64,000 nucleotides of DNA, taken from positions 1 to 64,000 of the forward strand of contig NZ_AULI01000011.1 in the NCBI RefSeq assembly GCF_000425205.1, read 5' to 3'. The stretch comes from Pontibacillus halophilus JSM 076056 = DSM 19796. GTDB taxonomy: Bacteria; Bacillota; Bacilli; Bacillales; BH030062. The notes beneath the pieces were generated by a model. That model did no database searches. It saw only the letters and a list, made by a program, of their open reading frames with translations, and had not been told where the DNA came from. The position numbers and the translations under genes were made by a program. Positions 1 to 64,000 of this stretch are shown here, in pieces; the first letter of the stretch is position 1; the number at the start of each line of letters is the position of its first letter.

Positions 1-107
1 ATTGAAGATTCTTCTGCATCATCAATACAAACATACAAAAGACTTTCAAGTTGGTTAAGGGGCAGGAGTTTGCCTCCTACCCCAACAATTGACTTAGAAC
101 CTTTTTT

Positions 108-434
108 CTATATCATAATTTCGTTAAACCCATGCACAACCTCAAGCTTACTCTTGTCTCTTATAATGAGTATCCAGCCGTCTTGGGTTAGATTCTCTCC
201 TCGCCCCCCGTTCACTGAATAGGCTGTGATGGAGCATCTGTAGCCCGATTTCGATATTCGCTTCACTTTCCCGAATCGAACGTGGTGATAACTCGTCAAA
301 GTCTTGAAGAAGGTCGCATGCATGTACATAAGAACTTCTTCCTCCATTTGAACTCGATTCTGCTCTAGATGGTCAACGTACACGACAATCCATAAGGCTA
401 GAAACAATGTACCTATGATTACAACTGTTCCCAC
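108..434 (-). CDS. Small membrane-anchored hypothetical protein
   Basis: A 108-residue protein of unknown function. Residues 2-20 form one hydrophobic membrane segment; the rest is soluble and probably extracytoplasmic, with one cysteine in the middle. The short N-terminal helix followed by a small domain recalls late-competence pseudopilins such as ComGE, but no comG genes are visible beside it, so no name is given. The start is GTG, chosen because an AAGGGGGG ribosome site lies about five bases upstream. It stands alone between the window edge and the oxidoreductase gene. Confidence 0.5.
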   Translation of the reverse strand: MGTVVIIGTLFLALWIVVYVDHLEQNRVQMEEEVLMYMHATFFKTLTSYHHVRFGKVKRISKSGYRCSITAYSVNGGRGENLTQDGWILIIRDKSKLEVVHGFNEIMI

Positions 435-503
435 GTCATCCCCCCTTTATAGAGAAACTATTCCGATCCTCCATAAAGGTTGCCGATTTTGCACGGAATG
501 TCA

Positions 504-1523
504 TTAAGAATGAGGAACGGAAACCATTCGTCCTGAAATGGGGACACGACGTTCTTCACGTTGAGAAAGAGCAGCAGCTTCATTCACCACAGTAAGCCAA
601 TACGCATCTTCAGCCGTAATGGTTGAAGGGCGACGATTTAAGATGGCATCTACCCATTGCTCCATCGGAGTTGGAAGGGCTTGTTGGTCTGTTCCCGTTA
701 CCCATTCGTCGTGGCCAAAGGAACGGCTCTTCATCCGAACACAGTCTTGCTCAATCAACACCGTACCTTCCATTCCATACAGTTCTAGCTGAAATGGACT
801 TCCATAAGATACGAAGCTTGTCTCTAGCGTTGCAAGTAGACCAGATTCGTATTCGACAATCGCAGTCGCATGGTCATCTACTCCACGTCCCGTGCGGTCA
901 TGTAATCGGCCGAACACACCACTTGGTACACCACCAAAACGATTCGCCAAGTAAATCGGATGTGCTCCTAAATCAATAAAGGCTCCCCCACCACACAATT
1001 CTTGGTCGTAGAAAGATTCCGGAAGCCAGCCTGATGGATGCTGGTCAGTGGAAACTGAACCATCATGAGCTACCCGACAGCGAAGCATGGTTAGCTCTCC
1101 AAGTAATCCGTCATCAACAGCCTTTTGTGCAGCAACGTAATAGTCAGCTGTGAGGCGCGGTAACGATATCATAAATTCAACCTCGTTATCTTTCACCTCA
1201 TCCAAGAGCTGCGCTGCCTCTTCAGCCGTAAATGCCAACACCTTCTCAGTGAAAATATGCTTTCCATTTGCTGCAGCAGCTGAAATGAGTGATGGATGTG
1301 CATTCGTTGGAGAAGACACAATCACAGCTTCGATGTTGGCATCTTGCAGCACTTGATCAAGGTCTGCAACAAACGGTACGCCTAACTCTTTCGCCCATTC
1401 CTTTCCTCGTTGTTCATCTTCATCCCAAATCAGTTCAACGGATAAGTCCGGGTGTTTCAAGGCCTCTTCTGCGTATTCTTGTGCATGCACGTGCCAACCA
1501 CTTAGTAGCGCTACTCGTATCAT
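504..1523 (-). CDS. Gfo/Idh/MocA family NAD(P)-dependent oxidoreductase
   Basis: A 339-residue putative sugar or inositol dehydrogenase of the glucose-fructose oxidoreductase superfamily. An N-terminal Rossmann domain (about residues 1-120) carries the usual hydrophobic strand then a loop, and the family EKP motif near residue 95 reads EKV here. The C-terminal substrate domain contains GGGAFIDLGAHPI, matching the family's G-x-x-x-D-x-G-x-H motif. The ATG at 1523 is preferred over an in-frame GTG at 1532 because that GTG lies inside the GAGGTG ribosome site. The substrate cannot be told from sequence. It appears monocistronic, apart from a possible tiny ORF upstream. Confidence 0.85.
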   Translation of the reverse strand: MIRVALLSGWHVHAQEYAEEALKHPDLSVELIWDEDEQRGKEWAKELGVPFVADLDQVLQDANIEAVIVSSPTNAHPSLISAAAANGKHIFTEKVLAFTAEEAAQLLDEVKDNEVEFMISLPRLTADYYVAAQKAVDDGLLGELTMLRCRVAHDGSVSTDQHPSGWLPESFYDQELCGGGAFIDLGAHPIYLANRFGGVPSGVFGRLHDRTGRGVDDHATAIVEYESGLLATLETSFVSYGSPFQLELYGMEGTVLIEQDCVRMKSRSFGHDEWVTGTDQQALPTPMEQWVDAILNRRPSTITAEDAYWLTVVNEAAALSQREERRVPISGRMVSVPHS

Positions 1524-1647
1524 CATGAACACCTCATTTATAGAATATGTGGATTATGAATTCAGTTCGAACGAACCATCCCTCTTCATACATTCTCCAT
1601 CCGCAAACGTTTGTCCTGTTGACCGATAGCATTAAATCACGGCTTAT

Positions 1648-1728
1648 CTATTGATAGGCCTGCGACATAGCGTTCTTATATAAATGGATAAACTGGTGTG
1701 CTGCTTCAACCAGCTCCAACCATTGCAA
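1648..1728 (-). CDS. Possible 26-residue small protein
   Basis: A short ORF starting with TTG six bases after a strong GGGGAGGTG ribosome site. It encodes a mostly helical peptide rich in Leu, Ala, Gln and His, with no membrane segment. It lies between the cadA terminator and the oxidoreductase gene, in the same direction as both. A GGC-TATC/GATA-GCC hairpin overlaps its stop codon. The strong ribosome site is the main evidence; it could also be a decayed leader. Confidence 0.35.
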   Translation of the reverse strand: MQWLELVEAAHQFIHLYKNAMSQAYQ

Positions 1729-1767
1729 CTTACACCTCCCCATCCATAAATCCATTCGTATAGAGAT

Positions 1768-1802
1768 AAAGGGTGGCCAACTTGGCGTTGACCACCCTTT
1801 CC
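1768..1802 (-). terminator. Rho-independent terminator of cadCA
   Basis: An inverted repeat (GGGTGG-CAAC arms around a six-base loop) with one G-U wobble is followed on the minus strand by a short U-rich tail. It sits immediately after the cadA stop codon. Confidence 0.8.
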
Positions 1803-1804
1803 TA

Positions 1805-4282
1805 TTATTGATTGCGACGAATAAGTCTCATACTATTTAGAATGACAAGAAGAGCGGCACCCGTATCTGCGATAACAGCCATCCATAGCGTAAGTAGCCC
1901 TGGGAATATTAAGAGCAATGCCAATAATTTGGTAAGTAAGCTGAACCACACATTCTGCTTAATAATAGCTAGGGCTTTCTGACTTAGTGATACCGTCTTC
2001 GGCAGCATGTCTAAATGGTCTGCCATGAGTACAATATCAGCTGTGTTCATCGCAGTATCAGAACCAGCTCCCCCCATAGCAACACCAATATCCGCTGTTG
2101 CAAGTGCCGGAGCATCGTTAATGCCATCTCCAATCATGGCAACTCGCTTCCCACTCTTTTGGAGGTCTTGGATGGCGGTCACTTTATCTTCAGGAAGTAA
2201 GGACGCGTAATACGTATCAATACCTGCCTGACTTGCAATCAACCGTGCTGTTCCTTCGTGGTCACCTGTCAACATCACAATTTCTTTATCACCAAGCAAC
2301 TTCATTTCTTCAATTGACTGAACTGTGGTGTCTCGAATGGTGTCTGCTACGGAGAATAAACCTAATAGTGATGTTTCTGTCCCAACAAGTACAAGAGTGT
2401 CTCCTTTAGAGGAACGTTCTTCAATCACAGAAGACAAGGTGTCAAAGGTTACACCCAATTCTTTAAACCACTTCGGATTTCCTGCGAAGTAACGAGTCCC
2501 GCCAATCGTAGCTTCGACTCCTTTACCAGGTACAGCTTTAAACGCTTCCCCATCAAGCGTATCAAGACCCCGTTCATCCACGTAAGTGGTTATAGCGTTG
2601 GCGATGGGATGAGTCGAGTACGATTCGATTGTTTTAGCAATCCGTAGAAGTTCCTCTTCGTCTTGAGAGGACTCTACGTGTGTGACGACAGGCTTTCCTT
2701 CTGTTAACGTGCCTGTCTTGTCAAAGGCGAAGGCATCGATCGCCCCCATTTGTTCAAGGAACGTGCCACCCTTAATCAGAACACCCCGTTTCGCAGCGTT
2801 GCCAATGGCAGACACAATCGCTACTGGTGTAGAGATGACAAGGGCACACGGACAAGCGACAACGAGCAACGTCAATCCGCTATAGAACCACTCACTGAAG
2901 CTTCCTAGTCCGAATAATGGTGGGAGGACCATCACGGCTAATGCAAGCAAGAAGACGACTGGGGTGTAAATGCGTGCAAATCGATCAACGAACGCTTCTG
3001 TCGGCGCTTTTTGTTCTTGTGCTTCTTCTACAAGATGAATAATCTTCTGAAGGGTCGTATCTTCTACGAGTTTCGTTACCTTTACATCTAACGAGCCTTC
3101 CTCGTTCATCGTACCAGCATAGACGGCGTCTCCTACCGTTTTATCAACGGGCATTGACTCACCTGTGATAGGCGCTTCGTTAATACTTGAATACCCAACC
3201 GCTATGTTGCCATCGAGCGGAATCTTTTCTCCTGGCTTGATGACCATGACGTCTCCCACTTGTACGCGCTCGACAGGTACCGTAACGAGTTTTCCCTCTT
3301 GCTTTAGGACCGCTTCTTGAGGTGCAAGGTCCATCAATCCCCGGATGGAGTCTCTCGTTTTCTCCATGGACCGATTCTGCAACGCGTTCCCGAGTGCAAA
3401 TAGCCAGACGACCATTGCCCCTTCGAACCATTCTCCAATAAGCGCTGCGCCAATGGCGGCTGACGACATGAGGACATTCATATCTAATGAGCGACTCTTG
3501 ACCGCATAGTAAGCACTTCGAACAGGCTTCCATCCTCCAATGACGATGGAGGCGGCATAAAGGAGGGTCACAAGAAGGGATGGAAGAGACAGAAGTGAGG
3601 CGATAAATCCAGATGCAAGCAGCGCTCCTGATCCAATCATCATCCAGTCACGTCGTTGCTTCTGAGAGGACTCTTCCTTTCCTCCTTCAAGCTCCGCTTC
3701 AAACCCTGACTGTTGAACTTGTTTCTTGATTTCCTTTACATTCGAATCATGCGCGATTTTCATTTTCCCTGTTGAGAAATTGACAGATACATAATGAACA
3801 TAAGATTGCTGACCTAGGTGCTTCTCAATCGTTTTCGCACACGATCCACAATCCATCCCTTGTATGCGATAGGACTCTGTTCCACGCTCTTCTGTTGAGA
3901 TTGCTTTAAAGCCTAGTTTCTTCACCTCAGCTTCTATGGATGGAAGATGACTAGGATTTTCACTACCTACGACAAGCTTTCCTGAACCATAGTTCACCTG
4001 TACAGATTGAATACCTGGCTTTCCACTTAACGCCTTCTCTATCGTCTTGGCGCAAGAAGGGCAATCCATTCCTTCTATGCGATACTCCTCATATTGAAGG
4101 TACGGCAACGATTCAGCGGCGGCCGCTATCTCTTCCTCTGCTGAAGAACAACAGGATGATGATGCTTCTTCTTTCGACGAACAGCAGCTCGTTACAACAT
4201 CAGCCCCATTCGAGCTACAGCAAGCATCCTTTTCTTTCACAGAATCCGAACTACAACAAGATGCTTTCAAATTCTTTCCCAT
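1805..4282 (-). CDS. cadA: Cd2+/Zn2+/Pb2+-exporting P1B-type ATPase
   Basis: An 825-residue heavy-metal efflux ATPase in the cytoplasmic membrane. Two heavy-metal-associated domains carry GMDCPSC (71-77) and GMDCGSC (142-148). The ATPase core shows the CPC transmembrane metal site (near 474), DKTGT with the phosphorylated Asp (near 522), an HP motif (STHPIA) and GDGINDAP (near 720). The last membrane segment has DTGAALLVILN, typical of the Cd/Zn/Pb subgroup rather than the Cu subgroup. The first 50 residues hold four CCSS repeats (CC at 9, 21, 33, 44), an extra soft-metal-binding tail. It follows cadC in one operon, 17 bp downstream, with a GAGAGGGG ribosome site, and should be induced by metals through CadC. 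Confidence 0.95.
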   Translation of the reverse strand: MGKNLKASCCSSDSVKEKDACCSSNGADVVTSCCSSKEEASSSCCSSAEEEIAAAAESLPYLQYEEYRIEGMDCPSCAKTIEKALSGKPGIQSVQVNYGSGKLVVGSENPSHLPSIEAEVKKLGFKAISTEERGTESYRIQGMDCGSCAKTIEKHLGQQSYVHYVSVNFSTGKMKIAHDSNVKEIKKQVQQSGFEAELEGGKEESSQKQRRDWMMIGSGALLASGFIASLLSLPSLLVTLLYAASIVIGGWKPVRSAYYAVKSRSLDMNVLMSSAAIGAALIGEWFEGAMVVWLFALGNALQNRSMEKTRDSIRGLMDLAPQEAVLKQEGKLVTVPVERVQVGDVMVIKPGEKIPLDGNIAVGYSSINEAPITGESMPVDKTVGDAVYAGTMNEEGSLDVKVTKLVEDTTLQKIIHLVEEAQEQKAPTEAFVDRFARIYTPVVFLLALAVMVLPPLFGLGSFSEWFYSGLTLLVVACPCALVISTPVAIVSAIGNAAKRGVLIKGGTFLEQMGAIDAFAFDKTGTLTEGKPVVTHVESSQDEEELLRIAKTIESYSTHPIANAITTYVDERGLDTLDGEAFKAVPGKGVEATIGGTRYFAGNPKWFKELGVTFDTLSSVIEERSSKGDTLVLVGTETSLLGLFSVADTIRDTTVQSIEEMKLLGDKEIVMLTGDHEGTARLIASQAGIDTYYASLLPEDKVTAIQDLQKSGKRVAMIGDGINDAPALATADIGVAMGGAGSDTAMNTADIVLMADHLDMLPKTVSLSQKALAIIKQNVWFSLLTKLLALLLIFPGLLTLWMAVIADTGAALLVILNSMRLIRRNQ

Positions 4283-4299
4283 ATGCTATTCCCCTCTCA

Positions 4300-4674
4300 T
4301 CACACGTTGGCAAGCTTAAGAGATTGGTCTTCACTATGTTGAATCGCAACAGCTACTAGGTCCTTTATGAATGGATTAGACAATGTATAGAACACAAGCT
4401 TTCCTTCTTTCCGGTATTCGGCAAGACCAGCCTTTCGAAGCGAGCGAAGGTGATGGGACGCGCTAGCAGTTGTGCAACCGATAATATTTGCCACGTCACA
4501 CACGCACAGCTCCTCTTCTAACGTGAGCGCATAGGCAATTCTCATCCGGGTCGCGTCTGACAACGCCTTAAAGATTATCTCCATGCCGACTACAGCATCA
4601 ACGCGAGGCTTTACTCGCTCCACTAACTCCTCGTCATAGCAAAATATATCGCATGTATCTTGTGTTTTCTTCAT
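4300..4674 (-). CDS. cadC: Metal-sensing ArsR/SmtB-family repressor CadC
   Basis: A 124-residue winged-helix repressor that releases DNA when it binds Cd, Pb or Zn. The signature ELCVCD lies in the metal-binding helix, and an N-terminal segment with DTCDIFCYDEE supplies the further cysteines of the type-1 CadC site. The recognition helix region SASHHLRSLRKAGL and the wing RKEGKLVFYTL are clear. The second of two tandem ATGs (4674) is chosen: it sits six bases from AGGAGGT and gives MKKTQDTC, as in plasmid pI258 CadC. First gene of the cadCA operon, with a promoter and two operators directly upstream. Confidence 0.95.
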   Translation of the reverse strand: MKKTQDTCDIFCYDEELVERVKPRVDAVVGMEIIFKALSDATRMRIAYALTLEEELCVCDVANIIGCTTASASHHLRSLRKAGLAEYRKEGKLVFYTLSNPFIKDLVAVAIQHSEDQSLKLANV

Positions 4675-4699
4675 CATCTTACCTCCTAAATCCCGTTAA

Positions 4700-4715
4700 T
4701 CAAACGAACATTTGA
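4700..4715. promoter_or_regulatory. CadC operator 1
   Basis: The inverted repeat TCAAA-N6-TTTGA lies just downstream of the cadC -10 box, over the expected transcription start. An identical-arm copy lies upstream of the -35 box. Both resemble known CadC sites containing TCAAA and TTTGA half-sites. Confidence 0.8.
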
Positions 4716-4726
4716 ATGTTACATTC

Positions 4727-4755
4727 ATCATATGCCTTTCTCCTAAAAACGTCAA
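4727..4755 (-). promoter_or_regulatory. cadCA promoter
   Basis: A sigma-A promoter on the minus strand: TTGACG (4750-4755), a 17-bp spacer and TATGAT (4727-4732). It is bracketed by the two putative CadC operators. Confidence 0.85.
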
Positions 4756-4771
4756 TCAAATGAAGGTTTGA
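4756..4771. promoter_or_regulatory. CadC operator 2
   Basis: A second TCAAA-N6-TTTGA repeat, followed as in operator 1 by ATGT. It abuts the -35 box of the cadC promoter; centre-to-centre distance to operator 1 is 56 bp. It also lies just upstream of the divergent pdxK promoter. Confidence 0.75.
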
Positions 4772-4782
4772 ATGTATTATAG

Positions 4783-4811
4783 TTCACAATTCCCATAATA
4801 ATCGTTAGAAT
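4783..4811 (+). promoter_or_regulatory. Predicted pdxK promoter
   Basis: TTCACA (4783-4788), a 17-bp spacer and TAGAAT (4806-4811), about 50 bases upstream of the chosen pdxK start. Confidence 0.6.
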
Positions 4812-4859
4812 AGGAGAAAGTCTTATAGATTGAGACAGCAGTTGGAAGGGGAATGTTTA

Positions 4860-5684
4860 ATGAGAAAACGCGTACTTACGATTGCTGGTTCCGACAGTAG
4901 TGGCGGAGCTGGCATTCAAGCAGACTTAAAAACCTTCCATGAACATGGCGTTTATGGAATTTCATCTTTAACAACCGTGGTAGCGATGGACCCGACAAAT
5001 GGTTGGGCCCATAATGTGTTCCCAATGGAACTTCATACAGTGAACGAACAGTTAAAAACGGCACTATCCTTAAACTTGGATGCACTAAAAACAGGCATGC
5101 TTGGCTCTCCTGACATTATTGCCCGCGCAGCTGGCGTAATTGAGGAAACAGGTATCCCTGCCGTAATAGATCCTGTTATGGTATGTAAAGGTGAAGACGA
5201 CGTGCTTCATCCAGAGAATTTAGAAAGCCTGAAAGGAACACTCGTTCCAAAGGCTACCATCACAACGCCTAACCTATTCGAAGCAGCGAAACTAGCTGGC
5301 TATCGTCTAATTACAAGCGTTGAAGAACTAGAAGATGCTGCCAAGATCATTCATGAGTCTGGCGCCCAGTATGTACTCATTAAGGCTGGCAAGCTTGTAG
5401 ATGAGACGAAAGCAACCGATCTTCTCTATGATGGTGAACAATTCCATTACCTTCAGACGGACAACTTCGATACGAACAATGTTCACGGAGCAGGTTGCTC
5501 GTATTCCGCTGCGATTACAGCAGAACTTGCGAACGGAAAATCCGTTATGGAAGCTGTGAAATCTGCGAAAGCATTTATCGCAAGCGCCGTGAAAGAAGGT
5601 TTCCCGTTAAATGATTACGTAGGCCCCGTCTACCAAAAGGGCACACACAAAGAAGAAATTGAAGTAAGCGTGACGACGAAATAA
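4860..5684 (+). CDS. pdxK: Pyridoxal/pyridoxine/hydroxymethylpyrimidine kinase (PdxK type)
   Basis: A 274-residue ribokinase-superfamily kinase that phosphorylates B6 vitamers (and possibly HMP) with ATP in the cytoplasm. The N-terminal TIAGSDSSGGAGIQADLKTF is the ThiD/PdxK signature, DPVMVCKG is the conserved mid motif, and HGAGCSYSAAI near residue 210 carries the anion hole and catalytic region. In this subfamily the usual GTGC is HGAGC, as in Bacillus subtilis PdxK, which it resembles along its whole length. The ATG at 4860 is preferred over the one at 4830 because AAGGGGAA lies just upstream. Monocistronic, with its own terminator. Confidence 0.9.
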   Translation: MRKRVLTIAGSDSSGGAGIQADLKTFHEHGVYGISSLTTVVAMDPTNGWAHNVFPMELHTVNEQLKTALSLNLDALKTGMLGSPDIIARAAGVIEETGIPAVIDPVMVCKGEDDVLHPENLESLKGTLVPKATITTPNLFEAAKLAGYRLITSVEELEDAAKIIHESGAQYVLIKAGKLVDETKATDLLYDGEQFHYLQTDNFDTNNVHGAGCSYSAAITAELANGKSVMEAVKSAKAFIASAVKEGFPLNDYVGPVYQKGTHKEEIEVSVTTK

Positions 5685-5689
5685 AAACA

Positions 5690-5726
5690 ACCGCTCAGCC
5701 ATCATAAATGGCTGAGCGGTTTTTAC
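5690..5726 (+). terminator. pdxK terminator
   Basis: A perfect 13-bp stem (ACCGCTCAGCCAT and its complement), a five-base loop and a T-run of five. Confidence 0.92.
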
Positions 5727-5824
5727 TTTCGCATTATTCATTGATCGATTCATGGAGCACCACCTTCAGATTAGCAGGACACTGAGTGTCTTGATTCAGT
5801 TCCTTAATAAAGCGCGCTTTCCTA

Positions 5825-6481
5825 TCACTTCTGTTCTCTTCGATAAAGGTCCAATGATTTATAACCTTGTCCTAAGATCTCAATCATTTGTTTGGCACGC
5901 TTATCGCGAGTCGCCTGTTGCTTGGCAGAGAAGATTTGTCTCGCCCAATCACGCTGGTATCCTGGCGTTAGTTGTTGAAAGAAAGATAGTTGCTCGGGCG
6001 TGTCTTTTAAGAGTTCTTTCACTTCATCGATTCGGTCCTCATAATCCGCTACACACTGGCTCGGAGAAGAAGTTTTCTTAACTTTCTTCGGTTCCTTCTT
6101 CATTCCAACGACCGTGAATACATCATCCATGCTCACCATTCTTGAGAACTTAATATCGCTTCCACTTACGTAGCCGTCATCGTTTATCCCTAGAGCCGGA
6201 AACATTTCATCTCGGTGTATGTAGCTATCATAACGCTTGTTTCCCTTCTTTGGATAAGCAAAGAAAACCGTTCCTTTCTGTGCCAGAACTGATTCATCTT
6301 CTACTACGTTCTGCAAGTTCACTTTCATTTCTTCTATGTTCATCACAAAGATAAAAATGGCATCGTGTTGAGCCGATAATGTGGTTGGCAGTTGGTCAAA
6401 AACGGTATAATCATCCGGCTGATGAAGCACCGTTATCTTCTCATACTTGGATAGATTTAACTTGTCGATAATCGTTCGCAT
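5825..6481 (-). CDS. YdeI/OmpD-associated (OmdA) domain protein
   Basis: A 218-residue soluble protein. The C-terminal part (about 150-218) contains LTPGYQRDWARQIFSAKQ followed by a basic helix, the hallmark of the OmdA (YdeI-like) domain, found in stress and bacteriocin-tolerance proteins of poorly known function. The N-terminal 130 residues form an alpha/beta domain resembling the DUF3052-like partner often seen with it. The second ATG (6481) is chosen, seven bases from GGAGG; an ATG six bases earlier would be too close. Single gene. Confidence 0.75.
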   Translation of the reverse strand: MRTIIDKLNLSKYEKITVLHQPDDYTVFDQLPTTLSAQHDAIFIFVMNIEEMKVNLQNVVEDESVLAQKGTVFFAYPKKGNKRYDSYIHRDEMFPALGINDDGYVSGSDIKFSRMVSMDDVFTVVGMKKEPKKVKKTSSPSQCVADYEDRIDEVKELLKDTPEQLSFFQQLTPGYQRDWARQIFSAKQQATRDKRAKQMIEILGQGYKSLDLYRREQK

Positions 6482-6637
6482 ACACATTCCTCCACCGCTC
6501 TAAATTGGATAATTCTGTTACAGTGTAACACAGAAGTGATGCGACTAAAGGATTCTTGCACGCGTAACTCTATTCCCCCACTTGAGCTTCACGTTCATTC
6601 TTGATCTCGTGGGGCTCTATATGTAGACGCAAAGAAA

Positions 6638-6663
6638 GAGCCAGCCCGCATTTGGACTGGCTC
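6638..6663 (-). terminator. Terminator of the VOC gene
   Basis: GAGCCAG-type stem with a seven-base loop, followed on the minus strand by a U-rich tract, just past the VOC stop codon. Confidence 0.85.
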
Positions 6664-6671
6664 ATCATCTA

Positions 6672-7166
6672 TTAGTAAGCACCTTTAGAATACGTTAATT
6701 CGTAGCTATGAGAGTAAATCTCAAATACAATGCCGTAAGGGTCTTCTACATAAACCATGCGGTATGGCTTCTCCCCTGGGTAATACTCACGAATTGGCAT
6801 GCGCTGCTTTCCGCCATGTGCTTTAATCTTCTCAACTAGCCCCTCAATATCAGGGTCTTGAACGGCGAAATGGAAAAGTCCAGTCTTCCAATAATCGAAG
6901 TTGTCTTCTGGCTGTTCATTCTCTGGGAATTCAAAGATTTCAATACCAATACGGTCACCAGTAGATAAGTGAGCGATACGGAATTTCTCCCAGTTGTCTC
7001 CGAATACATCGCGGCACATTTGCCCCATCGTCGTATCATCATTTACAACCTCAGAAGGTTCCATGATGACATACCAGCCAAATACTTCTTTATAGAATTT
7101 AATTGCTTCCTCTAGGTTCGGTACAGAAAGTCCAATGTGTGAAAATGTACGTGGATAAGTTTCCAT
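6672..7166 (-). CDS. VOC-family (glyoxalase/dioxygenase fold) protein
   Basis: A 164-residue vicinal-oxygen-chelate protein of two beta-alpha-beta-beta-beta modules. The usual metal ligands can be placed: His in FSHIGLSV, Glu in IGIEIFEF, His in GLFHFAVQ and Glu in IVFEIYS. It is therefore probably an active metal enzyme, such as a lactoylglutathione-lyase-like or ring-cleaving enzyme; the substrate is unknown. It is transcribed away from an HxlR regulator across 120 bp, an arrangement common for HxlR-controlled aldehyde or quinone detoxification genes. A GGAGGA ribosome site precedes the ATG. Confidence 0.8.
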   Translation of the reverse strand: METYPRTFSHIGLSVPNLEEAIKFYKEVFGWYVIMEPSEVVNDDTTMGQMCRDVFGDNWEKFRIAHLSTGDRIGIEIFEFPENEQPEDNFDYWKTGLFHFAVQDPDIEGLVEKIKAHGGKQRMPIREYYPGEKPYRMVYVEDPYGIVFEIYSHSYELTYSKGAY

Positions 7167-7204
7167 CCAGTCGTCCTCCTTGCATTGTTTTGGTTTACAG
7201 CCCT

Positions 7205-7260
7205 ATTATAAGAGAACAGCATGTATGGTGTAAGTATGCACTTTTATGTTAGATACTAAC
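7205..7260. promoter_or_regulatory. VOC/hxlR divergent promoter with dyad
   Basis: On the minus strand TATAAT (7205-7210) is spaced 18 bp from CTTACA, giving a likely VOC promoter. Between it and the hxlR gene lies the dyad GTTAG-ATA-CTAAC (7248-7260), a candidate HxlR operator. The hxlR promoter itself could not be fixed. Confidence 0.55.
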
Positions 7261-7286
7261 CTGCAAGTAAGAAGGAGGACATAGAA

Positions 7287-7619
7287 ATGCCGGAACAACC
7301 CGTTGTAGACGAGCAAGGAAAGCTGAAATGCTCCATAGAATTTACATTGAATAAGATCGGCGGCAAATGGAAGACCGTCATTCTTTGGCACTTAGGTGAG
7401 GACGGGCCACTTCGCTATAATGCATTGCGCCGCTTGCTGCCTGGCATTGCACATAAAGTGATGACTCAGCAGCTGAAAGAATTGGAGGAAGATGGCTTCA
7501 TCTTAAGAAAGCAATACGATGAAATCCCTCCAAAAGTAGAGTATGAGCTATCCCACAAAGGTGAAACACTTCGACCTATATTGCTTGAAATGCATAAATG
7601 GGGTACGGAAAATCAATAA
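7287..7619 (+). CDS. HxlR-family transcriptional regulator
   Basis: A 110-residue winged-helix regulator. The family pattern is clear: CSIEFTLNKIGGKWKTVILWHL, then GPLRYNALRRLLPGI, MTQQLKELEEDGFI and YEIPPKVEYELS near the wing. The early cysteine matches the redox or electrophile-sensing Cys of HypR/YodB-type members. It is divergent from the VOC gene, which it may control. AAGGAGGAC lies nine bases before the ATG. Its stop codon sits in the loop of the terminator hairpin. Confidence 0.9.
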   Translation: MPEQPVVDEQGKLKCSIEFTLNKIGGKWKTVILWHLGEDGPLRYNALRRLLPGIAHKVMTQQLKELEEDGFILRKQYDEIPPKVEYELSHKGETLRPILLEMHKWGTENQ

Positions 7620-7634
7620 TTTCCGTACCCTTTT
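7601..7634 (+). terminator. hxlR terminator overlapping its stop codon
   Basis: A perfect 11-bp stem (GGGTACGGAAA), an eight-base loop that contains the TAA stop, and TTTT. The left arm encodes the last residues of HxlR. Confidence 0.88.
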
Positions 7635-7885
7635 ACATGGAAATCTCCCTGTTATCCAGTAGTTCTTTTGCACTCTTTTTCCATTCTCTCACCTAACATC
7701 ACATGTACATAACGAACCATTTCATGACCGAAGCACCATTACCATCCTTATATTCCCAATATTACACTACTTTGAAAAGGCACCATTTTGTTCCTCAGTT
7801 ACCCTGAAGTGTCTATATAAATTCTATATGATTCGTTAAAGTGGGTATTGAATAGTTCTCTACACCACTAAAGGAGCGATGCTAG

Positions 7886-8437
7886 ATGAAACGAATCTTA
7901 CTTATTAACGGACACGAAGGATATAACAAGTCAAAGGGGAACCTAAACCAGACGATGTTAGATGAATGGAAAGTTCAACTGGAAGGAAGCTATGAACTGG
8001 ACACAACCATCGTCGACGATGGGTATGATGTAGAGGAAGAGATTGAAAAGTGGAAACAAGCTGATATTATTCTGATGCAGACTCCTGTGTATTGGTTCAG
8101 CATCCCTGGGAAGTTCAAGCAATATATTGACCAGGTATTTATGGACAACATTTTCTTCACAGGTTCAGACCGATATGGCCATGGAGGCTTGTTTACAAAC
8201 AAAGAATATATGCTCTCATTCACATGGAATGCACCAGAGTCCATCTTCAATAATGAGACAGCTTTCTATGAAGGTCGCTCCTTGGACGAAGCGATGCTTC
8301 ACTTGCACAAAATGAATCAGTACATTGGAATGAAACCACTTCCGACTTTCTCAATCCACGACGTTGTGAAAGGAACGAACATGGAGCACTACAAAACGAA
8401 GCTTAGAAACCACGCTGTAGAAGTGTTTGGTGTATAA
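7886..8437 (+). CDS. mdaB: MdaB-like NAD(P)H-dependent flavin oxidoreductase
   Basis: A 183-residue flavodoxin-fold quinone reductase. Starts MKRILLINGHEG (FMN/FAD phosphate-binding edge), then QTPVYWFSIPGKFKQYIDQVF, the signature of the MdaB/NQO branch that reduces quinones by two electrons. The C-terminal region MKPLPTFSIHDVVKG also fits MdaB. The ribosome site AAAGGAGCG precedes the ATG. It has its own terminator, and a LysR gene follows in the same direction and may regulate it. Target quinone or drug not predictable. Confidence 0.82.
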   Translation: MKRILLINGHEGYNKSKGNLNQTMLDEWKVQLEGSYELDTTIVDDGYDVEEEIEKWKQADIILMQTPVYWFSIPGKFKQYIDQVFMDNIFFTGSDRYGHGGLFTNKEYMLSFTWNAPESIFNNETAFYEGRSLDEAMLHLHKMNQYIGMKPLPTFSIHDVVKGTNMEHYKTKLRNHAVEVFGV

Positions 8438-8442
8438 TCATC

Positions 8443-8475
8443 AAGGGGCACGATAGATTGGCTATTGTGCCCCTT
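8443..8475 (+). terminator. mdaB terminator
   Basis: AAGGGGCAC-ATAG arms with one wobble and a five-base loop. The tail has few Ts, so it is weaker than others here. Confidence 0.7.
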
Positions 8476-8514
8476 AACTCATGCATTCCATCGTATTAGA
8501 AGGGATGAAGTATA

Positions 8515-9402
8515 ATGGATTTTGAATGGTATCGTTCATTTATTAGCATCTATCGGCATGCTTCAGTATCAGAGGCAGCCAAAGCTCGTATCATGACACA
8601 GCCTGCCATGAGTCAACATTTATCGGCTCTTGAAGCAGAAGTTGGAGAACTCTTATTCACAAGAACCTCACGTAAGCTCGTTCCAACAGAGAAAGGCAAG
8701 GAGCTTTATACTCAGCTCGCCCCTTTAATTGAGTCACTTGAAGAGAAGACAATTGGCTTTAAAGCCTTCTCCACCCCCGCTTCGCCGGTCATTCGAATTG
8801 GGACAGCACTCGAGTTCTTCGAAGAACACCTAATTCAACATTTAGAAGGATTTCAAGCAAGGGTCATTACAACGTTTGGCACTGCTTCTGAACTGTTGAA
8901 CCTTCTGAAGGAAGATAAGGTCGACATCATTATCACTTCAAAGAAATACCAGACTCCTGGCGTGGAACATAAATTCCTGATGGACGAGCATTTCGTCACG
9001 GTTGCCCATAGGAATTTGGACGTTCCTACCTTCTCAACTAAACACGCCCTTGAGTCATGGCTTTCAGATCAATGCTGGTTGAGCTATGGACTTGAACTTC
9101 CCATAATACGGAGATTCTGGCGCGAGCATTTCAAGAAGCGTCCAACGCTAAGTCCGACGCATGTCCTTCCAAATTTACATACCATCCTAAACTCAATAAA
9201 GAATGGTCACGGGATGAGCCTTCTTCCCACGTTTATCGTAGACAAACATCGGCAGGACTCTTCGCTTCAAGTATTGTTCGAGGAACTTTCCGTATCAAAT
9301 GAGATTTACCTTGCATACAAATCAAAATTTGAAAGTTCTCCTGAGATGAACGATACAATCAAGAAGCTCGAACGCTTCTGTCTGCCTGCACAGAAAGAAT
9401 AA
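8515..9402 (+). CDS. LysR-family transcriptional regulator
   Basis: A 295-residue LTTR. The N-terminal winged helix (about 1-65) contains FISIYRHASVSEAAKARIMTQ and the pattern QPAMSQHLSALEAEVGELLFTR, typical of the family. Residues 90-295 form the effector-binding domain. The gene next to it is the mdaB-like reductase, separated by a terminator, so regulation of that gene is only a guess. The ribosome site is a modest GAAGGGATG. Confidence 0.88.
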   Translation: MDFEWYRSFISIYRHASVSEAAKARIMTQPAMSQHLSALEAEVGELLFTRTSRKLVPTEKGKELYTQLAPLIESLEEKTIGFKAFSTPASPVIRIGTALEFFEEHLIQHLEGFQARVITTFGTASELLNLLKEDKVDIIITSKKYQTPGVEHKFLMDEHFVTVAHRNLDVPTFSTKHALESWLSDQCWLSYGLELPIIRRFWREHFKKRPTLSPTHVLPNLHTILNSIKNGHGMSLLPTFIVDKHRQDSSLQVLFEELSVSNEIYLAYKSKFESSPEMNDTIKKLERFCLPAQKE

Positions 9403-9403
9403 A

Positions 9404-9433
9404 AGGGAAAGGCCTATTTATGTGCCTTTCCCT
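9404..9433. terminator. Bidirectional terminator between lysR and cwlJ
   Basis: AGGGAAAGGC and its complement around a ten-base loop, between two converging genes. Confidence 0.75.
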
Positions 9434-9446
9434 CTAGCGAAACTTC

Positions 9447-9890
9447 TTATCCCCCAACGTATACACTCGCACATGTGTCAGCTTGTGGCTCATAATAGCA
9501 ATGTTTCTTAAACTGGCCTGAGAACGGTTGACCATACCATGTATCTGGACATGGACCATAAGGATTGAAATACCAAAGGGCATATTTAGCAGGATGGTCT
9601 CGCCAGAAATTCAGCGTCTTTTTGGCTAGCCTTTTCTCTGCGGACCTTGCTCGGTTATAGAATAAGTTGCCCTTTTGGACGGCTTCAAATGAGTAATTCC
9701 CTCCCTGGACCTGGAAGATGACATCTGAAATGGTACGGAGGTCTTTGAAATCGAGACAGTCCGCCTTTGCACGATTCACGATGACATTTCCTACATATAA
9801 CATCCCCTGTTTCCCTTCCCCTACAGCTTCTGCCCTCATCATCCTCGCCACTAAATTTACATCGTTATTGGTGTATTTTACTCTTGGCAT
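9447..9890 (-). CDS. cwlJ: Spore cortex-lytic cell wall hydrolase CwlJ
   Basis: A 147-residue SleB/CwlJ-family (Hydrolase_2) enzyme that degrades cortex peptidoglycan during germination. The motif ARMMRAEAVGEGKQGMLYVGN contains the catalytic Glu, and LWYFNPYGPCPDTWY with GQFKKHCYYEPQADTC is specific for CwlJ. There is no signal peptide, as expected for a protein deposited on the spore from the mother cell. In B. subtilis CwlJ needs GerQ, whose gene follows cwlJ; no gerQ is visible here. This gene is the strongest sign that the organism makes spores. Confidence 0.92.
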   Translation of the reverse strand: MPRVKYTNNDVNLVARMMRAEAVGEGKQGMLYVGNVIVNRAKADCLDFKDLRTISDVIFQVQGGNYSFEAVQKGNLFYNRARSAEKRLAKKTLNFWRDHPAKYALWYFNPYGPCPDTWYGQPFSGQFKKHCYYEPQADTCASVYVGG

Positions 9891-9998
9891 CTTTTCACCC
9901 CAACAACATCTTATGATAATTGCTGAGAATCATGTCACTTTGTATAGAAACAGTTCTTGGAGCACATGAAACCCGTAGGGACTGTTTGAGTTCGGTTA

Positions 9999-10631
9999 CT
10001 AGATTTCCTCATCATAATAATCAAGCACGGCATCTACATAATAAATGTCTCCGTAACAGGCATCGTATTGCTCTGCTTCTTCTCGAATACAGCTATAGAT
10101 GCCGGTATCCTTCAGTTCTTCATATTTCTTCGCAGAGAAATCAATGGCTAACTGCTGGGTGTACGCTCCCCCATTTTCTTTCACATAATCGATAAACCCA
10201 GCACCGAAATTGTAGGACTGTAAGGCAAGCTTCACATCTCCACCAGCTCGTTCGAGGGTGTATGCGAAATAGGAAACCCCTTGTTTAATGGACGTCTCTG
10301 GATCTTCAATGCATCCCACTTCCCCACAATGCGATTCAGATGCCTGCATCGGGTCATCTCCTCTTCCACCAGATTCCTGCATCATGAGTGCAAGGATGAC
10401 ATCCGTGTACGCTTCAATTCCCTCTTCTGCTGCATAACGTCTTACTTCGTCTTCATATCGTTTAACTTGCGGAGATAACTGCGCTTCTTCTGGTTGAACG
10501 GACGTTTCAATAGATACATTTACATCTCTCGTATTCTCAATGGTAGTGGCTAGGAATACCACTGCAATAATAAAGAGAGGGAGGACAATCAACCCAAAAA
10601 GTAACCCTTTTCCATTCTTTCCATTGCTCAT
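9999..10631 (-). CDS. Membrane-anchored lysozyme-like muramidase/transglycosylase
   Basis: A 210-residue protein with one N-terminal membrane anchor (about 9-30) and an extracellular lysozyme-like domain of the CwlT/Tn916-type family. Visible motifs are ALMMQESGGRGDDPMQASES, with the catalytic Glu in QESGG, then SIKQGVSYFAYTLE and ALQSYNFGAGFIDYV. Such domains cut glycan strands, often for conjugation or wall remodelling. No conjugation genes are nearby. The ribosome site AGGAGGAA precedes the ATG. Possible roles: wall turnover or spore formation. Confidence 0.82.
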   Translation of the reverse strand: MSNGKNGKGLLFGLIVLPLFIIAVVFLATTIENTRDVNVSIETSVQPEEAQLSPQVKRYEDEVRRYAAEEGIEAYTDVILALMMQESGGRGDDPMQASESHCGEVGCIEDPETSIKQGVSYFAYTLERAGGDVKLALQSYNFGAGFIDYVKENGGAYTQQLAIDFSAKKYEELKDTGIYSCIREEAEQYDACYGDIYYVDAVLDYYDEEI

Positions 10632-10732
10632 TGGTTCTTCCTCCTATTAATCCCTGATACCGAATCATCTTCTATTCTCTTAGTTTACCACGAGGTGTAG
10701 GAAACGATAGAATGATAATCTGTCGAAGAAGC

Positions 10733-10764
10733 ACAAAAAACTGACGCCTCTAAGAGACGTCAGT
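10733..10764 (-). terminator. Terminator of the PfpI-family gene
   Basis: An 11-bp stem (ACTGACG arms, one wobble), a three-base loop and six Ts on the minus strand. Confidence 0.9.
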
Positions 10765-10771
10765 TGAATGG

Positions 10772-11434
10772 TTAGTCTTGAAGTTGTTTCACAAATTCGT
10801 TCGCTACTGCCATTGTGGATTGAGGGTTCTGACCTGTGATTAGATTGCCATCTACTTCTACGTGTGCGTTCCAATTTGGAGCTGCTACATAGATGGCACC
10901 AAGCTCACGTAGCTTTGTTTCAAGAAGGAACGGCATATGTTTGTCTAGTGTCGTATCCGCTTCTTCCGGGTTCGTGAATGCGTTGACCTTTCTGCCTGCT
11001 ACAAGTGGTTGACCATTTGAAAGCTTCGCTTCAACAAGCCCAGCTGGTCCATGACAGACTGCTGCAACGGGCTTCCCTCTTTCAAAGAGATCTTGAAGGA
11101 CTTCTTTAAGCTTCTCACTCTTCGGCAAGTCGAACATCGTTCCGTGCCCACCTGGCAAGAAGATAGCATCATAAGTAGATGCATCTATGTTATTGAGCGA
11201 TACAGTCTGCTCTAGCATTGCTTTACGCTCCAACAGTTCTTGAGGTGTAGATTCATCGACACTTCCTGGGTCGACAGGTGCTAAGCCTCCAGACGGACTT
11301 GCCACTGTTACGTTGAAATTGTTGGCTTTGAACTCGTTGTACGCTTCTGCAAATTCAGATAGCCATACCCCAGTTTGAATGCCTTCTGCTAGCTCACTAT
11401 GATTCGTCACCACCATGAGAACATGTTTAGCCAT
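10772..11434 (-). CDS. DJ-1/PfpI superfamily protein (Hsp31-like)
   Basis: A 220-residue class-I glutamine-amidotransferase-like protein. The nucleophile elbow is AAVCHGPAGL (Cys in VCHG, followed by His), and a conserved Glu lies in TGVWLSEFAE. The layout, with GVWLSE, SPSGG and LPGGHGTMFDLP, matches Hsp31/GATase1-like chaperone or glyoxalase III proteins. Likely role: repair or removal of reactive carbonyls. Its promoter has the same palindrome over the -35 region as the arsR-ydcZ promoter 1.4 kb away, so they are probably co-regulated. An AAAGGAGGC ribosome site precedes ATG. Confidence 0.88.
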   Translation of the reverse strand: MAKHVLMVVTNHSELAEGIQTGVWLSEFAEAYNEFKANNFNVTVASPSGGLAPVDPGSVDESTPQELLERKAMLEQTVSLNNIDASTYDAIFLPGGHGTMFDLPKSEKLKEVLQDLFERGKPVAAVCHGPAGLVEAKLSNGQPLVAGRKVNAFTNPEEADTTLDKHMPFLLETKLRELGAIYVAAPNWNAHVEVDGNLITGQNPQSTMAVANEFVKQLQD

Positions 11435-11503
11435 GGTATGATGCCTCCTTTAAGTTGGTTTCCCTACAAGGAACAGAATACACCGGCACAACCTAGAAAT
11501 CTA

Positions 11504-11540
11504 ATTATAAAATCACACATTTGGTATAAATATATTTATA
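11504..11540 (-). promoter_or_regulatory. pfpI promoter with 16-bp palindrome
   Basis: On the minus strand the perfect palindrome TATAAATATATTTATA (11525-11540) is followed after exactly 15 bp by TATAAT (11504-11509). The poor -35 (TATTTA) lies within the palindrome. The same palindrome and spacing recur at 12916-12952 before arsR. Confidence 0.75.
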
Positions 11541-11554
11541 TATTAGAACAGGAA

Positions 11555-12010
11555 TTAGTGTTGAATCGTTTTCTTGTCCCCTTTAAACAATAGATAAAGG
11601 GCTATAAACATGAGCACGATTCCTATGATTCGTTCAGCGTCAAAGAGAACGACCTTATTGCCAAACCAACCCATATGATCAATCACCATACTCGCAAGCA
11701 GCTGACCGCTAATTGCGGTCAGGTTCGTTGCTGCTACCCCAATTTTCGGTACCGACAATACGGTTAAGAACATAAACGACACTCCAAGTATAGCGGAGGT
11801 TAATTGCCATTTAGGTGCCTCAAAGACGAGAAGTACGTTCCCCTCCCCGAAGAACAACACAATGAGCGTGAGAAACATGGCACCTGTCATAAAGGTTAAG
11901 AAAGCTGTCTCAAACGTCCCAGCACGTTTACTTAGTGCTCCATTGATGGAGGATTGTGCACTTAACGCAACCCCACCTAGTAATGTGAATATAATCATGA
12001 ACGTCCCCAT
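11555..12010 (-). CDS. YdcZ-family DMT transporter subunit
   Basis: A 151-residue integral membrane protein of the DMT_YdcZ (DUF606) family, with five predicted helices. Motifs include QSSINGALSKRAGTFETAF and the C-terminal half ISGQLLASMVIDHMGWFG, which is repeated in the partner gene 12 bp upstream (GQMVMSVVIEHYGWLG). Such short DMT proteins are usually paired, presumably forming heterodimers of opposite topology. Substrate unknown. Second transporter gene of the arsR operon. Confidence 0.82.
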   Translation of the reverse strand: MGTFMIIFTLLGGVALSAQSSINGALSKRAGTFETAFLTFMTGAMFLTLIVLFFGEGNVLLVFEAPKWQLTSAILGVSFMFLTVLSVPKIGVAATNLTAISGQLLASMVIDHMGWFGNKVVLFDAERIIGIVLMFIALYLLFKGDKKTIQH

Positions 12011-12022
12011 TTCAAACTCCTC

Positions 12023-12451
12023 CTAAAAGATAAAGAATAATGCAACCGCCATAAGCGCAATCGCCGCTACTCGTTCTTTGCCTACTTTTATTGTTGCACT
12101 TCCTAGCCATCCATAATGTTCAATGACCACACTCATAACCATTTGCCCGATAATAACGGACACCATGGAAACACCGACCCCGACGAATGGGACACTGATT
12201 ACGAGTAGGGTTAAATAAATAATCCCAAGCACACCACCAAGTAAGTTCCATTTCGGAACACGGACCGTTTCCGATAGTTTCCCTTTACCGAAGAACAACG
12301 TCGTCAGTCCGAGCAGAATCGTTCCCGTTAGGAAGATGAAATAACTACTCTCTAGTTCGCCAATTGTCTCCCCTAACGTACCTGCAATCGCACCTTCCAT
12401 ACTTAAGGCAATCCCTGCTGCGAAGGCAAGAATGTAGAAAATCAGTTTCAT
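12023..12451 (-). CDS. YdcZ-family DMT transporter subunit
   Basis: A 142-residue paralogue of the next gene, with five predicted helices and the shared motif GQMVMSVVIEHYGWLG near residue 105. It has a strong GGGGAGGG ribosome site. It follows arsR by 66 bp, a gap that holds the arsR terminator hairpin and a second inverted repeat, so its expression may be controlled separately from arsR. Substrate not predictable; metalloid or drug export are options because of the ArsR link. Confidence 0.82.
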   Translation of the reverse strand: MKLIFYILAFAAGIALSMEGAIAGTLGETIGELESSYFIFLTGTILLGLTTLFFGKGKLSETVRVPKWNLLGGVLGIIYLTLLVISVPFVGVGVSMVSVIIGQMVMSVVIEHYGWLGSATIKVGKERVAAIALMAVALFFIF

Positions 12452-12470
12452 AATAGACCCTCCCCATTTT

Positions 12471-12496
12471 TGTATATCGGGATATTTCGATATACA
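12471..12496. promoter_or_regulatory. Inverted repeat upstream of ydcZ pair
   Basis: TGTATATCG-N8-CGATATACA between the arsR terminator and the ribosome site of the first ydcZ gene; a candidate second ArsR operator. No convincing promoter was found in it. Confidence 0.55.
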
Positions 12497-12498
12497 TG

Positions 12499-12528
12499 AT
12501 CAAAAAAAGACCAGAGCTTAAAGCTCTG
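12499..12528 (-). terminator. arsR terminator overlapping the stop codon
   Basis: CAGAGC-TTTAA-GCTCTG with the arsR TAA in the loop, followed on the minus strand by GTC and seven Ts. It would partly separate arsR from the transporter genes. Confidence 0.8.
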
Positions 12529-12850
12529 TTTCGATGAACTTGGATAGTTGTTGCACAGCTTCCTCGTTCCGTCGATAGTAAGTCCACTGTCCATAACGCT
12601 CGGATTCTAACAGTCCGGCCTTCTGGAGCATGGATAAATAGTTCGATACCGTGGACTGAGAAAGCTTAGACTTCTCTTGAATATCCCCGACACATACCCC
12701 ACGCTTCTCATTCACCTCATGTGGAAGATGAGCCTCTTTCTTAGGGAAATTCTCCTCAGGCTCTTTCAGCCACGCTAACATATGCAGCCTCGTTTCATTC
12801 GAGAGGGCTTTAAATACAAGAACGGGGTCAAGTTCTCCCATTGATTTCAC
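12518..12850 (-). CDS. ArsR-family repressor
   Basis: A 110-residue winged-helix protein: VFKALSNETRLHMLAWL, then CVGDIQEKSKLSQSTVSNYLSMLQKAGLL (recognition helix) and the wing SERYGQWTYYRR. An insertion of about 20 residues (after the first helix pair, rich in Glu, Pro and Lys) is longer than in most ArsR proteins. It lacks the ELCVC metal motif; only one Cys is present, so the inducer may not be a metal. First gene of an operon with two YdcZ transporter genes. The promoter palindrome upstream is probably its own operator. Confidence 0.88.
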   Translation of the reverse strand: MKSMGELDPVLVFKALSNETRLHMLAWLKEPEENFPKKEAHLPHEVNEKRGVCVGDIQEKSKLSQSTVSNYLSMLQKAGLLESERYGQWTYYRRNEEAVQQLSKFIETEL

Positions 12851-12915
12851 TCCTAACGGACGCCTCCCCTCCTACGAACACTCTTTATTGTAAGGAGAAC
12901 GTGACGCATTCACAA

Positions 12916-12952
12916 ATTATGATTCTATAACTCTTCTATAAATATATTTATA
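12916..12952 (-). promoter_or_regulatory. arsR promoter with 16-bp palindrome
   Basis: The perfect palindrome TATAAATATATTTATA (12937-12952), then 15 bp, then CATAAT (12916-12921), the same architecture as the pfpI promoter. A second possible promoter, TTGTGA-17-TACAAT, lies at 12887-12915. Confidence 0.7.
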
Positions 12953-12960
12953 ACACGTAC

Positions 12961-13887
12961 TCATTGTATCGTTACTTGAAGCAACGGTAGCTTTCTAGAG
13001 GTGTCTACTTCTGAATCAATCTGTCCTATCGTAACCGCTCCCATCTTCGTATAGAAAGGGTGGGCATGTGGATCGCTTTGGATGATTAGGGCAGACAAGG
13101 CATAGGTTCGGGCCGTTTCTAGTACGTGTTGCCACATCTTCTGACCTATTCCACTTCCAATGTAGTCCGGGTGCACATAGAAATAATCAAGCTCCCCCTT
13201 GTCGAGCACCATGCTGTAGAAGGCTATTGGCTTCCCGTTCCGTTCATACAAGTAGGTTGGGTTCTTTCCGACATACTCTTCTGTTAACGTCAACACACTC
13301 CGGCACTCCGCCATAAACGCCTCGTCATATCCCCAGTACCCTTTCGATTGAAGCGCCAGTGTTGATAAATCCACAGCCTCCTCTATTCTTGCTGCTCGTA
13401 TAGAGGATTCAGGCTGACATACTTCTTCAATCCTTTCACTGTAATAGGTTAACGGCCCTCGGTAACGCTTCAACCACTGGTCTTCTACCATACTCTCAAG
13501 GGATGTGCGTAACAATAATAAGACCGCATCCTTCGACCGCCCGCTATTATAAAGATTCATTGCATGAAACAGTTGTAAACCTCGGTGATCTGGGAAAGAC
13601 TCAATGCCTTTCGAGAAGACGTGATGAGCTTCTTCATAGTTTCCTATTGACCGATAGCAGCTCCCTAATCGAACGTACGCCTTCTGTTCATAATGAGGTG
13701 GTAGTCCGGATTCTATAGCCCTCTCATAATAAGGAATGGCTTCAAGCTCAAGGCCTTGTGCATCATTTGAAGCACCACAAAAATAGAACGAAAGTGCATC
13801 TACATTATCTTCTTGAAGCCTTTCCGCACATCGCTCCATGATTTCTTTATACTGTTGTTGCGCCAGTAAAGCCTCTAGCTGTTCCAT
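12961..13887 (-). CDS. TPR-domain/GNAT acetyltransferase fusion
   Basis: A 308-residue two-part protein. Residues about 1-155 are tetratricopeptide-like helices (patterns such as YYERAIESGLPPHYEQKAYV and RLGSCYRSIGNYEEA with FSKGIESFPDH). Residues about 165-308 are a GNAT acyltransferase: YFYVHPDYIGSGIGQKMW is the acetyl-CoA pyrophosphate loop and HPFYTKMGAV the C-terminal motif. The TPR part may choose the protein partner to be acetylated. The ATG at 13887 is preferred over 13902 because the GGGGGAGAGG ribosome site lies between them. Single gene. Confidence 0.85.
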   Translation of the reverse strand: MEQLEALLAQQQYKEIMERCAERLQEDNVDALSFYFCGASNDAQGLELEAIPYYERAIESGLPPHYEQKAYVRLGSCYRSIGNYEEAHHVFSKGIESFPDHRGLQLFHAMNLYNSGRSKDAVLLLLRTSLESMVEDQWLKRYRGPLTYYSERIEEVCQPESSIRAARIEEAVDLSTLALQSKGYWGYDEAFMAECRSVLTLTEEYVGKNPTYLYERNGKPIAFYSMVLDKGELDYFYVHPDYIGSGIGQKMWQHVLETARTYALSALIIQSDPHAHPFYTKMGAVTIGQIDSEVDTSRKLPLLQVTIQ

Positions 13888-13980
13888 ACCTCTCCCCCTC
13901 ATTTGCTTCTTCTCTCAATAGTAGTTGGATTGTAGGAATGTTTCAACAAAAGAATATTCACCCAATTTTTATTTTTATAG

Positions 13981-14009
13981 TTGATAATGATTATCAATAT
14001 TGATATAGT
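13981..14009 (+). promoter_or_regulatory. yclNOPQ promoter with Fur box
   Basis: TTGATA (13981-13986), a 17-bp spacer and TATAGT (14004-14009). The perfect 7-1-7 Fur box TTGATAATGATTATCAA (13981-13997) covers the -35 box, so iron-loaded Fur would block it. Confidence 0.92.
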
Positions 14010-14053
14010 GATACCTGTATCAAAACGATAAAGGGAGGGATTTAATCTTTTGC

Positions 14054-14078
14054 ATTGAGAATGATAATCTATCTCATT
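14054..14078 (+). promoter_or_regulatory. Second Fur box
   Basis: GAGAAT-GATAAT-C-TATCTC within an ATT-flanked repeat, in the leader about 45 bp upstream of yclN. A weaker match than the first box. Confidence 0.65.
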
Positions 14079-14122
14079 AAGTGTTGCTTCATTACCTTAG
14101 ACTATAGTTAGGAAGACGTTCT

Positions 14123-15073
14123 ATGAAGATTGCAGTACAAGTTAGCTTACTTCTCATTCTTTCTGTCCTTTCACTATTCGTAGGAGTCTCAAATGTCGGT
14201 TTGTTCGACCTCTTTCAGCTAACAGACCAACAACAGCAAGTATTTTGGGTTAGTCGGATACCGAGATTAGTTAGTATTTTAATAGCTGGCATGAGCATCA
14301 GTATTGTTGGATTTATCATGCAACAACTAAGCCGTAATAAATTTGTCTCTCCAACTACGGCAGGGACGATGGACTCCGCACGACTCGGGATTTTAGTTGC
14401 TCTTATTTTATTCCCAAGTGCCAGTATGCTCACAAAGATGGGAATCGGCTTCCTCTTTGCTCTTATCGGGACGTTCTTGTTCATGAAAATCCTAGGACGT
14501 ATTCGATTCAAGGATGCCATCTTCATCCCGTTAGTCGGCCTTATGCTCGGAAATGTAATTGGGTCGATTACGACGTTTATCGCGTACAAATACGACTTAA
14601 TCCAAAGTATTGGATCTTGGCTCTCTGGTGACTTCTCGATGATTGTAAGAGGGCGATATGAGTTGCTTTACTTAAGTATCCCAGCCTTGTTAATTGCTTA
14701 CATATACGCAAATCGCTTTACAATTGCAGGCATGGGTGAAGACTTCGCCATGAATTTAGGACTTAATTACAAGGGAGTTGTCAACATTGGGCTCGTCATC
14801 GTAGCCTTTGTCTCCTCAACTGTCTTGTTAACGGTTGGTACATTACCATTTCTCGGATTAATCATTCCGAATATTGTTTCAATCTATGCAGGTGATCATT
14901 TAAAGAACAGCCTCATCCACACCGCTTTACTTGGGGCCTTATTTGTTCTTCTGTGTGACCTGCTCGGTCGAGTAATCATCTTCCCTTACGAAATCTCGAT
15001 TGGATTGACGGTAGGGGTCATCGGAAGCGGCATCTTCCTTGTCCTCTTGCTAAGGAGGGCTGCTTATGAGTAA
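14123..15073 (+). CDS. yclN: Siderophore ABC importer permease YclN
   Basis: A 316-residue FecCD-family permease with about nine membrane helices. It strongly resembles B. subtilis YclN of the petrobactin importer: SRIPRLVSILIAGMSIS, MQQLSRNKFVSPTTAGTMD (the coupling region), IFIPLVGLMLGN and FPYEISIGLTVGVIGSGIF are all present. It would form the membrane channel with YclO. First gene of a four-gene operon, under two Fur boxes and a Fur-overlapped promoter. Its stop overlaps the yclO start by eight bases. Confidence 0.93.
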   Translation: MKIAVQVSLLLILSVLSLFVGVSNVGLFDLFQLTDQQQQVFWVSRIPRLVSILIAGMSISIVGFIMQQLSRNKFVSPTTAGTMDSARLGILVALILFPSASMLTKMGIGFLFALIGTFLFMKILGRIRFKDAIFIPLVGLMLGNVIGSITTFIAYKYDLIQSIGSWLSGDFSMIVRGRYELLYLSIPALLIAYIYANRFTIAGMGEDFAMNLGLNYKGVVNIGLVIVAFVSSTVLLTVGTLPFLGLIIPNIVSIYAGDHLKNSLIHTALLGALFVLLCDLLGRVIIFPYEISIGLTVGVIGSGIFLVLLLRRAAYE

Positions 15074-16013
15074 TCGAAATAAACTATTACTCTTGGCTTT
15101 TATTAGCCTACTCGCAATTGCCTTATTCCTTGTATGGGATGTGGGAACATCTTGGGATTATGTTCTTCCTAAACGAACGGTGAAGGTGATTGCCATCGTT
15201 CTGACAGGAAGTTGCATTGCGTTTGCGACGGTCATCTTCCAAACGATTACGAATAACCGAATATTAACCCCAAGCTTGATTGGACTTGATTCGCTTTACA
15301 TGCTCATCCAAACGGCGATTGTGTTTCTGTTTGGCGGTCGTCAATTGGCACTAATGGAAGAAGAAAGCCACTTCCTCTTATCGGTAGGGCTAATGGTTGC
15401 ATTCGCGCTTCTTCTATTTCGATTTGTCTTTCGGATTGAGGGAAGAACGATTTACTTTCTCCTTCTGATTGGGATTATATTTGGCACCTTCTTCGAGAGC
15501 ATTACTTCGTTTATGCAGCTCTTAATTGACCCGAACGAGTTCACGCTTATCCAAGATGCCATGTTCGCAAGCTTTAACCGAGTTAACGAAGAGCTACTCA
15601 TAATCTCCTTTGTGCTTGTCGGACTGGTTGGGGTCTATTCTATCCGGCTGTTTAAGTATTTGGACGTATTGTCTCTTGGACGGGACCACGCCATTAACCT
15701 CGGTGTTCCATACGATTCCGTCGTCAGGCAATGGCTGGTGGTTATTGCCATCCTCGTCTCTGTATCAACGGCACTTGTCGGCCCGATTACATTTCTCGGT
15801 TTGCTTGTTGCGAATCTCGCCCATGAGCTTATGAAGACATATCGACATACCCTTCTTATTCTGAGCGCGATTCTCATTAGCATTGTGACCTTATTAGGCG
15901 GACAGTTCCTTGTTGAACACGTATTTACATTTACGACGACCGTTAGCGTCCTCGTTAACTTTGTGGGTGGCTCCTACTTTCTATACTTATTGCTGAAGGG
16001 GAATCAATCGTGA
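15066..16013 (+). CDS. yclO: Siderophore ABC importer permease YclO
   Basis: A 315-residue FecCD-type permease with about nine helices, partner of YclN. Typical segments are KRTVKVIAIVLTGSCIAFATVIFQTIT, of which the ATPase-facing part is LTPSLIGLDS, and FLGLLVANLAHEL near the C-terminus. It starts inside the end of yclN after AAGGAGGG and ends overlapping yclP, a sign of translational coupling. Substrate by homology: petrobactin or a related catecholate siderophore. Confidence 0.92.
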   Translation: MSNRNKLLLLAFISLLAIALFLVWDVGTSWDYVLPKRTVKVIAIVLTGSCIAFATVIFQTITNNRILTPSLIGLDSLYMLIQTAIVFLFGGRQLALMEEESHFLLSVGLMVAFALLLFRFVFRIEGRTIYFLLLIGIIFGTFFESITSFMQLLIDPNEFTLIQDAMFASFNRVNEELLIISFVLVGLVGVYSIRLFKYLDVLSLGRDHAINLGVPYDSVVRQWLVVIAILVSVSTALVGPITFLGLLVANLAHELMKTYRHTLLILSAILISIVTLLGGQFLVEHVFTFTTTVSVLVNFVGGSYFLYLLLKGNQS

Positions 16014-16768
16014 TTAGAGTTAATCAAGTAACGAAATCATATGGCAAGAAACGCGTCGTTGATGACGTCTCCGTTCAAATTCATAAAGGTACGATTACTT
16101 CCTTTATTGGAGCGAATGGCGCCGGGAAGAGTACATTGCTCGCTATGGTCAGTCGGCTCATCTCGAAAGACGAAGGCCATGTCTATCTGAATGGGAAAGA
16201 CGTTGGTTCTGAGAAGCCGAACACGTTAGCGAAGCAAATGTCCATTCTTAAACAATCAAATCATCTCAATATCCGCATTAAGGTGAGAGAGCTTGTTAGC
16301 TTCGGCCGATTCCCCTATTCACAAGGGAATCTATCGAAACTAGATTGGGAGCAAGTAGACCAGGCCATTGGATACATGGAGCTTCAAGACATTCAGCATC
16401 GCTTCATTGATGAATTAAGTGGCGGACAACTGCAGCGTGCCTACATTGCTATGGTCATCGCGCAAGACACGGAGTACATTCTGCTTGATGAACCGCTTAA
16501 TAACTTAGACATGAAACACTCTGTTCAAATCATGAAGGCACTAAGACGAATGGTCGATGACTTAGGGAAAACCATTGTCATCGTTATTCATGACATCAAT
16601 TTCGCCTCCTGCTATTCCGATCATATTGTTGCCTTACGAGACGGAAAGGTTGTGCAAGAAGGTACACCAGAACAAATGATCACAACAGACGTGTTAAGAA
16701 GCATTTACGATATGGACATCCCCATTCACATTATAGATGGGCAACGCATTTGTGTGTATTTCAAATAA
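16010..16768 (+). CDS. yclP: Siderophore ABC importer ATPase YclP
   Basis: A 252-residue ABC ATPase that drives the importer. Walker A is GANGAGKST (about 35-43), the signature LSGGQLQRAYIAM and Walker B YILLDEPLNNLD; the switch His is in IVIHDINFASCYSDHI. The GTG start follows GAAGGGGAA and overlaps the yclO stop by four bases. It fits the FecE/YclP branch for ferric siderophores. Confidence 0.94.
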   Translation: MIRVNQVTKSYGKKRVVDDVSVQIHKGTITSFIGANGAGKSTLLAMVSRLISKDEGHVYLNGKDVGSEKPNTLAKQMSILKQSNHLNIRIKVRELVSFGRFPYSQGNLSKLDWEQVDQAIGYMELQDIQHRFIDELSGGQLQRAYIAMVIAQDTEYILLDEPLNNLDMKHSVQIMKALRRMVDDLGKTIVIVIHDINFASCYSDHIVALRDGKVVQEGTPEQMITTDVLRSIYDMDIPIHIIDGQRICVYFK

Positions 16769-16786
16769 TGAAAAGGAGTGTTATCG

Positions 16787-17776
16787 ATGAAATTGAAGAA
16801 AAAGTTACTATTCATGACAATCTTATCTCTATTTGTATTGATTCTTGCAGCTTGTGGAGGTTCCGATGACGCAAGTGCTACTAAGGATGAAGAGAAGAAA
16901 GAAGCGACTGAAGAACAGACAGCTTCTGAAGAAACAACAAACGAAGAAATGACGATTACACATGAACTAGGTGAAACAACGATTCAGAAAAACCCAGAAA
17001 AAGTTGTCGTGTTTAACTATGGTACTTTAAACATTCTAGACCAAATTGGCGTAGATGTAGCAGGTGTTGCAAAGTCTACTCTACCGGACTATCTATCTAA
17101 GTTCGAAGGAGATGACTACGAAAACGTTGGAAGTCTGAAAGAGCCTGACTTTGAGAAAATCCATGAAATGAGCCCAGACCTCATCATCATCTCTGGTCGC
17201 CAATCTGATGCTTACGAAGACTTAAGTGAAATTGCCCCTACGCTTTACTTAACAACAGACACAGAGAACTTCATGGATTCTTACAAAGAAGGCATGAACA
17301 CACTTGGTGAACTATTTACGAAAGGAGACAAAGTAAAAGAAGAAATTGCACGCGTCGAAAAAGCCGTTGCTTCTATTCAAGAAACGACAGAAGGCTCTGA
17401 CAAGAAAGGGTTAATCATCCTTTCAACTGGTGGCAAAGTAAGTGCATATGGACCAGGCTCCCGCTTTGGTGTCATTCACGATGTGTTCGGTGTTCAACCA
17501 GCAGATGAGAACATTGAAGCATCGAACCATGGGATGAACATTTCCTTTGAATACATCCGAGAACAGAATCCAGACACACTCTTTGTCATCGACCGTGACC
17601 AAGCAATTGGTGGAGAGACAGTAGCAAGCGAAGTATTAGATAACGAGCTTGTAAATGGAACCACTGCGGCTAAAGAAGGCAACATCGTCTACCTAGACCC
17701 AGGCGTATGGTACCTATCTAGCGGCATTTCCCCAGTAGGCAAGATGGCGGAAGAAGTCCAGAACGGATTAGAATAA
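16787..17776 (+). CDS. yclQ: Siderophore-binding lipoprotein YclQ
   Basis: A 329-residue periplasmic-binding-type lipoprotein on the outer face of the membrane. The signal peptide ends in the lipobox LAAC (Cys about 22), followed by an acidic linker rich in Glu, Thr and Ala. The binding domain has KVVVFNYGTLNILDQIGVD and DLIIISGRQSDAYEDLSEIA, typical of YclQ/FatB-like proteins that bind ferric petrobactin and precursors. The ATG at 16787 follows AAAAGGAGTG; an upstream GTG lies within that ribosome site. Last gene of the operon. Confidence 0.93.
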   Translation: MKLKKKLLFMTILSLFVLILAACGGSDDASATKDEEKKEATEEQTASEETTNEEMTITHELGETTIQKNPEKVVVFNYGTLNILDQIGVDVAGVAKSTLPDYLSKFEGDDYENVGSLKEPDFEKIHEMSPDLIIISGRQSDAYEDLSEIAPTLYLTTDTENFMDSYKEGMNTLGELFTKGDKVKEEIARVEKAVASIQETTEGSDKKGLIILSTGGKVSAYGPGSRFGVIHDVFGVQPADENIEASNHGMNISFEYIREQNPDTLFVIDRDQAIGGETVASEVLDNELVNGTTAAKEGNIVYLDPGVWYLSSGISPVGKMAEEVQNGLE

Positions 17777-17782
17777 AACAGA

Positions 17783-17811
17783 GAAGCCAGCGTAGATGCG
17801 CTGGCTTCTTT
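17783..17811 (+). terminator. yclNOPQ terminator
   Basis: GAAGCCAGCG and its complement around TAGATG, then a short T-rich tail. Confidence 0.85.
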
Positions 17812-18056
17812 GTGTGGAAGGTGGGCTGAGTAGCTTGGGTTGAGCCTAGAAGGTTTCGAACTGATTTCTGATGAAGTGGGAACTTACAGTATCGAATGCG
17901 AACTCCCTAAAAACATCAGGAATCTCGCATTCTACGATAAGCGATTATACGAACATCATTCGCATTTATTCTACGTGCGCTTCGTTCAATCACTGCTCTG
18001 TTAGTTGAAACCAGAATAACCTTTATACATCAAACTAAGATAATCTACGTGCATTC

Positions 18057-19523
18057 CTATGTATAAGGTCTTAGTGAAATGCGCTTCGTCGCAACTGCTT
18101 CCACATAGGCTTCGTTATGGTCAACCGCAATCATCGTTGGCTCATAGGTGTTAATTGCCTCCATAAGCTGGTTGATGACATATAGGTCTAAACTGTTTGT
18201 CACTTCATCCCAGATGAATAGCTCATTCTCCCCAAGTAAGGCATTCGCAAGAAACATTTTCCTCTGTTCTCCAGAGCTCCAGTGGTTGCTTGATGATGCT
18301 TTGAATTGTGTTCGTTTCATACCAAGCTGGTGGAGAAAATGCCAATATGCCTCTTTCTCTTTCGCTGTCAGTTGAGCTAGTAAGGAAGGATAGTCCTCTT
18401 CCCCATTATTCTGACTTAACATGGAGGTGTTACGAGGTACCTTCAATTCTACGTCTCCCATTGTTTCAAGACTTCGGTCACCACGAATATAGGAAAGTAG
18501 AGTCGACTTACCAATTCCATTCTTCCCTTCAATAAAACATCGATCTCCAGGATGGATTTCGAACGTAATCGGCTCAAAGAGAGGCATGCCATCTCGTAGA
18601 ATGGAGAAATCTCGAAAGGATGCGACTCGTTTAATAGGGTGACTTACACGCATCTTAAGGTCTGCTGGCTCCTCTATGTTATTAATCAATCCCCGCTTCT
18701 CCTCAATCATATCTTCTGTTCGCTTCTTAATGGCTTTGGCACGCTTCATTTGCTTCGCCGCAAGTCGTCTTTCCGATGCATCCTTAGTACTGTTCTCTCG
18801 CTTATTTCCCCATGAATTCACGACAGTAGAGACATCCGATAATCGATTAATTTCGGACTTTAGCTTTTCATTTTTCTCCTTAGAGAGTGCGTCAGCGTTC
18901 GCCTTTTCGTATTTCCATGTCTCTACATTTCCAGCAATCAAATCAACCGATTGTTTATTGATAGCCAGGATATGGTCGACGAACATGTTTAAGAATGCCT
19001 CATCGTGGCTTACAACGATGTAGCCACTCTTCCGTCTAAGATACGCCCCGACAATTTGCCGACCATCTAGATCGAGATTGTTCGTCGGCTCATCGATTAA
19101 TGGAAAGGCATGATCATTTAAGAAAAGTTCGATAAGCAACACCTTGACCTGTTCCCCTCCACTCAACGTGTAAAAGTCTCGTTCTAGAATGTCTTCAGGC
19201 AATCTCATGTAAGACAACTCCCGCTCAATCTCCCACACCTCAACAGTTTTATTCCGACGTGTTAGCATATCAAGCGTTGTCTCGCCCTCGTTCTGAACTG
19301 GATAGTCAGGGAAATATGTAAACTCTAAGTTGAATTGGATGACGCCTTCATAGTGAAGTTTCTTCCTTAATAGATTTAGAAAGGAAGTCTTGCCCCTCCC
19401 ATTTCGTCCGACTAGACCTAGCTTCCACCCATCATGAATAGATACGCTCACATTTTGAAAAAGAGGCTCGGTCATCGAAGGATGTTGGTACGTCATAGAT
19501 TGAATAAGAATGTTACCTTTCAT
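18057..19523 (-). CDS. ABC-F family ATPase, Lsa/Vga-like ribosomal protection type
   Basis: A 488-residue soluble protein with two ABC domains and no membrane helices. Domain 1: VGRNGRGKTS, the FTYFP segment seen in Lsa/Vga relatives, LSGGEQVKVLLIELF and FPLIDEPTNNLD. Domain 2: IEGKNGIGKST, WSSGEQRKMFLANALL and LFIWDEVTNSLD. The linker (about 210-290) is Lys/Glu rich, as in the antibiotic-resistance domain that reaches the peptidyl-transferase centre. It may protect ribosomes from lincosamides, streptogramins A or pleuromutilins; this is inferred from family resemblance. The ATG at 19523 has AGGGGGGAG upstream. No leader peptide was recognised in the 80-bp gap upstream. Confidence 0.83.
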   Translation of the reverse strand: MKGNILIQSMTYQHPSMTEPLFQNVSVSIHDGWKLGLVGRNGRGKTSFLNLLRKKLHYEGVIQFNLEFTYFPDYPVQNEGETTLDMLTRRNKTVEVWEIERELSYMRLPEDILERDFYTLSGGEQVKVLLIELFLNDHAFPLIDEPTNNLDLDGRQIVGAYLRRKSGYIVVSHDEAFLNMFVDHILAINKQSVDLIAGNVETWKYEKANADALSKEKNEKLKSEINRLSDVSTVVNSWGNKRENSTKDASERRLAAKQMKRAKAIKKRTEDMIEEKRGLINNIEEPADLKMRVSHPIKRVASFRDFSILRDGMPLFEPITFEIHPGDRCFIEGKNGIGKSTLLSYIRGDRSLETMGDVELKVPRNTSMLSQNNGEEDYPSLLAQLTAKEKEAYWHFLHQLGMKRTQFKASSSNHWSSGEQRKMFLANALLGENELFIWDEVTNSLDLYVINQLMEAINTYEPTMIAVDHNEAYVEAVATKRISLRPYT

Positions 19524-19604
19524 AAGCTCCCCCCTTACGTCTAAGATTGCACTCATTGTATCACTAAATCCATATTTTACTAGTTCAAGATGTGAAATTG
19601 GATT

Positions 19605-19636
19605 AAAAAAAGGCAGAGGAGCGTTGTCCTCTGCCT
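19605..19636 (-). terminator. proCBA terminator
   Basis: A ten-base perfect stem (AGGCAGAGGA), a six-base loop and about six Ts on the minus strand. Confidence 0.92.
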
Positions 19637-19643
19637 GTTCTAT

Positions 19644-20906
19644 TTATCTAATTTGTCCGTCTCCGGTCATAACGTACTTGATTGTCGTAAGTGCGGGTAA
19701 CCCCATTGGGCCACGTGCGTGGAGCTTTTGTGTGGAGATTCCGATTTCAGCACCAAATCCGAGTGCCCCACCGTCTGTAAAGCGAGTTGAAGCATTGTGA
19801 TAAACAGCTGCTGCGTCGACAAGCTTTAAGAACGTTTCGGCTGTATCCTTATTCTCCGTCACAATGGACTCAGAGTGCTTCGTGCCATACGTTTCAATAT
19901 GGTCAATGGCGTCCATTACATCGTCCACTGTCTTAATCGCAATATGCTTACTTAAATATTCGTTTGCCCATTCTTCCTCTGTCGCAAGGGCGGTGTCTGG
20001 CCAGTACTGCTGTAGTGTCGCATCTCCATGAGGAATAATCCCGTTCTCATCTAACGTTTCTTTCAACTGTTGATGATTCTGTTCGAGCCATTCCTTGTGG
20101 ACAAGTAGCGTTTCCACCGCATTACATACTGCAGGACGGTCCGTTTTGGCATTAACCAGAATGGACAACGATTTATTCAAATCCGCTTCCTTATCAACGT
20201 AGATGTGGCAATTTCCTACTCCCGTTTCAAGGACAGGTACCGTTGCTTGTTCGACAACTGCGTTAATCAACGCTCCTCCCCCGCGAGGGATGAGCACATC
20301 AATGTGTTCTTTCATTGTAAAGAGCTGCTGAGTTGCTTCACGATCTGTGCTGTCTATAAATTGAATGGTTTCAGCCGGAATCGTTGTAGATTGGAGTGCC
20401 TCTCTCATCATTTCAACGAGTACACGATTCGTGTTGATGGCAGAGGAACCCCCTTTCAATACAATGGCATTCCCAGATTTCAAAGCAAGCCCGGTAGCAT
20501 CGACTGTCACGTTCGGACGCGCCTCATAAATCATACCGATGACGCCTAGCGGAACCGTCATTTCTTTAGCGTTCAACCCGTTTTCAAGCGTCCAATCGGA
20601 TTTCGTCACATCGGTCGGGTCTTCTAACTCTGCTACTTCACGAAGACCATTTGCGAAGTCACGGACACGCGCTTCAGTCAGCTTAAGGCGGTCCATAAAC
20701 GCGGCTTCATAGCCTTTCTCTTCACCATTTCTCAAGTCCTCTTCGTTCGCTTCTAGAATAGTAGACAAACGTTCTTCTAGAGTCTTGGCCATCGTGTGAA
20801 GGGCATCATCTTTCTCTCTTGTCGTCGCAATGGACAAGTTCTTCGCGGCTTTCTTTGCTTTAATAGCTTGTGCTTCTATATCAATTCTTTCTTCTAGAAT
20901 AGACAT
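19644..20906 (-). CDS. proA: Glutamate-5-semialdehyde dehydrogenase (gamma-glutamyl phosphate reductase)
   Basis: A 420-residue NADPH-dependent enzyme of the ALDH fold, second step of proline synthesis from glutamate. GVIGMIYEARPNVTVDA and GNAIVLKGGSSA form the cofactor region; RPAVCNAVETLLVHK contains the catalytic Cys. The C-terminal HNASTRFTDGGALGFGAEIGIST is diagnostic. Last gene of proC-proB-proA. Proline is also an osmoprotectant in halotolerant bacilli. Confidence 0.96.
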   Translation of the reverse strand: MSILEERIDIEAQAIKAKKAAKNLSIATTREKDDALHTMAKTLEERLSTILEANEEDLRNGEEKGYEAAFMDRLKLTEARVRDFANGLREVAELEDPTDVTKSDWTLENGLNAKEMTVPLGVIGMIYEARPNVTVDATGLALKSGNAIVLKGGSSAINTNRVLVEMMREALQSTTIPAETIQFIDSTDREATQQLFTMKEHIDVLIPRGGGALINAVVEQATVPVLETGVGNCHIYVDKEADLNKSLSILVNAKTDRPAVCNAVETLLVHKEWLEQNHQQLKETLDENGIIPHGDATLQQYWPDTALATEEEWANEYLSKHIAIKTVDDVMDAIDHIETYGTKHSESIVTENKDTAETFLKLVDAAAVYHNASTRFTDGGALGFGAEIGISTQKLHARGPMGLPALTTIKYVMTGDGQIR

Positions 20907-20924
20907 GAAATCCTCCTTCTATTA

Positions 20925-22115
20925 TTAAACTCCTACTGGAATTGAGGTCTCTAAATGACAAACAAGTGCTTCATAATCAACTGCCGCTTTCCCACTGTTC
21001 GCTCCAGTATTCGGGACAGCCTGCATACGTTTAAAGTTATCAGATGAGTAGTTGACGATTCCAAGTCCTACTTCTTCGTTATTCGGATCGAGAATGCGGA
21101 CAACTGCTCCTTTCTCAAATTCGCCTTGGACGCTAAGGATATCGGCTGGGAGGAGATGGTGTTTGGCTTCATGCGCTTCCTTCACAACCATTCTCTCCAC
21201 AACCACTTCACCTTCTGGTCCTGAGTTGAATGCAATCCACTGCTGCTTCTGATCAAGGTTTGTTGTTTCATTTCGAGCGTGAAAATACGTTCCTGTAGCT
21301 ACATTGTGAACGGCATCGTAGACAACGTTTGGTTCATTCGCCTTACCTAGGAAGGAATCAATCCCTGAGGCCATAGCCATCTTGAACGCATCTACTTTCG
21401 ATTTCATCCCGCCAGTACCAACAGCACTGCCTGAACCGCCAGCCACTGCTTCAATATCTGGTGTAATTTCGTGTACATGTTCAATGAGCTTCGCATGTTC
21501 GTTCTCAGATGGGTTCGCATCGTACAGTCCATCAATGTCTGATAAGATGAGAAGTTGATCTGCATCGACTAACCCTGCAACTTTGGAAGAGAGGGTATCA
21601 TTATCTCCAAACTTCAAGAAGTCCATTGTAATCGTGTCGTTCTCATTCACAATTGGAATGATGCCGCGCTCAAGCAAGACGTTAATCGTGTTGCGAGCAT
21701 TGTTATAGCGATCTTCATCTGAGAAATCACTACGTGTAATGAGAATTTGAGAGCCTACATAGCCGTGAGATAAGAAGAGGTCTGAGTAGGACTCAATTAA
21801 GAGCCCTTGACCAATGGAGGCTGCTGCTTGCTTCTCTGGTAAAGAAGTTGGGCGTGTCAGACATCCTAAACGACGGTATCCAGCTGCGACGGCGCCTGAG
21901 GATACGAGAAGCACTTCATATCCATCGTCCTTCAGGCGAACGACTTCATCTACGAGCTTCTCAAGCTTTCGACGGCTAATTTCGCCATGCATGCTTGTTA
22001 ATGAACTGCTTCCAATTTTAATCACGATTCGTTTGCGATTTGTTTGTTGCACGTTGACCATCACTCCTTGATTCTTGATTGTTCCATTGTGTGCTTCAAT
22101 TTGGATGCGTTTCAT
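20925..22115 (-). CDS. proB: Glutamate 5-kinase with C-terminal PUA domain
   Basis: First enzyme of proline synthesis. The amino acid kinase domain begins RIVIKIGSSSLT and includes VSSGAVAAGYRRLG, NENDTI, FGDNDTLSSKVAGLVDAD and GTGGMKSKVDA; a PUA domain occupies about the last 80 residues. The start is uncertain. The ATG given overlaps the proC stop (TAATG), giving 396 residues, about 20 to 30 longer than usual. Alternatives are ATG 22061 and GTG 22052, just after an AAGGAG site; GTG 22052 best matches family length, but the spacings are not ideal. Confidence 0.93.
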   Translation of the reverse strand: MKRIQIEAHNGTIKNQGVMVNVQQTNRKRIVIKIGSSSLTSMHGEISRRKLEKLVDEVVRLKDDGYEVLLVSSGAVAAGYRRLGCLTRPTSLPEKQAAASIGQGLLIESYSDLFLSHGYVGSQILITRSDFSDEDRYNNARNTINVLLERGIIPIVNENDTITMDFLKFGDNDTLSSKVAGLVDADQLLILSDIDGLYDANPSENEHAKLIEHVHEITPDIEAVAGGSGSAVGTGGMKSKVDAFKMAMASGIDSFLGKANEPNVVYDAVHNVATGTYFHARNETTNLDQKQQWIAFNSGPEGEVVVERMVVKEAHEAKHHLLPADILSVQGEFEKGAVVRILDPNNEEVGLGIVNYSSDNFKRMQAVPNTGANSGKAAVDYEALVCHLETSIPVGV

Positions 22116-22945
22116 TACGTTACGACTGGACGCTCCAGGTCACGGCTCATTTCTCGTGAGCGCTTAGCTGCCCCTTTAACGGCTTCAGCCATGGCCTGGC
22201 CACCTCCATGTTCGTCCAAGGCATCTAGACCTGCCGCTGTTGTACCGTTTGGAGAAGTTACCTTTTGTCTTAGTTCTGTTGGAGTGTCGTCTTGGAGAAG
22301 CATCATTTTCCCGGCACCCATAATCGTTTGGGCTGCGATGTCTCTTGCAATTTCGCGGTCGAGTCCGCCTTCGACACCAACTTCCTCAAGGTGCTCCATT
22401 AAGTTATAGATGTAGGCAGGTCCACTCCCAGCCATTCCTGTAAATACATCCATTTGCGCTTCTTCAATGACATAGGTCTTACCAATGCCTTTCATGAGCG
22501 CTTCAGCAAAGTGAAGATTTGTATCAGTGGTAAACGTTCCTGGAGATAAAGCGGTAGACGATTCACGGATCATGCTCGATGTGTTCGGCATGACTCGAAT
22601 CACCTGTTGTTGTGGTAGTCGTTCTTCCATATAGGATGTTGAAATCCCAGCAAGAACTGACACAAGTAGATGATGAGGTTGTAAATAACTAGAAAGGTCA
22701 TCCAATACGTAATCAATGTCCTTTGGCTTCATGGCGAGTACAAAGACATCAATTTCGTTGTAAGGTAAAGCTTCCCTATTTATTGCGCGAACGCCATATT
22801 TCACTTTCAGTTCTTGTAATCGGTTATGGTTGGTCTTATTGCTTACAATGACTTGGCTTGGTTCTAACGTACCAGATTTCACGATTCCTGATATCATCGC
22901 TTCTGCCATCGAACCTGCACCTAGAAATGCAACAGTATGACTCAT
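22115..22945 (-). CDS. proC: Pyrroline-5-carboxylate reductase
   Basis: Final enzyme of proline synthesis, reducing pyrroline-5-carboxylate with NAD(P)H. The Rossmann motif FLGAGSMAEAMISG opens the protein; VLAMKPKDIDYVL and IRVMPNTSSMIRES follow, and the C-terminal dimer region carries TSPNGTTAAGLDALDE. The ATG at 22945 fits family length (276 residues); the in-frame GTG at 22957 almost touches the AGGAG site. In transcription order proC comes first, then proB and proA, so the whole glutamate-to-proline route is in one operon. Confidence 0.94.
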   Translation of the reverse strand: MSHTVAFLGAGSMAEAMISGIVKSGTLEPSQVIVSNKTNHNRLQELKVKYGVRAINREALPYNEIDVFVLAMKPKDIDYVLDDLSSYLQPHHLLVSVLAGISTSYMEERLPQQQVIRVMPNTSSMIRESSTALSPGTFTTDTNLHFAEALMKGIGKTYVIEEAQMDVFTGMAGSGPAYIYNLMEHLEEVGVEGGLDREIARDIAAQTIMGAGKMMLLQDDTPTELRQKVTSPNGTTAAGLDALDEHGGGQAMAEAVKGAAKRSREMSRDLERPVVT

Positions 22946-23001
22946 TGCGTTAATCACTCTCCTGTCTCAATAAACAATTCAGTATTTTCTAAACGTTGAT
23001 A

Positions 23002-23029
23002 ATCATAACAAACAGAAATTAGAAAACAA
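23002..23029 (-). promoter_or_regulatory. Predicted proCBA promoter
   Basis: On the minus strand TTGTTT (23024-23029), a 16-bp spacer and TATGAT (23002-23007), about 55 bp before the proC start. No T-box motif is visible upstream. Confidence 0.5.
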
Positions 23030-23176
23030 GGGCTTTTCAACATGTCATACGGAATTCGCGCAGATAACGACAGAAAGCGGTTACATTTAGAGATAAACGT
23101 GTTTCTTCCCTACTCATCAAGCTTAAAACCTACTCACGGATGTATTTGAGGATTTTTCATTTCCTTTTTTATGTAA

Positions 23177-23244
23177 AGTTGGGGAGGGCAACCGGCCGTT
23201 TCCCCACCTACTCCAAAGAAAGCAGGGAATGCCCGCTCCCCCAC
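23177..23244. other. GC-rich tandem hairpin region of unknown role
   Basis: Within an AT-rich intergenic stretch two GC-rich inverted repeats sit side by side: TGGGGA...AAC/GTT...TCCCCA near 23179-23206 and AGC-GGG/CCCGCT near 23221-23237. No T-run follows on either strand, so they do not look like terminators. They could belong to a small RNA or to a protein-binding region. The rest of 23030-23300 shows nothing recognisable. Confidence 0.35.
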
Positions 23245-23300
23245 TAAGAAAACGCATACAGGACAAATGGACCATCTTTCCCCATTTATTCAACATTCAA

Positions 23301-23329
23301 TTGAACCGACATGGAAATAACTGTATGAT
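23301..23329 (+). promoter_or_regulatory. Promoter of the riboswitch operon
   Basis: TTGAAC (23301-23306), a 17-bp spacer and TATGAT (23324-23329), about 20 bp upstream of the aptamer. Confidence 0.85.
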
Positions 23330-23348
23330 AACCTTATCCAATACCCGA

Positions 23349-23417
23349 GCTCGTATAAACTCACAAATAAGGTGTGAGTGTATCTAGTTGGCAACCGTAA
23401 ATAGCCGAACTACGAGT
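23349..23417 (+). promoter_or_regulatory. Purine riboswitch aptamer, guanine class
   Basis: The fold matches the B. subtilis xpt guanine aptamer. P1 pairs CTCGTA (23350-23355) with TACGAG (23411-23416). J1/2 is TAA. P2 is CTCACA/TGTGAG (23360-23378) with the seven-base loop AATAAGG. J2/3 reads GTATCTA, which keeps U47, U49, C50, U51 and A52. P3 closes a loop CCGTAAA identical to xpt, whose CC can pair with the GG of loop 2. The base just before P1's 3' strand is C23410, equivalent to C74, so guanine or hypoxanthine is the expected ligand. P3 has one extra pair and an A-A mismatch compared with xpt. Confidence 0.9.
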
Positions 23418-23465
23418 GAAATGATTCTGTCTAAAGATAGACAGAGTCCTCAATCTGACTTCATT

Positions 23466-23507
23466 GAGGTAGAATTTCACTCCTACAAGTGACTTCTACC
23501 TCTTTTT
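23466..23507 (+). terminator. Riboswitch-controlled terminator
   Basis: GAGGTAGAA pairs with TTCTACCTC, with an inner CACT/AGTG stem, followed by five Ts. Its segment ATTTCACTCCTA (23474-23485) is complementary at 11 of 12 positions to the P1 3' strand and next bases (23411-23422), giving an antiterminator. Ligand binding should lock P1, free the terminator and switch transcription off. Confidence 0.9.
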
Positions 23508-23560
23508 ATTATGTAGAAGGGGCTTTGGAAATCTATTGATTCAAGTAGGAGGTGAATGAA

Positions 23561-24697
23561 GTGAGTGAAGACTTACCTATTTTACGAGAGGGGCTCTATT
23601 TCAACCATGCAGGTGCTGGTCCTATGCTTACCTGTACAGGCAACGAAATCGCGAAAGCATGCATGAAGGAGCAAACTGCCACACGAGCGAATTTACGAAG
23701 TCGTTATTATTTCCAAGAGGAGTTAGACGTTTTGAGAGCTGAGGTGGCGAAGCTAATCCATTGTAGTGCTCACGAGATTGCCATCACGACCAACACAACA
23801 GAAGGAATCAACATCATCTTGAATGGGATGAATCTACCCCCTGGGTCAGAAATTCTAACGTTACGTGGTGAGCATTTCGGTACGAAAGCTAGCATGACGT
23901 CCATTTCGGAACGGAAACAAATACGTATCATTTCATACAGCATCCACGAAGATCACCTCTTTGATGTAGAGGACATCATGACACATATTACGCCCAACAC
24001 AAAGGTGATTCTAGTCTCACACATTATGTATGAGACAGGTAGAATCATTCCTATACGTGAACTAGTCTCCCTTGCCAAGCGATTAAACATCAAGGTCGTT
24101 GTAGATGGAGCGCAAGCTGTCGGCTCTCTTAACGTTGATGTCAAAGCATTAGGTGTAGATGCGTATGTGTTTCCTGCCCATAAATGGCTGTTAGGCCCTG
24201 AGGGCATTGGGTTTCTCTACTGCTCTGAAGCATTCGCACCTTCCGTCTCTCCCACCTATGCGAATACATCGACCTATGATTGGAACGACGAAGGGCCATC
24301 TCTTGTAAAGGGCGCGAGGAAATTTGAAACAGGAACACGTTATCGACCTCTCATCAAAGGGATGATTCAAGGACTGAAATGGATTCAGGCAAGAGGGATA
24401 GCCACAATTCATGATAGAACCTGTATGAATATGTCCCTTATGAAAGAGCTTGTAGGAGAAGCAGGCCTTCCGCTTCTGTCTAACCGCATCCACAACATTG
24501 CATCTGTCATCCTTCCTTCCGACCTTTCTTCTAAGTCATTACGTAAAGAATTAGAGACCGAGCAAATCTTTCTCGAGGACGTCCCACGTTACAATGCCAT
24601 CCGCATATCTGTGAGCTTTCACCATGAGAAACACGAAATGGAAGAACTGGTTCATGCTATTTACAAAAACGTATATCAGGGGGAAACGTATGTCTAA
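23561..24697 (+). CDS. Class V aminotransferase-fold PLP enzyme (cysteine desulfurase/lyase-like)
   Basis: A 378-residue fold-type I PLP enzyme. N-terminal YFNHAGAGP, then TTNTTEGINIILNG, VDGAQAVGSL with the PLP Asp, and VFPAHKWLLGPEGIGFLY, where the His-Lys holds PLP (Lys near 207). It is NifS/SufS/C-DES-like, but the C-terminal active-site cysteine loop of true desulfurases (RxGHHC type) is not visible; that region reads FLEDVPRYNAIRISV. It may therefore be a cysteine/cystine C-S lyase releasing persulfide or sulfide, or an unrelated lyase or epimerase. The GTG at 23561 is eight bases from AGGAGG. First gene after the guanine riboswitch; it overlaps the PP-loop gene. Confidence 0.85.
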   Translation: MSEDLPILREGLYFNHAGAGPMLTCTGNEIAKACMKEQTATRANLRSRYYFQEELDVLRAEVAKLIHCSAHEIAITTNTTEGINIILNGMNLPPGSEILTLRGEHFGTKASMTSISERKQIRIISYSIHEDHLFDVEDIMTHITPNTKVILVSHIMYETGRIIPIRELVSLAKRLNIKVVVDGAQAVGSLNVDVKALGVDAYVFPAHKWLLGPEGIGFLYCSEAFAPSVSPTYANTSTYDWNDEGPSLVKGARKFETGTRYRPLIKGMIQGLKWIQARGIATIHDRTCMNMSLMKELVGEAGLPLLSNRIHNIASVILPSDLSSKSLRKELETEQIFLEDVPRYNAIRISVSFHHEKHEMEELVHAIYKNVYQGETYV

Positions 24698-25385
24698 TAA
24701 AGTTGCTGTTCTATTTACTGGTGGTCGTGATTCTTCTTTAGTTGCTTGTCTTGAGGCATTACAAGGACGAGAGGTTCATTTGTTAACGTGCAACAGCGGC
24801 ATTGGAATCGGAAGTGAACTCTCTCAAATTCGGGTCGATCAACTTATGGATAAGTTCCCGAACGAAATCAAAGGAAGGACTATACTTCCTACATACGGAT
24901 TGTTTAGAAGTATTGCGATTGAACATCTGGAAGAGGATTTTAGGCGCTTTGGAATCAACCTCGTATTACTAGGTGACAAATTAGCCATTCATGCAGCAGC
25001 AACTGTCTACTGTCTCCAGAACGGGATTACACGAATCGTAGATGGATGTGTAGGCTATCAAGAGGACCTCGCCGAACAGAAAGAAGCATCAATTGAGCTG
25101 TTGAAAGACTTTGAACGTCAGTACGGCATAGACTACGAATCTCCAATTTACCATTACGGTTCTCAGGATGACGTCAAGTACGCCTTGCTGACACTTGGTC
25201 TCTCATCCAAATCACTTGAAGGTGTATCCATTTTCGGCGATGCCTTCAGCGAGCCGACGAATGAACAAGTAACTGAATACATTACAGGTAAACTCCCTAT
25301 TTGCGAGAATCACATTGAGTGGATGACCAATACGGCAAGCCTTGTTGAGCGGACCAAGTATGTGTCCCCTAAATTAACTGTATAA
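24690..25385 (+). CDS. PP-loop ATPase (adenine nucleotide alpha-hydrolase fold), QueC/thiolase-like
   Basis: A 231-residue N-type ATP pyrophosphatase. The PP-loop is TGGRDS (10-15), a variant of SGGxDS. Such enzymes adenylate a carbonyl and then insert N or S (GuaA, QueC, MnmA, TtuA). It is not a clear member of any of these: no QueC zinc site of four clustered Cys is seen, although single cysteines occur near residues 20, 35 and 120 (VDGCVGYQEDL). It starts inside the end of the PLP gene, so the two are translationally coupled, which suggests that the PLP enzyme feeds it sulfur. The guanine riboswitch upstream points to a purine substrate. Function inferred, not shown. Confidence 0.8.
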   Translation: MSNKVAVLFTGGRDSSLVACLEALQGREVHLLTCNSGIGIGSELSQIRVDQLMDKFPNEIKGRTILPTYGLFRSIAIEHLEEDFRRFGINLVLLGDKLAIHAAATVYCLQNGITRIVDGCVGYQEDLAEQKEASIELLKDFERQYGIDYESPIYHYGSQDDVKYALLTLGLSSKSLEGVSIFGDAFSEPTNEQVTEYITGKLPICENHIEWMTNTASLVERTKYVSPKLTV

Positions 25386-25396
25386 GGAGTAAATCT

Positions 25397-25789
25397 ATGA
25401 TTACTAAAATCGGTGCAGCCATCATAAACGAAGGAAAATTACTTGTCGTGAGCAAGAAAAAACATCCAGATCAATACATGCTACCAGGTGGGAAACCTGA
25501 AAATGGAGAAAACGAAATTGGAACGCTTAAGAGGGAATTGTTTGAGGAATTGCAAATAGAGGTGACTTCTCATGAGAAACTAGGAACCTACCGAACTACC
25601 TCCATGTTCGATGACGAGGAATTGCACTTAACTGTCTATTTAACTGAGATTGAGGGCCAACCCACGCCATCATCTGAAATTGATGCTTTCCAATGGATTT
25701 CCATTGAAGATGAGGAGGCTTGTGCTGATTTTGGTAGCGGCATTCGTCACTTTACCCTGCCTCTATTAAGAGAAAGAATGTCTTCATGA
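25397..25789 (+). CDS. NUDIX hydrolase
   Basis: A 130-residue NUDIX protein. The Nudix box is present as G-x5-E-x7-REL-x-EEL within GKPENGENEIGTLKRELFEE (about 34-53), with the metal-binding Glu residues intact. Such enzymes cut nucleoside diphosphates linked to another group, often removing abnormal nucleotides. In this operon it could hydrolyse a modified purine nucleoside triphosphate. AAGGAGT ribosome site; its stop overlaps the next start (ATGATG). Confidence 0.88.
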   Translation: MITKIGAAIINEGKLLVVSKKKHPDQYMLPGGKPENGENEIGTLKRELFEELQIEVTSHEKLGTYRTTSMFDDEELHLTVYLTEIEGQPTPSSEIDAFQWISIEDEEACADFGSGIRHFTLPLLRERMSS

Positions 25790-26709
25790 TGTCCCGATTA
25801 AATCTTGGCACAACTTTTGCTCTATTGGCTGGTGTGACCTACGGAGTTAATTCGATCATTGTGAAACAGGCTCACAATCTAGGAGTGTCAACGTTTGACC
25901 TTCTGTTCTACCAATTCTTCTTCGCTACTCTTTACTTTGGCGTAAAGTCCATACAAGCTAGAGCTAAACAAGGGTACGAACGAGAACCCATTTCACTCTT
26001 ATTCAAGAGTCCCTTTAACTGGATTGCAGCGATCACAGCCGTTTCGACTGGTTTGCTTTATTATTCTTCAATTCAATTAACGGACCCAAGCGTTGCATCA
26101 CTCGGCCTATTTCAGTACCCTTGGATTTTATTTCTACTCGGCATTTGGCTAGACAAAGAAGCGTTCACAAATAAGAAAGGCCTCTCCATTCTTCTGTTGT
26201 GGCTCGGCTCTCTATTGTTGATTGGCAGTTCTCTTTCTTCCCTAAAGGGGCTTGGTCTCCTTTACGGTGTGGCAGCGGGCGCTTCATTTGCCGTCTATTT
26301 ATTCAGCCTTAAGAAGATCACAGCTCATATCCATACTAAGCTGTTTATTACACTCATCAGTTTGATTGGAGCTCTCTTTGTATGCCTAGTAAACATTGAG
26401 CATTTGTCCATTTTCTCCGTAGAAGCACTCACCTTTGGACTTTTGGCAGCGATGCTCGGTCAAATTCTGACCTTTGAGTTGACCATCGCTGCAGCGAAGA
26501 AAATCCCATCCGGTATGCTAGGAGTGTTCACATCGACGGAATTACCTGTAGCCATGCTGCTTACGTGGATCATCTGGGGGCCCTTCCCTACATTAGGGAA
26601 GCTGTCAGGTTTAACGCTTATGTTCCTGGCAATCGTGTGGATGAACATACAAGACCAACCAATTAAACAACCTGCAAATTCCGACGTCAACCTTCAAACC
26701 CATCAATAG
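25786..26709 (+). CDS. EamA/DMT-family exporter
   Basis: A 307-residue membrane protein with ten predicted helices in two EamA repeats. LAGVTYGVNSIIVKQA opens the first half; LLYGVAAGASFAVYLFSLKKI and ELPVAMLLTWIIWGPFP are in the second. DMT proteins commonly export amino acids, purines or toxic metabolites. Its place in the riboswitch operon suggests export of the operon's product or of a purine. A second ATG at 25789 is also possible as start. Confidence 0.87.
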   Translation: MMSRLNLGTTFALLAGVTYGVNSIIVKQAHNLGVSTFDLLFYQFFFATLYFGVKSIQARAKQGYEREPISLLFKSPFNWIAAITAVSTGLLYYSSIQLTDPSVASLGLFQYPWILFLLGIWLDKEAFTNKKGLSILLLWLGSLLLIGSSLSSLKGLGLLYGVAAGASFAVYLFSLKKITAHIHTKLFITLISLIGALFVCLVNIEHLSIFSVEALTFGLLAAMLGQILTFELTIAAAKKIPSGMLGVFTSTELPVAMLLTWIIWGPFPTLGKLSGLTLMFLAIVWMNIQDQPIKQPANSDVNLQTHQ

Positions 26710-26724
26710 GGAGGGACTGTTCAG

Positions 26725-27447
26725 ATGAAACCTTTGCTCCTGTTTGATTTAGATAACACATTGTTTCCGTTTAGACAGTATTGGGAGGAGGCAAACCGAA
26801 CCACGTTCACTTCCTCCCCCCTTACAAATGGACTTTCATATGATGCGTTCCTTCCTTTATTAAAGATGTTCGATGAAGAACTATGGCCGCTTCATGTAAA
26901 GGAAGCAATCACACTAAATGAGTTGCGTGTAGAACGGTTTATACGAACGATGCATGCGTTAGGTCGCTCCGTCAATAAAGAGCAATCTCAGCACTACTTC
27001 GAAGCGTTTATGGAGAATTTGCTAAGTAGCATTACAATGGATGAAGAATTACGAGACTTTCTAGACAAACTTCAGCAATCGTATACGCTTGCTATATTAA
27101 CGAATGGAAAGGAGAAAGAGCAGTGGCGGAAAATCATTCAATTGAACCTCACTAGTGTAATTCCGTTCGAACACATCTTCATCTCTGAAGACATTGGGTA
27201 TGACAAACCAGACCCACGAGCCTTTCAGCATGTATTAAAGACGTTAAACGTCGAAGCTCGTTCTGCTACCTATATCGGTGACTCGTGGACCCATGATATA
27301 CAAGGCTCCATCGGGGTAGGCATGAATGCCATTTGGATTACACCGAGACAGGCGTCCTCCATTAACGAAAACTTGCATCTATCTAGAACAATCTACGACA
27401 TTGAACCGTGTTTATTTCATCTCAATCGTACAACTACGATCACATAG
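26725..27447 (+). CDS. HAD-superfamily phosphatase (YjjG-like nucleotidase)
   Basis: A 240-residue haloacid-dehalogenase-like hydrolase. Motif I is LLFDLDNTLF (nucleophile Asp), motif II LTNGKEKE, motif III Lys within YDKPDPRAF and motif IV YIGDSWTHDI. The long helical cap is of the YjjG/YfnB type, a group that dephosphorylates nucleoside monophosphates, including non-canonical ones. In this operon it could free a modified nucleotide before export. GGGAGGGAC precedes the ATG. Last gene of the operon. Confidence 0.86.
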   Translation: MKPLLLFDLDNTLFPFRQYWEEANRTTFTSSPLTNGLSYDAFLPLLKMFDEELWPLHVKEAITLNELRVERFIRTMHALGRSVNKEQSQHYFEAFMENLLSSITMDEELRDFLDKLQQSYTLAILTNGKEKEQWRKIIQLNLTSVIPFEHIFISEDIGYDKPDPRAFQHVLKTLNVEARSATYIGDSWTHDIQGSIGVGMNAIWITPRQASSINENLHLSRTIYDIEPCLFHLNRTTTIT

Positions 27448-27450
27448 AAA

Positions 27451-27477
27451 AGAGAGTAGCGATTATCGCTACTCTCT
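27451..27477. terminator. Bidirectional terminator
   Basis: A perfect 12-bp stem AGAGAGTAGCGA with a three-base loop, between the converging HAD gene and the membrane protein gene. The U-run is poor on both strands. Confidence 0.65.
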
Positions 27478-27486
27478 TCTAACTTC

Positions 27487-29199
27487 CTAATCATTTAATC
27501 CTTCGATTGTCATCTCTTCAACTGTCCCCGTACCGTTATCTCGAATTCTTGCTTTCATCTCAACTGAATCTCCCTCTTTCAAGAAGATAGCAAGCGGTGC
27601 CTTACTCGTATTAACAGTGTAGATGGTTGTATCTCCATCTAGAAGGAACTGAACAGATTGTCTTGCTTCTGTTGACGTAACAAGGACACGGCTAATGGTA
27701 CCGTTCTTCTCTGTTAGTTCGGTGCCTTCACTTCCTTCTACGTTACTCGGGTCTTGCGCTAAGGCGAGGCGATACGCGTTCAACGTTTGCTTCGCAGTTT
27801 CACCGAATACGACAAAGTCAGAGTCAGAAGCTTTAATATAGGCATATTGCTTAAATAGACCATTCGGGTCAAGTACGTTCACAATCCATGTAGGATGTCC
27901 ATCGACGTTATAAAGGACTGGCATCGAACCGGTCCAGTTCTTCTCTGGATACTCCTTATTGACGATTTGCTTCGCCCCTTTACTATCCATAATGCCATTG
28001 TTCTGCTTTCCATTGTAGTACGTTAACTCACCTGTTCTAGCATTGATGAGCGTGTAGCCAAGTGCAGAATCAATGTTCTCTTTCGGTGAGGCCATGTCAG
28101 TAAAGTAGAACATCTCGCCTGCTTCATTAAAGATTGGTGTAACAGAGCTTTCCGTACCCGATTCGTTCGGGATCTTCACATCTTTCTTACCAAAGATGGA
28201 GTTTAGCCATCCGTTTACGTATTGACCAAAGTAATTGTTCTCTGTAGCAGCGAGCTCTGAACTTACAGAACCTTCGATAAAGTCTGGTGCTTCGCCTGAT
28301 TCATACGATTTCACATCCCCATTCTCTGGGTCTACTACTGCCACTTTGATGTTCTGAAGGTCTGGTTGATTGGAGAAAGGCAATGGTTTGTAAATGGTCT
28401 GTACATACCAAGGCTTTCCGTCGTCGTCCAATTCGATTTGGGCGTCGCCACTCTGAATATGATCAGGGTGAGCTGCGTACACAACTCGTTTTACGTTCTG
28501 GTTAAAGTAGCTTGAGTTTGTATAGCGCATTTTACTTTCAATGAAATCTGGCTGAGCGTTAATGTTTGTTGCTGGGATAGAGAAATACCCCTCCGTCTCT
28601 CCCCCGCGTAAATAACGCCAGAAGTTAGCAAATTCAACAGGTGCGACATACACAATTTCTCCATCTACTCGCTGAGCCTGTAATTTCCCTAGGTCATAGA
28701 ATTGTGTGTTTGGCACAACACTCATGGCCTTTTGAACTTTGTTACGAGCCGATTCAGGCGCAACGGATATTGGTGTGTTCTCTTCATTTAATGGCTTCGC
28801 TTCTTCTTCCTCCTGTTTTGGAATGGAATCATAGGAGTCGCCTAAAGCGAAGAAGTTGTACACAAACATCCCTACAAATGAAAGCGCGACAAGAATGATT
28901 AACACTCCCGTCAATGAGCGGTGTAGGGTCTGGTACTGAACATTAATTCGAGAACCTACATAGAGAAGTGGCGTTAATAACAGAGCCACAACGGTATTTA
29001 GTAGAAGTAGGTTCGGCATCGTCATGACAGGCATGAACACATACACAATGACGAACATTAAGATAAGTCCGATAATCAATAAAGTTAATGAATTTTGAAT
29101 CAGCGCTTTACGTCGTAACGCATTTTTCATAATGGCAACTACGGCCAATACGGCAAATAAGACGAACGATAGCGCTGCTGTCGTAAGCATTCCTAGCAT
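27487..29199 (-). CDS. Membrane protein with large extracytoplasmic domain, function unknown
   Basis: A 570-residue protein not assigned to a known family. Four hydrophobic helices lie within the first 125 residues, followed by an acidic linker and then a domain of about 430 residues that should face outside. That domain is beta rich, with repeated phrases of the kind 'DGKPWYVQTIYKPL', 'AGEMFYFTDMASP' and 'DGHPTWIVNVLDP', suggesting three or more repeated beta modules that resemble PepSY-like units. A last segment near 500-570 looks like an OB-type beta domain. No enzyme motif is visible. Single gene with its own promoter region. Confidence 0.75.
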   Translation of the reverse strand: MLGMLTTAALSFVLFAVLAVVAIMKNALRRKALIQNSLTLLIIGLILMFVIVYVFMPVMTMPNLLLLNTVVALLLTPLLYVGSRINVQYQTLHRSLTGVLIILVALSFVGMFVYNFFALGDSYDSIPKQEEEEAKPLNEENTPISVAPESARNKVQKAMSVVPNTQFYDLGKLQAQRVDGEIVYVAPVEFANFWRYLRGGETEGYFSIPATNINAQPDFIESKMRYTNSSYFNQNVKRVVYAAHPDHIQSGDAQIELDDDGKPWYVQTIYKPLPFSNQPDLQNIKVAVVDPENGDVKSYESGEAPDFIEGSVSSELAATENNYFGQYVNGWLNSIFGKKDVKIPNESGTESSVTPIFNEAGEMFYFTDMASPKENIDSALGYTLINARTGELTYYNGKQNNGIMDSKGAKQIVNKEYPEKNWTGSMPVLYNVDGHPTWIVNVLDPNGLFKQYAYIKASDSDFVVFGETAKQTLNAYRLALAQDPSNVEGSEGTELTEKNGTISRVLVTSTEARQSVQFLLDGDTTIYTVNTSKAPLAIFLKEGDSVEMKARIRDNGTGTVEEMTIEGLND

Positions 29200-29271
29200 A
29201 GTCTACTCTCCTCTTTTCTTAGATCGTATATAAGGGTACGGATGAACCACCGTCTTGGTTTCATTCTACAC

Positions 29272-29296
29272 AAAAAAAGAGAACCTAAGTCCTCTC
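29272..29296 (-). terminator. Weak terminator downstream of the 69-residue ORF
   Basis: A short GAGAG/TTCTC stem followed by seven Ts on the minus strand. It would end transcripts of the small membrane protein gene. Confidence 0.5.
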
Positions 29297-29321
29297 ACTA
29301 CTTTAGTGATTCATTATAGCT

Positions 29322-29531
29322 TTAAAGAATTGAAGCAAGAATTAGAGAAAAAGAGCTTAGAAAGGCAAGCGTCGCATTCCCTTTCGATTTCTTTCTAATT
29401 AGACCAAATCCAATACAGCCAAAGACGACTGAGCTAAGCAAAAATATAACAGGTTGCGAAAGTTGAACAGAAGGGAACGCAAGATGAGCCGTAAAAATCG
29501 CAAGAATGATTACGATGACAGGAAACTCCAC
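29322..29531 (-). CDS. Small membrane protein, unknown
   Basis: A 69-residue hydrophobic protein with two predicted helices joined by a basic turn (RKKSKG). The GTG start has no good ribosome site, the closest AAGG being about 20 bases away, so the start or even the gene is uncertain. Support comes from the typical membrane-protein composition and a downstream terminator in the right direction. Confidence 0.45.
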   Translation of the reverse strand: MEFPVIVIILAIFTAHLAFPSVQLSQPVIFLLSSVVFGCIGFGLIRKKSKGNATLAFLSSFSLILASIL

Positions 29532-29716
29532 GGACCGGACGATACGAAAACCCCTTTTCCTTAATGAGACATGGATGAAGACTTTAATTATTTCAATAAA
29601 TCCAAATATTCACAACCCTAATGCGAGAACTTCTCGTTTTTTTATAGAAGGTTGCTCTCGTTCTTCTTCATGCTTACAATGAGATACTATACAGCATATA
29701 AAGAGAGGTAAACACC

Positions 29717-30019
29717 ATGGACACAAGAAACCAACAGTTCCTAGAACAATGGGAAACCCAACGCCAGCAAGGCAAAGGGCGTTTCATACTAAAGCGTGGC
29801 GTATTCGGATTCGGCTTATTGATTCCCTTTCTTCTAACAGCAAGTACACTCATCCAGTACGGCTTACAAGTAGATGAATTCTTAGCTAGTGGGGAATTAG
29901 GAGAAGCATTGATTAATTTCGTGCTGTATCCCTTTATAGGCGGTCCGCTATTTGGCTGGGCGCTGTGGCGTTACAATGAGAAGCGTTACGTTCAATTAAA
30001 GAATGATGAGAAGAGATAG
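29717..30019 (+). CDS. Small two-helix membrane protein, unknown
   Basis: A 100-residue protein with a basic, Gln-rich N-terminus (about 1-27) and two membrane helices (about 28-47 and 67-84). Not recognised. The ribosome site AGAGAGGT precedes the ATG. A small orphan hairpin with seven Ts lies about 75 bp upstream (29624-29643). Confidence 0.65.
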   Translation: MDTRNQQFLEQWETQRQQGKGRFILKRGVFGFGLLIPFLLTASTLIQYGLQVDEFLASGELGEALINFVLYPFIGGPLFGWALWRYNEKRYVQLKNDEKR

Positions 30020-30132
30020 GACACGCTCCTAATCTCCTTTGTCCCATTTCTTGACAACCTCCAAAATTTCACATTGCAAAAATCATGATAAACATGTAAA
30101 TTAGGCAGGTATGTGTAAAAGGAGGAAACAAC

Positions 30133-30753
30133 ATGAATCAATCACAAACTGTGCAGCGTGTGCAAATGGCTTCCGCTGACCCATCCGCTCTTGGTCTATT
30201 TGGACTTGCGATGGTGACACTTGTCGCTTCTTCAGCAAAGCTTGGATGGACAGAAGGCGTTTCATTCGTTCTGCCTTGGGCGATTTTCCTTGGAGGAATT
30301 GCTCAATTGATTGCGAGTATACTAGATGCAAAGCATAGCAACACGTTCGGCACAACTGCCTTTGCAGCATTCGGACTGTTCTGGTTCGGTGTCGGAATGT
30401 CTTGGCTTATTGATTTCGGTGTATTTGGAGAAGCAGCTGCCGCAGCGGTAGATCCAAAACAGCTTGGAATCGCATATGTTGGATACTTAATCTTCAGCCT
30501 ATTTATGACGGTTGCAGCGATGGAGACACATAAAGTACTCTTTACGATTTTCGTATTTATTGATTTCCTATTTATCGGATTGTCTCTTTCCACACTAGGT
30601 GTAGCTCCAGAAGCCACTCACCTATTGGCTGCCGTTGCTGAATTCTGTATTGCCATCTTAAGTTTCTACGGTGCTGCTGCGAGTGTGATGAACACACACT
30701 TCGGGAAAGTAACACTTCCAGTCGGCAAACCATTCGGGATTTTCACATCCTAA
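30133..30753 (+). CDS. GPR1/FUN34/YaaH (SatP)-family acetate/succinate transporter
   Basis: A 206-residue membrane protein with six helices. The family signature NPAPLGL appears as DPSALGLFGLAM near residues 16-27, and the FGTTAFAAFGLFWFG segment is typical. Members carry acetate, succinate or ammonium across the cytoplasmic membrane. AAAAGGAGG lies eight bases before the ATG. Monocistronic with a strong terminator. Confidence 0.88.
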   Translation: MNQSQTVQRVQMASADPSALGLFGLAMVTLVASSAKLGWTEGVSFVLPWAIFLGGIAQLIASILDAKHSNTFGTTAFAAFGLFWFGVGMSWLIDFGVFGEAAAAAVDPKQLGIAYVGYLIFSLFMTVAAMETHKVLFTIFVFIDFLFIGLSLSTLGVAPEATHLLAAVAEFCIAILSFYGAAASVMNTHFGKVTLPVGKPFGIFTS

Positions 30754-30758
30754 TCAGG

Positions 30759-30794
30759 TGCGATGAAGCGGAATACGCTTCATCGCATTTTTTG
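30759..30794 (+). terminator. Terminator of the acetate transporter gene
   Basis: A perfect 12-bp stem (TGCGATGAAGCG), a five-base loop and six Ts. The 210 bp beyond it, to the next gene, hold nothing recognised. Confidence 0.93.
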
Positions 30795-31004
30795 TATTGT
30801 CGACAGATACACGTACAAAATCTATTCAAGTCATGGCGAATTTAACGGGTATGTGAGTCTGACTTATTATCTAAATCACTACTCACTGCATTCCCTGAAG
30901 GATCGCCCTTATAGCTATACACCCCTATACCCATACCCCCTATTAGATTGATTGCTGAGGTATACGATAACGGCCTTATTTTTGATAACCTTCATATCTT
31001 GTTA

Positions 31005-31208
31005 TTAAGAGCAACATGCTACAACCTTGTCCATTTCCTCTTCATCCACCCAAATTTCATCATCTCGAATTTCATAGTTGATCGATGCTTCATCTAAGCG
31101 TTGAATTTGATTTTCTGTTGTATCCGTCCAATAGGTATATGTGTCTCCACCACTACAAGCCGAACATGCCATAAGTGAAGCAAATGTAACGAACAACACT
31201 TTCCTCAT
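31005..31208 (-). CDS. Small putative lipoprotein
   Basis: A 67-residue secreted protein. A basic start (MRKV), a short hydrophobic stretch and a lipobox-like LMACSAC point to lipid attachment. The mature part is acidic, with conserved-looking pattern IRDDEIWVDEEEMDKV, and ends in ACCS. The second ATG is favoured, with GGGGTGG upstream. Function unknown. Confidence 0.6.
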   Translation of the reverse strand: MRKVLFVTFASLMACSACSGGDTYTYWTDTTENQIQRLDEASINYEIRDDEIWVDEEEMDKVVACCS

Positions 31209-31211
31209 CAT

Positions 31212-31512
31212 CCACCCCCTATGCTACTAAAATGACTCTATAAGAACACCAATCTGTTACCAGAGTGTAAAATAGGCTTTATCCAGTAGACTTAATGTGT
31301 CTTTGTTTCTATACATAGACTTAAACCGCTTCTTCACTCCTAGCATTGTCACCTGATTGTTGATGACTGTGAATCACTCCACCACAGAAGGAGGAATACA
31401 CTGCTGTCGAGAAGAAGTTAAACGATTCAAGCGTTTCACATGGGTCGCATAAATGTCTTCCCCATTGAAAAGACGAAATCCCGTGACTCTTATACCGAAA
31501 AGGAGGAATATA
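31212..31512. other. Intergenic region upstream of the DUF819 gene
   Basis: About 300 bp without a convincing gene. It holds a good but apparently unused ribosome-site sequence (AGAAGGAGGAATA near 31386), preceded by a CTGTG/CACAG hairpin. No riboswitch family was recognised. Confidence 0.4.
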
Positions 31513-32730
31513 ATGGAACAAACATTGATTGGAGCAGACGACACCTGGCTATTGTGGGCGTTCTTGGCAGGCTGGGCCGCCATTAGTATTTATTTGGAAC
31601 AGAAGTACGCGTGGGCTTCTAAGGTAACTGGTGCTATTATCGCGTTGGTAGGGGCACTCATCCTTGCTAATTTAAGAGTTATCCCAACAGATGCTCCTGC
31701 CTATGACGCTGTGTGGACCTATGTCATTCCACTTGCGATTCCGCTACTCTTGTTCCAGGCAAACTTAAAGAAAGTACTGAATGAAAGTGGACGAATGTTA
31801 TTCATCTTTCTTATAAGCGCTACGGGAACCGTAGTGGGTGCTTACATTGCCTTCTTTCTATTAAAGGATGCGATTCCTAATCTCGCCATTATCGGAGCTA
31901 TGGAGACCGGTTCATACATTGGAGGCGGGGTGAACTTTGCCGCCCTCTCTGGTAAGTTCAATCCACCGGGGGAGCTTGCTGCCTCTGCTATTGTCGCGGA
32001 TAACTTGCTTATGGCCTTGTATTTCTTCGTGCTCATCCTAATGCCGACCCTCGCCTTCTTCAGGAAGAAATTTAGAACGCCTTACATAGATGAACGAGAA
32101 CGTGAAGGGAAGAGGAACGAAAACACCGCTTCGGATTATTGGAAGCGAAACGATATTTCCTTAAAGGACATTGCCCTCGCAAGCGGAAGTGCCTTCGCCC
32201 TTGTAGCGTTGTCCTTTAAGCTAGCTGAATGGTTGGATGAAATCATTCCGTCTGGAGAGAACGCTTCCTTCATTCTAAACCTAGTTAATGGATTATTCGG
32301 GGATGGCTATCTGATGCTGACTACCATTACCGTCATTGCCGTCACCGTATTCAGTCGTTTCTTTGAAAGCATTCACGGAGCACAAGAACTCGGAACGTAC
32401 CTCATCTACATTTTCTTCGTTGTAATTGGGGTTCCTGCTTCCATACCGCTACTTATCAACAATGCACCACTCTTAGTCGTGTTCGTTGGAATTATCGTGC
32501 TCTTCAACATGCTCATCACGTTCGGCGTAGGTCGTCTGTTCAACTTTAGCCTTGAGGAGATGATTGTCGCGAGTAATGCGAACGTTGGCGGCCCTACAAC
32601 CGCTGCCGCATTTGCCATTGCGAAAGGTTGGACGAAGCTAATCGTACCCATTATGCTCGTCGGAACACTTGGCTACATTATAGGGAACTATATTGGAAGT
32701 ATGATGTACTATGTATTTATGAATATGTAA
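31513..32730 (+). CDS. DUF819 family membrane protein (YjcL-like)
   Basis: A 405-residue polytopic protein with about eleven helices. Segments such as METGSYIGGGVNFAALSG and ANVGGPTTAAAFAIAKGW, which lie in two inverted halves, are characteristic of DUF819 (B. subtilis YjcL). The conserved Gly-rich loops suggest a transporter with an elevator-like inverted repeat; substrate unknown. AAAAGGAGG before the ATG at 31513 decides the start; the ORF extends 20 codons further upstream without a ribosome site. Confidence 0.88.
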   Translation: MEQTLIGADDTWLLWAFLAGWAAISIYLEQKYAWASKVTGAIIALVGALILANLRVIPTDAPAYDAVWTYVIPLAIPLLLFQANLKKVLNESGRMLFIFLISATGTVVGAYIAFFLLKDAIPNLAIIGAMETGSYIGGGVNFAALSGKFNPPGELAASAIVADNLLMALYFFVLILMPTLAFFRKKFRTPYIDEREREGKRNENTASDYWKRNDISLKDIALASGSAFALVALSFKLAEWLDEIIPSGENASFILNLVNGLFGDGYLMLTTITVIAVTVFSRFFESIHGAQELGTYLIYIFFVVIGVPASIPLLINNAPLLVVFVGIIVLFNMLITFGVGRLFNFSLEEMIVASNANVGGPTTAAAFAIAKGWTKLIVPIMLVGTLGYIIGNYIGSMMYYVFMNM

Positions 32731-32736
32731 AGAAAA

Positions 32737-32762
32737 GAGCGCTCCCGATGCGGTGGGCGCTC
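32737..32762. terminator. Terminator between converging genes
   Basis: GAGCGC-CC/GG-GCGCTC stem with one bulged T, followed by CTTCT on the plus strand; it can serve both the DUF819 gene and the lysine operon. Confidence 0.7.
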
Positions 32763-32774
32763 CTTCTAATTCCC

Positions 32775-33920
32775 CTATCTCTCTTCGATGACCACTCCCC
32801 TTTTCGCCATTTCTTCCATATAAAGATCCCCCGGAACAATCTGCTCTGGTGGGTACACCCCACGTGTTCCAATACGTCCATCACCAATCATCTGAGCCAC
32901 GACAGATATTGTATTCGCAGTCGCTCTTGCCATTGCCGTAACATTGTGCTCTTGGTCCTTAAATGTGGTCATTTCATAGGTATTGGTTTTGTAAGCGCCA
33001 TCCTTTTTGCCACTTACCTCCACGCGCAGCAGCACCACATCGTCTTTCTCACCTAAATCCACAATTGGCTCGAGCACTTTCAACATGACTTCCCTCGGAT
33101 TGACTCGCTTCCCTCGAACGTCAACCTCATAGTCTGTTCGGGTTAAATTCAAGTCAACAAGTAGCTTGAATTTCTCTGCGTGGCCAGGGTAACGAATCGT
33201 CTTATATTCAAGTGTCTTTAGGTGTGGGTAGGAGTAAGACAAAGTCGATGTCCCTCCTGCCGTATGAAATGCTTCAAGCGGGCCAAAGCGCTCAAAGTGC
33301 AAGGTTTCAACCTCGGATAAAGAAGGGATCTCCTGCTTAATCCAGTTCCGTATAATGAGAGAAGGGTCTGTGTAATGATCAAATACCCCTTCCATTGAGA
33401 AGACGTGATTGTACTCAAGTGGTGGTTCAGGTCGAACAGGAATCCCACCTACATAGAGCCTAATTTCTTCCACGCTACTAAGCTGGCTCACCCCATACCC
33501 AGAAAGAATATTAATCATACCAGGCGCAACACCGAGATCTGGAATGAGGGTCACTCCGGCTTTATAAGCCGCATCATGAAGTTCAAGGACCCGGTCAGTT
33601 GCATGACCAATATGACCACCTAAGTCCACCGAATGAACCCCCACCTCCACCGCCTTCTTAGCAACGGTTTCATTAAATGTATAAAAGAGAGCGTTGATGA
33701 CCACATCGTGCTTGCTCATTGCTTCAGATAGCATGATGTCATCACTTGCATCTACACGCATCGGAGTCAACTTCTCACTAGTTAAGGACTGACAGACAGA
33801 CGCGGCCCGCTCAAAATCCAAGTCTGCAAGCGTGACCCGATCTACCCCGGACGACTGAACCAAATCTCGAGCTGCTTCCTTTCCCATCAACCCACTACCT
33901 AGCACCAACACCTTCATCAT
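32775..33920 (-). CDS. L-lysine 6-dehydrogenase (saccharopine dehydrogenase family)
   Basis: A 381-residue NAD-dependent enzyme that oxidises the 6-amino group of L-lysine to allysine, which cyclises to piperideine-6-carboxylate. The N-terminus [20 protein letters not shown] binds [39 protein letters not shown] and [20 protein letters not shown] closely follow the Geobacillus lysine 6-dehydrogenase as I remember it. Last gene of a four-gene operon with an aldehyde dehydrogenase, a TPP enzyme and an aminotransferase, which together could degrade lysine to a C5 product. Confidence 0.85.
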
Positions 33921-33940
33921 GGACTTCCCCCTTCGTCGGT

Positions 33941-35434
33941 CTATTCTTCTGTGTCAATTTGTGCACGCTGGAGTTTACCGCTGTAATCGATATACACACT
34001 CTTCCACTCTGTGAACACATCAAGGGCTGCTAGACCTGAGTCGCGATGACCGTTTCCTGTTCCCTTCGTCCCTCCAAATGGCAAGTGAATTTCCGCGCCC
34101 GTTGTTCCTGCATTGACGTACACGATGCCTGTGTCGAGGTCACGCTGCGCTTGGAACACACGGTTCACATCCTTTGTAAAGATGGAGCTTGATAACCCAA
34201 AGCTCACGCTATTGTTCACCTCAACCGCTTCAGCCAAGCTCTTCACCGAAATAAGTGACACAACAGGTCCGAATATTTCTTCCTGTGCAATGCGCATATC
34301 CTTTGTAGCATCTGTAAACAGGGTCGGTGCGAAATAGTACCCGCCAGTAAAGCCTTCCCCTTCTAAGACATGGCCTCCAGCCAGTAGCCTAGCCCCGTCT
34401 TGTTTCGCTACATCCATATATTCTTCAATCTTCATCAAGGACTTCTCGTTGATGATGGGACCTACTTTGATTCCTTCATCTAAACCATTTCCAATAGACA
34501 GAGTCTCCATTTGCTGAAGCAGTCGATTCTCTAGCTCTTCTTTTACATTCTCATGAACAATGACCCGACTACATGCAGTACACCGCTGGCCGCTTGTGCC
34601 AAATGCACTCCATAAGATTCCCTCAACAGCAAGGTCAAGGTCCGCATCCTCAAGCACAATGACCGCGTTCTTTCCTCCCATTTCGAGTGATACTTTCTTT
34701 AACTGCTCCCCACATTTACTCGCAATAGTTCTACCCGTGTCGTTTGATCCTGTAAAGGAAATGACACGAATGTCTGGATGTTCGACCAGGCTTGTGCCCA
34801 CCTCAGAACCTGAACCGAATACAACATTTAGCACCCCACTCGGTAACCCCGCTTCTTCCATAATCTTCACCAGTTCAAAAGCCATAAGAGGTGTTTCAGT
34901 AGCTGGCTTCCATACAACAGCATTCCCAGCTACAATGGCCGGGAACGACTTCCATGTAGCAATCGCAATTGGGAAATTCCAAGGTGTAATGATTCCTACA
35001 ACCCCGACGGGTGCACGTACACTCATCGCAAATTTATCCTTTAACTCAGACGGCGTTGTCTGACCGAATAACCGACGGCCTTCACCAGCCATATAATACG
35101 CCATATCAATTCCTTCTTGTACTTCCCCTCTTGCCTCTTCAATGACTTTCCCATTCTCCATTGTTAACAATTGGGACAACGTTTCCTTTCGTTCTTTCAT
35201 CAAGCTTCCAACTCTGTATAACACTTCAGCACGCTGTGGTGCCGGGACTAACGCCCACTGTTTCTGAGCAGCCACAGCTGCCTCAACGGCATAATCCACC
35301 TCTTTCCAAGTAGATAACGGAACTTCCGTTAATTTCTCTCCATTCGCAGGATTTCTAACGACTGTGTACGACTCACTACGATGCCATTCTCCATTAACAA
35401 AGTTTGCCAGTTTTTCAACAGGTTTTACGCTCAT
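33941..35434 (-). CDS. Aldehyde dehydrogenase (candidate 2-aminoadipate 6-semialdehyde dehydrogenase)
   Basis: A 497-residue ALDH. Motifs: [13 protein letters not shown] and WKPATETPL for cofactor binding, [12 protein letters not shown], the catalytic Glu in LEMGGKN and catalytic Cys in [20 protein letters not shown] and [10 protein letters not shown] near the C-terminus. In this operon the obvious substrate is the semialdehyde made by lysine 6-dehydrogenase, giving 2-aminoadipate; the family alone does not tell. It overlaps the TPP gene by four bases (ATGA). Confidence 0.88.
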
Positions 35435-37113
35435 TCTCCCGGTTCCCCCTTTTCATTCCTTAAACGTTGAACAGCTGCTTCCTTTAACTCCGTTAGTGTC
35501 CTTGTGACCGTGATTTGCTCTTTGTTCATCGGAATTTCGATTACAGTTGGTTGATTCTGATACATCGCTTTACTTAAGGCATATTTCAGTTCGTCCACAC
35601 TATGCACATAGATTCCATTTGCCCCTAAACTTCTTGCCAGCGCATCAAAACGAACGTACGATAAATCTGTCGCGGTCACGCGTGTTGGGAAATGAATCTC
35701 TTGGTGCATGCGAATCGTTCCGTACATGGCATTGTTGAATACGAGGGCTATGATTGGAATGTTATATCTAACCGCTGTTTCAATCTCCTGACACGTCATC
35801 ATAAAGCCACCATCTCCTGACAAGGAGACAACGGTTCGTTCTGGATAAGCATATTTCGCCCCAATGGCTGCTGGCATCCCGTACCCCATCGCACCAGAAG
35901 TGGGTCCGACGTACGTATTCTTCTTCGTGAAAGGATAATAACGATGAAGCCACCCTGCAAAGTTACCTGCATCATTCGTAATGACGGCATCCTTTGGCAA
36001 GACATCAATCAGGGCTTGTATCACATGTTCATTCTTAAATCCCGGCGGGTCCTTCAGCTTCGTTGTACGTTCATAAGCAAGTCTTGATCGATAGGCCCAG
36101 TTGTGCCAATTCGGAAGAGCTCCTAGTGTACAGAAACAACGTAGCGCTTCTTTCGCATCTGCTTGAATGCCGACAGTCGGTGCATACACCTTCCCAATAG
36201 AATCGTCGCAAATGTCGACATGTACGAGCGAATGATGCGGGTGTATCAATGTATAGTCCTGCGTTGTCACTTCCGAGAGACGAGTCCCAATCGCGAGGAT
36301 AGTGTCCGCTTCTTCTACAATGTCCAGTAACTCTTTCGGCGTACCAAGACCTAAATGCCCTACATAAAATGGATGGTCATTCGGAAATACATCGTGCCTT
36401 CGAAAGGCACTCATAACTGGAATACGAGCAAGATCAACAAATCGGAGCAGCTCATTCTCAGCTTCCGACCGCTTGATTCCTCCTCCTGCTAGGATGAGTG
36501 GGCGTTCAGCCTTTGATAGAATTTCCTCGATTCTTCGCGACTCCTCCTTTGATGGAGCAGGAGTAGCCTTTAGGTGGGAAGGTCCATAAGACATCTCTCT
36601 TTCGACTTTCAACATATTCTCTGGAAGAGAGACGACAACAGGGCCAGGACGACCAGACTGTGCAATCCGAAATGCCCGTTGCAACAGTTCAGGCACCCGT
36701 TCTGCGTCTGTGATTTCTACCACCCACTTTGAAATAGGACCGAAGAACGCCTCCATATCAACCTCCTGGAACCCTTCACGTCCAAGAAACTTTGAATCGA
36801 CTTGACCAAGTAGTAGGATCATAGGCGTTGAATCCTGAAAGGCAGTGTGAACTCCAATCGTTGCGTTTGCCCCTCCCACTCCTCGAGTAGCCATAACGAC
36901 ACTTGCTCGATTCGTACATTTCCCATACGCTTCTGCAATAAAGGCAACACCGCCCTCTTGCCGTCCTGAGACCACTTCAATCTCAGAGTCAATCAACTCA
37001 TCAAGAACAGGAAGATAACTCTCACCAGGTACACAGAACACATGGCGAACCCCTTCCCGTTTAAATACCTCTACGATGGCCGCGGCACCTGATTGCCTCC
37101 TCCGCTCACTCAT
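35431..37113 (-). CDS. Thiamine-diphosphate-dependent enzyme, acetolactate synthase-like
   Basis: A 560-residue three-domain TPP enzyme. The N-terminal PYR domain holds VFCVPGESYLPVLDEL and, near residue 53, the catalytic Glu in GRQEGGVAFIAEAYG; the C-terminal PP domain has the TPP-binding motif starting GDGGFMMTCQE and ending in NN. It is ALS-like, but it is not with ilvN or ilvC; instead it lies between an aminotransferase and an ALDH. A role as 2-oxoacid decarboxylase, for example of 2-oxoadipate, is inferred from context. Overlaps both neighbours by four bases, a tightly coupled operon. Confidence 0.85.
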   Translation of the reverse strand: MSERRRQSGAAAIVEVFKREGVRHVFCVPGESYLPVLDELIDSEIEVVSGRQEGGVAFIAEAYGKCTNRASVVMATRGVGGANATIGVHTAFQDSTPMILLLGQVDSKFLGREGFQEVDMEAFFGPISKWVVEITDAERVPELLQRAFRIAQSGRPGPVVVSLPENMLKVEREMSYGPSHLKATPAPSKEESRRIEEILSKAERPLILAGGGIKRSEAENELLRFVDLARIPVMSAFRRHDVFPNDHPFYVGHLGLGTPKELLDIVEEADTILAIGTRLSEVTTQDYTLIHPHHSLVHVDICDDSIGKVYAPTVGIQADAKEALRCFCTLGALPNWHNWAYRSRLAYERTTKLKDPPGFKNEHVIQALIDVLPKDAVITNDAGNFAGWLHRYYPFTKKNTYVGPTSGAMGYGMPAAIGAKYAYPERTVVSLSGDGGFMMTCQEIETAVRYNIPIIALVFNNAMYGTIRMHQEIHFPTRVTATDLSYVRFDALARSLGANGIYVHSVDELKYALSKAMYQNQPTVIEIPMNKEQITVTRTLTELKEAAVQRLRNEKGEPGE

Positions 37114-38282
37114 CGCTCCATCTCCTTTACTACCTTTTCCATTCGAGAGAACGCTTCCGTCAATCGGTCTATGGAAGTCGAGAGCGAGATTCGGAAATAT
37201 CCTCGCCCTTCTGTTCCGAACGCTTCACCAGGCGTCACGACAACACCTGCCTCAAGTAACCGCTCTGAGAATTCTCTAGAAGTAGCTCCATCCGGTACGG
37301 GTGCCCAAATAAAAAACGTCCCTTTAGGGCAAGGTGCATCTATGTGAATACGCCTTAACTGCTCGACAGCATAATCTCTACGCTCTTTATAAATCTCACA
37401 TTGTTCACGAACGGCGCTAAAATCACTTCTTAACGCTTCAGCCGCTGCAAATTGAATCGGTAAGAACTGACTTGTATCAATGTTACTCTTGACTGTCGCA
37501 ATCGCCTTGATGACCTCTTCATTGCCCACCACATATCCGATACGCCAGCCCGCCATATTAAACGTTTTCGACAACGAACCAAATTCGACAGCAATCTCCT
37601 TCGCCCCATCCACTTGAAGAATGCTTGGAGCTTGATATCCATCGTAAGTAAGGGACCCATATGCAGCATCGTGGGCAAGAATCACATCATGCTGCTTGCA
37701 CAACGTAACCGCTTCCAAGAACACTTCTATATCTATCGTTGCTCCTGTCGGATTTCCCGGGTAATTTAAGACCATCATTTTCGCATTTTCAAAGTCTTTC
37801 TCTCGAATGGCCTCATAATTTGGCGATGCATGGGCGGGTGCAAGTAAAGGTAAATCGACAACCTCTCCGCCTGCCAAGTGTACAGCTGACCGATATACAG
37901 GGTATCCAGGATTAGGAATCAAAGTCACATCCCCAGGGTCTAACCACGCGGTCATCATCGAAGCTATCCCTTCTTTAGAACCAATTAACGTCAACACTTC
38001 CCGCTTTGGGTCGAGGGTTACGTCATATGTGCGCTTATAATAGCTCGCAACTGCCTCCCTAAATTCATCACAGCCAGTGTAGGGGGAATAACGATGTTGT
38101 TCTGGCTGCCTTAATTCACTAACCAATCTATCTACAATAAAGTCAGGGGGAGGAAGGTCAGGCGCACCTATGCCTAAGTCGATCACATCAATCCCCTTGG
38201 CCTCAAGCGCCTTCCTTCTCTCATGGAAAATGGAAAACAGATAGGGAGGTAAGCTTTGAACTCGCATTGAACTTCGCTTCAT
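37110..38282 (-). CDS. Class I/II PLP-dependent aminotransferase
   Basis: A 390-residue fold-type I aminotransferase of the LL-diaminopimelate/aspartate group. IDLGIGAPDLPPP, LIPNPGYPVYRS, MVLNYPGNPTGA and FGSLSKTFNMAGWRIGY (PLP Lys in SLSK) are clear, as is FRISLS with the substrate Arg. First gene of the lysine operon. With its neighbours it could transaminate 2-aminoadipate to 2-oxoadipate. The ATG at 38282 is eight bases from AAGGAGG; an ATG at 38288 would be too close. Confidence 0.88.
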   Translation of the reverse strand: MKRSSMRVQSLPPYLFSIFHERRKALEAKGIDVIDLGIGAPDLPPPDFIVDRLVSELRQPEQHRYSPYTGCDEFREAVASYYKRTYDVTLDPKREVLTLIGSKEGIASMMTAWLDPGDVTLIPNPGYPVYRSAVHLAGGEVVDLPLLAPAHASPNYEAIREKDFENAKMMVLNYPGNPTGATIDIEVFLEAVTLCKQHDVILAHDAAYGSLTYDGYQAPSILQVDGAKEIAVEFGSLSKTFNMAGWRIGYVVGNEEVIKAIATVKSNIDTSQFLPIQFAAAEALRSDFSAVREQCEIYKERRDYAVEQLRRIHIDAPCPKGTFFIWAPVPDGATSREFSERLLEAGVVVTPGEAFGTEGRGYFRISLSTSIDRLTEAFSRMEKVVKEMER

Positions 38283-38467
38283 TCCCATTCCTCCTTAAAC
38301 ACCTTAACAATTCAATTTATGATACCGACTGCTCGTCTATGCCAGTTCAGATAGGAATGCTTCGGACGTCCTAGAGAAGTCAGCGTAAAAATGCATGGAA
38401 CCACTACGACAAATACCCTTTCCAATCGACAGACGTTGAATAAACTAGAACGAAGGAGGTGAAAGCT

Positions 38468-39766
38468 ATGGCTACGCAAATCGTACAACCCGGGGGATCG
38501 ATTCAAACAGCTGTAGATTACGCGAAAGAGGGAGACTTAATCTTAGTTCATGATGGGGTTTACCTCGAGCAAGTCGTCATTCGAACAAATTATATTCGTA
38601 TTGTTGCAACCGGTCATCAAGTCGTAATGAAAGGAGAATATGATGTTCTCCACCCACTCCTTCCACACGCCTTCCTTCTCGATAATGTGAAAGGTGTGGA
38701 AATAAAGGGATTCCAAATCTTGTGTTATAGCAACGACGGCATTCATGTCCGCCTCGGCGCCTTTAACCGAATCATCGCTAATAAAATTTCACGTTGTGGG
38801 AATAGTGCAATCAACTTTGCAGGATCTGATGGGAACCTTGCTTACCAGAATGAAGTCAGGTACAACGGAATGGCTGGAATCGAAGTATCTCAGAATGGAA
38901 GCAGCAACCGAATAATTGAAAATACGTCCCAACAAAACGATTGGAACGGAATCACAATATACGAAGAAGCGCAGAACAACACTGTCGCGTGTAACACAGT
39001 GGATTGCAATGAAGAATATGGAGTAGCCGCTCACGCCCCAGACACATTTATTTATGGAAACAAGATCAAATCGAACGGCTTAGATGGTATTCGAATTAGC
39101 CATAAGAGCGCGAATTCGATGGTTATTGGCAACCATGTGTCCGACAACAAGGAAAATGGGATTGAACTAGAACCAAATAGCGGAGGTGCCTTGCTAGATA
39201 GCTATAATACAATCGTGCAAAGCAACGTATCTAGTGAGAACCTGTGTGCTGGAATTCAAGTATCAAGCCCTCTCAATATCCTAGAAAGCAACTGTGTCTA
39301 CAGCAACAAGAAGGACGGCATTGCAATTAATGGGAAATTCGGTAATCGGAATATACTCGTCTTTAATGACTTGAAGCACAATGTTTCCTACGACTTACAC
39401 AATTCCGGCGTCTCGAACCAATTCTATGGCAACCATTGTGAGTCATCGGAGCCACCACATTTGTGCAGCAACAAAGAACACTGCCCGTCCCCACACCAAC
39501 CTAACGCATGTGAAACAAAGAAGAAAGAACACCCGTCACCTTGTTCAAAGGGGGACCATAAGAAACCACACTGCACCTGTTCGTCCTGCACCTCTTCTCA
39601 TCATAAAACCCCTCATCATTCAAATGACTGGAATAAGAAATGCTGTTCTTCATCATGCACCTGTGATGGTCGTAAGAAGGACAAATGTTGTCATAATAAA
39701 CACAAGAAGGAACAAAACTGGAATATTCACAGCCATTATGGACAATGGCCTCAAAACGAGCGTTAA
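38468..39766 (+). CDS. Right-handed beta-helix protein with Cys/His-rich C-terminal tail
   Basis: A 432-residue protein of two parts. Residues about 1-320 are a parallel beta-helix with NosD/PbH1-type repeats (patterns such as NRIIANKISRCGNSAINF, 'NTVACNTVDCNEEYGV', 'NGIELEPNSGG'). Residues about 325-432 form a low-complexity tail with some 14 Cys and many His and Lys, including HCTCSSCTSSHH and KKCCSSSCTC. No signal peptide is seen. Such a tail suggests metal binding or disulfide crosslinking, as in spore coat or exosporium proteins. The strong AAGGAGGTG site fixes ATG 38468. It is divergent from the lysine operon across a 185-bp gap. Confidence 0.82.
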   Translation: MATQIVQPGGSIQTAVDYAKEGDLILVHDGVYLEQVVIRTNYIRIVATGHQVVMKGEYDVLHPLLPHAFLLDNVKGVEIKGFQILCYSNDGIHVRLGAFNRIIANKISRCGNSAINFAGSDGNLAYQNEVRYNGMAGIEVSQNGSSNRIIENTSQQNDWNGITIYEEAQNNTVACNTVDCNEEYGVAAHAPDTFIYGNKIKSNGLDGIRISHKSANSMVIGNHVSDNKENGIELEPNSGGALLDSYNTIVQSNVSSENLCAGIQVSSPLNILESNCVYSNKKDGIAINGKFGNRNILVFNDLKHNVSYDLHNSGVSNQFYGNHCESSEPPHLCSNKEHCPSPHQPNACETKKKEHPSPCSKGDHKKPHCTCSSCTSSHHKTPHHSNDWNKKCCSSSCTCDGRKKDKCCHNKHKKEQNWNIHSHYGQWPQNER

Positions 39767-39838
39767 ACGACAACTGCCTCTCACGCTATAAGGAAACCCG
39801 AACTAAAGTTAATCACCCCTAACCATGTCCTGTGCACT

Positions 39839-39877
39839 GAGTGTTAGATTGCCAAGCAATCTAGCACTCTTTTTTTG
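39839..39877 (+). terminator. Terminator after the beta-helix gene
   Basis: GAGTG-TAGATTG arms (one wobble), a five-base loop and eight Ts. Confidence 0.9.
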
Positions 39878-40082
39878 AGCTCTGTTAAAGGTAAATATTG
39901 GTAATAATGTGCAAAATCTTGATATAATCACTATAAGAACAACCATTCGGGGAGTGGGTTTGAAATGGACAAAGCGTTTAGAACTTCCTAACGTCTATCG
40001 ACAAATTATCCAATAATTAAAAAGAACAAGTATATCAATGTGTAAAACGTTATGTTGACCCACCTCTTCCTTTGGTGGCCGG

Positions 40083-40196
40083 CTAATTAATGAAATGATG
40101 GAAACTCGTTCTAAAGATGATTTTGAGTGTCCTCATTGTGTATCTGAACACGTTGTTCAGGTTGGCAAAGTGAAAGGTCGTCAACGGTATCGTTAA
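40083..40196 (+). pseudogene. Remnant of an IS transposase zinc-ribbon domain
   Basis: One reading frame encodes MMETRSKDDFECPHCV, then GKVKGRQRYR, then a stop. The CPHC...GKxKGRQRYR pattern is the N-terminal zinc ribbon of IS1595-like transposases. Nothing of the catalytic domain follows, and no terminal repeats were found. It is an old insertion scar in an otherwise gene-free 500-bp stretch (39767-40272). Confidence 0.65.
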
Positions 40197-40272
40197 AGTA
40201 GACGGATGATAGTTTAGTCAATCCAAAATTCGGATCAGTTGAATCGATAAATAGAAACTACGAGGTGTTGAA

Positions 40273-40911
40273 ATGCAGTTAAAAGACTTTATGAACGAAA
40301 ATTATCCCAATTTGGAACTTAGACCACCTTTGCTTTATAGCTGGGGGATTGGGATTCGTTTTGAACTTGGTGCAGAGCAGAAAGGGGAATATGATCATCC
40401 AAATAACCCATATGTATCGGAGTGTTATGAAAGGGCGATTGCTTTATTTGAATCCTTACATTCTCCAACAGAAGAGATTCTTGTCGTGATGGATGTTAAT
40501 GATCTTAATAAAGGAAAAAACCTTAAACACCAGTTAAAGAATTTCCCCAACTATGTAAAAAAATCATTGTTGTTTAGATTAAAACATCAAGCATTGCCTT
40601 ATATTTTTCCAGAAGATGATGAAGAAGGCACATTCAAAACTCACAGATTTACTCTAAGATGCAAAACATCAGATTTAAAGTATGTTCCATTGTTAAAAGC
40701 AATTTGTAATCAAGACTTGGGATTGAAACCGTTTATTCACCATAGAGTGTACTTCATCAACATCAATAGAAAAACCATCTTTCACGTTTACGATGACAGA
40801 GGTTGTGATTTGTTGGCAACTTCACCTGCTACAATAAAAGGCACTTATATTAGACACAATGACTGGATTTTGGATTATGACAGACCTGAAATTGATAAGG
40901 TATTTAACTGA
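40273..40911 (+). CDS. DUF3885 domain protein
   Basis: A 212-residue soluble protein. LYSWGIGIRFELG near the start and the ending VYDDRGCDLLATS with WILDYDRPEIDKVF match the DUF3885 family, which has no known activity and is often scattered in Bacillales accessory regions, sometimes near toxin-immunity genes. Codon use is AT-rich compared with genes to the left. It follows the IS remnant, which supports acquisition by transfer. Weak GAGGTG ribosome site. Confidence 0.75.
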   Translation: MQLKDFMNENYPNLELRPPLLYSWGIGIRFELGAEQKGEYDHPNNPYVSECYERAIALFESLHSPTEEILVVMDVNDLNKGKNLKHQLKNFPNYVKKSLLFRLKHQALPYIFPEDDEEGTFKTHRFTLRCKTSDLKYVPLLKAICNQDLGLKPFIHHRVYFININRKTIFHVYDDRGCDLLATSPATIKGTYIRHNDWILDYDRPEIDKVFN

Positions 40912-41047
40912 ATTTCGTTTAAGGGAAACGCTCTAAACAAGTGTTCCACACAAGAGGTATCAGATATTTACTAATGATGACTATGAGAGGAAATGTGTAG
41001 CTATTAGCAAGATTATCAATATATACGATCAAGGGGAGGGAGCATAC

Positions 41048-41509
41048 TTGAAAGATTTAGAGAAGCGACTGATTTACTTATTTACTGGAGAATTTATCTC
41101 ACTGGTTACCTTTGTTTACATCTATACTTATTACAACGTTAATTCAAACAACAGTATTACTTTATTATTTGTATTTGTACTATTAGTTTTCATCCTGCTG
41201 CAGGCTAGTTTTTACTGGTTCATTAAATGGAGGAGAATGAAAACTAAAAAGGTATTTGTTCCAAGACTTAATAAATTACTTATTATCTTTAATAATATGA
41301 ATTTAATCTTTATCGGAATTGCACCTGCATTGTTCATAATTGAAATTATTTCTTCAAATAAATTGTTTTCTTCAAGCTTTTTTCTTACTTTGTTTATATA
41401 TATCTTTGTTATCATTGAATACATAAATTATTATCATATCCAATTAACGAATTATAAAAATGGAAGAGGGAAAAGACCCTCTATGTACAAAGAAATATTT
41501 AAGGTATGA
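41048..41509 (+). CDS. AT-rich four-helix membrane protein, unknown
   Basis: A 153-residue hydrophobic protein with four predicted helices and a basic C-terminus. The start is TTG, seven bases from GGGGAGGG. The region 40.9-41.65 kb is markedly AT-rich compared with the rest of the window, which suggests recent arrival. No family recognised. Possibly in one unit with the DUF3885 gene 136 bp upstream. Confidence 0.6.
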   Translation: MKDLEKRLIYLFTGEFISLVTFVYIYTYYNVNSNNSITLLFVFVLLVFILLQASFYWFIKWRRMKTKKVFVPRLNKLLIIFNNMNLIFIGIAPALFIIEIISSNKLFSSSFFLTLFIYIFVIIEYINYYHIQLTNYKNGRGKRPSMYKEIFKV

Positions 41510-41673
41510 TAACCATTTACGTAAAGTTCTTATTAAATTAATGAGGGCTATAGATGAATAAGGTCCAAATGAAAAACTTCCCTAAAATAAAAAAAGTAGC
41601 TCAATCCAGGGTACAATCAACACGACTGCACTCCAAAACTGACCTACTCACGAATTTGCTAAGACGCCTTTTC

Positions 41674-43221
<1,548 letters not shown>

Positions 43222-43254
43222 CTACATCCCTCTCCTCCATTAAATACGCGTTTG

Positions 43255-43268
43255 TGCAAACGCTTACA
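43255..43268. promoter_or_regulatory. cre site 1 (CcpA) upstream of amyS
   Basis: TGCAAACGCTTACA fits the cre consensus TGNAANCGNWNNCA at every fixed base. It lies 37-50 bp before the amyS start. Confidence 0.85.
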
Positions 43269-43342
43269 CTTAATGGTACGAGAAGTTTAGAGAAGTGAGT
43301 AGTGTCTGAAGGTCTATCTTCCATACCTGTCCTAAGGACCTA

Positions 43343-43356
43343 TGGAAACGTTTCCC
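43343..43356. promoter_or_regulatory. Possible cre site 2
   Basis: TGGAAACGTTTCCC, a palindromic core differing from consensus only at the last base, 125 bp before amyS and just beyond the 27-residue ORF. Confidence 0.55.
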
Positions 43357-43376
43357 ATATTCGTATGGAAGAGACT

Positions 43377-43460
43377 TTACTCCTTCATTTGCCGTACAGC
43401 TATACCAATAAGTCCAATCCCGATAAAGAAGAATAAAAATGCCATTACCGTACTTGCCAT
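43377..43460 (-). CDS. 27-residue single-helix membrane peptide
   Basis: A short ORF, MASTVMAFLFFFIGIGLIGI followed by AVRQMKE, that forms one membrane helix with a charged C-terminus. It has a good AGAGGTGA ribosome site. It lies between amyS and another small membrane protein gene, same direction. It looks like one of the many small membrane peptides of Bacilli, but no family could be named. Confidence 0.6.
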   Translation of the reverse strand: MASTVMAFLFFFIGIGLIGIAVRQMKE

Positions 43461-43533
43461 AGGAAATCACCTCTATGGATTCTGTACCCGTGTAGGTCGA
43501 CCATTACACGCTCGTTCACACATCTTCATCGAG

Positions 43534-43722
43534 CTAACCATCTGATGGGCGCTCCTCCTTCTTCTTCTTTCCCTGCCATGTAACCAAAATCGTTACGATT
43601 GCTGCGAACATTATTAAACCAAGACTAACAAGAAGAGGCGCACCCCACTTTATGTAAAGAAACGTACTTGCTACCAACACAACCATCCAATCAATATTGA
43701 GAAACGCTTTCACATACGTCAT
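43534..43722 (-). CDS. Small two-helix membrane protein
   Basis: A 62-residue protein with two predicted helices (about 9-26 and 30-50) and a basic-acidic tail (KKKKEERPSDG). The ATG at 43722 is chosen because AGGAGGT lies nine bases upstream; a longer reading frame begins at 43815 without a ribosome site. Unknown function; a neighbour of another small membrane peptide gene. Confidence 0.6.
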   Translation of the reverse strand: MTYVKAFLNIDWMVVLVASTFLYIKWGAPLLVSLGLIMFAAIVTILVTWQGKKKKEERPSDG

Positions 43723-43832
43723 AAACAAATGACCTCCTGGTTTACGTCTATCTTCCACTATTAATCTATCATAACTAGAATCTTTTTTGCTTACCTTGTT
43801 ACAAACGGTTGGCATTTATGCATCGCGACAAG

Positions 43833-44579
43833 CTAGCATTCCCCTTTTCCTTCTAGCCAGTCGATTGCAGCTTCAATAAATTGAATCACATCCGCTGAGA
43901 CAGGATACAAACCCACCCGTTCAGACTGGTCAGGAGACTTGCGAATGTCCCAAAACTGCCCCATCAGTTCCGCGTCTCCTCCAAACGTTTCTTCTGATAA
44001 CAACAGCAAATCATCCGCAATCAGCTCACCTAGTTCAGAAGTGGGTCCGTAGCCTTGATTGAGGCACCACTGTACTCGTCGGATCAAGTTCACCCATTTC
44101 TTCGTCTCCTTCTCAGACAACTTAGGTAAGTCCTCTTCTAACTGCTCCACCTGCCCCTCATTCATCACATCAAGCCACGCTTCTCTTTGTTTCTCCCTTT
44201 GTTCTTCTGTCTTTAGTGATAGAGGAAGTAATTTATCCCATTTTAACTGCCCCTCTAATTCTAAGATGTGCTTTAACGTATGCGTATGCTGTATAGATGT
44301 CTGTAAAGCAACGGACTGTTGCTCAAGATTCTGGACATGCATCGTGAGGATTTCAGCAATAGAAAGGTCTGTTAACATCTGCTTAATTTCATGAAGCGGT
44401 AACGAGAGAGACTTCAACAAGCTTACTTTCTGCAACTGAAACAAATCTTCCTCAGAATACAGACGCTTGCCATTTAATTCGCGAATAGAAGGTTGAACAA
44501 GTTGAATTTCGTCGTAGTACCGCAACGTTCGAACGGATACAGAGAGCTGTTTCGCTACTTCTCCAGAAGAGAAATACAT
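43833..44579 (-). CDS. MerR-family regulator with TipAS-like effector domain
   Basis: A 248-residue activator. The N-terminal domain FSSGEVAKQLSVSVRTLRYYDEI and RLYSEEDLFQLQKV is the MerR winged helix, followed by a coiled coil (about 80-125). The C-terminal 100 residues resemble TipAS/drug-binding domains (for example GQFWDIRKSPDQSE). The ATG at 44579, with AGGAGGGG upstream, is chosen over an earlier in-frame start. It is divergent from a membrane protein gene whose promoter has the typical 19-bp MerR spacer. Confidence 0.9.
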   Translation of the reverse strand: MYFSSGEVAKQLSVSVRTLRYYDEIQLVQPSIRELNGKRLYSEEDLFQLQKVSLLKSLSLPLHEIKQMLTDLSIAEILTMHVQNLEQQSVALQTSIQHTHTLKHILELEGQLKWDKLLPLSLKTEEQREKQREAWLDVMNEGQVEQLEEDLPKLSEKETKKWVNLIRRVQWCLNQGYGPTSELGELIADDLLLLSEETFGGDAELMGQFWDIRKSPDQSERVGLYPVSADVIQFIEAAIDWLEGKGEC

Positions 44580-44612
44580 CCCTTTAACCCCCCTCCTCTC
44601 ATAAGAAATCCC

Positions 44613-44643
44613 TTGCAGGTTACGTAACGTCACCAATTATGAT
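44613..44643 (+). promoter_or_regulatory. MerR-type promoter with 19-bp spacer and dyad
   Basis: TTGCAG (44613-44618) and TATGAT (44638-44643) are 19 bp apart. The spacer carries the dyad GGTTACGTAACGTCACC (44618-44634), symmetric except at three positions. This is the classical layout activated by MerR proteins through DNA untwisting. Confidence 0.9.
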
Positions 44644-44689
44644 TAGTGTATCACACAAATTCCAAACATTGGATGAAGGGAGACTAAGG

Positions 44690-45316
44690 ATGGATTTTGT
44701 ACTTCAACACAAGTGGACATTTCTGATTCTTGCTGAATGCCTCTTCTGGATTGGACTGATTAGTTTTATCGTTGCTCGCTATTGGTTGGAATCTAATCGA
44801 GGGAGTCTCGTCATTGCGATTCTATTTATTGCAAATGATCTATGGATTGCCGTGATGGGCTGGTATGATTACAAGGCAACTGGAACCTTCTCTTCTTATC
44901 AAATTGTGACACTCATCATCATCGTCTATGCCTTAACGTACGGAAAGTCCGATTTCAAACGACTTGACCGTTGGATAAAGCGCAGGCTCACCATTCTAAG
45001 GAAAGAGCCTATCCCCCCTGATTTACTCCCCGCCTCTCTCTATGGAAGAGAGAAAGCCAAGGCAGAACGAAAGCAAGTATATGTACATGCAGGTGTCTTC
45101 ATAGGTGTGCATCTCATCTTTCTAATCCTATATGGATTCAATGACCTTACTTCCTTGCCCTCATTAAACGAATGGTTCTCATCAAGCGAGGCTAAGGTAC
45201 CGTTTGGAAATACAACGATTAATGGAATTAGTCGGATTTGGGTAATGATCTTTGTCATTGATACCTTATCTGCTCTCTCCTACACCATATTTCCGAAACA
45301 ACGTACTCCCTTATGA
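44690..45316 (+). CDS. Membrane protein controlled by MerR, function unknown
   Basis: A 208-residue protein with about five hydrophobic helices: three in the first 90 residues and two after residue 130, with a basic cytoplasmic loop (about 95-135) between. Not recognised as a transporter family. The ATG at 44690 follows a GAAGGGAGA site. It is the evident target of the divergent MerR regulator, so a response to a drug or other lipophilic compound is a reasonable guess. Confidence 0.7.
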   Translation: MDFVLQHKWTFLILAECLFWIGLISFIVARYWLESNRGSLVIAILFIANDLWIAVMGWYDYKATGTFSSYQIVTLIIIVYALTYGKSDFKRLDRWIKRRLTILRKEPIPPDLLPASLYGREKAKAERKQVYVHAGVFIGVHLIFLILYGFNDLTSLPSLNEWFSSSEAKVPFGNTTINGISRIWVMIFVIDTLSALSYTIFPKQRTPL

Positions 45317-45356
45317 TGGAATTATGAAACTTCCATGCCGGTAGAATCGTTAGTAC

Positions 45357-46418
45357 ATGTACAACCATTTATTTACACTTCTAAGGGAGGCGATTGTATT
45401 CACTAAGATTAAAGCTGTTTCACTACTTACAATTTTGATGTTGTTGGCTGGTTGCACAGAAACAAATTCACCGTCTGACAGAACGGAACAGGCACCTCTA
45501 AGTACTTCGATTAAGGAACAAGAGACATCCGCTTTCTCTCTAGAACACCGAAAGCCTGTCCAGTTTAGCGTCGGTGAACAACAGTTTGAGATTATTCCAC
45601 AGTTCCATCTTGTGATGAACTATCTTGATCAAATGGAGAAGAACGGTAACAAAGACCATGAAGCGTTGTATCATGCCACGGTCGTGGAGCCCTTTGGCCA
45701 ACGCTTATTCGGACCACAAGGAGTGGAGAGTTTAAAGAACAAAGCGAGCTTCGCTGCTCCTAAGAGACTGGAGGCATTAGAAGAGTCTGTACGAGTACTG
45801 GATGAAGAGTATGATGCATTCATCTCGCTCATTCAGGAGGCCTTACAAGAATCTGCGAACCGCCTCCCAGGTAAGAAGGAGCCCATAAAGATTTATCTCT
45901 TTCCGTTTAACCCAGACCACTACGACCTTGTGAGTAAGATGAACGGCGTTATAGCGTTTACTAAGACGAACAACATTGTCATGCACATTGCCCCTCAGCA
46001 ATTTGATGAATCGAACCTTCAGTACACCTTAGCCCATGAATACCACCATGCGTTTTACTTCCAGAATTACGACTACGACCGCACAGACCTACTTGAATAT
46101 GTCCTATCAGAAGGAAAGGCCGATGCATTTGCGAAGACCATCTACAAAGAAGCATCAACTCCTTGGACAAAGCCATTATCCCATGAGCAGGAAGAAGCCA
46201 TTTGGGAACGAATTAAAGAAATTCGTTACTCTTTCGATGCTGCAGATTTAAGTGAGTTAAGACTCGGTACGAATAACTTACCTCCTTGGTCTGAATACCG
46301 GATGGGAGGAGCCATCATGACGGAGTACCTTAAAGAAAACCCTGATTCCCCCATTGAAGAATGGACGTTGATGAAAGCAGATGAGGTGTTAGAGAAAAGT
46401 GGGTACGATGAAAGGTAA
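45357..46418 (+). CDS. DUF2268-type putative zinc protease lipoprotein
   Basis: A 353-residue exported protein. An N-terminal hydrophobic stretch ends in the lipobox LLAGC (Cys about 33). The catalytic motif LAHEYHHAFYF (HExxH near 226) and a downstream acidic residue in LSEGKADAFA are as in DUF2268 peptidases. The start is unclear: the ATG given has no good ribosome site, whereas AAGGGAGG lies at about 45380-45388 inside the ORF with no standard in-frame start codon close by. A non-ATG start such as ATT cannot be excluded. Confidence 0.78.
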   Translation: MYNHLFTLLREAIVFTKIKAVSLLTILMLLAGCTETNSPSDRTEQAPLSTSIKEQETSAFSLEHRKPVQFSVGEQQFEIIPQFHLVMNYLDQMEKNGNKDHEALYHATVVEPFGQRLFGPQGVESLKNKASFAAPKRLEALEESVRVLDEEYDAFISLIQEALQESANRLPGKKEPIKIYLFPFNPDHYDLVSKMNGVIAFTKTNNIVMHIAPQQFDESNLQYTLAHEYHHAFYFQNYDYDRTDLLEYVLSEGKADAFAKTIYKEASTPWTKPLSHEQEEAIWERIKEIRYSFDAADLSELRLGTNNLPPWSEYRMGGAIMTEYLKENPDSPIEEWTLMKADEVLEKSGYDER

Positions 46419-46609
46419 TACAAATTAAGACGTAGCTATCGTGAATGGAGAAACATTGAACAAAGCACTCAAACTACCAACTCAGGAGTAAGGGTGCTAG
46501 ATTACTTGTTCGTCTCATGTAAATGATCATCCATTAATAGAAAATAAAAGATATACTTATAGAAGTAGTAGAATTCCATCCTTCGACTAACGAGGCAGGT
46601 GTTTCTCTT

Positions 46610-47095
46610 ATGGCTTATAGTACTAAAATGACCATTTGGTTCTTCACCGGCTATGTTTTATTGATGGTCTCATTGATTTCTGTGGTCGTATTCGTAGATT
46701 TTGATGGTTCAACGTCACCAATTAATCACAACGAATCAAATTCTACATTTAAAGAAGAGTTATTGAAACATGAACAGAAAGTTGAAGAAAACAAGAAGAT
46801 AGAACCGAAGCCATTAACATTTAACGTGTCAGATGAATTTGCTTTTCTCGCAGTGACTGTCGGAGCAATTCTAGACATAGTGATCGTTATTTTATGGGCC
46901 AGAAACGAGAATAAGAAGTTGGAAGGGAAAGAATTACCTGATAAAAGAAGATGGCGTGACACGAAGCTATTCTGGAACATCGTGGCTATGGGTGTGGTTC
47001 AACCTAAAAACAACAAATACTGTATCAATTGGTTGAATCTAATCGGTGTAACGATCCTTCTACACATTCTGTTTTATATTTTATTTACAAAATAG
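46610..47095 (+). CDS. Membrane protein of unknown function
   Basis: A 161-residue protein with three predicted helices: about 9-29, 78-95 and 140-158. A charged segment rich in Lys and Glu (about 45-65) lies between the first two, and a conserved-looking RRWRDTKLFWNIVAMGV precedes the third. The DNA is AT-rich compared with its neighbours. It ends just before a long palindromic terminator and converges on the type VII secretion operon; no functional link is shown. Confidence 0.6.
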   Translation: MAYSTKMTIWFFTGYVLLMVSLISVVVFVDFDGSTSPINHNESNSTFKEELLKHEQKVEENKKIEPKPLTFNVSDEFAFLAVTVGAILDIVIVILWARNENKKLEGKELPDKRRWRDTKLFWNIVAMGVVQPKNNKYCINWLNLIGVTILLHILFYILFTK

Positions 47096-47115
47096 TAGTC
47101 CTATATTCGTTCAAG

Positions 47116-47153
47116 ACACAAAAAAGCTTGGGGTACCCCAAGCTTTTTTGTGT
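47116..47153. terminator. Perfect 38-bp palindromic bidirectional terminator
   Basis: ACACAAAAAAGCTTGGGGT followed by its exact complement. A and T tracts flank the GC core, so it can work on both strands: for the gene at 46610-47095 and for readthrough from the type VII operon. Confidence 0.85.
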
Positions 47154-47272
47154 CTATCGTATGGTTATATCAGTTTCTAGTAGGTCTGTAGTACATATGT
47201 TGTTTGAACTGAGATATTAGGTTTCCTCCATGTTATTGAAGCTTCTTAAACCCTAGTTTCGTACGCCTTCTC

Positions 47273-47764
47273 TTAAGATTGGTTCGATGATGGATTCGAC
47301 ATCCTCGCCCAAGCAACTAAGACAAAGATGAGGCCGACAATGCAAACCACGGCAAGACTCCCAATCAAAAGGGACATGGAGAACGCAGATGTTTCTGTCT
47401 CCTCTGTTTCTACAAGAGTGACACTTCTTCTCACATCCACCTCACTAGAGAACAACTGTAAATTGTCTGCTTTTGATGTGATCGTATTTGTCTCCTCAGA
47501 GGAGTACGATTGAAACAATTCGCGCTCGACTTCCTTTTCATTAAAGGTCTTCTCTCCACCGAAATTCAATGCTTTTTGCTCTTCAGGAATGGAATAGGTA
47601 GGCTGATTCGTATCATCACCTATTGGCTTGTTCTTCCGCTCCTTTGATTTATTCTGCTCATATTCATTAGGAGTCAAGTCCTCACTTTGAATAGACGCTT
47701 CAATAGGTTGAGCAACGCCGAGCCAAAGAATAATGAGGCAAAGAACAACTGCTCTACGCTTCAT
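47273..47764 (-). CDS. essA: Type VII secretion protein EssA
   Basis: A 163-residue membrane protein, last gene of the type VII locus. A signal-like N-terminal helix (about 5-22), an outward acidic/Asn-rich region and a second helix (about 130-153) give the EssA/YueC topology. The ATG at 47764 overlaps the end of esaA by 11 bases, which suggests translational coupling; an earlier start lacks support. Assigned mainly from position and topology, as the family is poorly conserved. Confidence 0.8.
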   Translation of the reverse strand: MKRRAVVLCLIILWLGVAQPIEASIQSEDLTPNEYEQNKSKERKNKPIGDDTNQPTYSIPEEQKALNFGGEKTFNEKEVERELFQSYSSEETNTITSKADNLQLFSSEVDVRRSVTLVETEETETSAFSMSLLIGSLAVVCIVGLIFVLVAWARMSNPSSNQS

Positions 47765-50700
47765 AAGCTTCTGACTCTGAAGAAGTCTCTCCACGGTTGT
47801 TTAACCAAATGTCCAATAGAAGCAAGCCTATAACGAGCACACCCATGACGACTAACGCTTGATTAAACAAGGAGTTCGTCCCGTACTGAATGGAGATATA
47901 GACCGCTGACATCGGGTCTTCAAAGTTAAAGTTCGGTGTAGTCAATGCCAATAGTGGGGTTACATAGAAGGCAACCAACATGACAGAAATAAGCCACCCA
48001 ACCATATGATTTAGAAGAAAGGCTACACGCACGAGTCCTGCACTTACTAGAAGCAAGAGAATGGTAATGACTGCCCATTCAATCGTGTCGTTGGAGCTTA
48101 ATGCATAAATATCTAACCCAAATAAACTAATCGTGAAACCAACAATTAAGTTTAATAGCAAGAACACCACACCTTGAATCCAATATGGAGCTGCTTTAAG
48201 GCTGTACGTGGCATACCCAATCATCAAACTGCTTAGCATGATAATGACCAGAATGACAACAGGTGGTACTTGCTTATCCTCTTTCTCTGCGGGCACGGAA
48301 CCACTAATTTGAAGAGGATTGGCTAGAAATTCGTACACTTGACCGTTAGACTGACCATCTACAAACGTATTTCCCAACACAGCAAATACATCGTCACGAA
48401 TTAGCTCGGTAGAGTCTACATTATTGGACCATTGACGATTTAATTCGTTCGCGTCGGATTGAACTTCAGTCACTTTCGCTTGGAGGTCATCGGTATACGA
48501 ACGTACCTGGTCCTGTGTCTCATTAATCGATTCAAGAGAACCTTGTAGGTCCGCCATATATTGACTGACTTGTTGCTGTTCGCTTACAACTGCCGTGCCT
48601 TCCGCACCTGTAGGCGGAGTTGGTGTCGTCCCATTCATCCCCTGTTCAGGCTGCTGAATTTGCGCGAGTACATTTGAAGCATCCTCTTGGACAGCAACTA
48701 AATTGGTTTGGAGCTGTTGTTGACTTTCATCCATTGTTGTCGTGTATTCTGCTAGAAAGACAGTAAAGGAATCTTCCATGGAATTTAGTGCGTCCTCGGT
48801 ATTAGGAAGACGGTCTCCGAGCTGACTCCACTGAGTCCCCTCTTCATCTGTCACCGATAATATGGATTGAACTTCATCTTGGAATTGTTCGTTCTTTAGA
48901 ACTTCTTGTTTAATATCCCCATAATTCATCATTCTGTTTAACGTGGCTTCATAACGTTCGAGTGTTGCAAAGTACTCTAACACATCGTTGAAGTTCCGTT
49001 CTGTAATTTCACGGCTGAAGAACGGCGCCAGTCGATCTGCTCGGCTTTTCGACAACGCTCTTGAATTAAGGATAGCTTGTTCTTTCTCGTCAATCTTTGC
49101 CACGATATCAACAAGCTCATCTGAGAACATGGTCAGTTCTTCTCGGAGCTCCTTATTCTGATCCCTAACAAGCTCAATTTCTTCTTTCAAGTCGTCGTTG
49201 GCTTTCGTTAACTCATTAATGATTTTCTCTAGTTCACTCTTCTCATCGATTAAGAGCCGGTTCGAAGATTGAAGCTTCGATTTTTCACTCTTCAGAGTGG
49301 AGATGTTCGAGTTTAACTCCTTCGTGCGGGATTGAAGAGCTTCAAGCTCGTCTAACAGTGGGTTCTCGCCACTTTCTTTCTCTTTAAGCTTCTGAACAAC
49401 TGCATCTAAACGCGTGTTTACTTGTGTAATGGTCTCAGTTAACGTAGTGATCTCGTCTTCTGTTACATCTGGAAACTGTGTGAGCAACGTCTGAACTGAT
49501 GTTAATTCATCGATAATGGAAATTAATTCAGCTTGTTCTTCAGCTAAATCAGGTGGAGCTGGAACATTCTCATTGCCCGGTGGGTCTCCATCTCCATCAG
49601 ATGCGCCGTTGTCATCTGATGGATCGTCTTCTCCCTCATCGCCCTGTCCATCTTCAGGGGGGTCTTCCCCATCACTCGGAGGGACGGTCGGTTCTTCTTT
49701 GTCTTCCCTCTCTTCAATCGGGTCTGGAATAGAAGGGAGATACTCCCCATCTCCATCTGTTAAATTCGCATTAAGCGTATAGACTTCTTTCTCCAAGTCA
49801 TTTAATGTGGTCGTGCTCTGCAATTGTTGATAGAAGTCAATCATTCTAGATTGATAATCGTACAGCTGGGTTGCTTGTGTTTCCACAATCGTATAACGGT
49901 CTTGTTGCAAGTCTTGATAGAGCTGCTGATTCTGAACTGTTTCACTTTGCATATTCACCATATCATCAATAAATGATGTGCCTTGTTCTTCAAAGAACGT
50001 TTCGAGCTGGCTAAAGCGAGGCTGTTGATTCTCTGTAACAGTTGAGATATTCTCAACCGTCTCCGATTGAATCTCAGCTAACAGTTGTTGTTGATTTTGT
50101 TGATAGGTTCGATACTGTTCTACATACTCAACGAAATTTGACAAGTTCTGTTCGAGAGCCTCCATAGAGCTATCACCAGTTGGTGTAGTACTGGAAGCTT
50201 GCTCTACAGAGTTTTGAAGAGCGGACAACAATCCTCGCTGCTCTTCAATCTCCCCTGCTAAATCCTTCGAGCTCGGCTGATAGAAGGAAATCATCGCTTG
50301 TTGAAACGCTTCTTCCTTCTCTAAGATTTCATCAAATTCTTGGCGTATATTCTCCATATCAGAGGACACATACTGCCAATAAAGAGAAGATAGCTCTCCG
50401 TTCACTCGTTGTGTCCCTTCCTCGATAGCAAGGAGAACACGCTCTTTATTCGCAGCGTTAAGCTGACTTTGTACGGTATAAGCTAACTCCGTTTTGGTCG
50501 GCTGGCTATCATCATAAGACATCACTTTGTCAGAGAAGTCAGAGGGGATGTACACGATGGCATCATAACGCAAGTTGCTTAGTCCATTCTCTGCTGCACT
50601 TCTTCCCACTACAGTCCACTCGAAGTTTGACTGTTCTTCTAGAAGCGGGGTGATCTCTTCTCCAAATTTGATTTGTGAGGCTGTGTCTTTAGTACCCGCG

Positions 50701-50846
50701 TCTTCGTTAACAACAGCAATCGTCTTGGTTGCATTCTCCGTTACCTTCAATGGATTCTCCCCTACTGTTCCAAAGAAGAGAAGGGGCATACTTAGTATGA
50801 TTAATATCAGGATGACGAGCTTTGCAACCCCTCTTTTTCCTGTCAT
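47754..50846 (-). CDS. esaA: Type VII secretion protein EsaA (YueB-like)
   Basis: A 1030-residue membrane protein. One N-terminal helix (about 8-27), a very long outward region with coiled-coil stretches (about 130-360 and 430-600), and five to six C-terminal helices (about 865-1020). This is the EsaA/YueB plan; in B. subtilis YueB is the receptor of phage SPP1. A low-complexity Asp/Glu/Pro/Gly segment near 370-440 (such as DGEDPPEDGQGDEGEDDPSD) is unusually acidic and may suit a salty habitat. It overlaps essC by four bases. Confidence 0.9.
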   Translation of the reverse strand: MTGKRGVAKLVILILIILSMPLLFFGTVGENPLKVTENATKTIAVVNEDAGTKDTASQIKFGEEITPLLEEQSNFEWTVVGRSAAENGLSNLRYDAIVYIPSDFSDKVMSYDDSQPTKTELAYTVQSQLNAANKERVLLAIEEGTQRVNGELSSLYWQYVSSDMENIRQEFDEILEKEEAFQQAMISFYQPSSKDLAGEIEEQRGLLSALQNSVEQASSTTPTGDSSMEALEQNLSNFVEYVEQYRTYQQNQQQLLAEIQSETVENISTVTENQQPRFSQLETFFEEQGTSFIDDMVNMQSETVQNQQLYQDLQQDRYTIVETQATQLYDYQSRMIDFYQQLQSTTTLNDLEKEVYTLNANLTDGDGEYLPSIPDPIEEREDKEEPTVPPSDGEDPPEDGQGDEGEDDPSDDNGASDGDGDPPGNENVPAPPDLAEEQAELISIIDELTSVQTLLTQFPDVTEDEITTLTETITQVNTRLDAVVQKLKEKESGENPLLDELEALQSRTKELNSNISTLKSEKSKLQSSNRLLIDEKSELEKIINELTKANDDLKEEIELVRDQNKELREELTMFSDELVDIVAKIDEKEQAILNSRALSKSRADRLAPFFSREITERNFNDVLEYFATLERYEATLNRMMNYGDIKQEVLKNEQFQDEVQSILSVTDEEGTQWSQLGDRLPNTEDALNSMEDSFTVFLAEYTTTMDESQQQLQTNLVAVQEDASNVLAQIQQPEQGMNGTTPTPPTGAEGTAVVSEQQQVSQYMADLQGSLESINETQDQVRSYTDDLQAKVTEVQSDANELNRQWSNNVDSTELIRDDVFAVLGNTFVDGQSNGQVYEFLANPLQISGSVPAEKEDKQVPPVVILVIIMLSSLMIGYATYSLKAAPYWIQGVVFLLLNLIVGFTISLFGLDIYALSSNDTIEWAVITILLLLVSAGLVRVAFLLNHMVGWLISVMLVAFYVTPLLALTTPNFNFEDPMSAVYISIQYGTNSLFNQALVVMGVLVIGLLLLDIWLNNRGETSSESEAYEA

Positions 50847-53800
50847 GAGAAGACCTCCCTTTCTGCTGATACGAGCGGGATTTGGAACTTCCGCTCTTTG
50901 CCATTCTCCACATAATACCCATATCCGGGGTGAATTTCTGGTTCTTTACGTTCATATGAAAGTGTAAACAACGTTTGATCCGATTTCTTCATGAGTAAAA
51001 GGGCTTGTCGAACTTGCTTTAATTCAACGGTTAGCGGTTCAAATCCTTTCGTCACCTCATTATTGGCTCCGCTGACGACAAGGTGGAACCCTAAATGACT
51101 TTTGTTCTTCATCATAGAGACGAGACGGTTCTGAGTCGTATTATCGAGCATTTGTAGAAATCGTCCATACCCATCAATTAAGAATACAATGGGCTCAAAT
51201 TGTGGACGCTCTCCACTTTGAATAAGCTGTTCATGCATAGCTTCCCGTTCTCTTAAACGTTCCTCTAGTCGGTCAATGGAGGACATGATGGCGTCTTTAG
51301 ATTCTAAATAGGTCACTCCGTCAAGTTCCGCATAATGGGACATGCCCCTATCTACTGAGTCAAAGAGCACAAGTTCGTGTCCTTCTCGGTTGAGAATAGA
51401 CTTTGCGATGACTTGAAGTACATTCGATTTTCCTTTTTGTGCTTGTCCAATGACGAGACAATGCTTCTCCCTAGCGAAACTTACGTGCACGGGTTTTACA
51501 GTTTCTTCATCTAACCCAATTGGGTATCCTGAGTCCTCCGTCGTGGACACGTAGTGCGGGAAGTTGTCCATTGTTAGTTCGGATGGCAACATCGGAACCG
51601 ACACCGGAGTCTTCATACCGTCGTATGCTTTCTTCAGTGCGTCAATATCTTGTTGAAGCTGTTCCATTTGCTCCATATCGTCTTCTCCTTGTGTTGGCAA
51701 GTAGACTTGTGAGAAGTGGACATCTTCCTTCTTCACAATCGCACGTCCTGGAATGGCTTCAGGCGCGAATGGAAGGCGGCCAAGCATACTGTATGCCTCA
51801 GTCGAATCCAGCAAGTAATGAACAACTTTAGTCTTCAGATTATTCGCAAGCGACTGGCGGACAGAGTTCACACGAGTTGCCGTCATCATCACGTAGATTC
51901 CTAAAGATTGACCGTCTCGCGCAAATTGGTTAAACGTCGCCTCCAAGTCCTGCATTTCTTCCTTTACGATGTCAAAGTTATCAATGACTAAATAGGTAAA
52001 TGGAAGTGATTCTTCACTTACACGGTTATACATGGCTATCGAGCTTACTTCTGCACGTTGGAACAACTGCTTTCTTCGACGGATTTCATCTTTAAGAAGG
52101 TCCATAAACTTGTTCACCTTACGCTCTTGGTCTAACAAGAAATAATCCCCTGTGTGAGGAAGCTGTTTTGTCTTCAACAGTCCTCCATTCCCAAAGTCAA
52201 ACACATAGAAGTGAAGCTGCTCCGGTGAATAATTCGTCGCCATGCCCATCATGAGAGTGAGTGCGGTCGTTGTCTTCCCATATCCAGACGACCCAAATAT
52301 ACCGATGTTCCCACTGCTACCCACATCATAATAAAATGGCTTCTGCGCCTGCTTCTCAGGCTCATCCAATAACGCAAATGGAATTTGCGGCTGTGATGGA
52401 GAATGGTAGTCGTGGCGACTAAGTCGATTTGGAAGTGGAGGTAGCCATGGACTTGATAATTTCTTAAGACCCATCTGCTCCTCTGTCGCTTGAATTCGGT
52501 CTACTACGGCTTCAATTTCACTTACGCTGTCACTACGTCGTGCCTCACCAGATGAGACTTCTGATAGAGGAACAAGTCCCCCATCCGTCACGAGCGCAAT
52601 CTCGTCTTCAATCGATGATGACTCTTCTTGATATGGAGCACCACTCCATGCGGACTGGAATAAGTCATACACCTCGTTATTCCCGACCTGTAGATACCCC
52701 CGCCCCGTGACGGTTAATGAAGCTGCGTCTGCATTTTGAATAATCTCACGACTGTCCTCAGCATTTTGTACCTTGAGCGCTACACGGAAACGAGCGTTAC
52801 TCCAGATTTGATTATCAATCACGCCTCCCGGTTTTTGAGTAGCTAAGATCAAATGAACACCGAGGCTTCGTCCGATTCTAGCAGCACTTACCAACTCCTT
52901 AATGAAATCAGGCTCCTCGCTTTTCAGCTCGGCAAATTCATCGGATATGAGGAACAGGTGTGGCATCGGCTCCGTCGCTTCTCCCTGCTTGTACAAATGC
53001 ATGTAATCATTAATGTGATTAACTTGATACTCATCAAAGAGACGCTGACGCCGTTTTAATTCACTGTTAATGGACGCTAGTGCGCGGGTGCTAAAGTTTT
53101 GGCTGCCTTCAATATTCGTAATCGTCCCAAGTAGATGCGGCATTGTCTTAAATGGCTGCGCCATTCCGCCACCTTTATAGTCAATTAACAGAAAGGCCAC
53201 TTCATGTGGGTGAAAGTGAACAGCGAGCGACAGAATATACGTCTGGAGAAATTCACTCTTCCCTGAACCAGTGGTTCCTGCAAGTAACCCATGAGGGCCG
53301 TGCGCTTTCTCATGCAGGTTCAGTTCGACGTAATCTTCTTTTCCTTTCAATCCAATTGGAACTGCTAATGACTTAGCCGTTTCCCGAGTCGTCCAATTCG
53401 ACTCGATTGGAATCTCGTTTACATCCGATACGTTTAACATCTCTAAGAACGAGACAGAATCAGGGATTGAATTCGTCATCCCTACTTGGTGATGCAACGT
53501 GCGGAGCAGTCTCGCATAATCCTCATTGTGGGATTGTTCGTGAGTATCGAGTTCGAATGGAATCCGCACAGCCTTCTTCTCCTGAATGAGAATGTCCCCT
53601 TCATCTGGATTAATATAGCGAACTAGTGTATGTACGTTATCTGAAAGACTCTCCTTCGCTTCCGCACCAAAGATGACAGACATGCCTAAATGCGAAGATT
53701 CTCCCTCCAAATATTCTAAAATGACGTGATCTGAGATCAGCTGATGATTCGTTACAATAAATACAAAATGAGGTGAAAAGCGAAGCTTCTCTTTGTCTTC

Positions 53801-55300
53801 CTCAAGATCTCGTTCTCGAATCATTTCATAGATGGAAGATAGAAGTTGGTCACGACTCTGCTCATTATAGATAAAGCCTTTCGCATAGGAATTTGGAAGC
53901 TGAAAATGAGGGAGCCATTTCATCCATTCCCACTCTCCATATTCCTCTTCCTCAAATATAAAGACGAAGCGGACATCATGATAGCTATGAAAGAAAGCAA
54001 GTTGTCCAATCATTTGGTGTAGTTCATTCTTATACACTCGCTCTTTCCCAATAAGTCCAATAGCACCTTGGAACAAATTGACCGTGACTGGCATTCGATC
54101 TACATTCTTATAAATCGATTGTAAATGTTGTGATTGTTCCAATAGTTCATCAATCTCTCGATTCGCCATATCAGCTGACTGCACAGAAAGCTTGTAGCTC
54201 GCCGGCACTTCTCCAATCCCAATTCGATACTGCAAGAAATCAGGGCTCTCAAGCGTCCGCTCCCATAGTCGGTCTGACACCTGGCTCGTCATGTATTTCA
54301 TACGTTCGAAAGTGGGGTAATGGAAGGTCATGACCTCACGTTGCTTATCGGCTAAGTCCTGCAATTCGACCCGCTTTGTTTCCAAATACTGTGTGTATAC
54401 ACGTTTCCGACGCTTCTTCTCTTCTTTGGATTTTTTCTTGTCTTTGAAATATTGCACGGTTGAAGTAATCAACGTTGTGGTAAACATGACAATGGACACA
54501 ATGATGAAGATTCCTCTTGGAATCAGTAACGCCACGAGTCCCATCACAATTAACATCATGAGTGGTGGCAGAATAATTAGCCAAAGACTACGCCCCGATT
54601 GCCTCGATTCCTGGCTCGGAAAGGAGAACTGAACCTCATCGTTAGGTGGTTCATATACCATTCTTGGCGTACGGCGATACATGGGGTACTTCTTCTCCAT
54701 CTCAGACTGAGGGACTTTGGTTCGTTGTAAGGAAGTCGGGGTCTCTTCCTTTGATTGAACTTGTAATAAGTCTTCTTCAATGAATGTCCATACAGTCCCA
54801 TTTACAAAGCAAACATCCCCAACATGAACAATACAGGACTCTTCTACGATCGCTCCGTTCACATATAGGAATAGCCCCTGTGGCTTTACCTTCCATCCTG
54901 TTGGATGACGTTCTACTTCTACTTGCCCTTCTTCACGGAATGGATAAATCGGTAAAGTTACTTCTCCACCCTCCGTAGATAAGGTGAATTGTTGATGTGT
55001 TCCGACATAGAACGTTTCCGTAATAGGGGCTGATGATGTAAAGAGAAACGTTACATCTATTGAGCCAATCGTGACTGACGTTACCTCATTTGGAGGAATC
55101 GATACGAATGGACGCTCGTCTTTCAATAATTCCAGTTCACCGTTAGTCGAATGAACACGTAGCTCCTGCTCCTTTAGGTTTACGCCACTTAACGTAACCG
55201 TGTCTTGCACTCGATTTCCAATCGTCATCGTTCGTTCTTCTTGATGAGAGAGTTTAATAGATTGATAGGTATTGTCGTGAAATACCCATAAGGTGTTCAT
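50843..55300 (-). CDS. essC: Type VII secretion FtsK/SpoIIIE ATPase EssC
   Basis: The motor of the secretion system, 1485 residues. Two FHA-like domains (about 1-190), two membrane helices (about 230-285), then three ATPase modules with P-loops GTTGSGKS (near 673), GSSGYGKT (near 1003) and GQAQKGKS (near 1285). Walker B is complete in module 1 (LFLISDEFAEL) and altered in modules 2 and 3 (YLVIDNFDI, VFLIDGYGRFL), as is usual. The ATG at 55300 (MNTLWVFHDN) matches family N-termini and has GGCGGTG upstream; the ATG at 55339, overlapping essB's stop, is the alternative. Confidence 0.95.
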   Translation of the reverse strand: MNTLWVFHDNTYQSIKLSHQEERTMTIGNRVQDTVTLSGVNLKEQELRVHSTNGELELLKDERPFVSIPPNEVTSVTIGSIDVTFLFTSSAPITETFYVGTHQQFTLSTEGGEVTLPIYPFREEGQVEVERHPTGWKVKPQGLFLYVNGAIVEESCIVHVGDVCFVNGTVWTFIEEDLLQVQSKEETPTSLQRTKVPQSEMEKKYPMYRRTPRMVYEPPNDEVQFSFPSQESRQSGRSLWLIILPPLMMLIVMGLVALLIPRGIFIIVSIVMFTTTLITSTVQYFKDKKKSKEEKKRRKRVYTQYLETKRVELQDLADKQREVMTFHYPTFERMKYMTSQVSDRLWERTLESPDFLQYRIGIGEVPASYKLSVQSADMANREIDELLEQSQHLQSIYKNVDRMPVTVNLFQGAIGLIGKERVYKNELHQMIGQLAFFHSYHDVRFVFIFEEEEYGEWEWMKWLPHFQLPNSYAKGFIYNEQSRDQLLSSIYEMIRERDLEEDKEKLRFSPHFVFIVTNHQLISDHVILEYLEGESSHLGMSVIFGAEAKESLSDNVHTLVRYINPDEGDILIQEKKAVRIPFELDTHEQSHNEDYARLLRTLHHQVGMTNSIPDSVSFLEMLNVSDVNEIPIESNWTTRETAKSLAVPIGLKGKEDYVELNLHEKAHGPHGLLAGTTGSGKSEFLQTYILSLAVHFHPHEVAFLLIDYKGGGMAQPFKTMPHLLGTITNIEGSQNFSTRALASINSELKRRQRLFDEYQVNHINDYMHLYKQGEATEPMPHLFLISDEFAELKSEEPDFIKELVSAARIGRSLGVHLILATQKPGGVIDNQIWSNARFRVALKVQNAEDSREIIQNADAASLTVTGRGYLQVGNNEVYDLFQSAWSGAPYQEESSSIEDEIALVTDGGLVPLSEVSSGEARRSDSVSEIEAVVDRIQATEEQMGLKKLSSPWLPPLPNRLSRHDYHSPSQPQIPFALLDEPEKQAQKPFYYDVGSSGNIGIFGSSGYGKTTTALTLMMGMATNYSPEQLHFYVFDFGNGGLLKTKQLPHTGDYFLLDQERKVNKFMDLLKDEIRRRKQLFQRAEVSSIAMYNRVSEESLPFTYLVIDNFDIVKEEMQDLEATFNQFARDGQSLGIYVMMTATRVNSVRQSLANNLKTKVVHYLLDSTEAYSMLGRLPFAPEAIPGRAIVKKEDVHFSQVYLPTQGEDDMEQMEQLQQDIDALKKAYDGMKTPVSVPMLPSELTMDNFPHYVSTTEDSGYPIGLDEETVKPVHVSFAREKHCLVIGQAQKGKSNVLQVIAKSILNREGHELVLFDSVDRGMSHYAELDGVTYLESKDAIMSSIDRLEERLREREAMHEQLIQSGERPQFEPIVFLIDGYGRFLQMLDNTTQNRLVSMMKNKSHLGFHLVVSGANNEVTKGFEPLTVELKQVRQALLLMKKSDQTLFTLSYERKEPEIHPGYGYYVENGKERKFQIPLVSAEREVFS

Positions 55301-55338
55301 GCTGTCACCGCCTCTTTCAATCGGTTTCCACTCATCCA

Positions 55339-56523
55339 TTATGAGTTTGTTCCTTCATTTTCTTCTTGTTCTTCTCGTTCTTCTTCATAATCCTTCAGCT
55401 CACGTTCAATCTCATCAAGCTCTTGTTTTCTTTCCTCACTACTCAAATCCCGGTTCGCTTTTACCTGTTCTCGATACTTTAATAGACCGAACATGATTAA
55501 ATCTCTGTCTTCAAGAAAGCGAGCTACCTCTAAAGCTTCTTCTGCCTGCCCCCTGCCAATTTGAATCCAGTACTCATAATAATCAGGGTCAGATTGCAAT
55601 GACACGCTGTTCATGACCGTTTCCTTCTGGTCTTCTGTTAGCGACTCATTGGTTATGTAAGATACGGCTAGCTCATATTGACTCACCTTTGGAATTCGCT
55701 CAATTGGATAAGGTTGCAATGCAGTGACAACTTCACTGTACTCATCCTTAAGAAAGCTTTCCTGCGCTGCTACAATTTGGTCTTGCTTCGGCTGAAGAAA
55801 GAATAGGGAGTAAATGCTGTACACCATAACAGGCAAGAGAATAATGGACACACCGAGCAACGCGAACCGATTTGTTTTCCATTTCTTATGAGTGACTTGA
55901 ATATAACTTGACTCCTGTTGACGCAAGTCCTCTATTCTGTTCTCAAGGATTTCGATTAGTTGCTGAAACGTCTTCGCTTCGACAACCTTCTGTGCCAGAT
56001 CAGACAATTTAAGCGTTTCATAGAAACGTAAATATTGAATAAAGGAATACGCCGGAGCTACAAGTGCAGCTACAAGTGCTCGTGTTTCATAAAGCAGTTG
56101 TTCGTTATCTCGTTCGTACGGAGGAAGACTCTCTTTTACTCCGTAATGAAGTAAATAAGGCTTTAACCCACGGTCAAACACCATATTCTCTGGACTTACA
56201 ATTGGGTGGAGTCTACGAATAGAATGCCCCTCAACCTCTTTCACAAGTCGATAAGCACTCATGGCACGTTCCTTCTCCCCCTCCTTAAGGACATGCTGGA
56301 AACGAACATAGGACTGAGGGACAACATGCTCAATCGAGACATCATCTTCTCCCATTTTGATTGTCTTCTTTATATGTGGATGAAGATCACGAAGCACATG
56401 TACTTCCTCTAATTCGTCCATTTTCACCTTCTCTTGTTGAAACTGAAAGGTGATGACCGATGCTTCCTCATGAATCTCCGCTTCTAATTGCTCCTCTAAA
56501 TACGTTCGTTCATCTTGTGACAT
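55339..56523 (-). CDS. essB: Type VII secretion protein EssB (YukC-like)
   Basis: A 394-residue membrane protein. The N-terminal cytoplasmic half (about 1-210) is a pseudokinase-like domain, followed by one membrane helix (about 225-245) and an outward helical domain with a Glu-rich end. The end is a coiled-coil of alternating Glu and Arg. The ATG at 56523 lies eight bases from AAGGAGC; the GTG at 56541 has none. It anchors EssC in the machine. Confidence 0.93.
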   Translation of the reverse strand: MSQDERTYLEEQLEAEIHEEASVITFQFQQEKVKMDELEEVHVLRDLHPHIKKTIKMGEDDVSIEHVVPQSYVRFQHVLKEGEKERAMSAYRLVKEVEGHSIRRLHPIVSPENMVFDRGLKPYLLHYGVKESLPPYERDNEQLLYETRALVAALVAPAYSFIQYLRFYETLKLSDLAQKVVEAKTFQQLIEILENRIEDLRQQESSYIQVTHKKWKTNRFALLGVSIILLPVMVYSIYSLFFLQPKQDQIVAAQESFLKDEYSEVVTALQPYPIERIPKVSQYELAVSYITNESLTEDQKETVMNSVSLQSDPDYYEYWIQIGRGQAEEALEVARFLEDRDLIMFGLLKYREQVKANRDLSSEERKQELDEIERELKDYEEEREEQEENEGTNS

Positions 56524-56537
56524 TCCGGATAGCTCCT

Positions 56538-56780
56538 TCACAAAATTTCAATTCGATCCCCCGTCAGTACACCCGCATCCACAAGTCGTTCATTTCCTGG
56601 TAGAACGACCCGCTTATTCGAAATACGGACCCAGTATCCTTGCCGGGGTGGGGTTTGGAATTTCTTAAGTTGCCAAACCAAATCTACGAGCTGTTTAATC
56701 GTATGGTAATTTGATAATCTTAAATCAAATGAGTCACCTGATTCGTAGTGAGACACATCAATCGTTATTTCTATGTACAA
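56538..56780 (-). CDS. esaB: Type VII secretion ubiquitin-like protein EsaB (YukD)
   Basis: An 80-residue ubiquitin-fold cytosolic protein. The beta-grasp pattern is visible: an initial strand MYIEITIDVS, a helix with TIKQLVDLVWQL and the ending LTGDRIEIL. It begins with TTG, eight bases after GAGGTG. It sits between esxA and essB, as in B. subtilis and Staphylococcus aureus. A stable hairpin lies directly upstream of its ribosome site. Confidence 0.92.
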   Translation of the reverse strand: MYIEITIDVSHYESGDSFDLRLSNYHTIKQLVDLVWQLKKFQTPPRQGYWVRISNKRVVLPGNERLVDAGVLTGDRIEIL

Positions 56781-56800
56781 TCGAAATTCACCTCATTAAG

Positions 56801-56831
56801 GAGGGAGCGCTCATGGAATAAGCGCTCCCTC
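56801..56831 (-). other. Strong hairpin between esxA and esaB
   Basis: A perfect 11-bp stem (GAGGGAGCGCT) with a nine-base loop, no U-run, six bases upstream of the esaB ribosome site. It could stabilise the esxA message, cause partial termination or limit esaB translation, allowing more EsxA than machine components. Confidence 0.75.
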
Positions 56832-56850
56832 ACCAATCATTATGCTTGGA

Positions 56851-57144
56851 TTAGCCGCGGATTTGGTTCGCAACTTGTGTATCAGCGTCTTCAAGCGCAC
56901 GCGCAGTATTCGTTAACTGAGCAGCAACATCTTCAAGAAGTTGTTGAATTTGAATGACTGAAGGACGAAGGGACTGGTACTGTTCACCGAATGCACGACT
57001 AGATTCACCTTCCCAAATTCCTTCAAGTTCTTGAATCATGCTGTCTAGACGAGAGATTTGCTCCCCTACTTGACCTGCTTCATTTGAGTAGCGACCTGAC
57101 ATGCTTACTAATTCTTCTGGTGTTAAACGAATATTCCCTGCCAT
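56851..57144 (-). CDS. esxA: WXG100 secreted protein EsxA (YukE)
   Basis: A 97-residue helical-hairpin substrate of the type VII system. The W-x-G turn is IWEGES at about 43-48, between two amphipathic helices. The start ATG 57144 (MAGNIRLTPEELV) has GGGAGAG six bases upstream; the reading frame extends ten codons further without support. First gene of the operon. No signal peptide, as expected. Confidence 0.95.
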   Translation of the reverse strand: MAGNIRLTPEELVSMSGRYSNEAGQVGEQISRLDSMIQELEGIWEGESSRAFGEQYQSLRPSVIQIQQLLEDVAAQLTNTARALEDADTQVANQIRG

Positions 57145-57179
57145 CTTAATCTCTCCCTTTGTTAAATTTGGCAACCTTC

Positions 57180-57226
57180 TTTATATGAATCAGATTACCC
57201 AACGACCAAATTGAGACGAACGTCTC
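57180..57226 (-). promoter_or_regulatory. esxA operon promoter and upstream dyad
   Basis: TTGGTC (57204-57209), an 18-bp spacer and TATAAA (57180-57185) on the minus strand. Just upstream is the perfect dyad GAGACG-AA-CGTCTC (57213-57226), a candidate regulator site. The remaining intergenic DNA to 57494 shows no gene. Confidence 0.6.
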
Positions 57227-57494
57227 CATAGGTTTTTCACACATGTTGCAATTGCCTTACGCATTCTCCTACATCGTTCTCTTAAATTCGGTACATATTA
57301 CCAATAACATATATACCCAGACTACAGAAGACAAAACCTAAATTGTAATAAAAATCCAAACTTCTATCCTACGCAGGTTTCATTTCAATATAGGAACTTA
57401 GAACTACCACGCAACTCTTCTACAGGTACAAAGGCTGTATAAATGAAATGAACAGCCATTCAATCTTTAACAACTCGCTATTGAACCCCATAAG

Positions 57495-57521
57495 AAAAAG
57501 CCCAGCTTCTGCTGAGCTTTG
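57495..57521 (-). terminator. Terminator of the zinc-ribbon gene
   Basis: AAGCTCAGC-AGA-GCTGGGCTT with one wobble, followed by TTTC on the minus strand. Confidence 0.8.
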
Positions 57522-57561
57522 CAACCTTCCTTTGAACTAATTGTTAGAGGTAAGTCTATCC

Positions 57562-57807
57562 TTATACTGGGGTAGACTGCGCTCTTTTCACAAATGTAAT
57601 TTCATCTTCCACAACCCCACAAGCTCCACATTGCACGCGAAGTTTCGTCCCATTGTATTTCATATGCATGGGTGGAGTCTCATTGACTTCATACTCTTCC
57701 ACGAGTTCCCCAGATTGCGGGTTCAACTTCACTGGCTTTACCACTTGCTCAATAAGATTGAAACGTGTACGATTTGTTTTGCAGTTCGGGCATAGATATG
57801 CTTGCAT
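57562..57807 (-). CDS. Small zinc-ribbon protein
   Basis: An 81-residue protein with CPNC (6-9) near the start and CGAC (60-63) near the end: four cysteines suited to bind one zinc. The segment between is beta-strand rich. Function unknown. A weak ribosome site precedes the ATG. It ends in a clear terminator, which supports it being a real gene. Confidence 0.7.
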   Translation of the reverse strand: MQAYLCPNCKTNRTRFNLIEQVVKPVKLNPQSGELVEEYEVNETPPMHMKYNGTKLRVQCGACGVVEDEITFVKRAQSTPV

Positions 57808-57908
57808 TCATCGTCACCTACCTGAAGGTTTTCTCATAGTTTGTGCAAGCAGTGAAAAGACTATGTATGAAATGTAGTGGATGGATCGTAGCGTTGAGAG
57901 AAATCGCC

Positions 57909-58334
57909 TCAGTTAAATACTCGCTTAAACACGTAACTCACCCGGTCATACCCCATCTGTTCCTCATAGAAATCGTGCGCTCCGTGGCGACTTAGCCCAG
58001 AAGAGAGAGCAACGCTTGTAAAGGCATGCTGACGGGCCCAATCTTCTACATAACTAAGCAGAATCTCCCCTAGACCCTTGGAACGATGCATTTCATCTGT
58101 TACCAAATCGCACACCCATACAAACCGTCCATAATACAAAGTCGTCATCGGCTTGAATCCGACTACGGATACAATAGCTCCGTTCATGGAGTAAGCAACT
58201 AGATGATAACGGTCGACTTCCATCGCTTCCCGTACGAGGGCTTTATATTCCTCTTCTTCTAAATGCGTCCGTAGTTGACGCATAATCGGATAAGCCGATA
58301 AAATTTCTTCGTCACGATGTAAATGATGAATCAT
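57909..58334 (-). CDS. GNAT-family N-acetyltransferase
   Basis: A 141-residue acetyltransferase. VCDLVTDEMHRSKGLGEILL carries the acetyl-CoA loop (R-x-K-G-L-G), and HDFYEEQMGYDRVSYVFK is the C-terminal motif. Substrate unknown. The ATG at 58334 follows AAGGGGGAT; an upstream start is less likely. It is transcribed divergently from a second GNAT gene 48 bp away, and the two share the control region. Confidence 0.87.
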   Translation of the reverse strand: MIHHLHRDEEILSAYPIMRQLRTHLEEEEYKALVREAMEVDRYHLVAYSMNGAIVSVVGFKPMTTLYYGRFVWVCDLVTDEMHRSKGLGEILLSYVEDWARQHAFTSVALSSGLSRHGAHDFYEEQMGYDRVSYVFKRVFN

Positions 58335-58382
58335 GTTCCATCCCCCTTTTACACAATTTAACACAAGGAGGTCTACCTGCCT

Positions 58383-58868
58383 ATGTACGTCCGACCCTTT
58401 CGACGAGAGGATTTATCGGCATGTTTACACATTTTCCATGAGGCTGTTCACCGTACAACTGGAAAGGACTATTCAGCTCATCAGCGTGAGGCATGGGCCC
58501 CTGATCCGATACCAGAAGCCATGAAAGCACGTTGGTTACATACTTTTCTTCAGCATAGGAGCTTTGTAGCAATTGAAGGGTCTGATGTGATTGGATTTGC
58601 TGACATGAATGAATCTGGCTACGTTGACCGGATGTACGTGCATCCATTCTTTCAACGAAAGAGCGTTGCGACCTTATTGCTACACCGCCTTGAAGAAGAA
58701 GCCCATGACTTATTAATCGAGACATTGTCTACACACGCAAGCTTCACCGCCCTCCCCTTCTTTAAACAGCACGGTTTCAAAGAAGTGGATACACAAACAG
58801 TAACCATTAACGGAGCCTCCCTTTCCAATGTAGCTATGACGAAAGCACTGAGACATTTAGACGATTAG
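58383..58868 (+). CDS. GNAT-family N-acetyltransferase
   Basis: A 161-residue acetyltransferase: YVRPFRREDLSACLHIF at the start, DRMYVHPFFQRKSVATLLL as the acetyl-CoA loop (the usual R/Q-x-x-G-x-G/A reads QRKSVA here), and FFKQHGFKEVDTQTV near the end. Resembles YafP-type GNATs. The loop's first Gly is replaced, so activity should not be assumed. AAGGAGG ribosome site. Confidence 0.85.
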   Translation: MYVRPFRREDLSACLHIFHEAVHRTTGKDYSAHQREAWAPDPIPEAMKARWLHTFLQHRSFVAIEGSDVIGFADMNESGYVDRMYVHPFFQRKSVATLLLHRLEEEAHDLLIETLSTHASFTALPFFKQHGFKEVDTQTVTINGASLSNVAMTKALRHLDD

Positions 58869-59051
58869 TCTAATTTAAAAGCAGGTATAGTACTAGTAAT
58901 CATGTACGGATTGCAATTCTTCATTTGCCACTTCATCGTGAGTTCAATCAATTACACTAATTCACTTATCGTCTCCATGTATAACGAACCGTTCGTCTGT
59001 CTACACTTAAAGTAATGACTAAATTTTCAGACATTAATAGGAGGTTGAACC

Positions 59052-59150
59052 ATGGAGGGAAACTTTACTAAAGGATGTGCGTGGGGTGTGTTGCTTAGTC
59101 TGCCTTTATGGGGCATCATCATTGCACTCGTTAAATTCGTCTTGAAATAG
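59052..59150 (+). CDS. 32-residue small membrane protein
   Basis: A short ORF, MEGNFTKGCAWG followed by a hydrophobic helix and a basic end (KFVLK). The AGGAGG ribosome site has ideal seven-base spacing, and a strong terminator follows the stop directly. Probably a real small membrane peptide; function unknown. Confidence 0.7.
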   Translation: MEGNFTKGCAWGVLLSLPLWGIIIALVKFVLK

Positions 59151-59190
59151 AAAAGGAGCGCTAGCTTATCAAGCCACGCGCTCCTTTTTT
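59151..59190. terminator. Bidirectional terminator
   Basis: AAAAGGAGCGC and its complement around a 16-base loop, with T-runs on both strands; it serves the 32-residue gene and the amino-sugar operon. Confidence 0.88.
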
Positions 59191-59193
59191 GTG

Positions 59194-60081
59194 TTATTGT
59201 ATTTCTTGCTTCCAATTCTTATAATCATGAATGGCAATACCTGCGTACCCCGCTTCTTTCCTTAACTCTTTATTGAGTTTAGTAAGTTCAGACGTCAACG
59301 CCTCTGATCCTTTCCCATAGAAGGTAGTGTGGTCGCCTTCTGAGGTATTAATAATGTTCACTGCCACTACGAGTGAGTGGTTGTTGTCCGATGCTTCCTC
59401 CATTAGTGGGGTCACAATACTCTTAATGCTGTTCGGGCCTGTGGCTTGATCACGGTAAGCCATCACAGTCATGGAATCCAATTGTCCAAGCATCCAGTTA
59501 CTTAACGTTTCGTCACCATTTGGCACAGTAATCTTATGAATCCAGAATGGGAAGTCGCCACTTACCATCAGGGAATCATCTTCTTTCACTTGCTGAACAA
59601 GTGCTTCAACATTTCCCATCCAGTCTTTCACGACCTGTTCTTGGTTTCCTTCCCACTTCGGAAGCAAATACGGCTCTATATCCACATGAATCCCTTGGAA
59701 CTGCGCCTCTTCAGGTACGTTCTCGTTATAAGTCTGTACGATAGAAGCAAAGCCTTGAACAGTACGCTTATGCTTTGATAACGCCCAGTTAGGGTCTCCT
59801 CCTAACGCGAAGACTTCTATATCACGCTTACCAGCTTCTTCAATGAAATCCCGGTACTGCTCTGGACGGAAATCTTTCGTACTGACATGCACATAAATAC
59901 GGTTTATCCCTTCTTGCTTGGCGAATTCCACCACTTCTTGAGGCGATTCTTCTACTGAAGACGTATCCCAAATCCATGTTGCCTTCACTCGGTCTTGATT
60001 TCCACCCACAGTCATCCACACTCCTAATGAAACGAAAAGAGCTAGCAGAACTAGCCCTTTCCCCAAACGTTTCCGATTCAT
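59194..60081 (-). CDS. Exported TIM-barrel-like protein, possible glycoside hydrolase
   Basis: A 295-residue protein with an N-terminal membrane anchor or signal (about 5-25). The rest has the beta-alpha pattern of a TIM barrel: INRIYVHVS, IEVFALGG, FQGIHVDIEPYLLP (an Asp-x-Glu pair that could be catalytic), LMVSGDFPFWI, DSMTVMAYRD and YAGIAIHDYKNW. This layout recalls GH18-like or putative glycosidase families acting on amino-sugar polymers. The ATG 60081 follows AAGGAGTG. It lies 13 bp after the truncated glmU, so it belongs to that operon; a role in editing an exported polysaccharide is inferred. Confidence 0.72.
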   Translation of the reverse strand: MNRKRLGKGLVLLALFVSLGVWMTVGGNQDRVKATWIWDTSSVEESPQEVVEFAKQEGINRIYVHVSTKDFRPEQYRDFIEEAGKRDIEVFALGGDPNWALSKHKRTVQGFASIVQTYNENVPEEAQFQGIHVDIEPYLLPKWEGNQEQVVKDWMGNVEALVQQVKEDDSLMVSGDFPFWIHKITVPNGDETLSNWMLGQLDSMTVMAYRDQATGPNSIKSIVTPLMEEASDNNHSLVVAVNIINTSEGDHTTFYGKGSEALTSELTKLNKELRKEAGYAGIAIHDYKNWKQEIQ

Positions 60082-60094
60082 TCTGACACTCCTT

Positions 60095-61084
60095 CTATGA
60101 AGTCGTGCTTGCATACGGCATTTTGCAAACATCGTAGGTCATGGAATAGTTATGAATCTTTGTAGAGGCTTCTGCCTTAAAATCCATAATATCGACATTT
60201 GGTCCAATGACACAACGCTCGCCAATGATTGTTTGGCCACGTAAGTGAACACGGGGTTCGATCTTAGAATCTCGTCCCACAACGACGTCTGCTCCAATAT
60301 AGGTGGAGGATGGGTCAATAATGGTGACTCCGTTATTCATATGCAGCTCTAGAATTCGTTCTCGCATCATATGCTCTGCCCTTGATAACTGGATACGGTC
60401 ATTGACACCAAATCCTTCTTCGACTCGACTCGTACTCGTTGCAGAGATTGTATGACCCGCCTTCTTTAGAATCTCAATAACGTCTGGCAGGTAGTATTCA
60501 CCTTGAACATTATCCGTACTTACATTATCCAGCGCTTCGAACAAGAGTTCATTATCAAAGCAGAACATGCCTGTATTGATTTCAGTAATCGCCTTTTCTT
60601 CTTCAGTGGCGTCTTTGTGTTCAACGATTCTTGCTACGTCACCTGTATCATCACGAACGATACGACCATATCCAGTGGCATCATCAACAAGGCTAGTTAG
60701 AATCGTAGCCGCTGCCCCCGTCTCACGGTGATAGTTAGCGAGATTCGCTAAGGTGCGCTCCGTAATTAAAGGCGTGTCCCCTGTTAGAATTAGCGTGGTG
60801 CCTGGTTTACCAGCAAGGTCATCCTTCGCCATCATAACGGCATGGGCTGTGCCAAGCTGTTCCTCTTGAAGCGCATAGCGGACACTGTCTCCTACATGTT
60901 CTTGGATCATCTCAGCTTTGTGACCAACGACCGTAACAATCTCACTTACTGAAATCGCGCGTAGCCTATCAATAATGTGCTGAACCATCGGCTTCCCACA
61001 TACAGGGTGAAGGACCTTTGGCAAGTCAGATTTCATTCGTGTCCCTTTGCCAGCTGCAAGCACAACTGCATACGTTTCATTCAT
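60095..61084 (-). CDS. UDP-GlcNAc pyrophosphorylase, GlmU-like with truncated acetyltransferase domain
   Basis: A 329-residue protein. The uridylyltransferase domain is complete: VVLAAGKGTRMKSDLPKVLH, LTGDTPLITE, GYGRIVRD and NTGMFCFDN. After residue about 230 only a few left-handed beta-helix turns follow (IGADVVVGRDSKIEPRVH, IGERCVIGPNVDI), then the protein ends; full GlmU has about 455 residues. The acetyltransferase active site is missing, so it should make UDP-GlcNAc from GlcNAc-1-phosphate only. Probably an extra copy for polysaccharide synthesis, placed after glmS. ATG 61084 with AAGGTGGAG upstream. The last residues look unrelated to GlmU. Confidence 0.88.
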   Translation of the reverse strand: MNETYAVVLAAGKGTRMKSDLPKVLHPVCGKPMVQHIIDRLRAISVSEIVTVVGHKAEMIQEHVGDSVRYALQEEQLGTAHAVMMAKDDLAGKPGTTLILTGDTPLITERTLANLANYHRETGAAATILTSLVDDATGYGRIVRDDTGDVARIVEHKDATEEEKAITEINTGMFCFDNELLFEALDNVSTDNVQGEYYLPDVIEILKKAGHTISATSTSRVEEGFGVNDRIQLSRAEHMMRERILELHMNNGVTIIDPSSTYIGADVVVGRDSKIEPRVHLRGQTIIGERCVIGPNVDIMDFKAEASTKIHNYSMTYDVCKMPYASTTS

Positions 61085-61116
61085 CTTGTTCTCCACCTTT
61101 CTCGTATTCTCCCTAT

Positions 61117-61278
61117 TTATACATTCACAAATGGTTTCAAATCGTCCATAATCTCGTTTAGCAATTCTTTATCTTGGCTAATCTCACCATTATGCACCTG
61201 AGCGTTGACTTTCTCCATTAAACCAAGTAAACAATACTGACTTAACTCTGTCTTTGGTCGCTCTTTGCTTTCGTTCAT
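61117..61278 (-). CDS. 53-residue conserved-looking small protein
   Basis: An ORF beginning MNESKERPKTELSQYCLLGL and ending in DDLKPFVNV. It starts on the glmS stop (TAATG overlap) and ends 32 bp before glmU', so it sits exactly within the operon. Soluble, acidic and helical, with one Cys. No ribosome site of note; translation is probably coupled to glmS. Function unknown. Confidence 0.6.
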   Translation of the reverse strand: MNESKERPKTELSQYCLLGLMEKVNAQVHNGEISQDKELLNEIMDDLKPFVNV

Positions 61279-63110
61279 TATTCTACCGTTACACTCTTCG
61301 CTAGATTACGAGGTTTATCTACATCGTTGCCTAGTTCAAGCGCTGTATAATAGGAAATGAGCTGTAGGGGTACAACAGATAGAATTGGTGTAAGGAGTGC
61401 ATGCGTAACTGGGATGTAGCATGTTTCGTCTACATATTGCCAAATTTTCATGTTCCCTTCTAGCGCTACACCAAGCACTTGTGCACCGCGGGCTTTCACT
61501 TCTTGAATGTTTCCTAGCATCTTCTCATACACTTCTTCTTGTGTGTTAAGCGCAACGATTGGCGTTCCTTCCTCAATTAAGGCAAGCGTGCCGTGCTTCA
61601 ACTCACCAGCAGCATAAGCTTCTGAGTGAATATAAGAGATCTCTTTCAGCTTCAGAGAACCCTCAAGTGATACCGCATGGTCAATTCCACGACCCAGGAA
61701 GAATACGCTCTTCGCATCCTTAATGGATTCCGCGTACCAGCGAAGACCTTTCGTATGCTCAAGGATTTCTGTAATTTGGTCCGGTGTTTGTTGTAAGGAT
61801 TGTACAAGTTCGTTTCGATACTCGGCTGTAATTTGCTCTTTCAACTGAGCCATGTAAATCCCAATCAAGTAGAAGGAAAGAATTTGCGTTGTATACGCCT
61901 TGGTAGAGGCCACTGCAATTTCAGGTCCTGCATTCGTTAGAATAACTTGGTTTGCCTCGCGGGCGATGGAGCTTCCGACTACGTTCGTAATCGCAAGTAC
62001 TTGTGCGCCTAGCTTTTGGCTTTCACGCAGCGCTGCCAACGTGTCTGCTGTCTCCCCGGATTGGCTAACCACAATGACAAGTGTCTTTTCATCTACAATT
62101 GGGCGACGGTAACGGAACTCAGATGCTACTTCTACATCAACTGGAGTACGTGTTAGTTCTTCAATAACAGATTTACCGATTAATCCTGCATGATAAGCCG
62201 TTCCGCAAGCAACAATGCTTACTTTATTCCAGCCGTTCACTTTATCCTTCGTCCACTGCAACTCATCAAATACAATAGAACCATTCTCCGAATTCACACG
62301 ACCTGCCATCGTATTTTGAAGAGCTTTCGGCTGCTCATGAATCTCTTTCAGCATGAAATGGTCGTATCCATTCTTCTCCGCCTGTTCCATATCCCAATCT
62401 ACAACGAAGAAGTCGCGTGTAATTGGATTTCCAGTAACCGTTTCAAGCAGGGACACGTGGTCTTTAGTCAGGACAGCCATTTCCCCGTCTTCTAGAATGT
62501 GCATGTTACGTGTATGTTCTAGAATAGCCGGGATATCAGAACTGATGAAGTTTTCATTCTCACCTGCACCGATAATCAGTGGGCTTGATTGACGTACTGC
62601 AAATACTTTCCCTGGTTCATGCTTCGTCACAATCGCTAGCGCATAAGCTCCGTCAATGCGTTTAATTGCTTGTTGAATCGTTGAGATCATATCGTCGTCG
62701 TAAAGGTGCGTAAACAAGTGGGCAACGACTTCAGAATCCGTCTCAGATTTGAAAACGTAGCCTAAGTCTTTAAGCTCTGCTTTCAAGTCTAAGTAGTTTT
62801 CGATTATACCGTTGTGAACAACTGCAAAGTCTTGGTCTTTATCTGTGTGTGGGTGAGAGTTCGCATCACTCGGCGCTCCGTGAGTAGCCCAGCGTGTGTG
62901 ACCGATTCCAACCGTTCCTGTTAATGGAGAAGTACCGAGCTGATCTTCTAAGTTCTGAAGGCGACCTTCTGCTTTACGTACGCCGATGGATTCACCGTTA
63001 TAAACAGCAATGCCTACAGAATCATAGCCACGATATTCAAGCTTTCCTAGTCCATTTGTAAGTATGTTTTGAGATTCCTTTGTCCCGATATAACCAATGA
63101 TTCCGCACAT
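61278..63110 (-). CDS. glmS: Glutamine-fructose-6-phosphate aminotransferase
   Basis: A 610-residue enzyme making glucosamine-6-phosphate. The N-terminal MCGIIGYIG supplies the nucleophile Cys2 of the glutaminase domain, with HTRWATHGAPSDANSHPH following; two SIS domains contain ACGTAYHAG, VSQSGETADTLAALRE and SEAYAAGELKHGTLALIEE; it ends in the typical KPRNLAKSVTVE. The glmS ribozyme normally found in front of Bacillus glmS is absent from the 119-bp upstream gap. This is therefore likely a second copy serving the polysaccharide operon. Ribosome site AAGGGAGATG. Confidence 0.95.
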   Translation of the reverse strand: MCGIIGYIGTKESQNILTNGLGKLEYRGYDSVGIAVYNGESIGVRKAEGRLQNLEDQLGTSPLTGTVGIGHTRWATHGAPSDANSHPHTDKDQDFAVVHNGIIENYLDLKAELKDLGYVFKSETDSEVVAHLFTHLYDDDMISTIQQAIKRIDGAYALAIVTKHEPGKVFAVRQSSPLIIGAGENENFISSDIPAILEHTRNMHILEDGEMAVLTKDHVSLLETVTGNPITRDFFVVDWDMEQAEKNGYDHFMLKEIHEQPKALQNTMAGRVNSENGSIVFDELQWTKDKVNGWNKVSIVACGTAYHAGLIGKSVIEELTRTPVDVEVASEFRYRRPIVDEKTLVIVVSQSGETADTLAALRESQKLGAQVLAITNVVGSSIAREANQVILTNAGPEIAVASTKAYTTQILSFYLIGIYMAQLKEQITAEYRNELVQSLQQTPDQITEILEHTKGLRWYAESIKDAKSVFFLGRGIDHAVSLEGSLKLKEISYIHSEAYAAGELKHGTLALIEEGTPIVALNTQEEVYEKMLGNIQEVKARGAQVLGVALEGNMKIWQYVDETCYIPVTHALLTPILSVVPLQLISYYTALELGNDVDKPRNLAKSVTVE

Positions 63111-63229
63111 GATGATTCATCTCCCTTTTATAAGTTACGTATTTGTATTAAGTGTACGACTAGAGGAAAGACGGGAAAGGCTCCTCACCCTTCCCTCCCC
63201 TTATATAACCTTGAGATTCTATACTTTAC

Positions 63230-64000
63230 TTAAAGCGCTACGGAGTGGGCTTCGCGTTTGTTGACTTTAGAAGCGGTTCCTAGCTTGTGGATGTGTGGCA
63301 TGTCGAATTGTTCGAATGCGTTACGTGTATCCACGATTGGAACACCAAGGTCTGCAATCGCTTCGTAATCAAAGTCACTATGGTTCGTTACAAGGACAAC
63401 GGCGTCGTATTGCTTGATTTCATCTAGACTGTTCTGAATTGAGCGAACCACTTCTCCTTCATCATCAATGAAGCTATGAGCGTGTGGGTCTAGATAGTCT
63501 ACATTCGCACCATTCTCTTTATAGAGTTCGTATAAATAAAGGCCTGGGGATTCGCGCAGGTCACTGATGTTCGGCTTGTACGCCATTCCAAGAATTAGAA
63601 TTTTCGAGCTGTTGATCGATTTCCCGTAAACATTCAATACTTGAGATGTTTTGCTTACGACTACATCTGGCATATTGTTGTTGATGGACTGGGCAAGGTC
63701 GATAAACTTGCTGTAGAAGCGGAAGCCTTTCGCTTTCCAAGACAGATACATTGGGTCTAGCGGAATGCAGTGACCGCCAATCCCTGGTCCTGGCTGGAAT
63801 TTCATAAATCCAAATGGCTTCGTAGCTGCTGCATCAATTACTTCCCACACGTCGATATCCATGCGTTCACACATCATGGCAATTTCATTCACGAAGGCAA
63901 TGTTTACGCTACGGAACGTATTCTCAAGTAGCTTGGACATTTCCGCAACTCGCGGAGAAGACACTGGTACAACGTTCCCAATGTAGTTGCTATAAAGCAT
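63230..64000 (-). CDS. UDP-N-acetylhexosamine dehydrogenase, partial (C-terminal part)
   Basis: The 3' part of a nucleotide-sugar dehydrogenase of the UDP-GlcNAc/UDP-ManNAc group (WbpA/WecC/TviB-like); the gene runs beyond the right edge, so residue 1 here is not its start. ENTFRSVNIAFVNEIA and GPGIGGHCIPLDPMYLSWK, with the catalytic Cys in GGHC, are diagnostic. The C-terminal Rossmann part has ILGMAYKPNISDLRESP. It oxidises a UDP-HexNAc to the uronic acid for a surface polymer. First visible gene of the glmS-glmU' operon. Confidence 0.93.
   Translation of the reverse strand: MLYSNYIGNVVPVSSPRVAEMSKLLENTFRSVNIAFVNEIAMMCERMDIDVWEVIDAAATKPFGFMKFQPGPGIGGHCIPLDPMYLSWKAKGFRFYSKFIDLAQSINNNMPDVVVSKTSQVLNVYGKSINSSKILILGMAYKPNISDLRESPGLYLYELYKENGANVDYLDPHAHSFIDDEGEVVRSIQNSLDEIKQYDAVVLVTNHSDFDYEAIADLGVPIVDTRNAFEQFDMPHIHKLGTASKVNKREAHSVAL

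What the first reader, a model, noticed from the sequence alone, without database searches (positions are those of the whole stretch)
23301..27447. Guanine-riboswitch operon that may make a modified (perhaps thiolated) purine
Seen: a guanine-class aptamer and terminator control a tightly packed operon of a NifS-like PLP enzyme, a PP-loop ATPase, a NUDIX hydrolase, a DMT exporter and a YjjG-like HAD phosphatase. The first two genes overlap. Known: PP-loop enzymes activate carbonyls for N or S insertion, and the Erwinia 6-thioguanine cluster, as I recall it, pairs a PP-loop ATPase with a PLP sulfur donor, a hydrolase and a transporter. Inference: this operon may convert GMP/guanine to a thiopurine or similar antimetabolite, with clean-up by NUDIX and HAD and export by EamA. 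Guanine or the product itself could switch it off. Alternatives are purine degradation or an unknown 7-deazapurine-like route.
Basis: partly seen in the sequence, partly recalled or inferred. Interest (0 to 1): 0.9.

Follow-up and report, generated by a model that had tools for sequence, protein, structure and literature searches.

The report
Guanine-switched 6-thioguanine synthesis operon
This bacterium carries nearly the whole gene set that other bacteria use to make the purine poison 6-thioguanine, placed here behind an RNA switch of the kind that senses guanine, which suggests how making such a dangerous look-alike molecule is kept in step with the cell's own purine supply.

Summary
A purine-riboswitch aptamer (73.5 bits, E 3.8e-11) with a plausible antiterminator/terminator precedes a tight five-gene operon. 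The PP-loop protein TgsB is 76.5% identical, the other four 35-47%; the second NUDIX gene, tgsE, is missing from the operon. The PLP protein lacks the catalytic-cysteine loop of desulfurases and best resembles a cysteine/cystine C-S lyase. Of ten Bacillota tgs loci compared, only this one has a purine riboswitch, so the linkage is not conserved; two staphylococcal loci instead have paired PurR-box-like sites. The aptamer keeps U47, U51 and C74 but has G at position 53, part of a pocket triple reported fully conserved (C in the 33 other aptamers read). Whether it senses guanine normally, weakly, or senses a thiopurine cannot be told from sequence. Known kind, new regulatory variant; no product was measured.

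The parts
23301..23329 (+). promoter-like TTGAAC-17-TATGAT just upstream of the aptamer
   Evidence: 9 of 12 matches; 1 found against 1.5 expected by chance, so only its position speaks for it
23331..23432 (+). purine riboswitch aptamer (RF00167); U47=23381, U51=23385, C74=23410 kept; G53=23387 and A48=23382 unusual (xpt numbering, recalled)
   Evidence: 73.5 bits, E 3.8e-11; position 53 is C in the 33 other aptamers read, G only here
23414..23482 (+). antiterminator: 23414-23422 pairs with 23474-23482, competing with P1 and with the terminator
   Evidence: RNA 23345-23490, -44.3 kcal/mol, z -4.34
23466..23507 (+). intrinsic terminator of the riboswitch (stem 23466-23502, then Us)
   Evidence: alone -17.8 kcal/mol, z -4.83, 0 of 200 shuffles
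23561..24697 (+). tgsA-like PLP enzyme (class V fold, C-DES-like, no catalytic-Cys loop); inferred sulfur donor
   Evidence: 35% to S. chromogenes TgsA; best solved relative C-DES 1elq, E 8.8e-38
24690..25385 (+). tgsB-like PP-loop ATPase; inferred guanine (nucleotide) thiolase
   Evidence: 76.5% to S. chromogenes, 82% to Peribacillus asahii; TGGRDS motif; C108 and C205 invariant in the 8 rows aligned
25397..25789 (+). tgsC-like NUDIX hydrolase; inferred thio-nucleotide pyrophosphatase
   Evidence: 47% (59/125) to TgsC
25786..26709 (+). tgsD-like EamA/DMT exporter; inferred efflux and self-protection
   Evidence: 43% (123/289) to TgsD
26725..27447 (+). tgsF-like HAD phosphatase (YjjG/YfnB-like); inferred thio-nucleotide phosphatase
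   Evidence: 43% (88/204) to TgsF

Best explanation
A tgs-type 6-thioguanine biosynthesis and export operon under a transcriptional OFF riboswitch of the guanine class. Inferred route: the PLP enzyme frees sulfur from cysteine or cystine; the PP-loop ATPase activates the C6 carbonyl of a guanine nucleotide (probably GMP) and puts sulfur there; NUDIX and HAD strip phosphates from the thio-nucleotides; the EamA protein exports the product. When guanine is plentiful the aptamer closes P1, the terminator forms and the operon is silent; when guanine is scarce the antiterminator forms and the operon is read. Computed here: aptamer, alternative folds, gene identity and order. Shown by others for the homologous cluster: 6-thioguanine production. 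Inferred: the product in this species, the ligand, and the individual reaction steps.
For: Same order as tgsA-B-C-D-(E)-F (Table 1 of PMC7994395, seen) with 35, 76.5, 47, 43 and 43% identity. The tgs operon cloned into S. aureus RN4220 makes 6-thioguanine (PMC7994395, passages and sections 8 and 13). In Erwinia, YcfC (PLP) and YcfA (PP-loop) are both required for the 6-thio product in vivo and in vitro, according to a review citing Litomska 2018 (PMC6225789, one passage). Riboswitch and platform. The genome has six other purine riboswitches; five, by my reading of the nearby ORFs, sit by purine genes (xpt-pbuX, NCS2 permeases, purE, a nucleoside transporter), and the sixth (L017) lies upstream of guaA by position only. 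Independent purine wiring elsewhere: PurBox-like pairs upstream of tgsA in S. chromogenes (0 of 20000 shuffles as good) and S. epidermidis (4 of 20000).
Against: No product measured. tgsE is absent from the operon (a copy elsewhere in the genome was not sought). No riboswitch was found in the 9 other Bacillota loci, including the nearest relative P. asahii, so linkage conservation gives no support. The aptamer departs at G53 from a pocket triple reported as invariant, and it folds only modestly better than shuffles, so it may be weak. TgsA, C, D and F are only 35-47% identical. Four loci have no tgsA beside them and a fifth keeps only a remnant, so TgsA is not universal. Sources disagree on the Erwinia minimum: PMC7994395 says YcfA and YcfB are necessary and sufficient, PMC6225789 names YcfA and YcfC.
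Confidence: 0.82

Rival explanations
1. The operon makes a related but different thiopurine (for example 6-thioguanosine, a thio-nucleotide, or thioinosine), the TgsA-F set having been retuned.
For: tgsE is missing from the operon and TgsA, C, D, F are only 35-47% identical.
Against: The presumed thiolating enzyme itself is 76.5% identical to the 6-thioguanine one; control by a guanine-class aptamer fits a guanine product.
Confidence: 0.12
2. The leader is a decayed riboswitch: the aptamer no longer binds anything usefully and the operon is set by the promoter and a partly constitutive terminator.
For: G53 replaces the C of a triple reported fully conserved (PMC3764141, passages); lowest score of the seven aptamers in the genome (73.5 against 82.7-86.9 bits); the aptamer alone folds at z -1.85; two non-standard pairs are marked in the covariance alignment.
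Against: U47, U51, C74, G37, G38, C60, C61, a perfect seven-pair P2 and most of P3 (U54-A72 replacing the C54-G72 of the consensus) are kept, and the antiterminator/terminator pair is complete; decay would be expected to reach these too.
Confidence: 0.2
3. The PP-loop protein is a housekeeping tRNA-thiolation or queuosine (QueC) enzyme and the operon is purine salvage.
For: The fold family includes MnmA, ThiI, TtuA and TtcA (PMC6225789), and TgsB was likened to TtuA in PMC7994395.
Against: Rare: 1 copy in the own genome, 1 of 9 genomes in its family, 3 clear matches in the 397-genome order sample; QueC only E 0.044; best NCBIfam hit 23.4 bits against a cut-off of 207.
Confidence: 0.03

Closest known systems
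tgsABCDEF of Staphylococcus chromogenes / S. epidermidis (Chin et al. 2021, PMC7994395)
   Same: Gene order A-B-C-D-F, protein families, TgsB 76.5 and 74.7% identical
   Different: No tgsE in the operon here; guanine-class riboswitch here, PurBox-like pair there; the loci compared there are on plasmids
Peribacillus asahii tgsABCDF-like operon (L007)
   Same: Same five genes, TgsB 82%, nearest in the tree (93/98, short of the 95 mark)
   Different: No Rfam purine riboswitch and no PurBox pair found upstream
Four-gene tgsBCDF loci of one other family (L008 Halalkalibacter alkalisediminis, L009 Bacillus solitudinis, L075 and L076 unnamed) and of an Alicyclobacillus acidoterrestris plasmid (L005)
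   Same: PP-loop, NUDIX, EamA, HAD in the same order
   Different: No tgsA beside them; L005 keeps a C-terminal remnant; no riboswitch
Erwinia ycfABCD type (here Vibrio coralliilyticus pSNUTY1, L006)
   Same: PP-loop, NUDIX, HAD, a DUF6024 protein aligned as PLP-like, and EamA together
   Different: PP-loop 45-47%; NUDIX fused to a Hydrolase_3-type HAD; different gene order. That this is the Erwinia layout is inferred from the YcfA/YcfB domains named in PMC7994395
xpt-type guanine riboswitch (RF00167)
   Same: Architecture, C74, U47, U51, OFF-type platform
   Different: G53 and A48 in J2/3; unusual regulated genes

Membership tests
tgs 6-thioguanine operon | TgsB-type PP-loop protein | tested here: met
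   76.5% over 96% of the protein, E 2e-111; falls among the tgsB rows of the tree
tgs 6-thioguanine operon | tgsA, C, D, F beside it in order | tested here: met
tgs 6-thioguanine operon | tgsE (second NUDIX) | tested here: not met
   No gene between EamA and HAD (15-base gap); the one NUDIX matches TgsC (E 2e-39) and not TgsE (E 0.053). P. asahii lacks it in the operon too. Hence: tgs-type, not a full tgsA-F
tgs 6-thioguanine operon | makes 6-thioguanine | not testable with these tools
   needs LC-MS
Purine riboswitch, guanine subclass | RF00167 above gathering score | tested here: met
   73.5 against 37 bits
Purine riboswitch, guanine subclass | C at position 74, U at 47 and 51 | tested here: met
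   alignment
Purine riboswitch, guanine subclass | A23-G46-C53 triple | tested here: not met
   G53 at 23387; conservation claim from PMC3764141 (passages)
Purine riboswitch, guanine subclass | binds guanine | not testable with these tools
   needs a binding assay
NifS/SufS cysteine desulfurase | catalytic cysteine on the C-terminal loop | tested here: not met
   Loop absent in the 4 TgsA aligned, present in the 4 best-matching other class V enzymes of the same genome; SufS profile matched only 60-311 of 403
C-DES L-cysteine/cystine C-S lyase | full-length similarity, PLP lysine, no catalytic Cys loop | tested here: met
   1elq E 8.8e-38 over residues 5-363, K208 aligned; activity untested
QueC (7-deazapurine route) | QueC-like sequence | tested here: not met
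   profile E 0.044, N-terminal part only

The most novel reading that the evidence does not exclude
The aptamer is a re-tuned purine riboswitch: its altered pocket layer (G53 in place of the otherwise invariant C53, A48 beside it) lets it read the operon's own product or a thio-guanine intermediate, making a self-poison sensor that shuts synthesis off by product feedback rather than by guanine. More generally, 6-thioguanine operons have been wired to purine status at least twice, by a riboswitch here and by PurR boxes in staphylococci.
Probability: 0.12. Interest if true: 0.82.

Novelty: new variant of a known kind. Interest (0 to 1): 0.6.

Why it matters
How 6-thioguanine synthesis is regulated is left open by the discoverers of tgs, for S. 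capitis (PMC7994395, Discussion). This locus gives a directly testable answer for one lineage, and the PurBox-like pairs suggest another for staphylococci. It would be an antimetabolite operon governed by an RNA sensor for the very molecule it mimics, and it supplies a natural pocket variant of a model riboswitch. It also extends tgs-type operons beyond staphylococci to several Bacillaceae and Alicyclobacillus, and questions the 'cysteine desulfurase' label of TgsA.

Tried and rejected
Structure prediction: AlphaFold models of the PLP protein (2-row alignment) and the PP-loop protein (4-row) had mean pLDDT 53.4 and 53.2; too poor, so no fold search was run. A prophage or virus origin: no relative confirmed in viral contigs (39 pattern hits), none in phages. 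Recent insertion at this site: the right-hand neighbour (27487-29199) has no match in the 8 family relatives, so synteny could not be judged; G+C of the operon (0.42-0.44) does not stand out from its surroundings (0.40-0.47). PurBox pairs elsewhere: none in the window, L005, L006, L007, L008, L009 or L026 (core spacing 30-31), nor in L005, L007, L008, L009, L075, L076 (spacing 26-35); in L026 both cores are altered. The pair in L002 was first seen by eye and then scanned, so its shuffle test is after the fact; L003 (whose TgsB is identical to that of L002) was not scanned. Weak PP-loop hits in G154, G916 and G1088 (E 9e-5 to 7e-4) were set aside as non-orthologues. A first alignment of TgsA with the genome's desulfurases picked wrong ORFs for L032 and L033 and was replaced. 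Comparison of aptamers: 37 loci given, 34 read by my pattern, 3 (L015, L045, L063) not matched and dropped; the pattern left positions 48 and 53 free but allowed only pyrimidines at 47, 51 and 74, so the counts there are not a free test; 30 of the 37 are high-scoring loci, one per genome, from a 61-genome sample, so the set leans to consensus-like aptamers.
Full report
What is there. Rfam places one purine riboswitch aptamer in the window at gathering threshold, at 23331-23432 on the + strand (73.5 bits, E 3.8e-11). RNA 23345-23490 folds into an antiterminator in which 23414-23422 pairs with 23474-23482; RNA 23345-23512 instead closes P1 and forms a terminator at 23466-23502 followed by Us (also without the aptamer). 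The two share bases and compete, the arrangement of a ligand-OFF transcriptional switch. The aptamer folded alone is only modestly better than shuffles (z -1.85, 10 of 200 as stable). Five genes follow in one direction with gaps of at most 15 bases and two overlaps of 8 and 4 bases: PLP class V, PP-loop, NUDIX, EamA and HAD.

What it is. The window's PP-loop protein is 76.5% identical to the one on the S. chromogenes plasmids, and the neighbours agree one by one: TgsA 35% (129/367), TgsC 47% (59/125), TgsD 43% (123/289), TgsF 43% (88/204). TgsE has no counterpart in the operon. The plasmid is of strain DSM 20454, which I recall to be the same type strain as the published producer ATCC 43764; the paper does not print 'DSM'. 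An Erwinia-like arrangement, seen here in a Vibrio coralliilyticus plasmid, is more distant (45%), with NUDIX and HAD fused in one protein.

The PLP protein. The paper calls TgsA a cysteine desulfurase (Table 1), but the four TgsA proteins aligned lack the loop that bears the catalytic cysteine in the four best-matching other class V enzymes of the window's genome. The best solved relatives are the L-cysteine/cystine C-S lyase C-DES (1elq, E 8.8e-38, and 1n2t), matched over nearly the full length; the next chains, SufS/CsdB type at about 1e-25, match residues 53-293 only, though a few weaker desulfurase chains (7tlq, 8ztp) match as far as 367. A review describes Erwinia YcfC as distantly related to desulfurases and carbon-sulfur lyases (PMC6225789, one passage). 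Release of sulfur without a protein persulfide is therefore my inference.

Distribution. Sampled genomes with a clear tgsB: 1 of 9 in the own family, 3 of 397 in the order (a fourth match, E 7.2e-4, set aside), 3 of 398 in the class, 1 of 398 in the phylum (two matches of E 9.1e-5 and 6.3e-4 set aside), 2 of 84 Staphylococcus, 1 of 43 in the family of P. asahii, 4 of 41 in the family of G348. The samples overlap, and the own-family, order, class and phylum counts include the own genome. Rarity, plasmid carriage (5 of 72,556 plasmid records) and scattered occurrence suggest horizontal spread. Three layouts occur: A-F in the two named staphylococcal loci, A-B-C-D-F here and in P. asahii, and B-C-D-F in four loci of the family of G348; the Alicyclobacillus plasmid has B-C-D-F with a C-terminal remnant of tgsA upstream (55 residues at 31% to the P. 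asahii protein, E 2e-7). No tgsA-like stretch was found within the DNA held around the four (no hit below E 0.06); the rest of those genomes was not searched for it. In the tree of 11 TgsB rows the window pairs with P. asahii (93/98, not starred).

The riboswitch link. Of ten Bacillota loci (window, L002, L004, L005, L007, L008, L009, L026, L075, L076) only the window has a purine aptamer, the other nine being negative at permissive thresholds (E up to 5 for six, E up to 1 for three); L003, a second S. chromogenes plasmid, and the Vibrio plasmid were negative at the gathering threshold. So conservation does not support the link; the covariance match, platform and position do. It is one of seven purine aptamers in the genome; five of the others lie by purine genes as I read their ORFs, without a family search, and L017 lies upstream of guaA by position. 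Looking for other control, I saw in the S. chromogenes leader a CGAA...TTCG pair spaced as published for PurR boxes (14-bp boxes, central CGAA, 16-17 bp spacer: PMC8789054, passages). A scan with a recalled consensus gave 23 of 26 positions for S. chromogenes (0 of 20000 shuffles as good, 51 with any core pair) and 21 of 26 for S. epidermidis (4 of 20000, 124 with any core pair), and found a 20 of 26 pair upstream of the window genome's own purE, which served as a positive control. A third, unnamed Staphylococcus locus has both cores altered. The tgs paper prints neither 'riboswitch' nor 'PurBox' or 'promoter', and 'PurR' only in its reference list. Purine-linked control thus seems to have arisen in two ways; binding of PurR was not tested.

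An odd aptamer. Positions 47, 51 and 74 are U, U and C as in guanine aptamers. Position 53 is G; among 34 aptamers read it is C in the other 33, and position 48 is A where the others have U or C. The A23-G46-C53 triple is described as fully conserved in the sequences analysed and as part of the ligand pocket (PMC3764141, passages). Decay, weaker guanine binding and a changed ligand all remain possible. The one relevant paper found that mentions both guanine riboswitches and 6-thioguanine used 6-thioguanine as a growth inhibitor and attributes its action to incorporation, not to the riboswitch (PMC2858708, passages).

How it probably works. Computed here: sequence, fold, gene order, homology. 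Shown by others: 6-thioguanine from the homologous operon, and a need for two Erwinia proteins, on which the two sources seen differ (YcfA and YcfC in PMC6225789; YcfA and YcfB in PMC7994395). Inferred: GMP or another guanine form as substrate, C-S lyase as sulfur source, NUDIX and HAD as trimming and clean-up enzymes, EamA as exporter, and guanine as the OFF signal. A guanine OFF switch could make sense because the natural base competes with its own mimic, and because a cell short of guanine may gain by harming neighbours that scavenge purines. That ecological reading is speculation.

Print status. Searches of the held open-access library for 6-thioguanine with Erwinia (9 papers), with tgs operon or riboswitch (10 papers), with YcfA/YcfC, with tgs and staphylococci, with YcfA, sulfur transferase or 9KQ6, with thioamide natural products and with guanine riboswitch binding (20 papers, 10 listed) listed no paper that I could see to connect a riboswitch or PurR with 6-thioguanine synthesis; I judged from listings and abstract openings except where passages are cited. 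Most subscription papers are not held. Coyne 2013 and Litomska 2018 are known to me only through citing papers and recall.

Noticed in passing
L002 upstream of 3828; L004 upstream of 3858: PurBox-like pairs with the published spacing before tgsA in S. chromogenes and S. epidermidis; the tgs paper prints no 'PurBox' and 'PurR' only in its references.
   Followed up: partly
L026 (unnamed Staphylococcus, chromosome-sized contig; rpsF- and ssb-like ORFs follow, by my reading): tgs locus with a split tgsD frame, a tgsA frame not open at its start, and altered PurBox cores.
   Followed up: partly
PDB 9kq6, 9kq7, 9kq9, 9kqd, 9w3p: A solved 234-residue TgsB-family protein labelled only 'Asparagine synthetase domain-containing protein', 70 chains in 5 entries; no paper found under 9KQ6.
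   Followed up: partly
L005 4777-4971: C-terminal remnant of a tgsA gene before tgsB on the Alicyclobacillus acidoterrestris plasmid.
   Followed up: yes
window 47754-55339: A 1498-residue FtsK/SpoIIIE protein with the FtsK_SpoIIIE_N domain, EssC-like by recall, beside a 1030-residue protein without a Pfam hit at 1e-8: possibly a type VII secretion locus.
   Followed up: no
window 27487-29199: 570-residue protein convergent with the operon, no Pfam hit at 1e-8 and no match in 8 family relatives.
   Followed up: no
L009 5573-6195: Group II intron matches upstream of the Bacillus solitudinis tgsBCDF locus.
   Followed up: no
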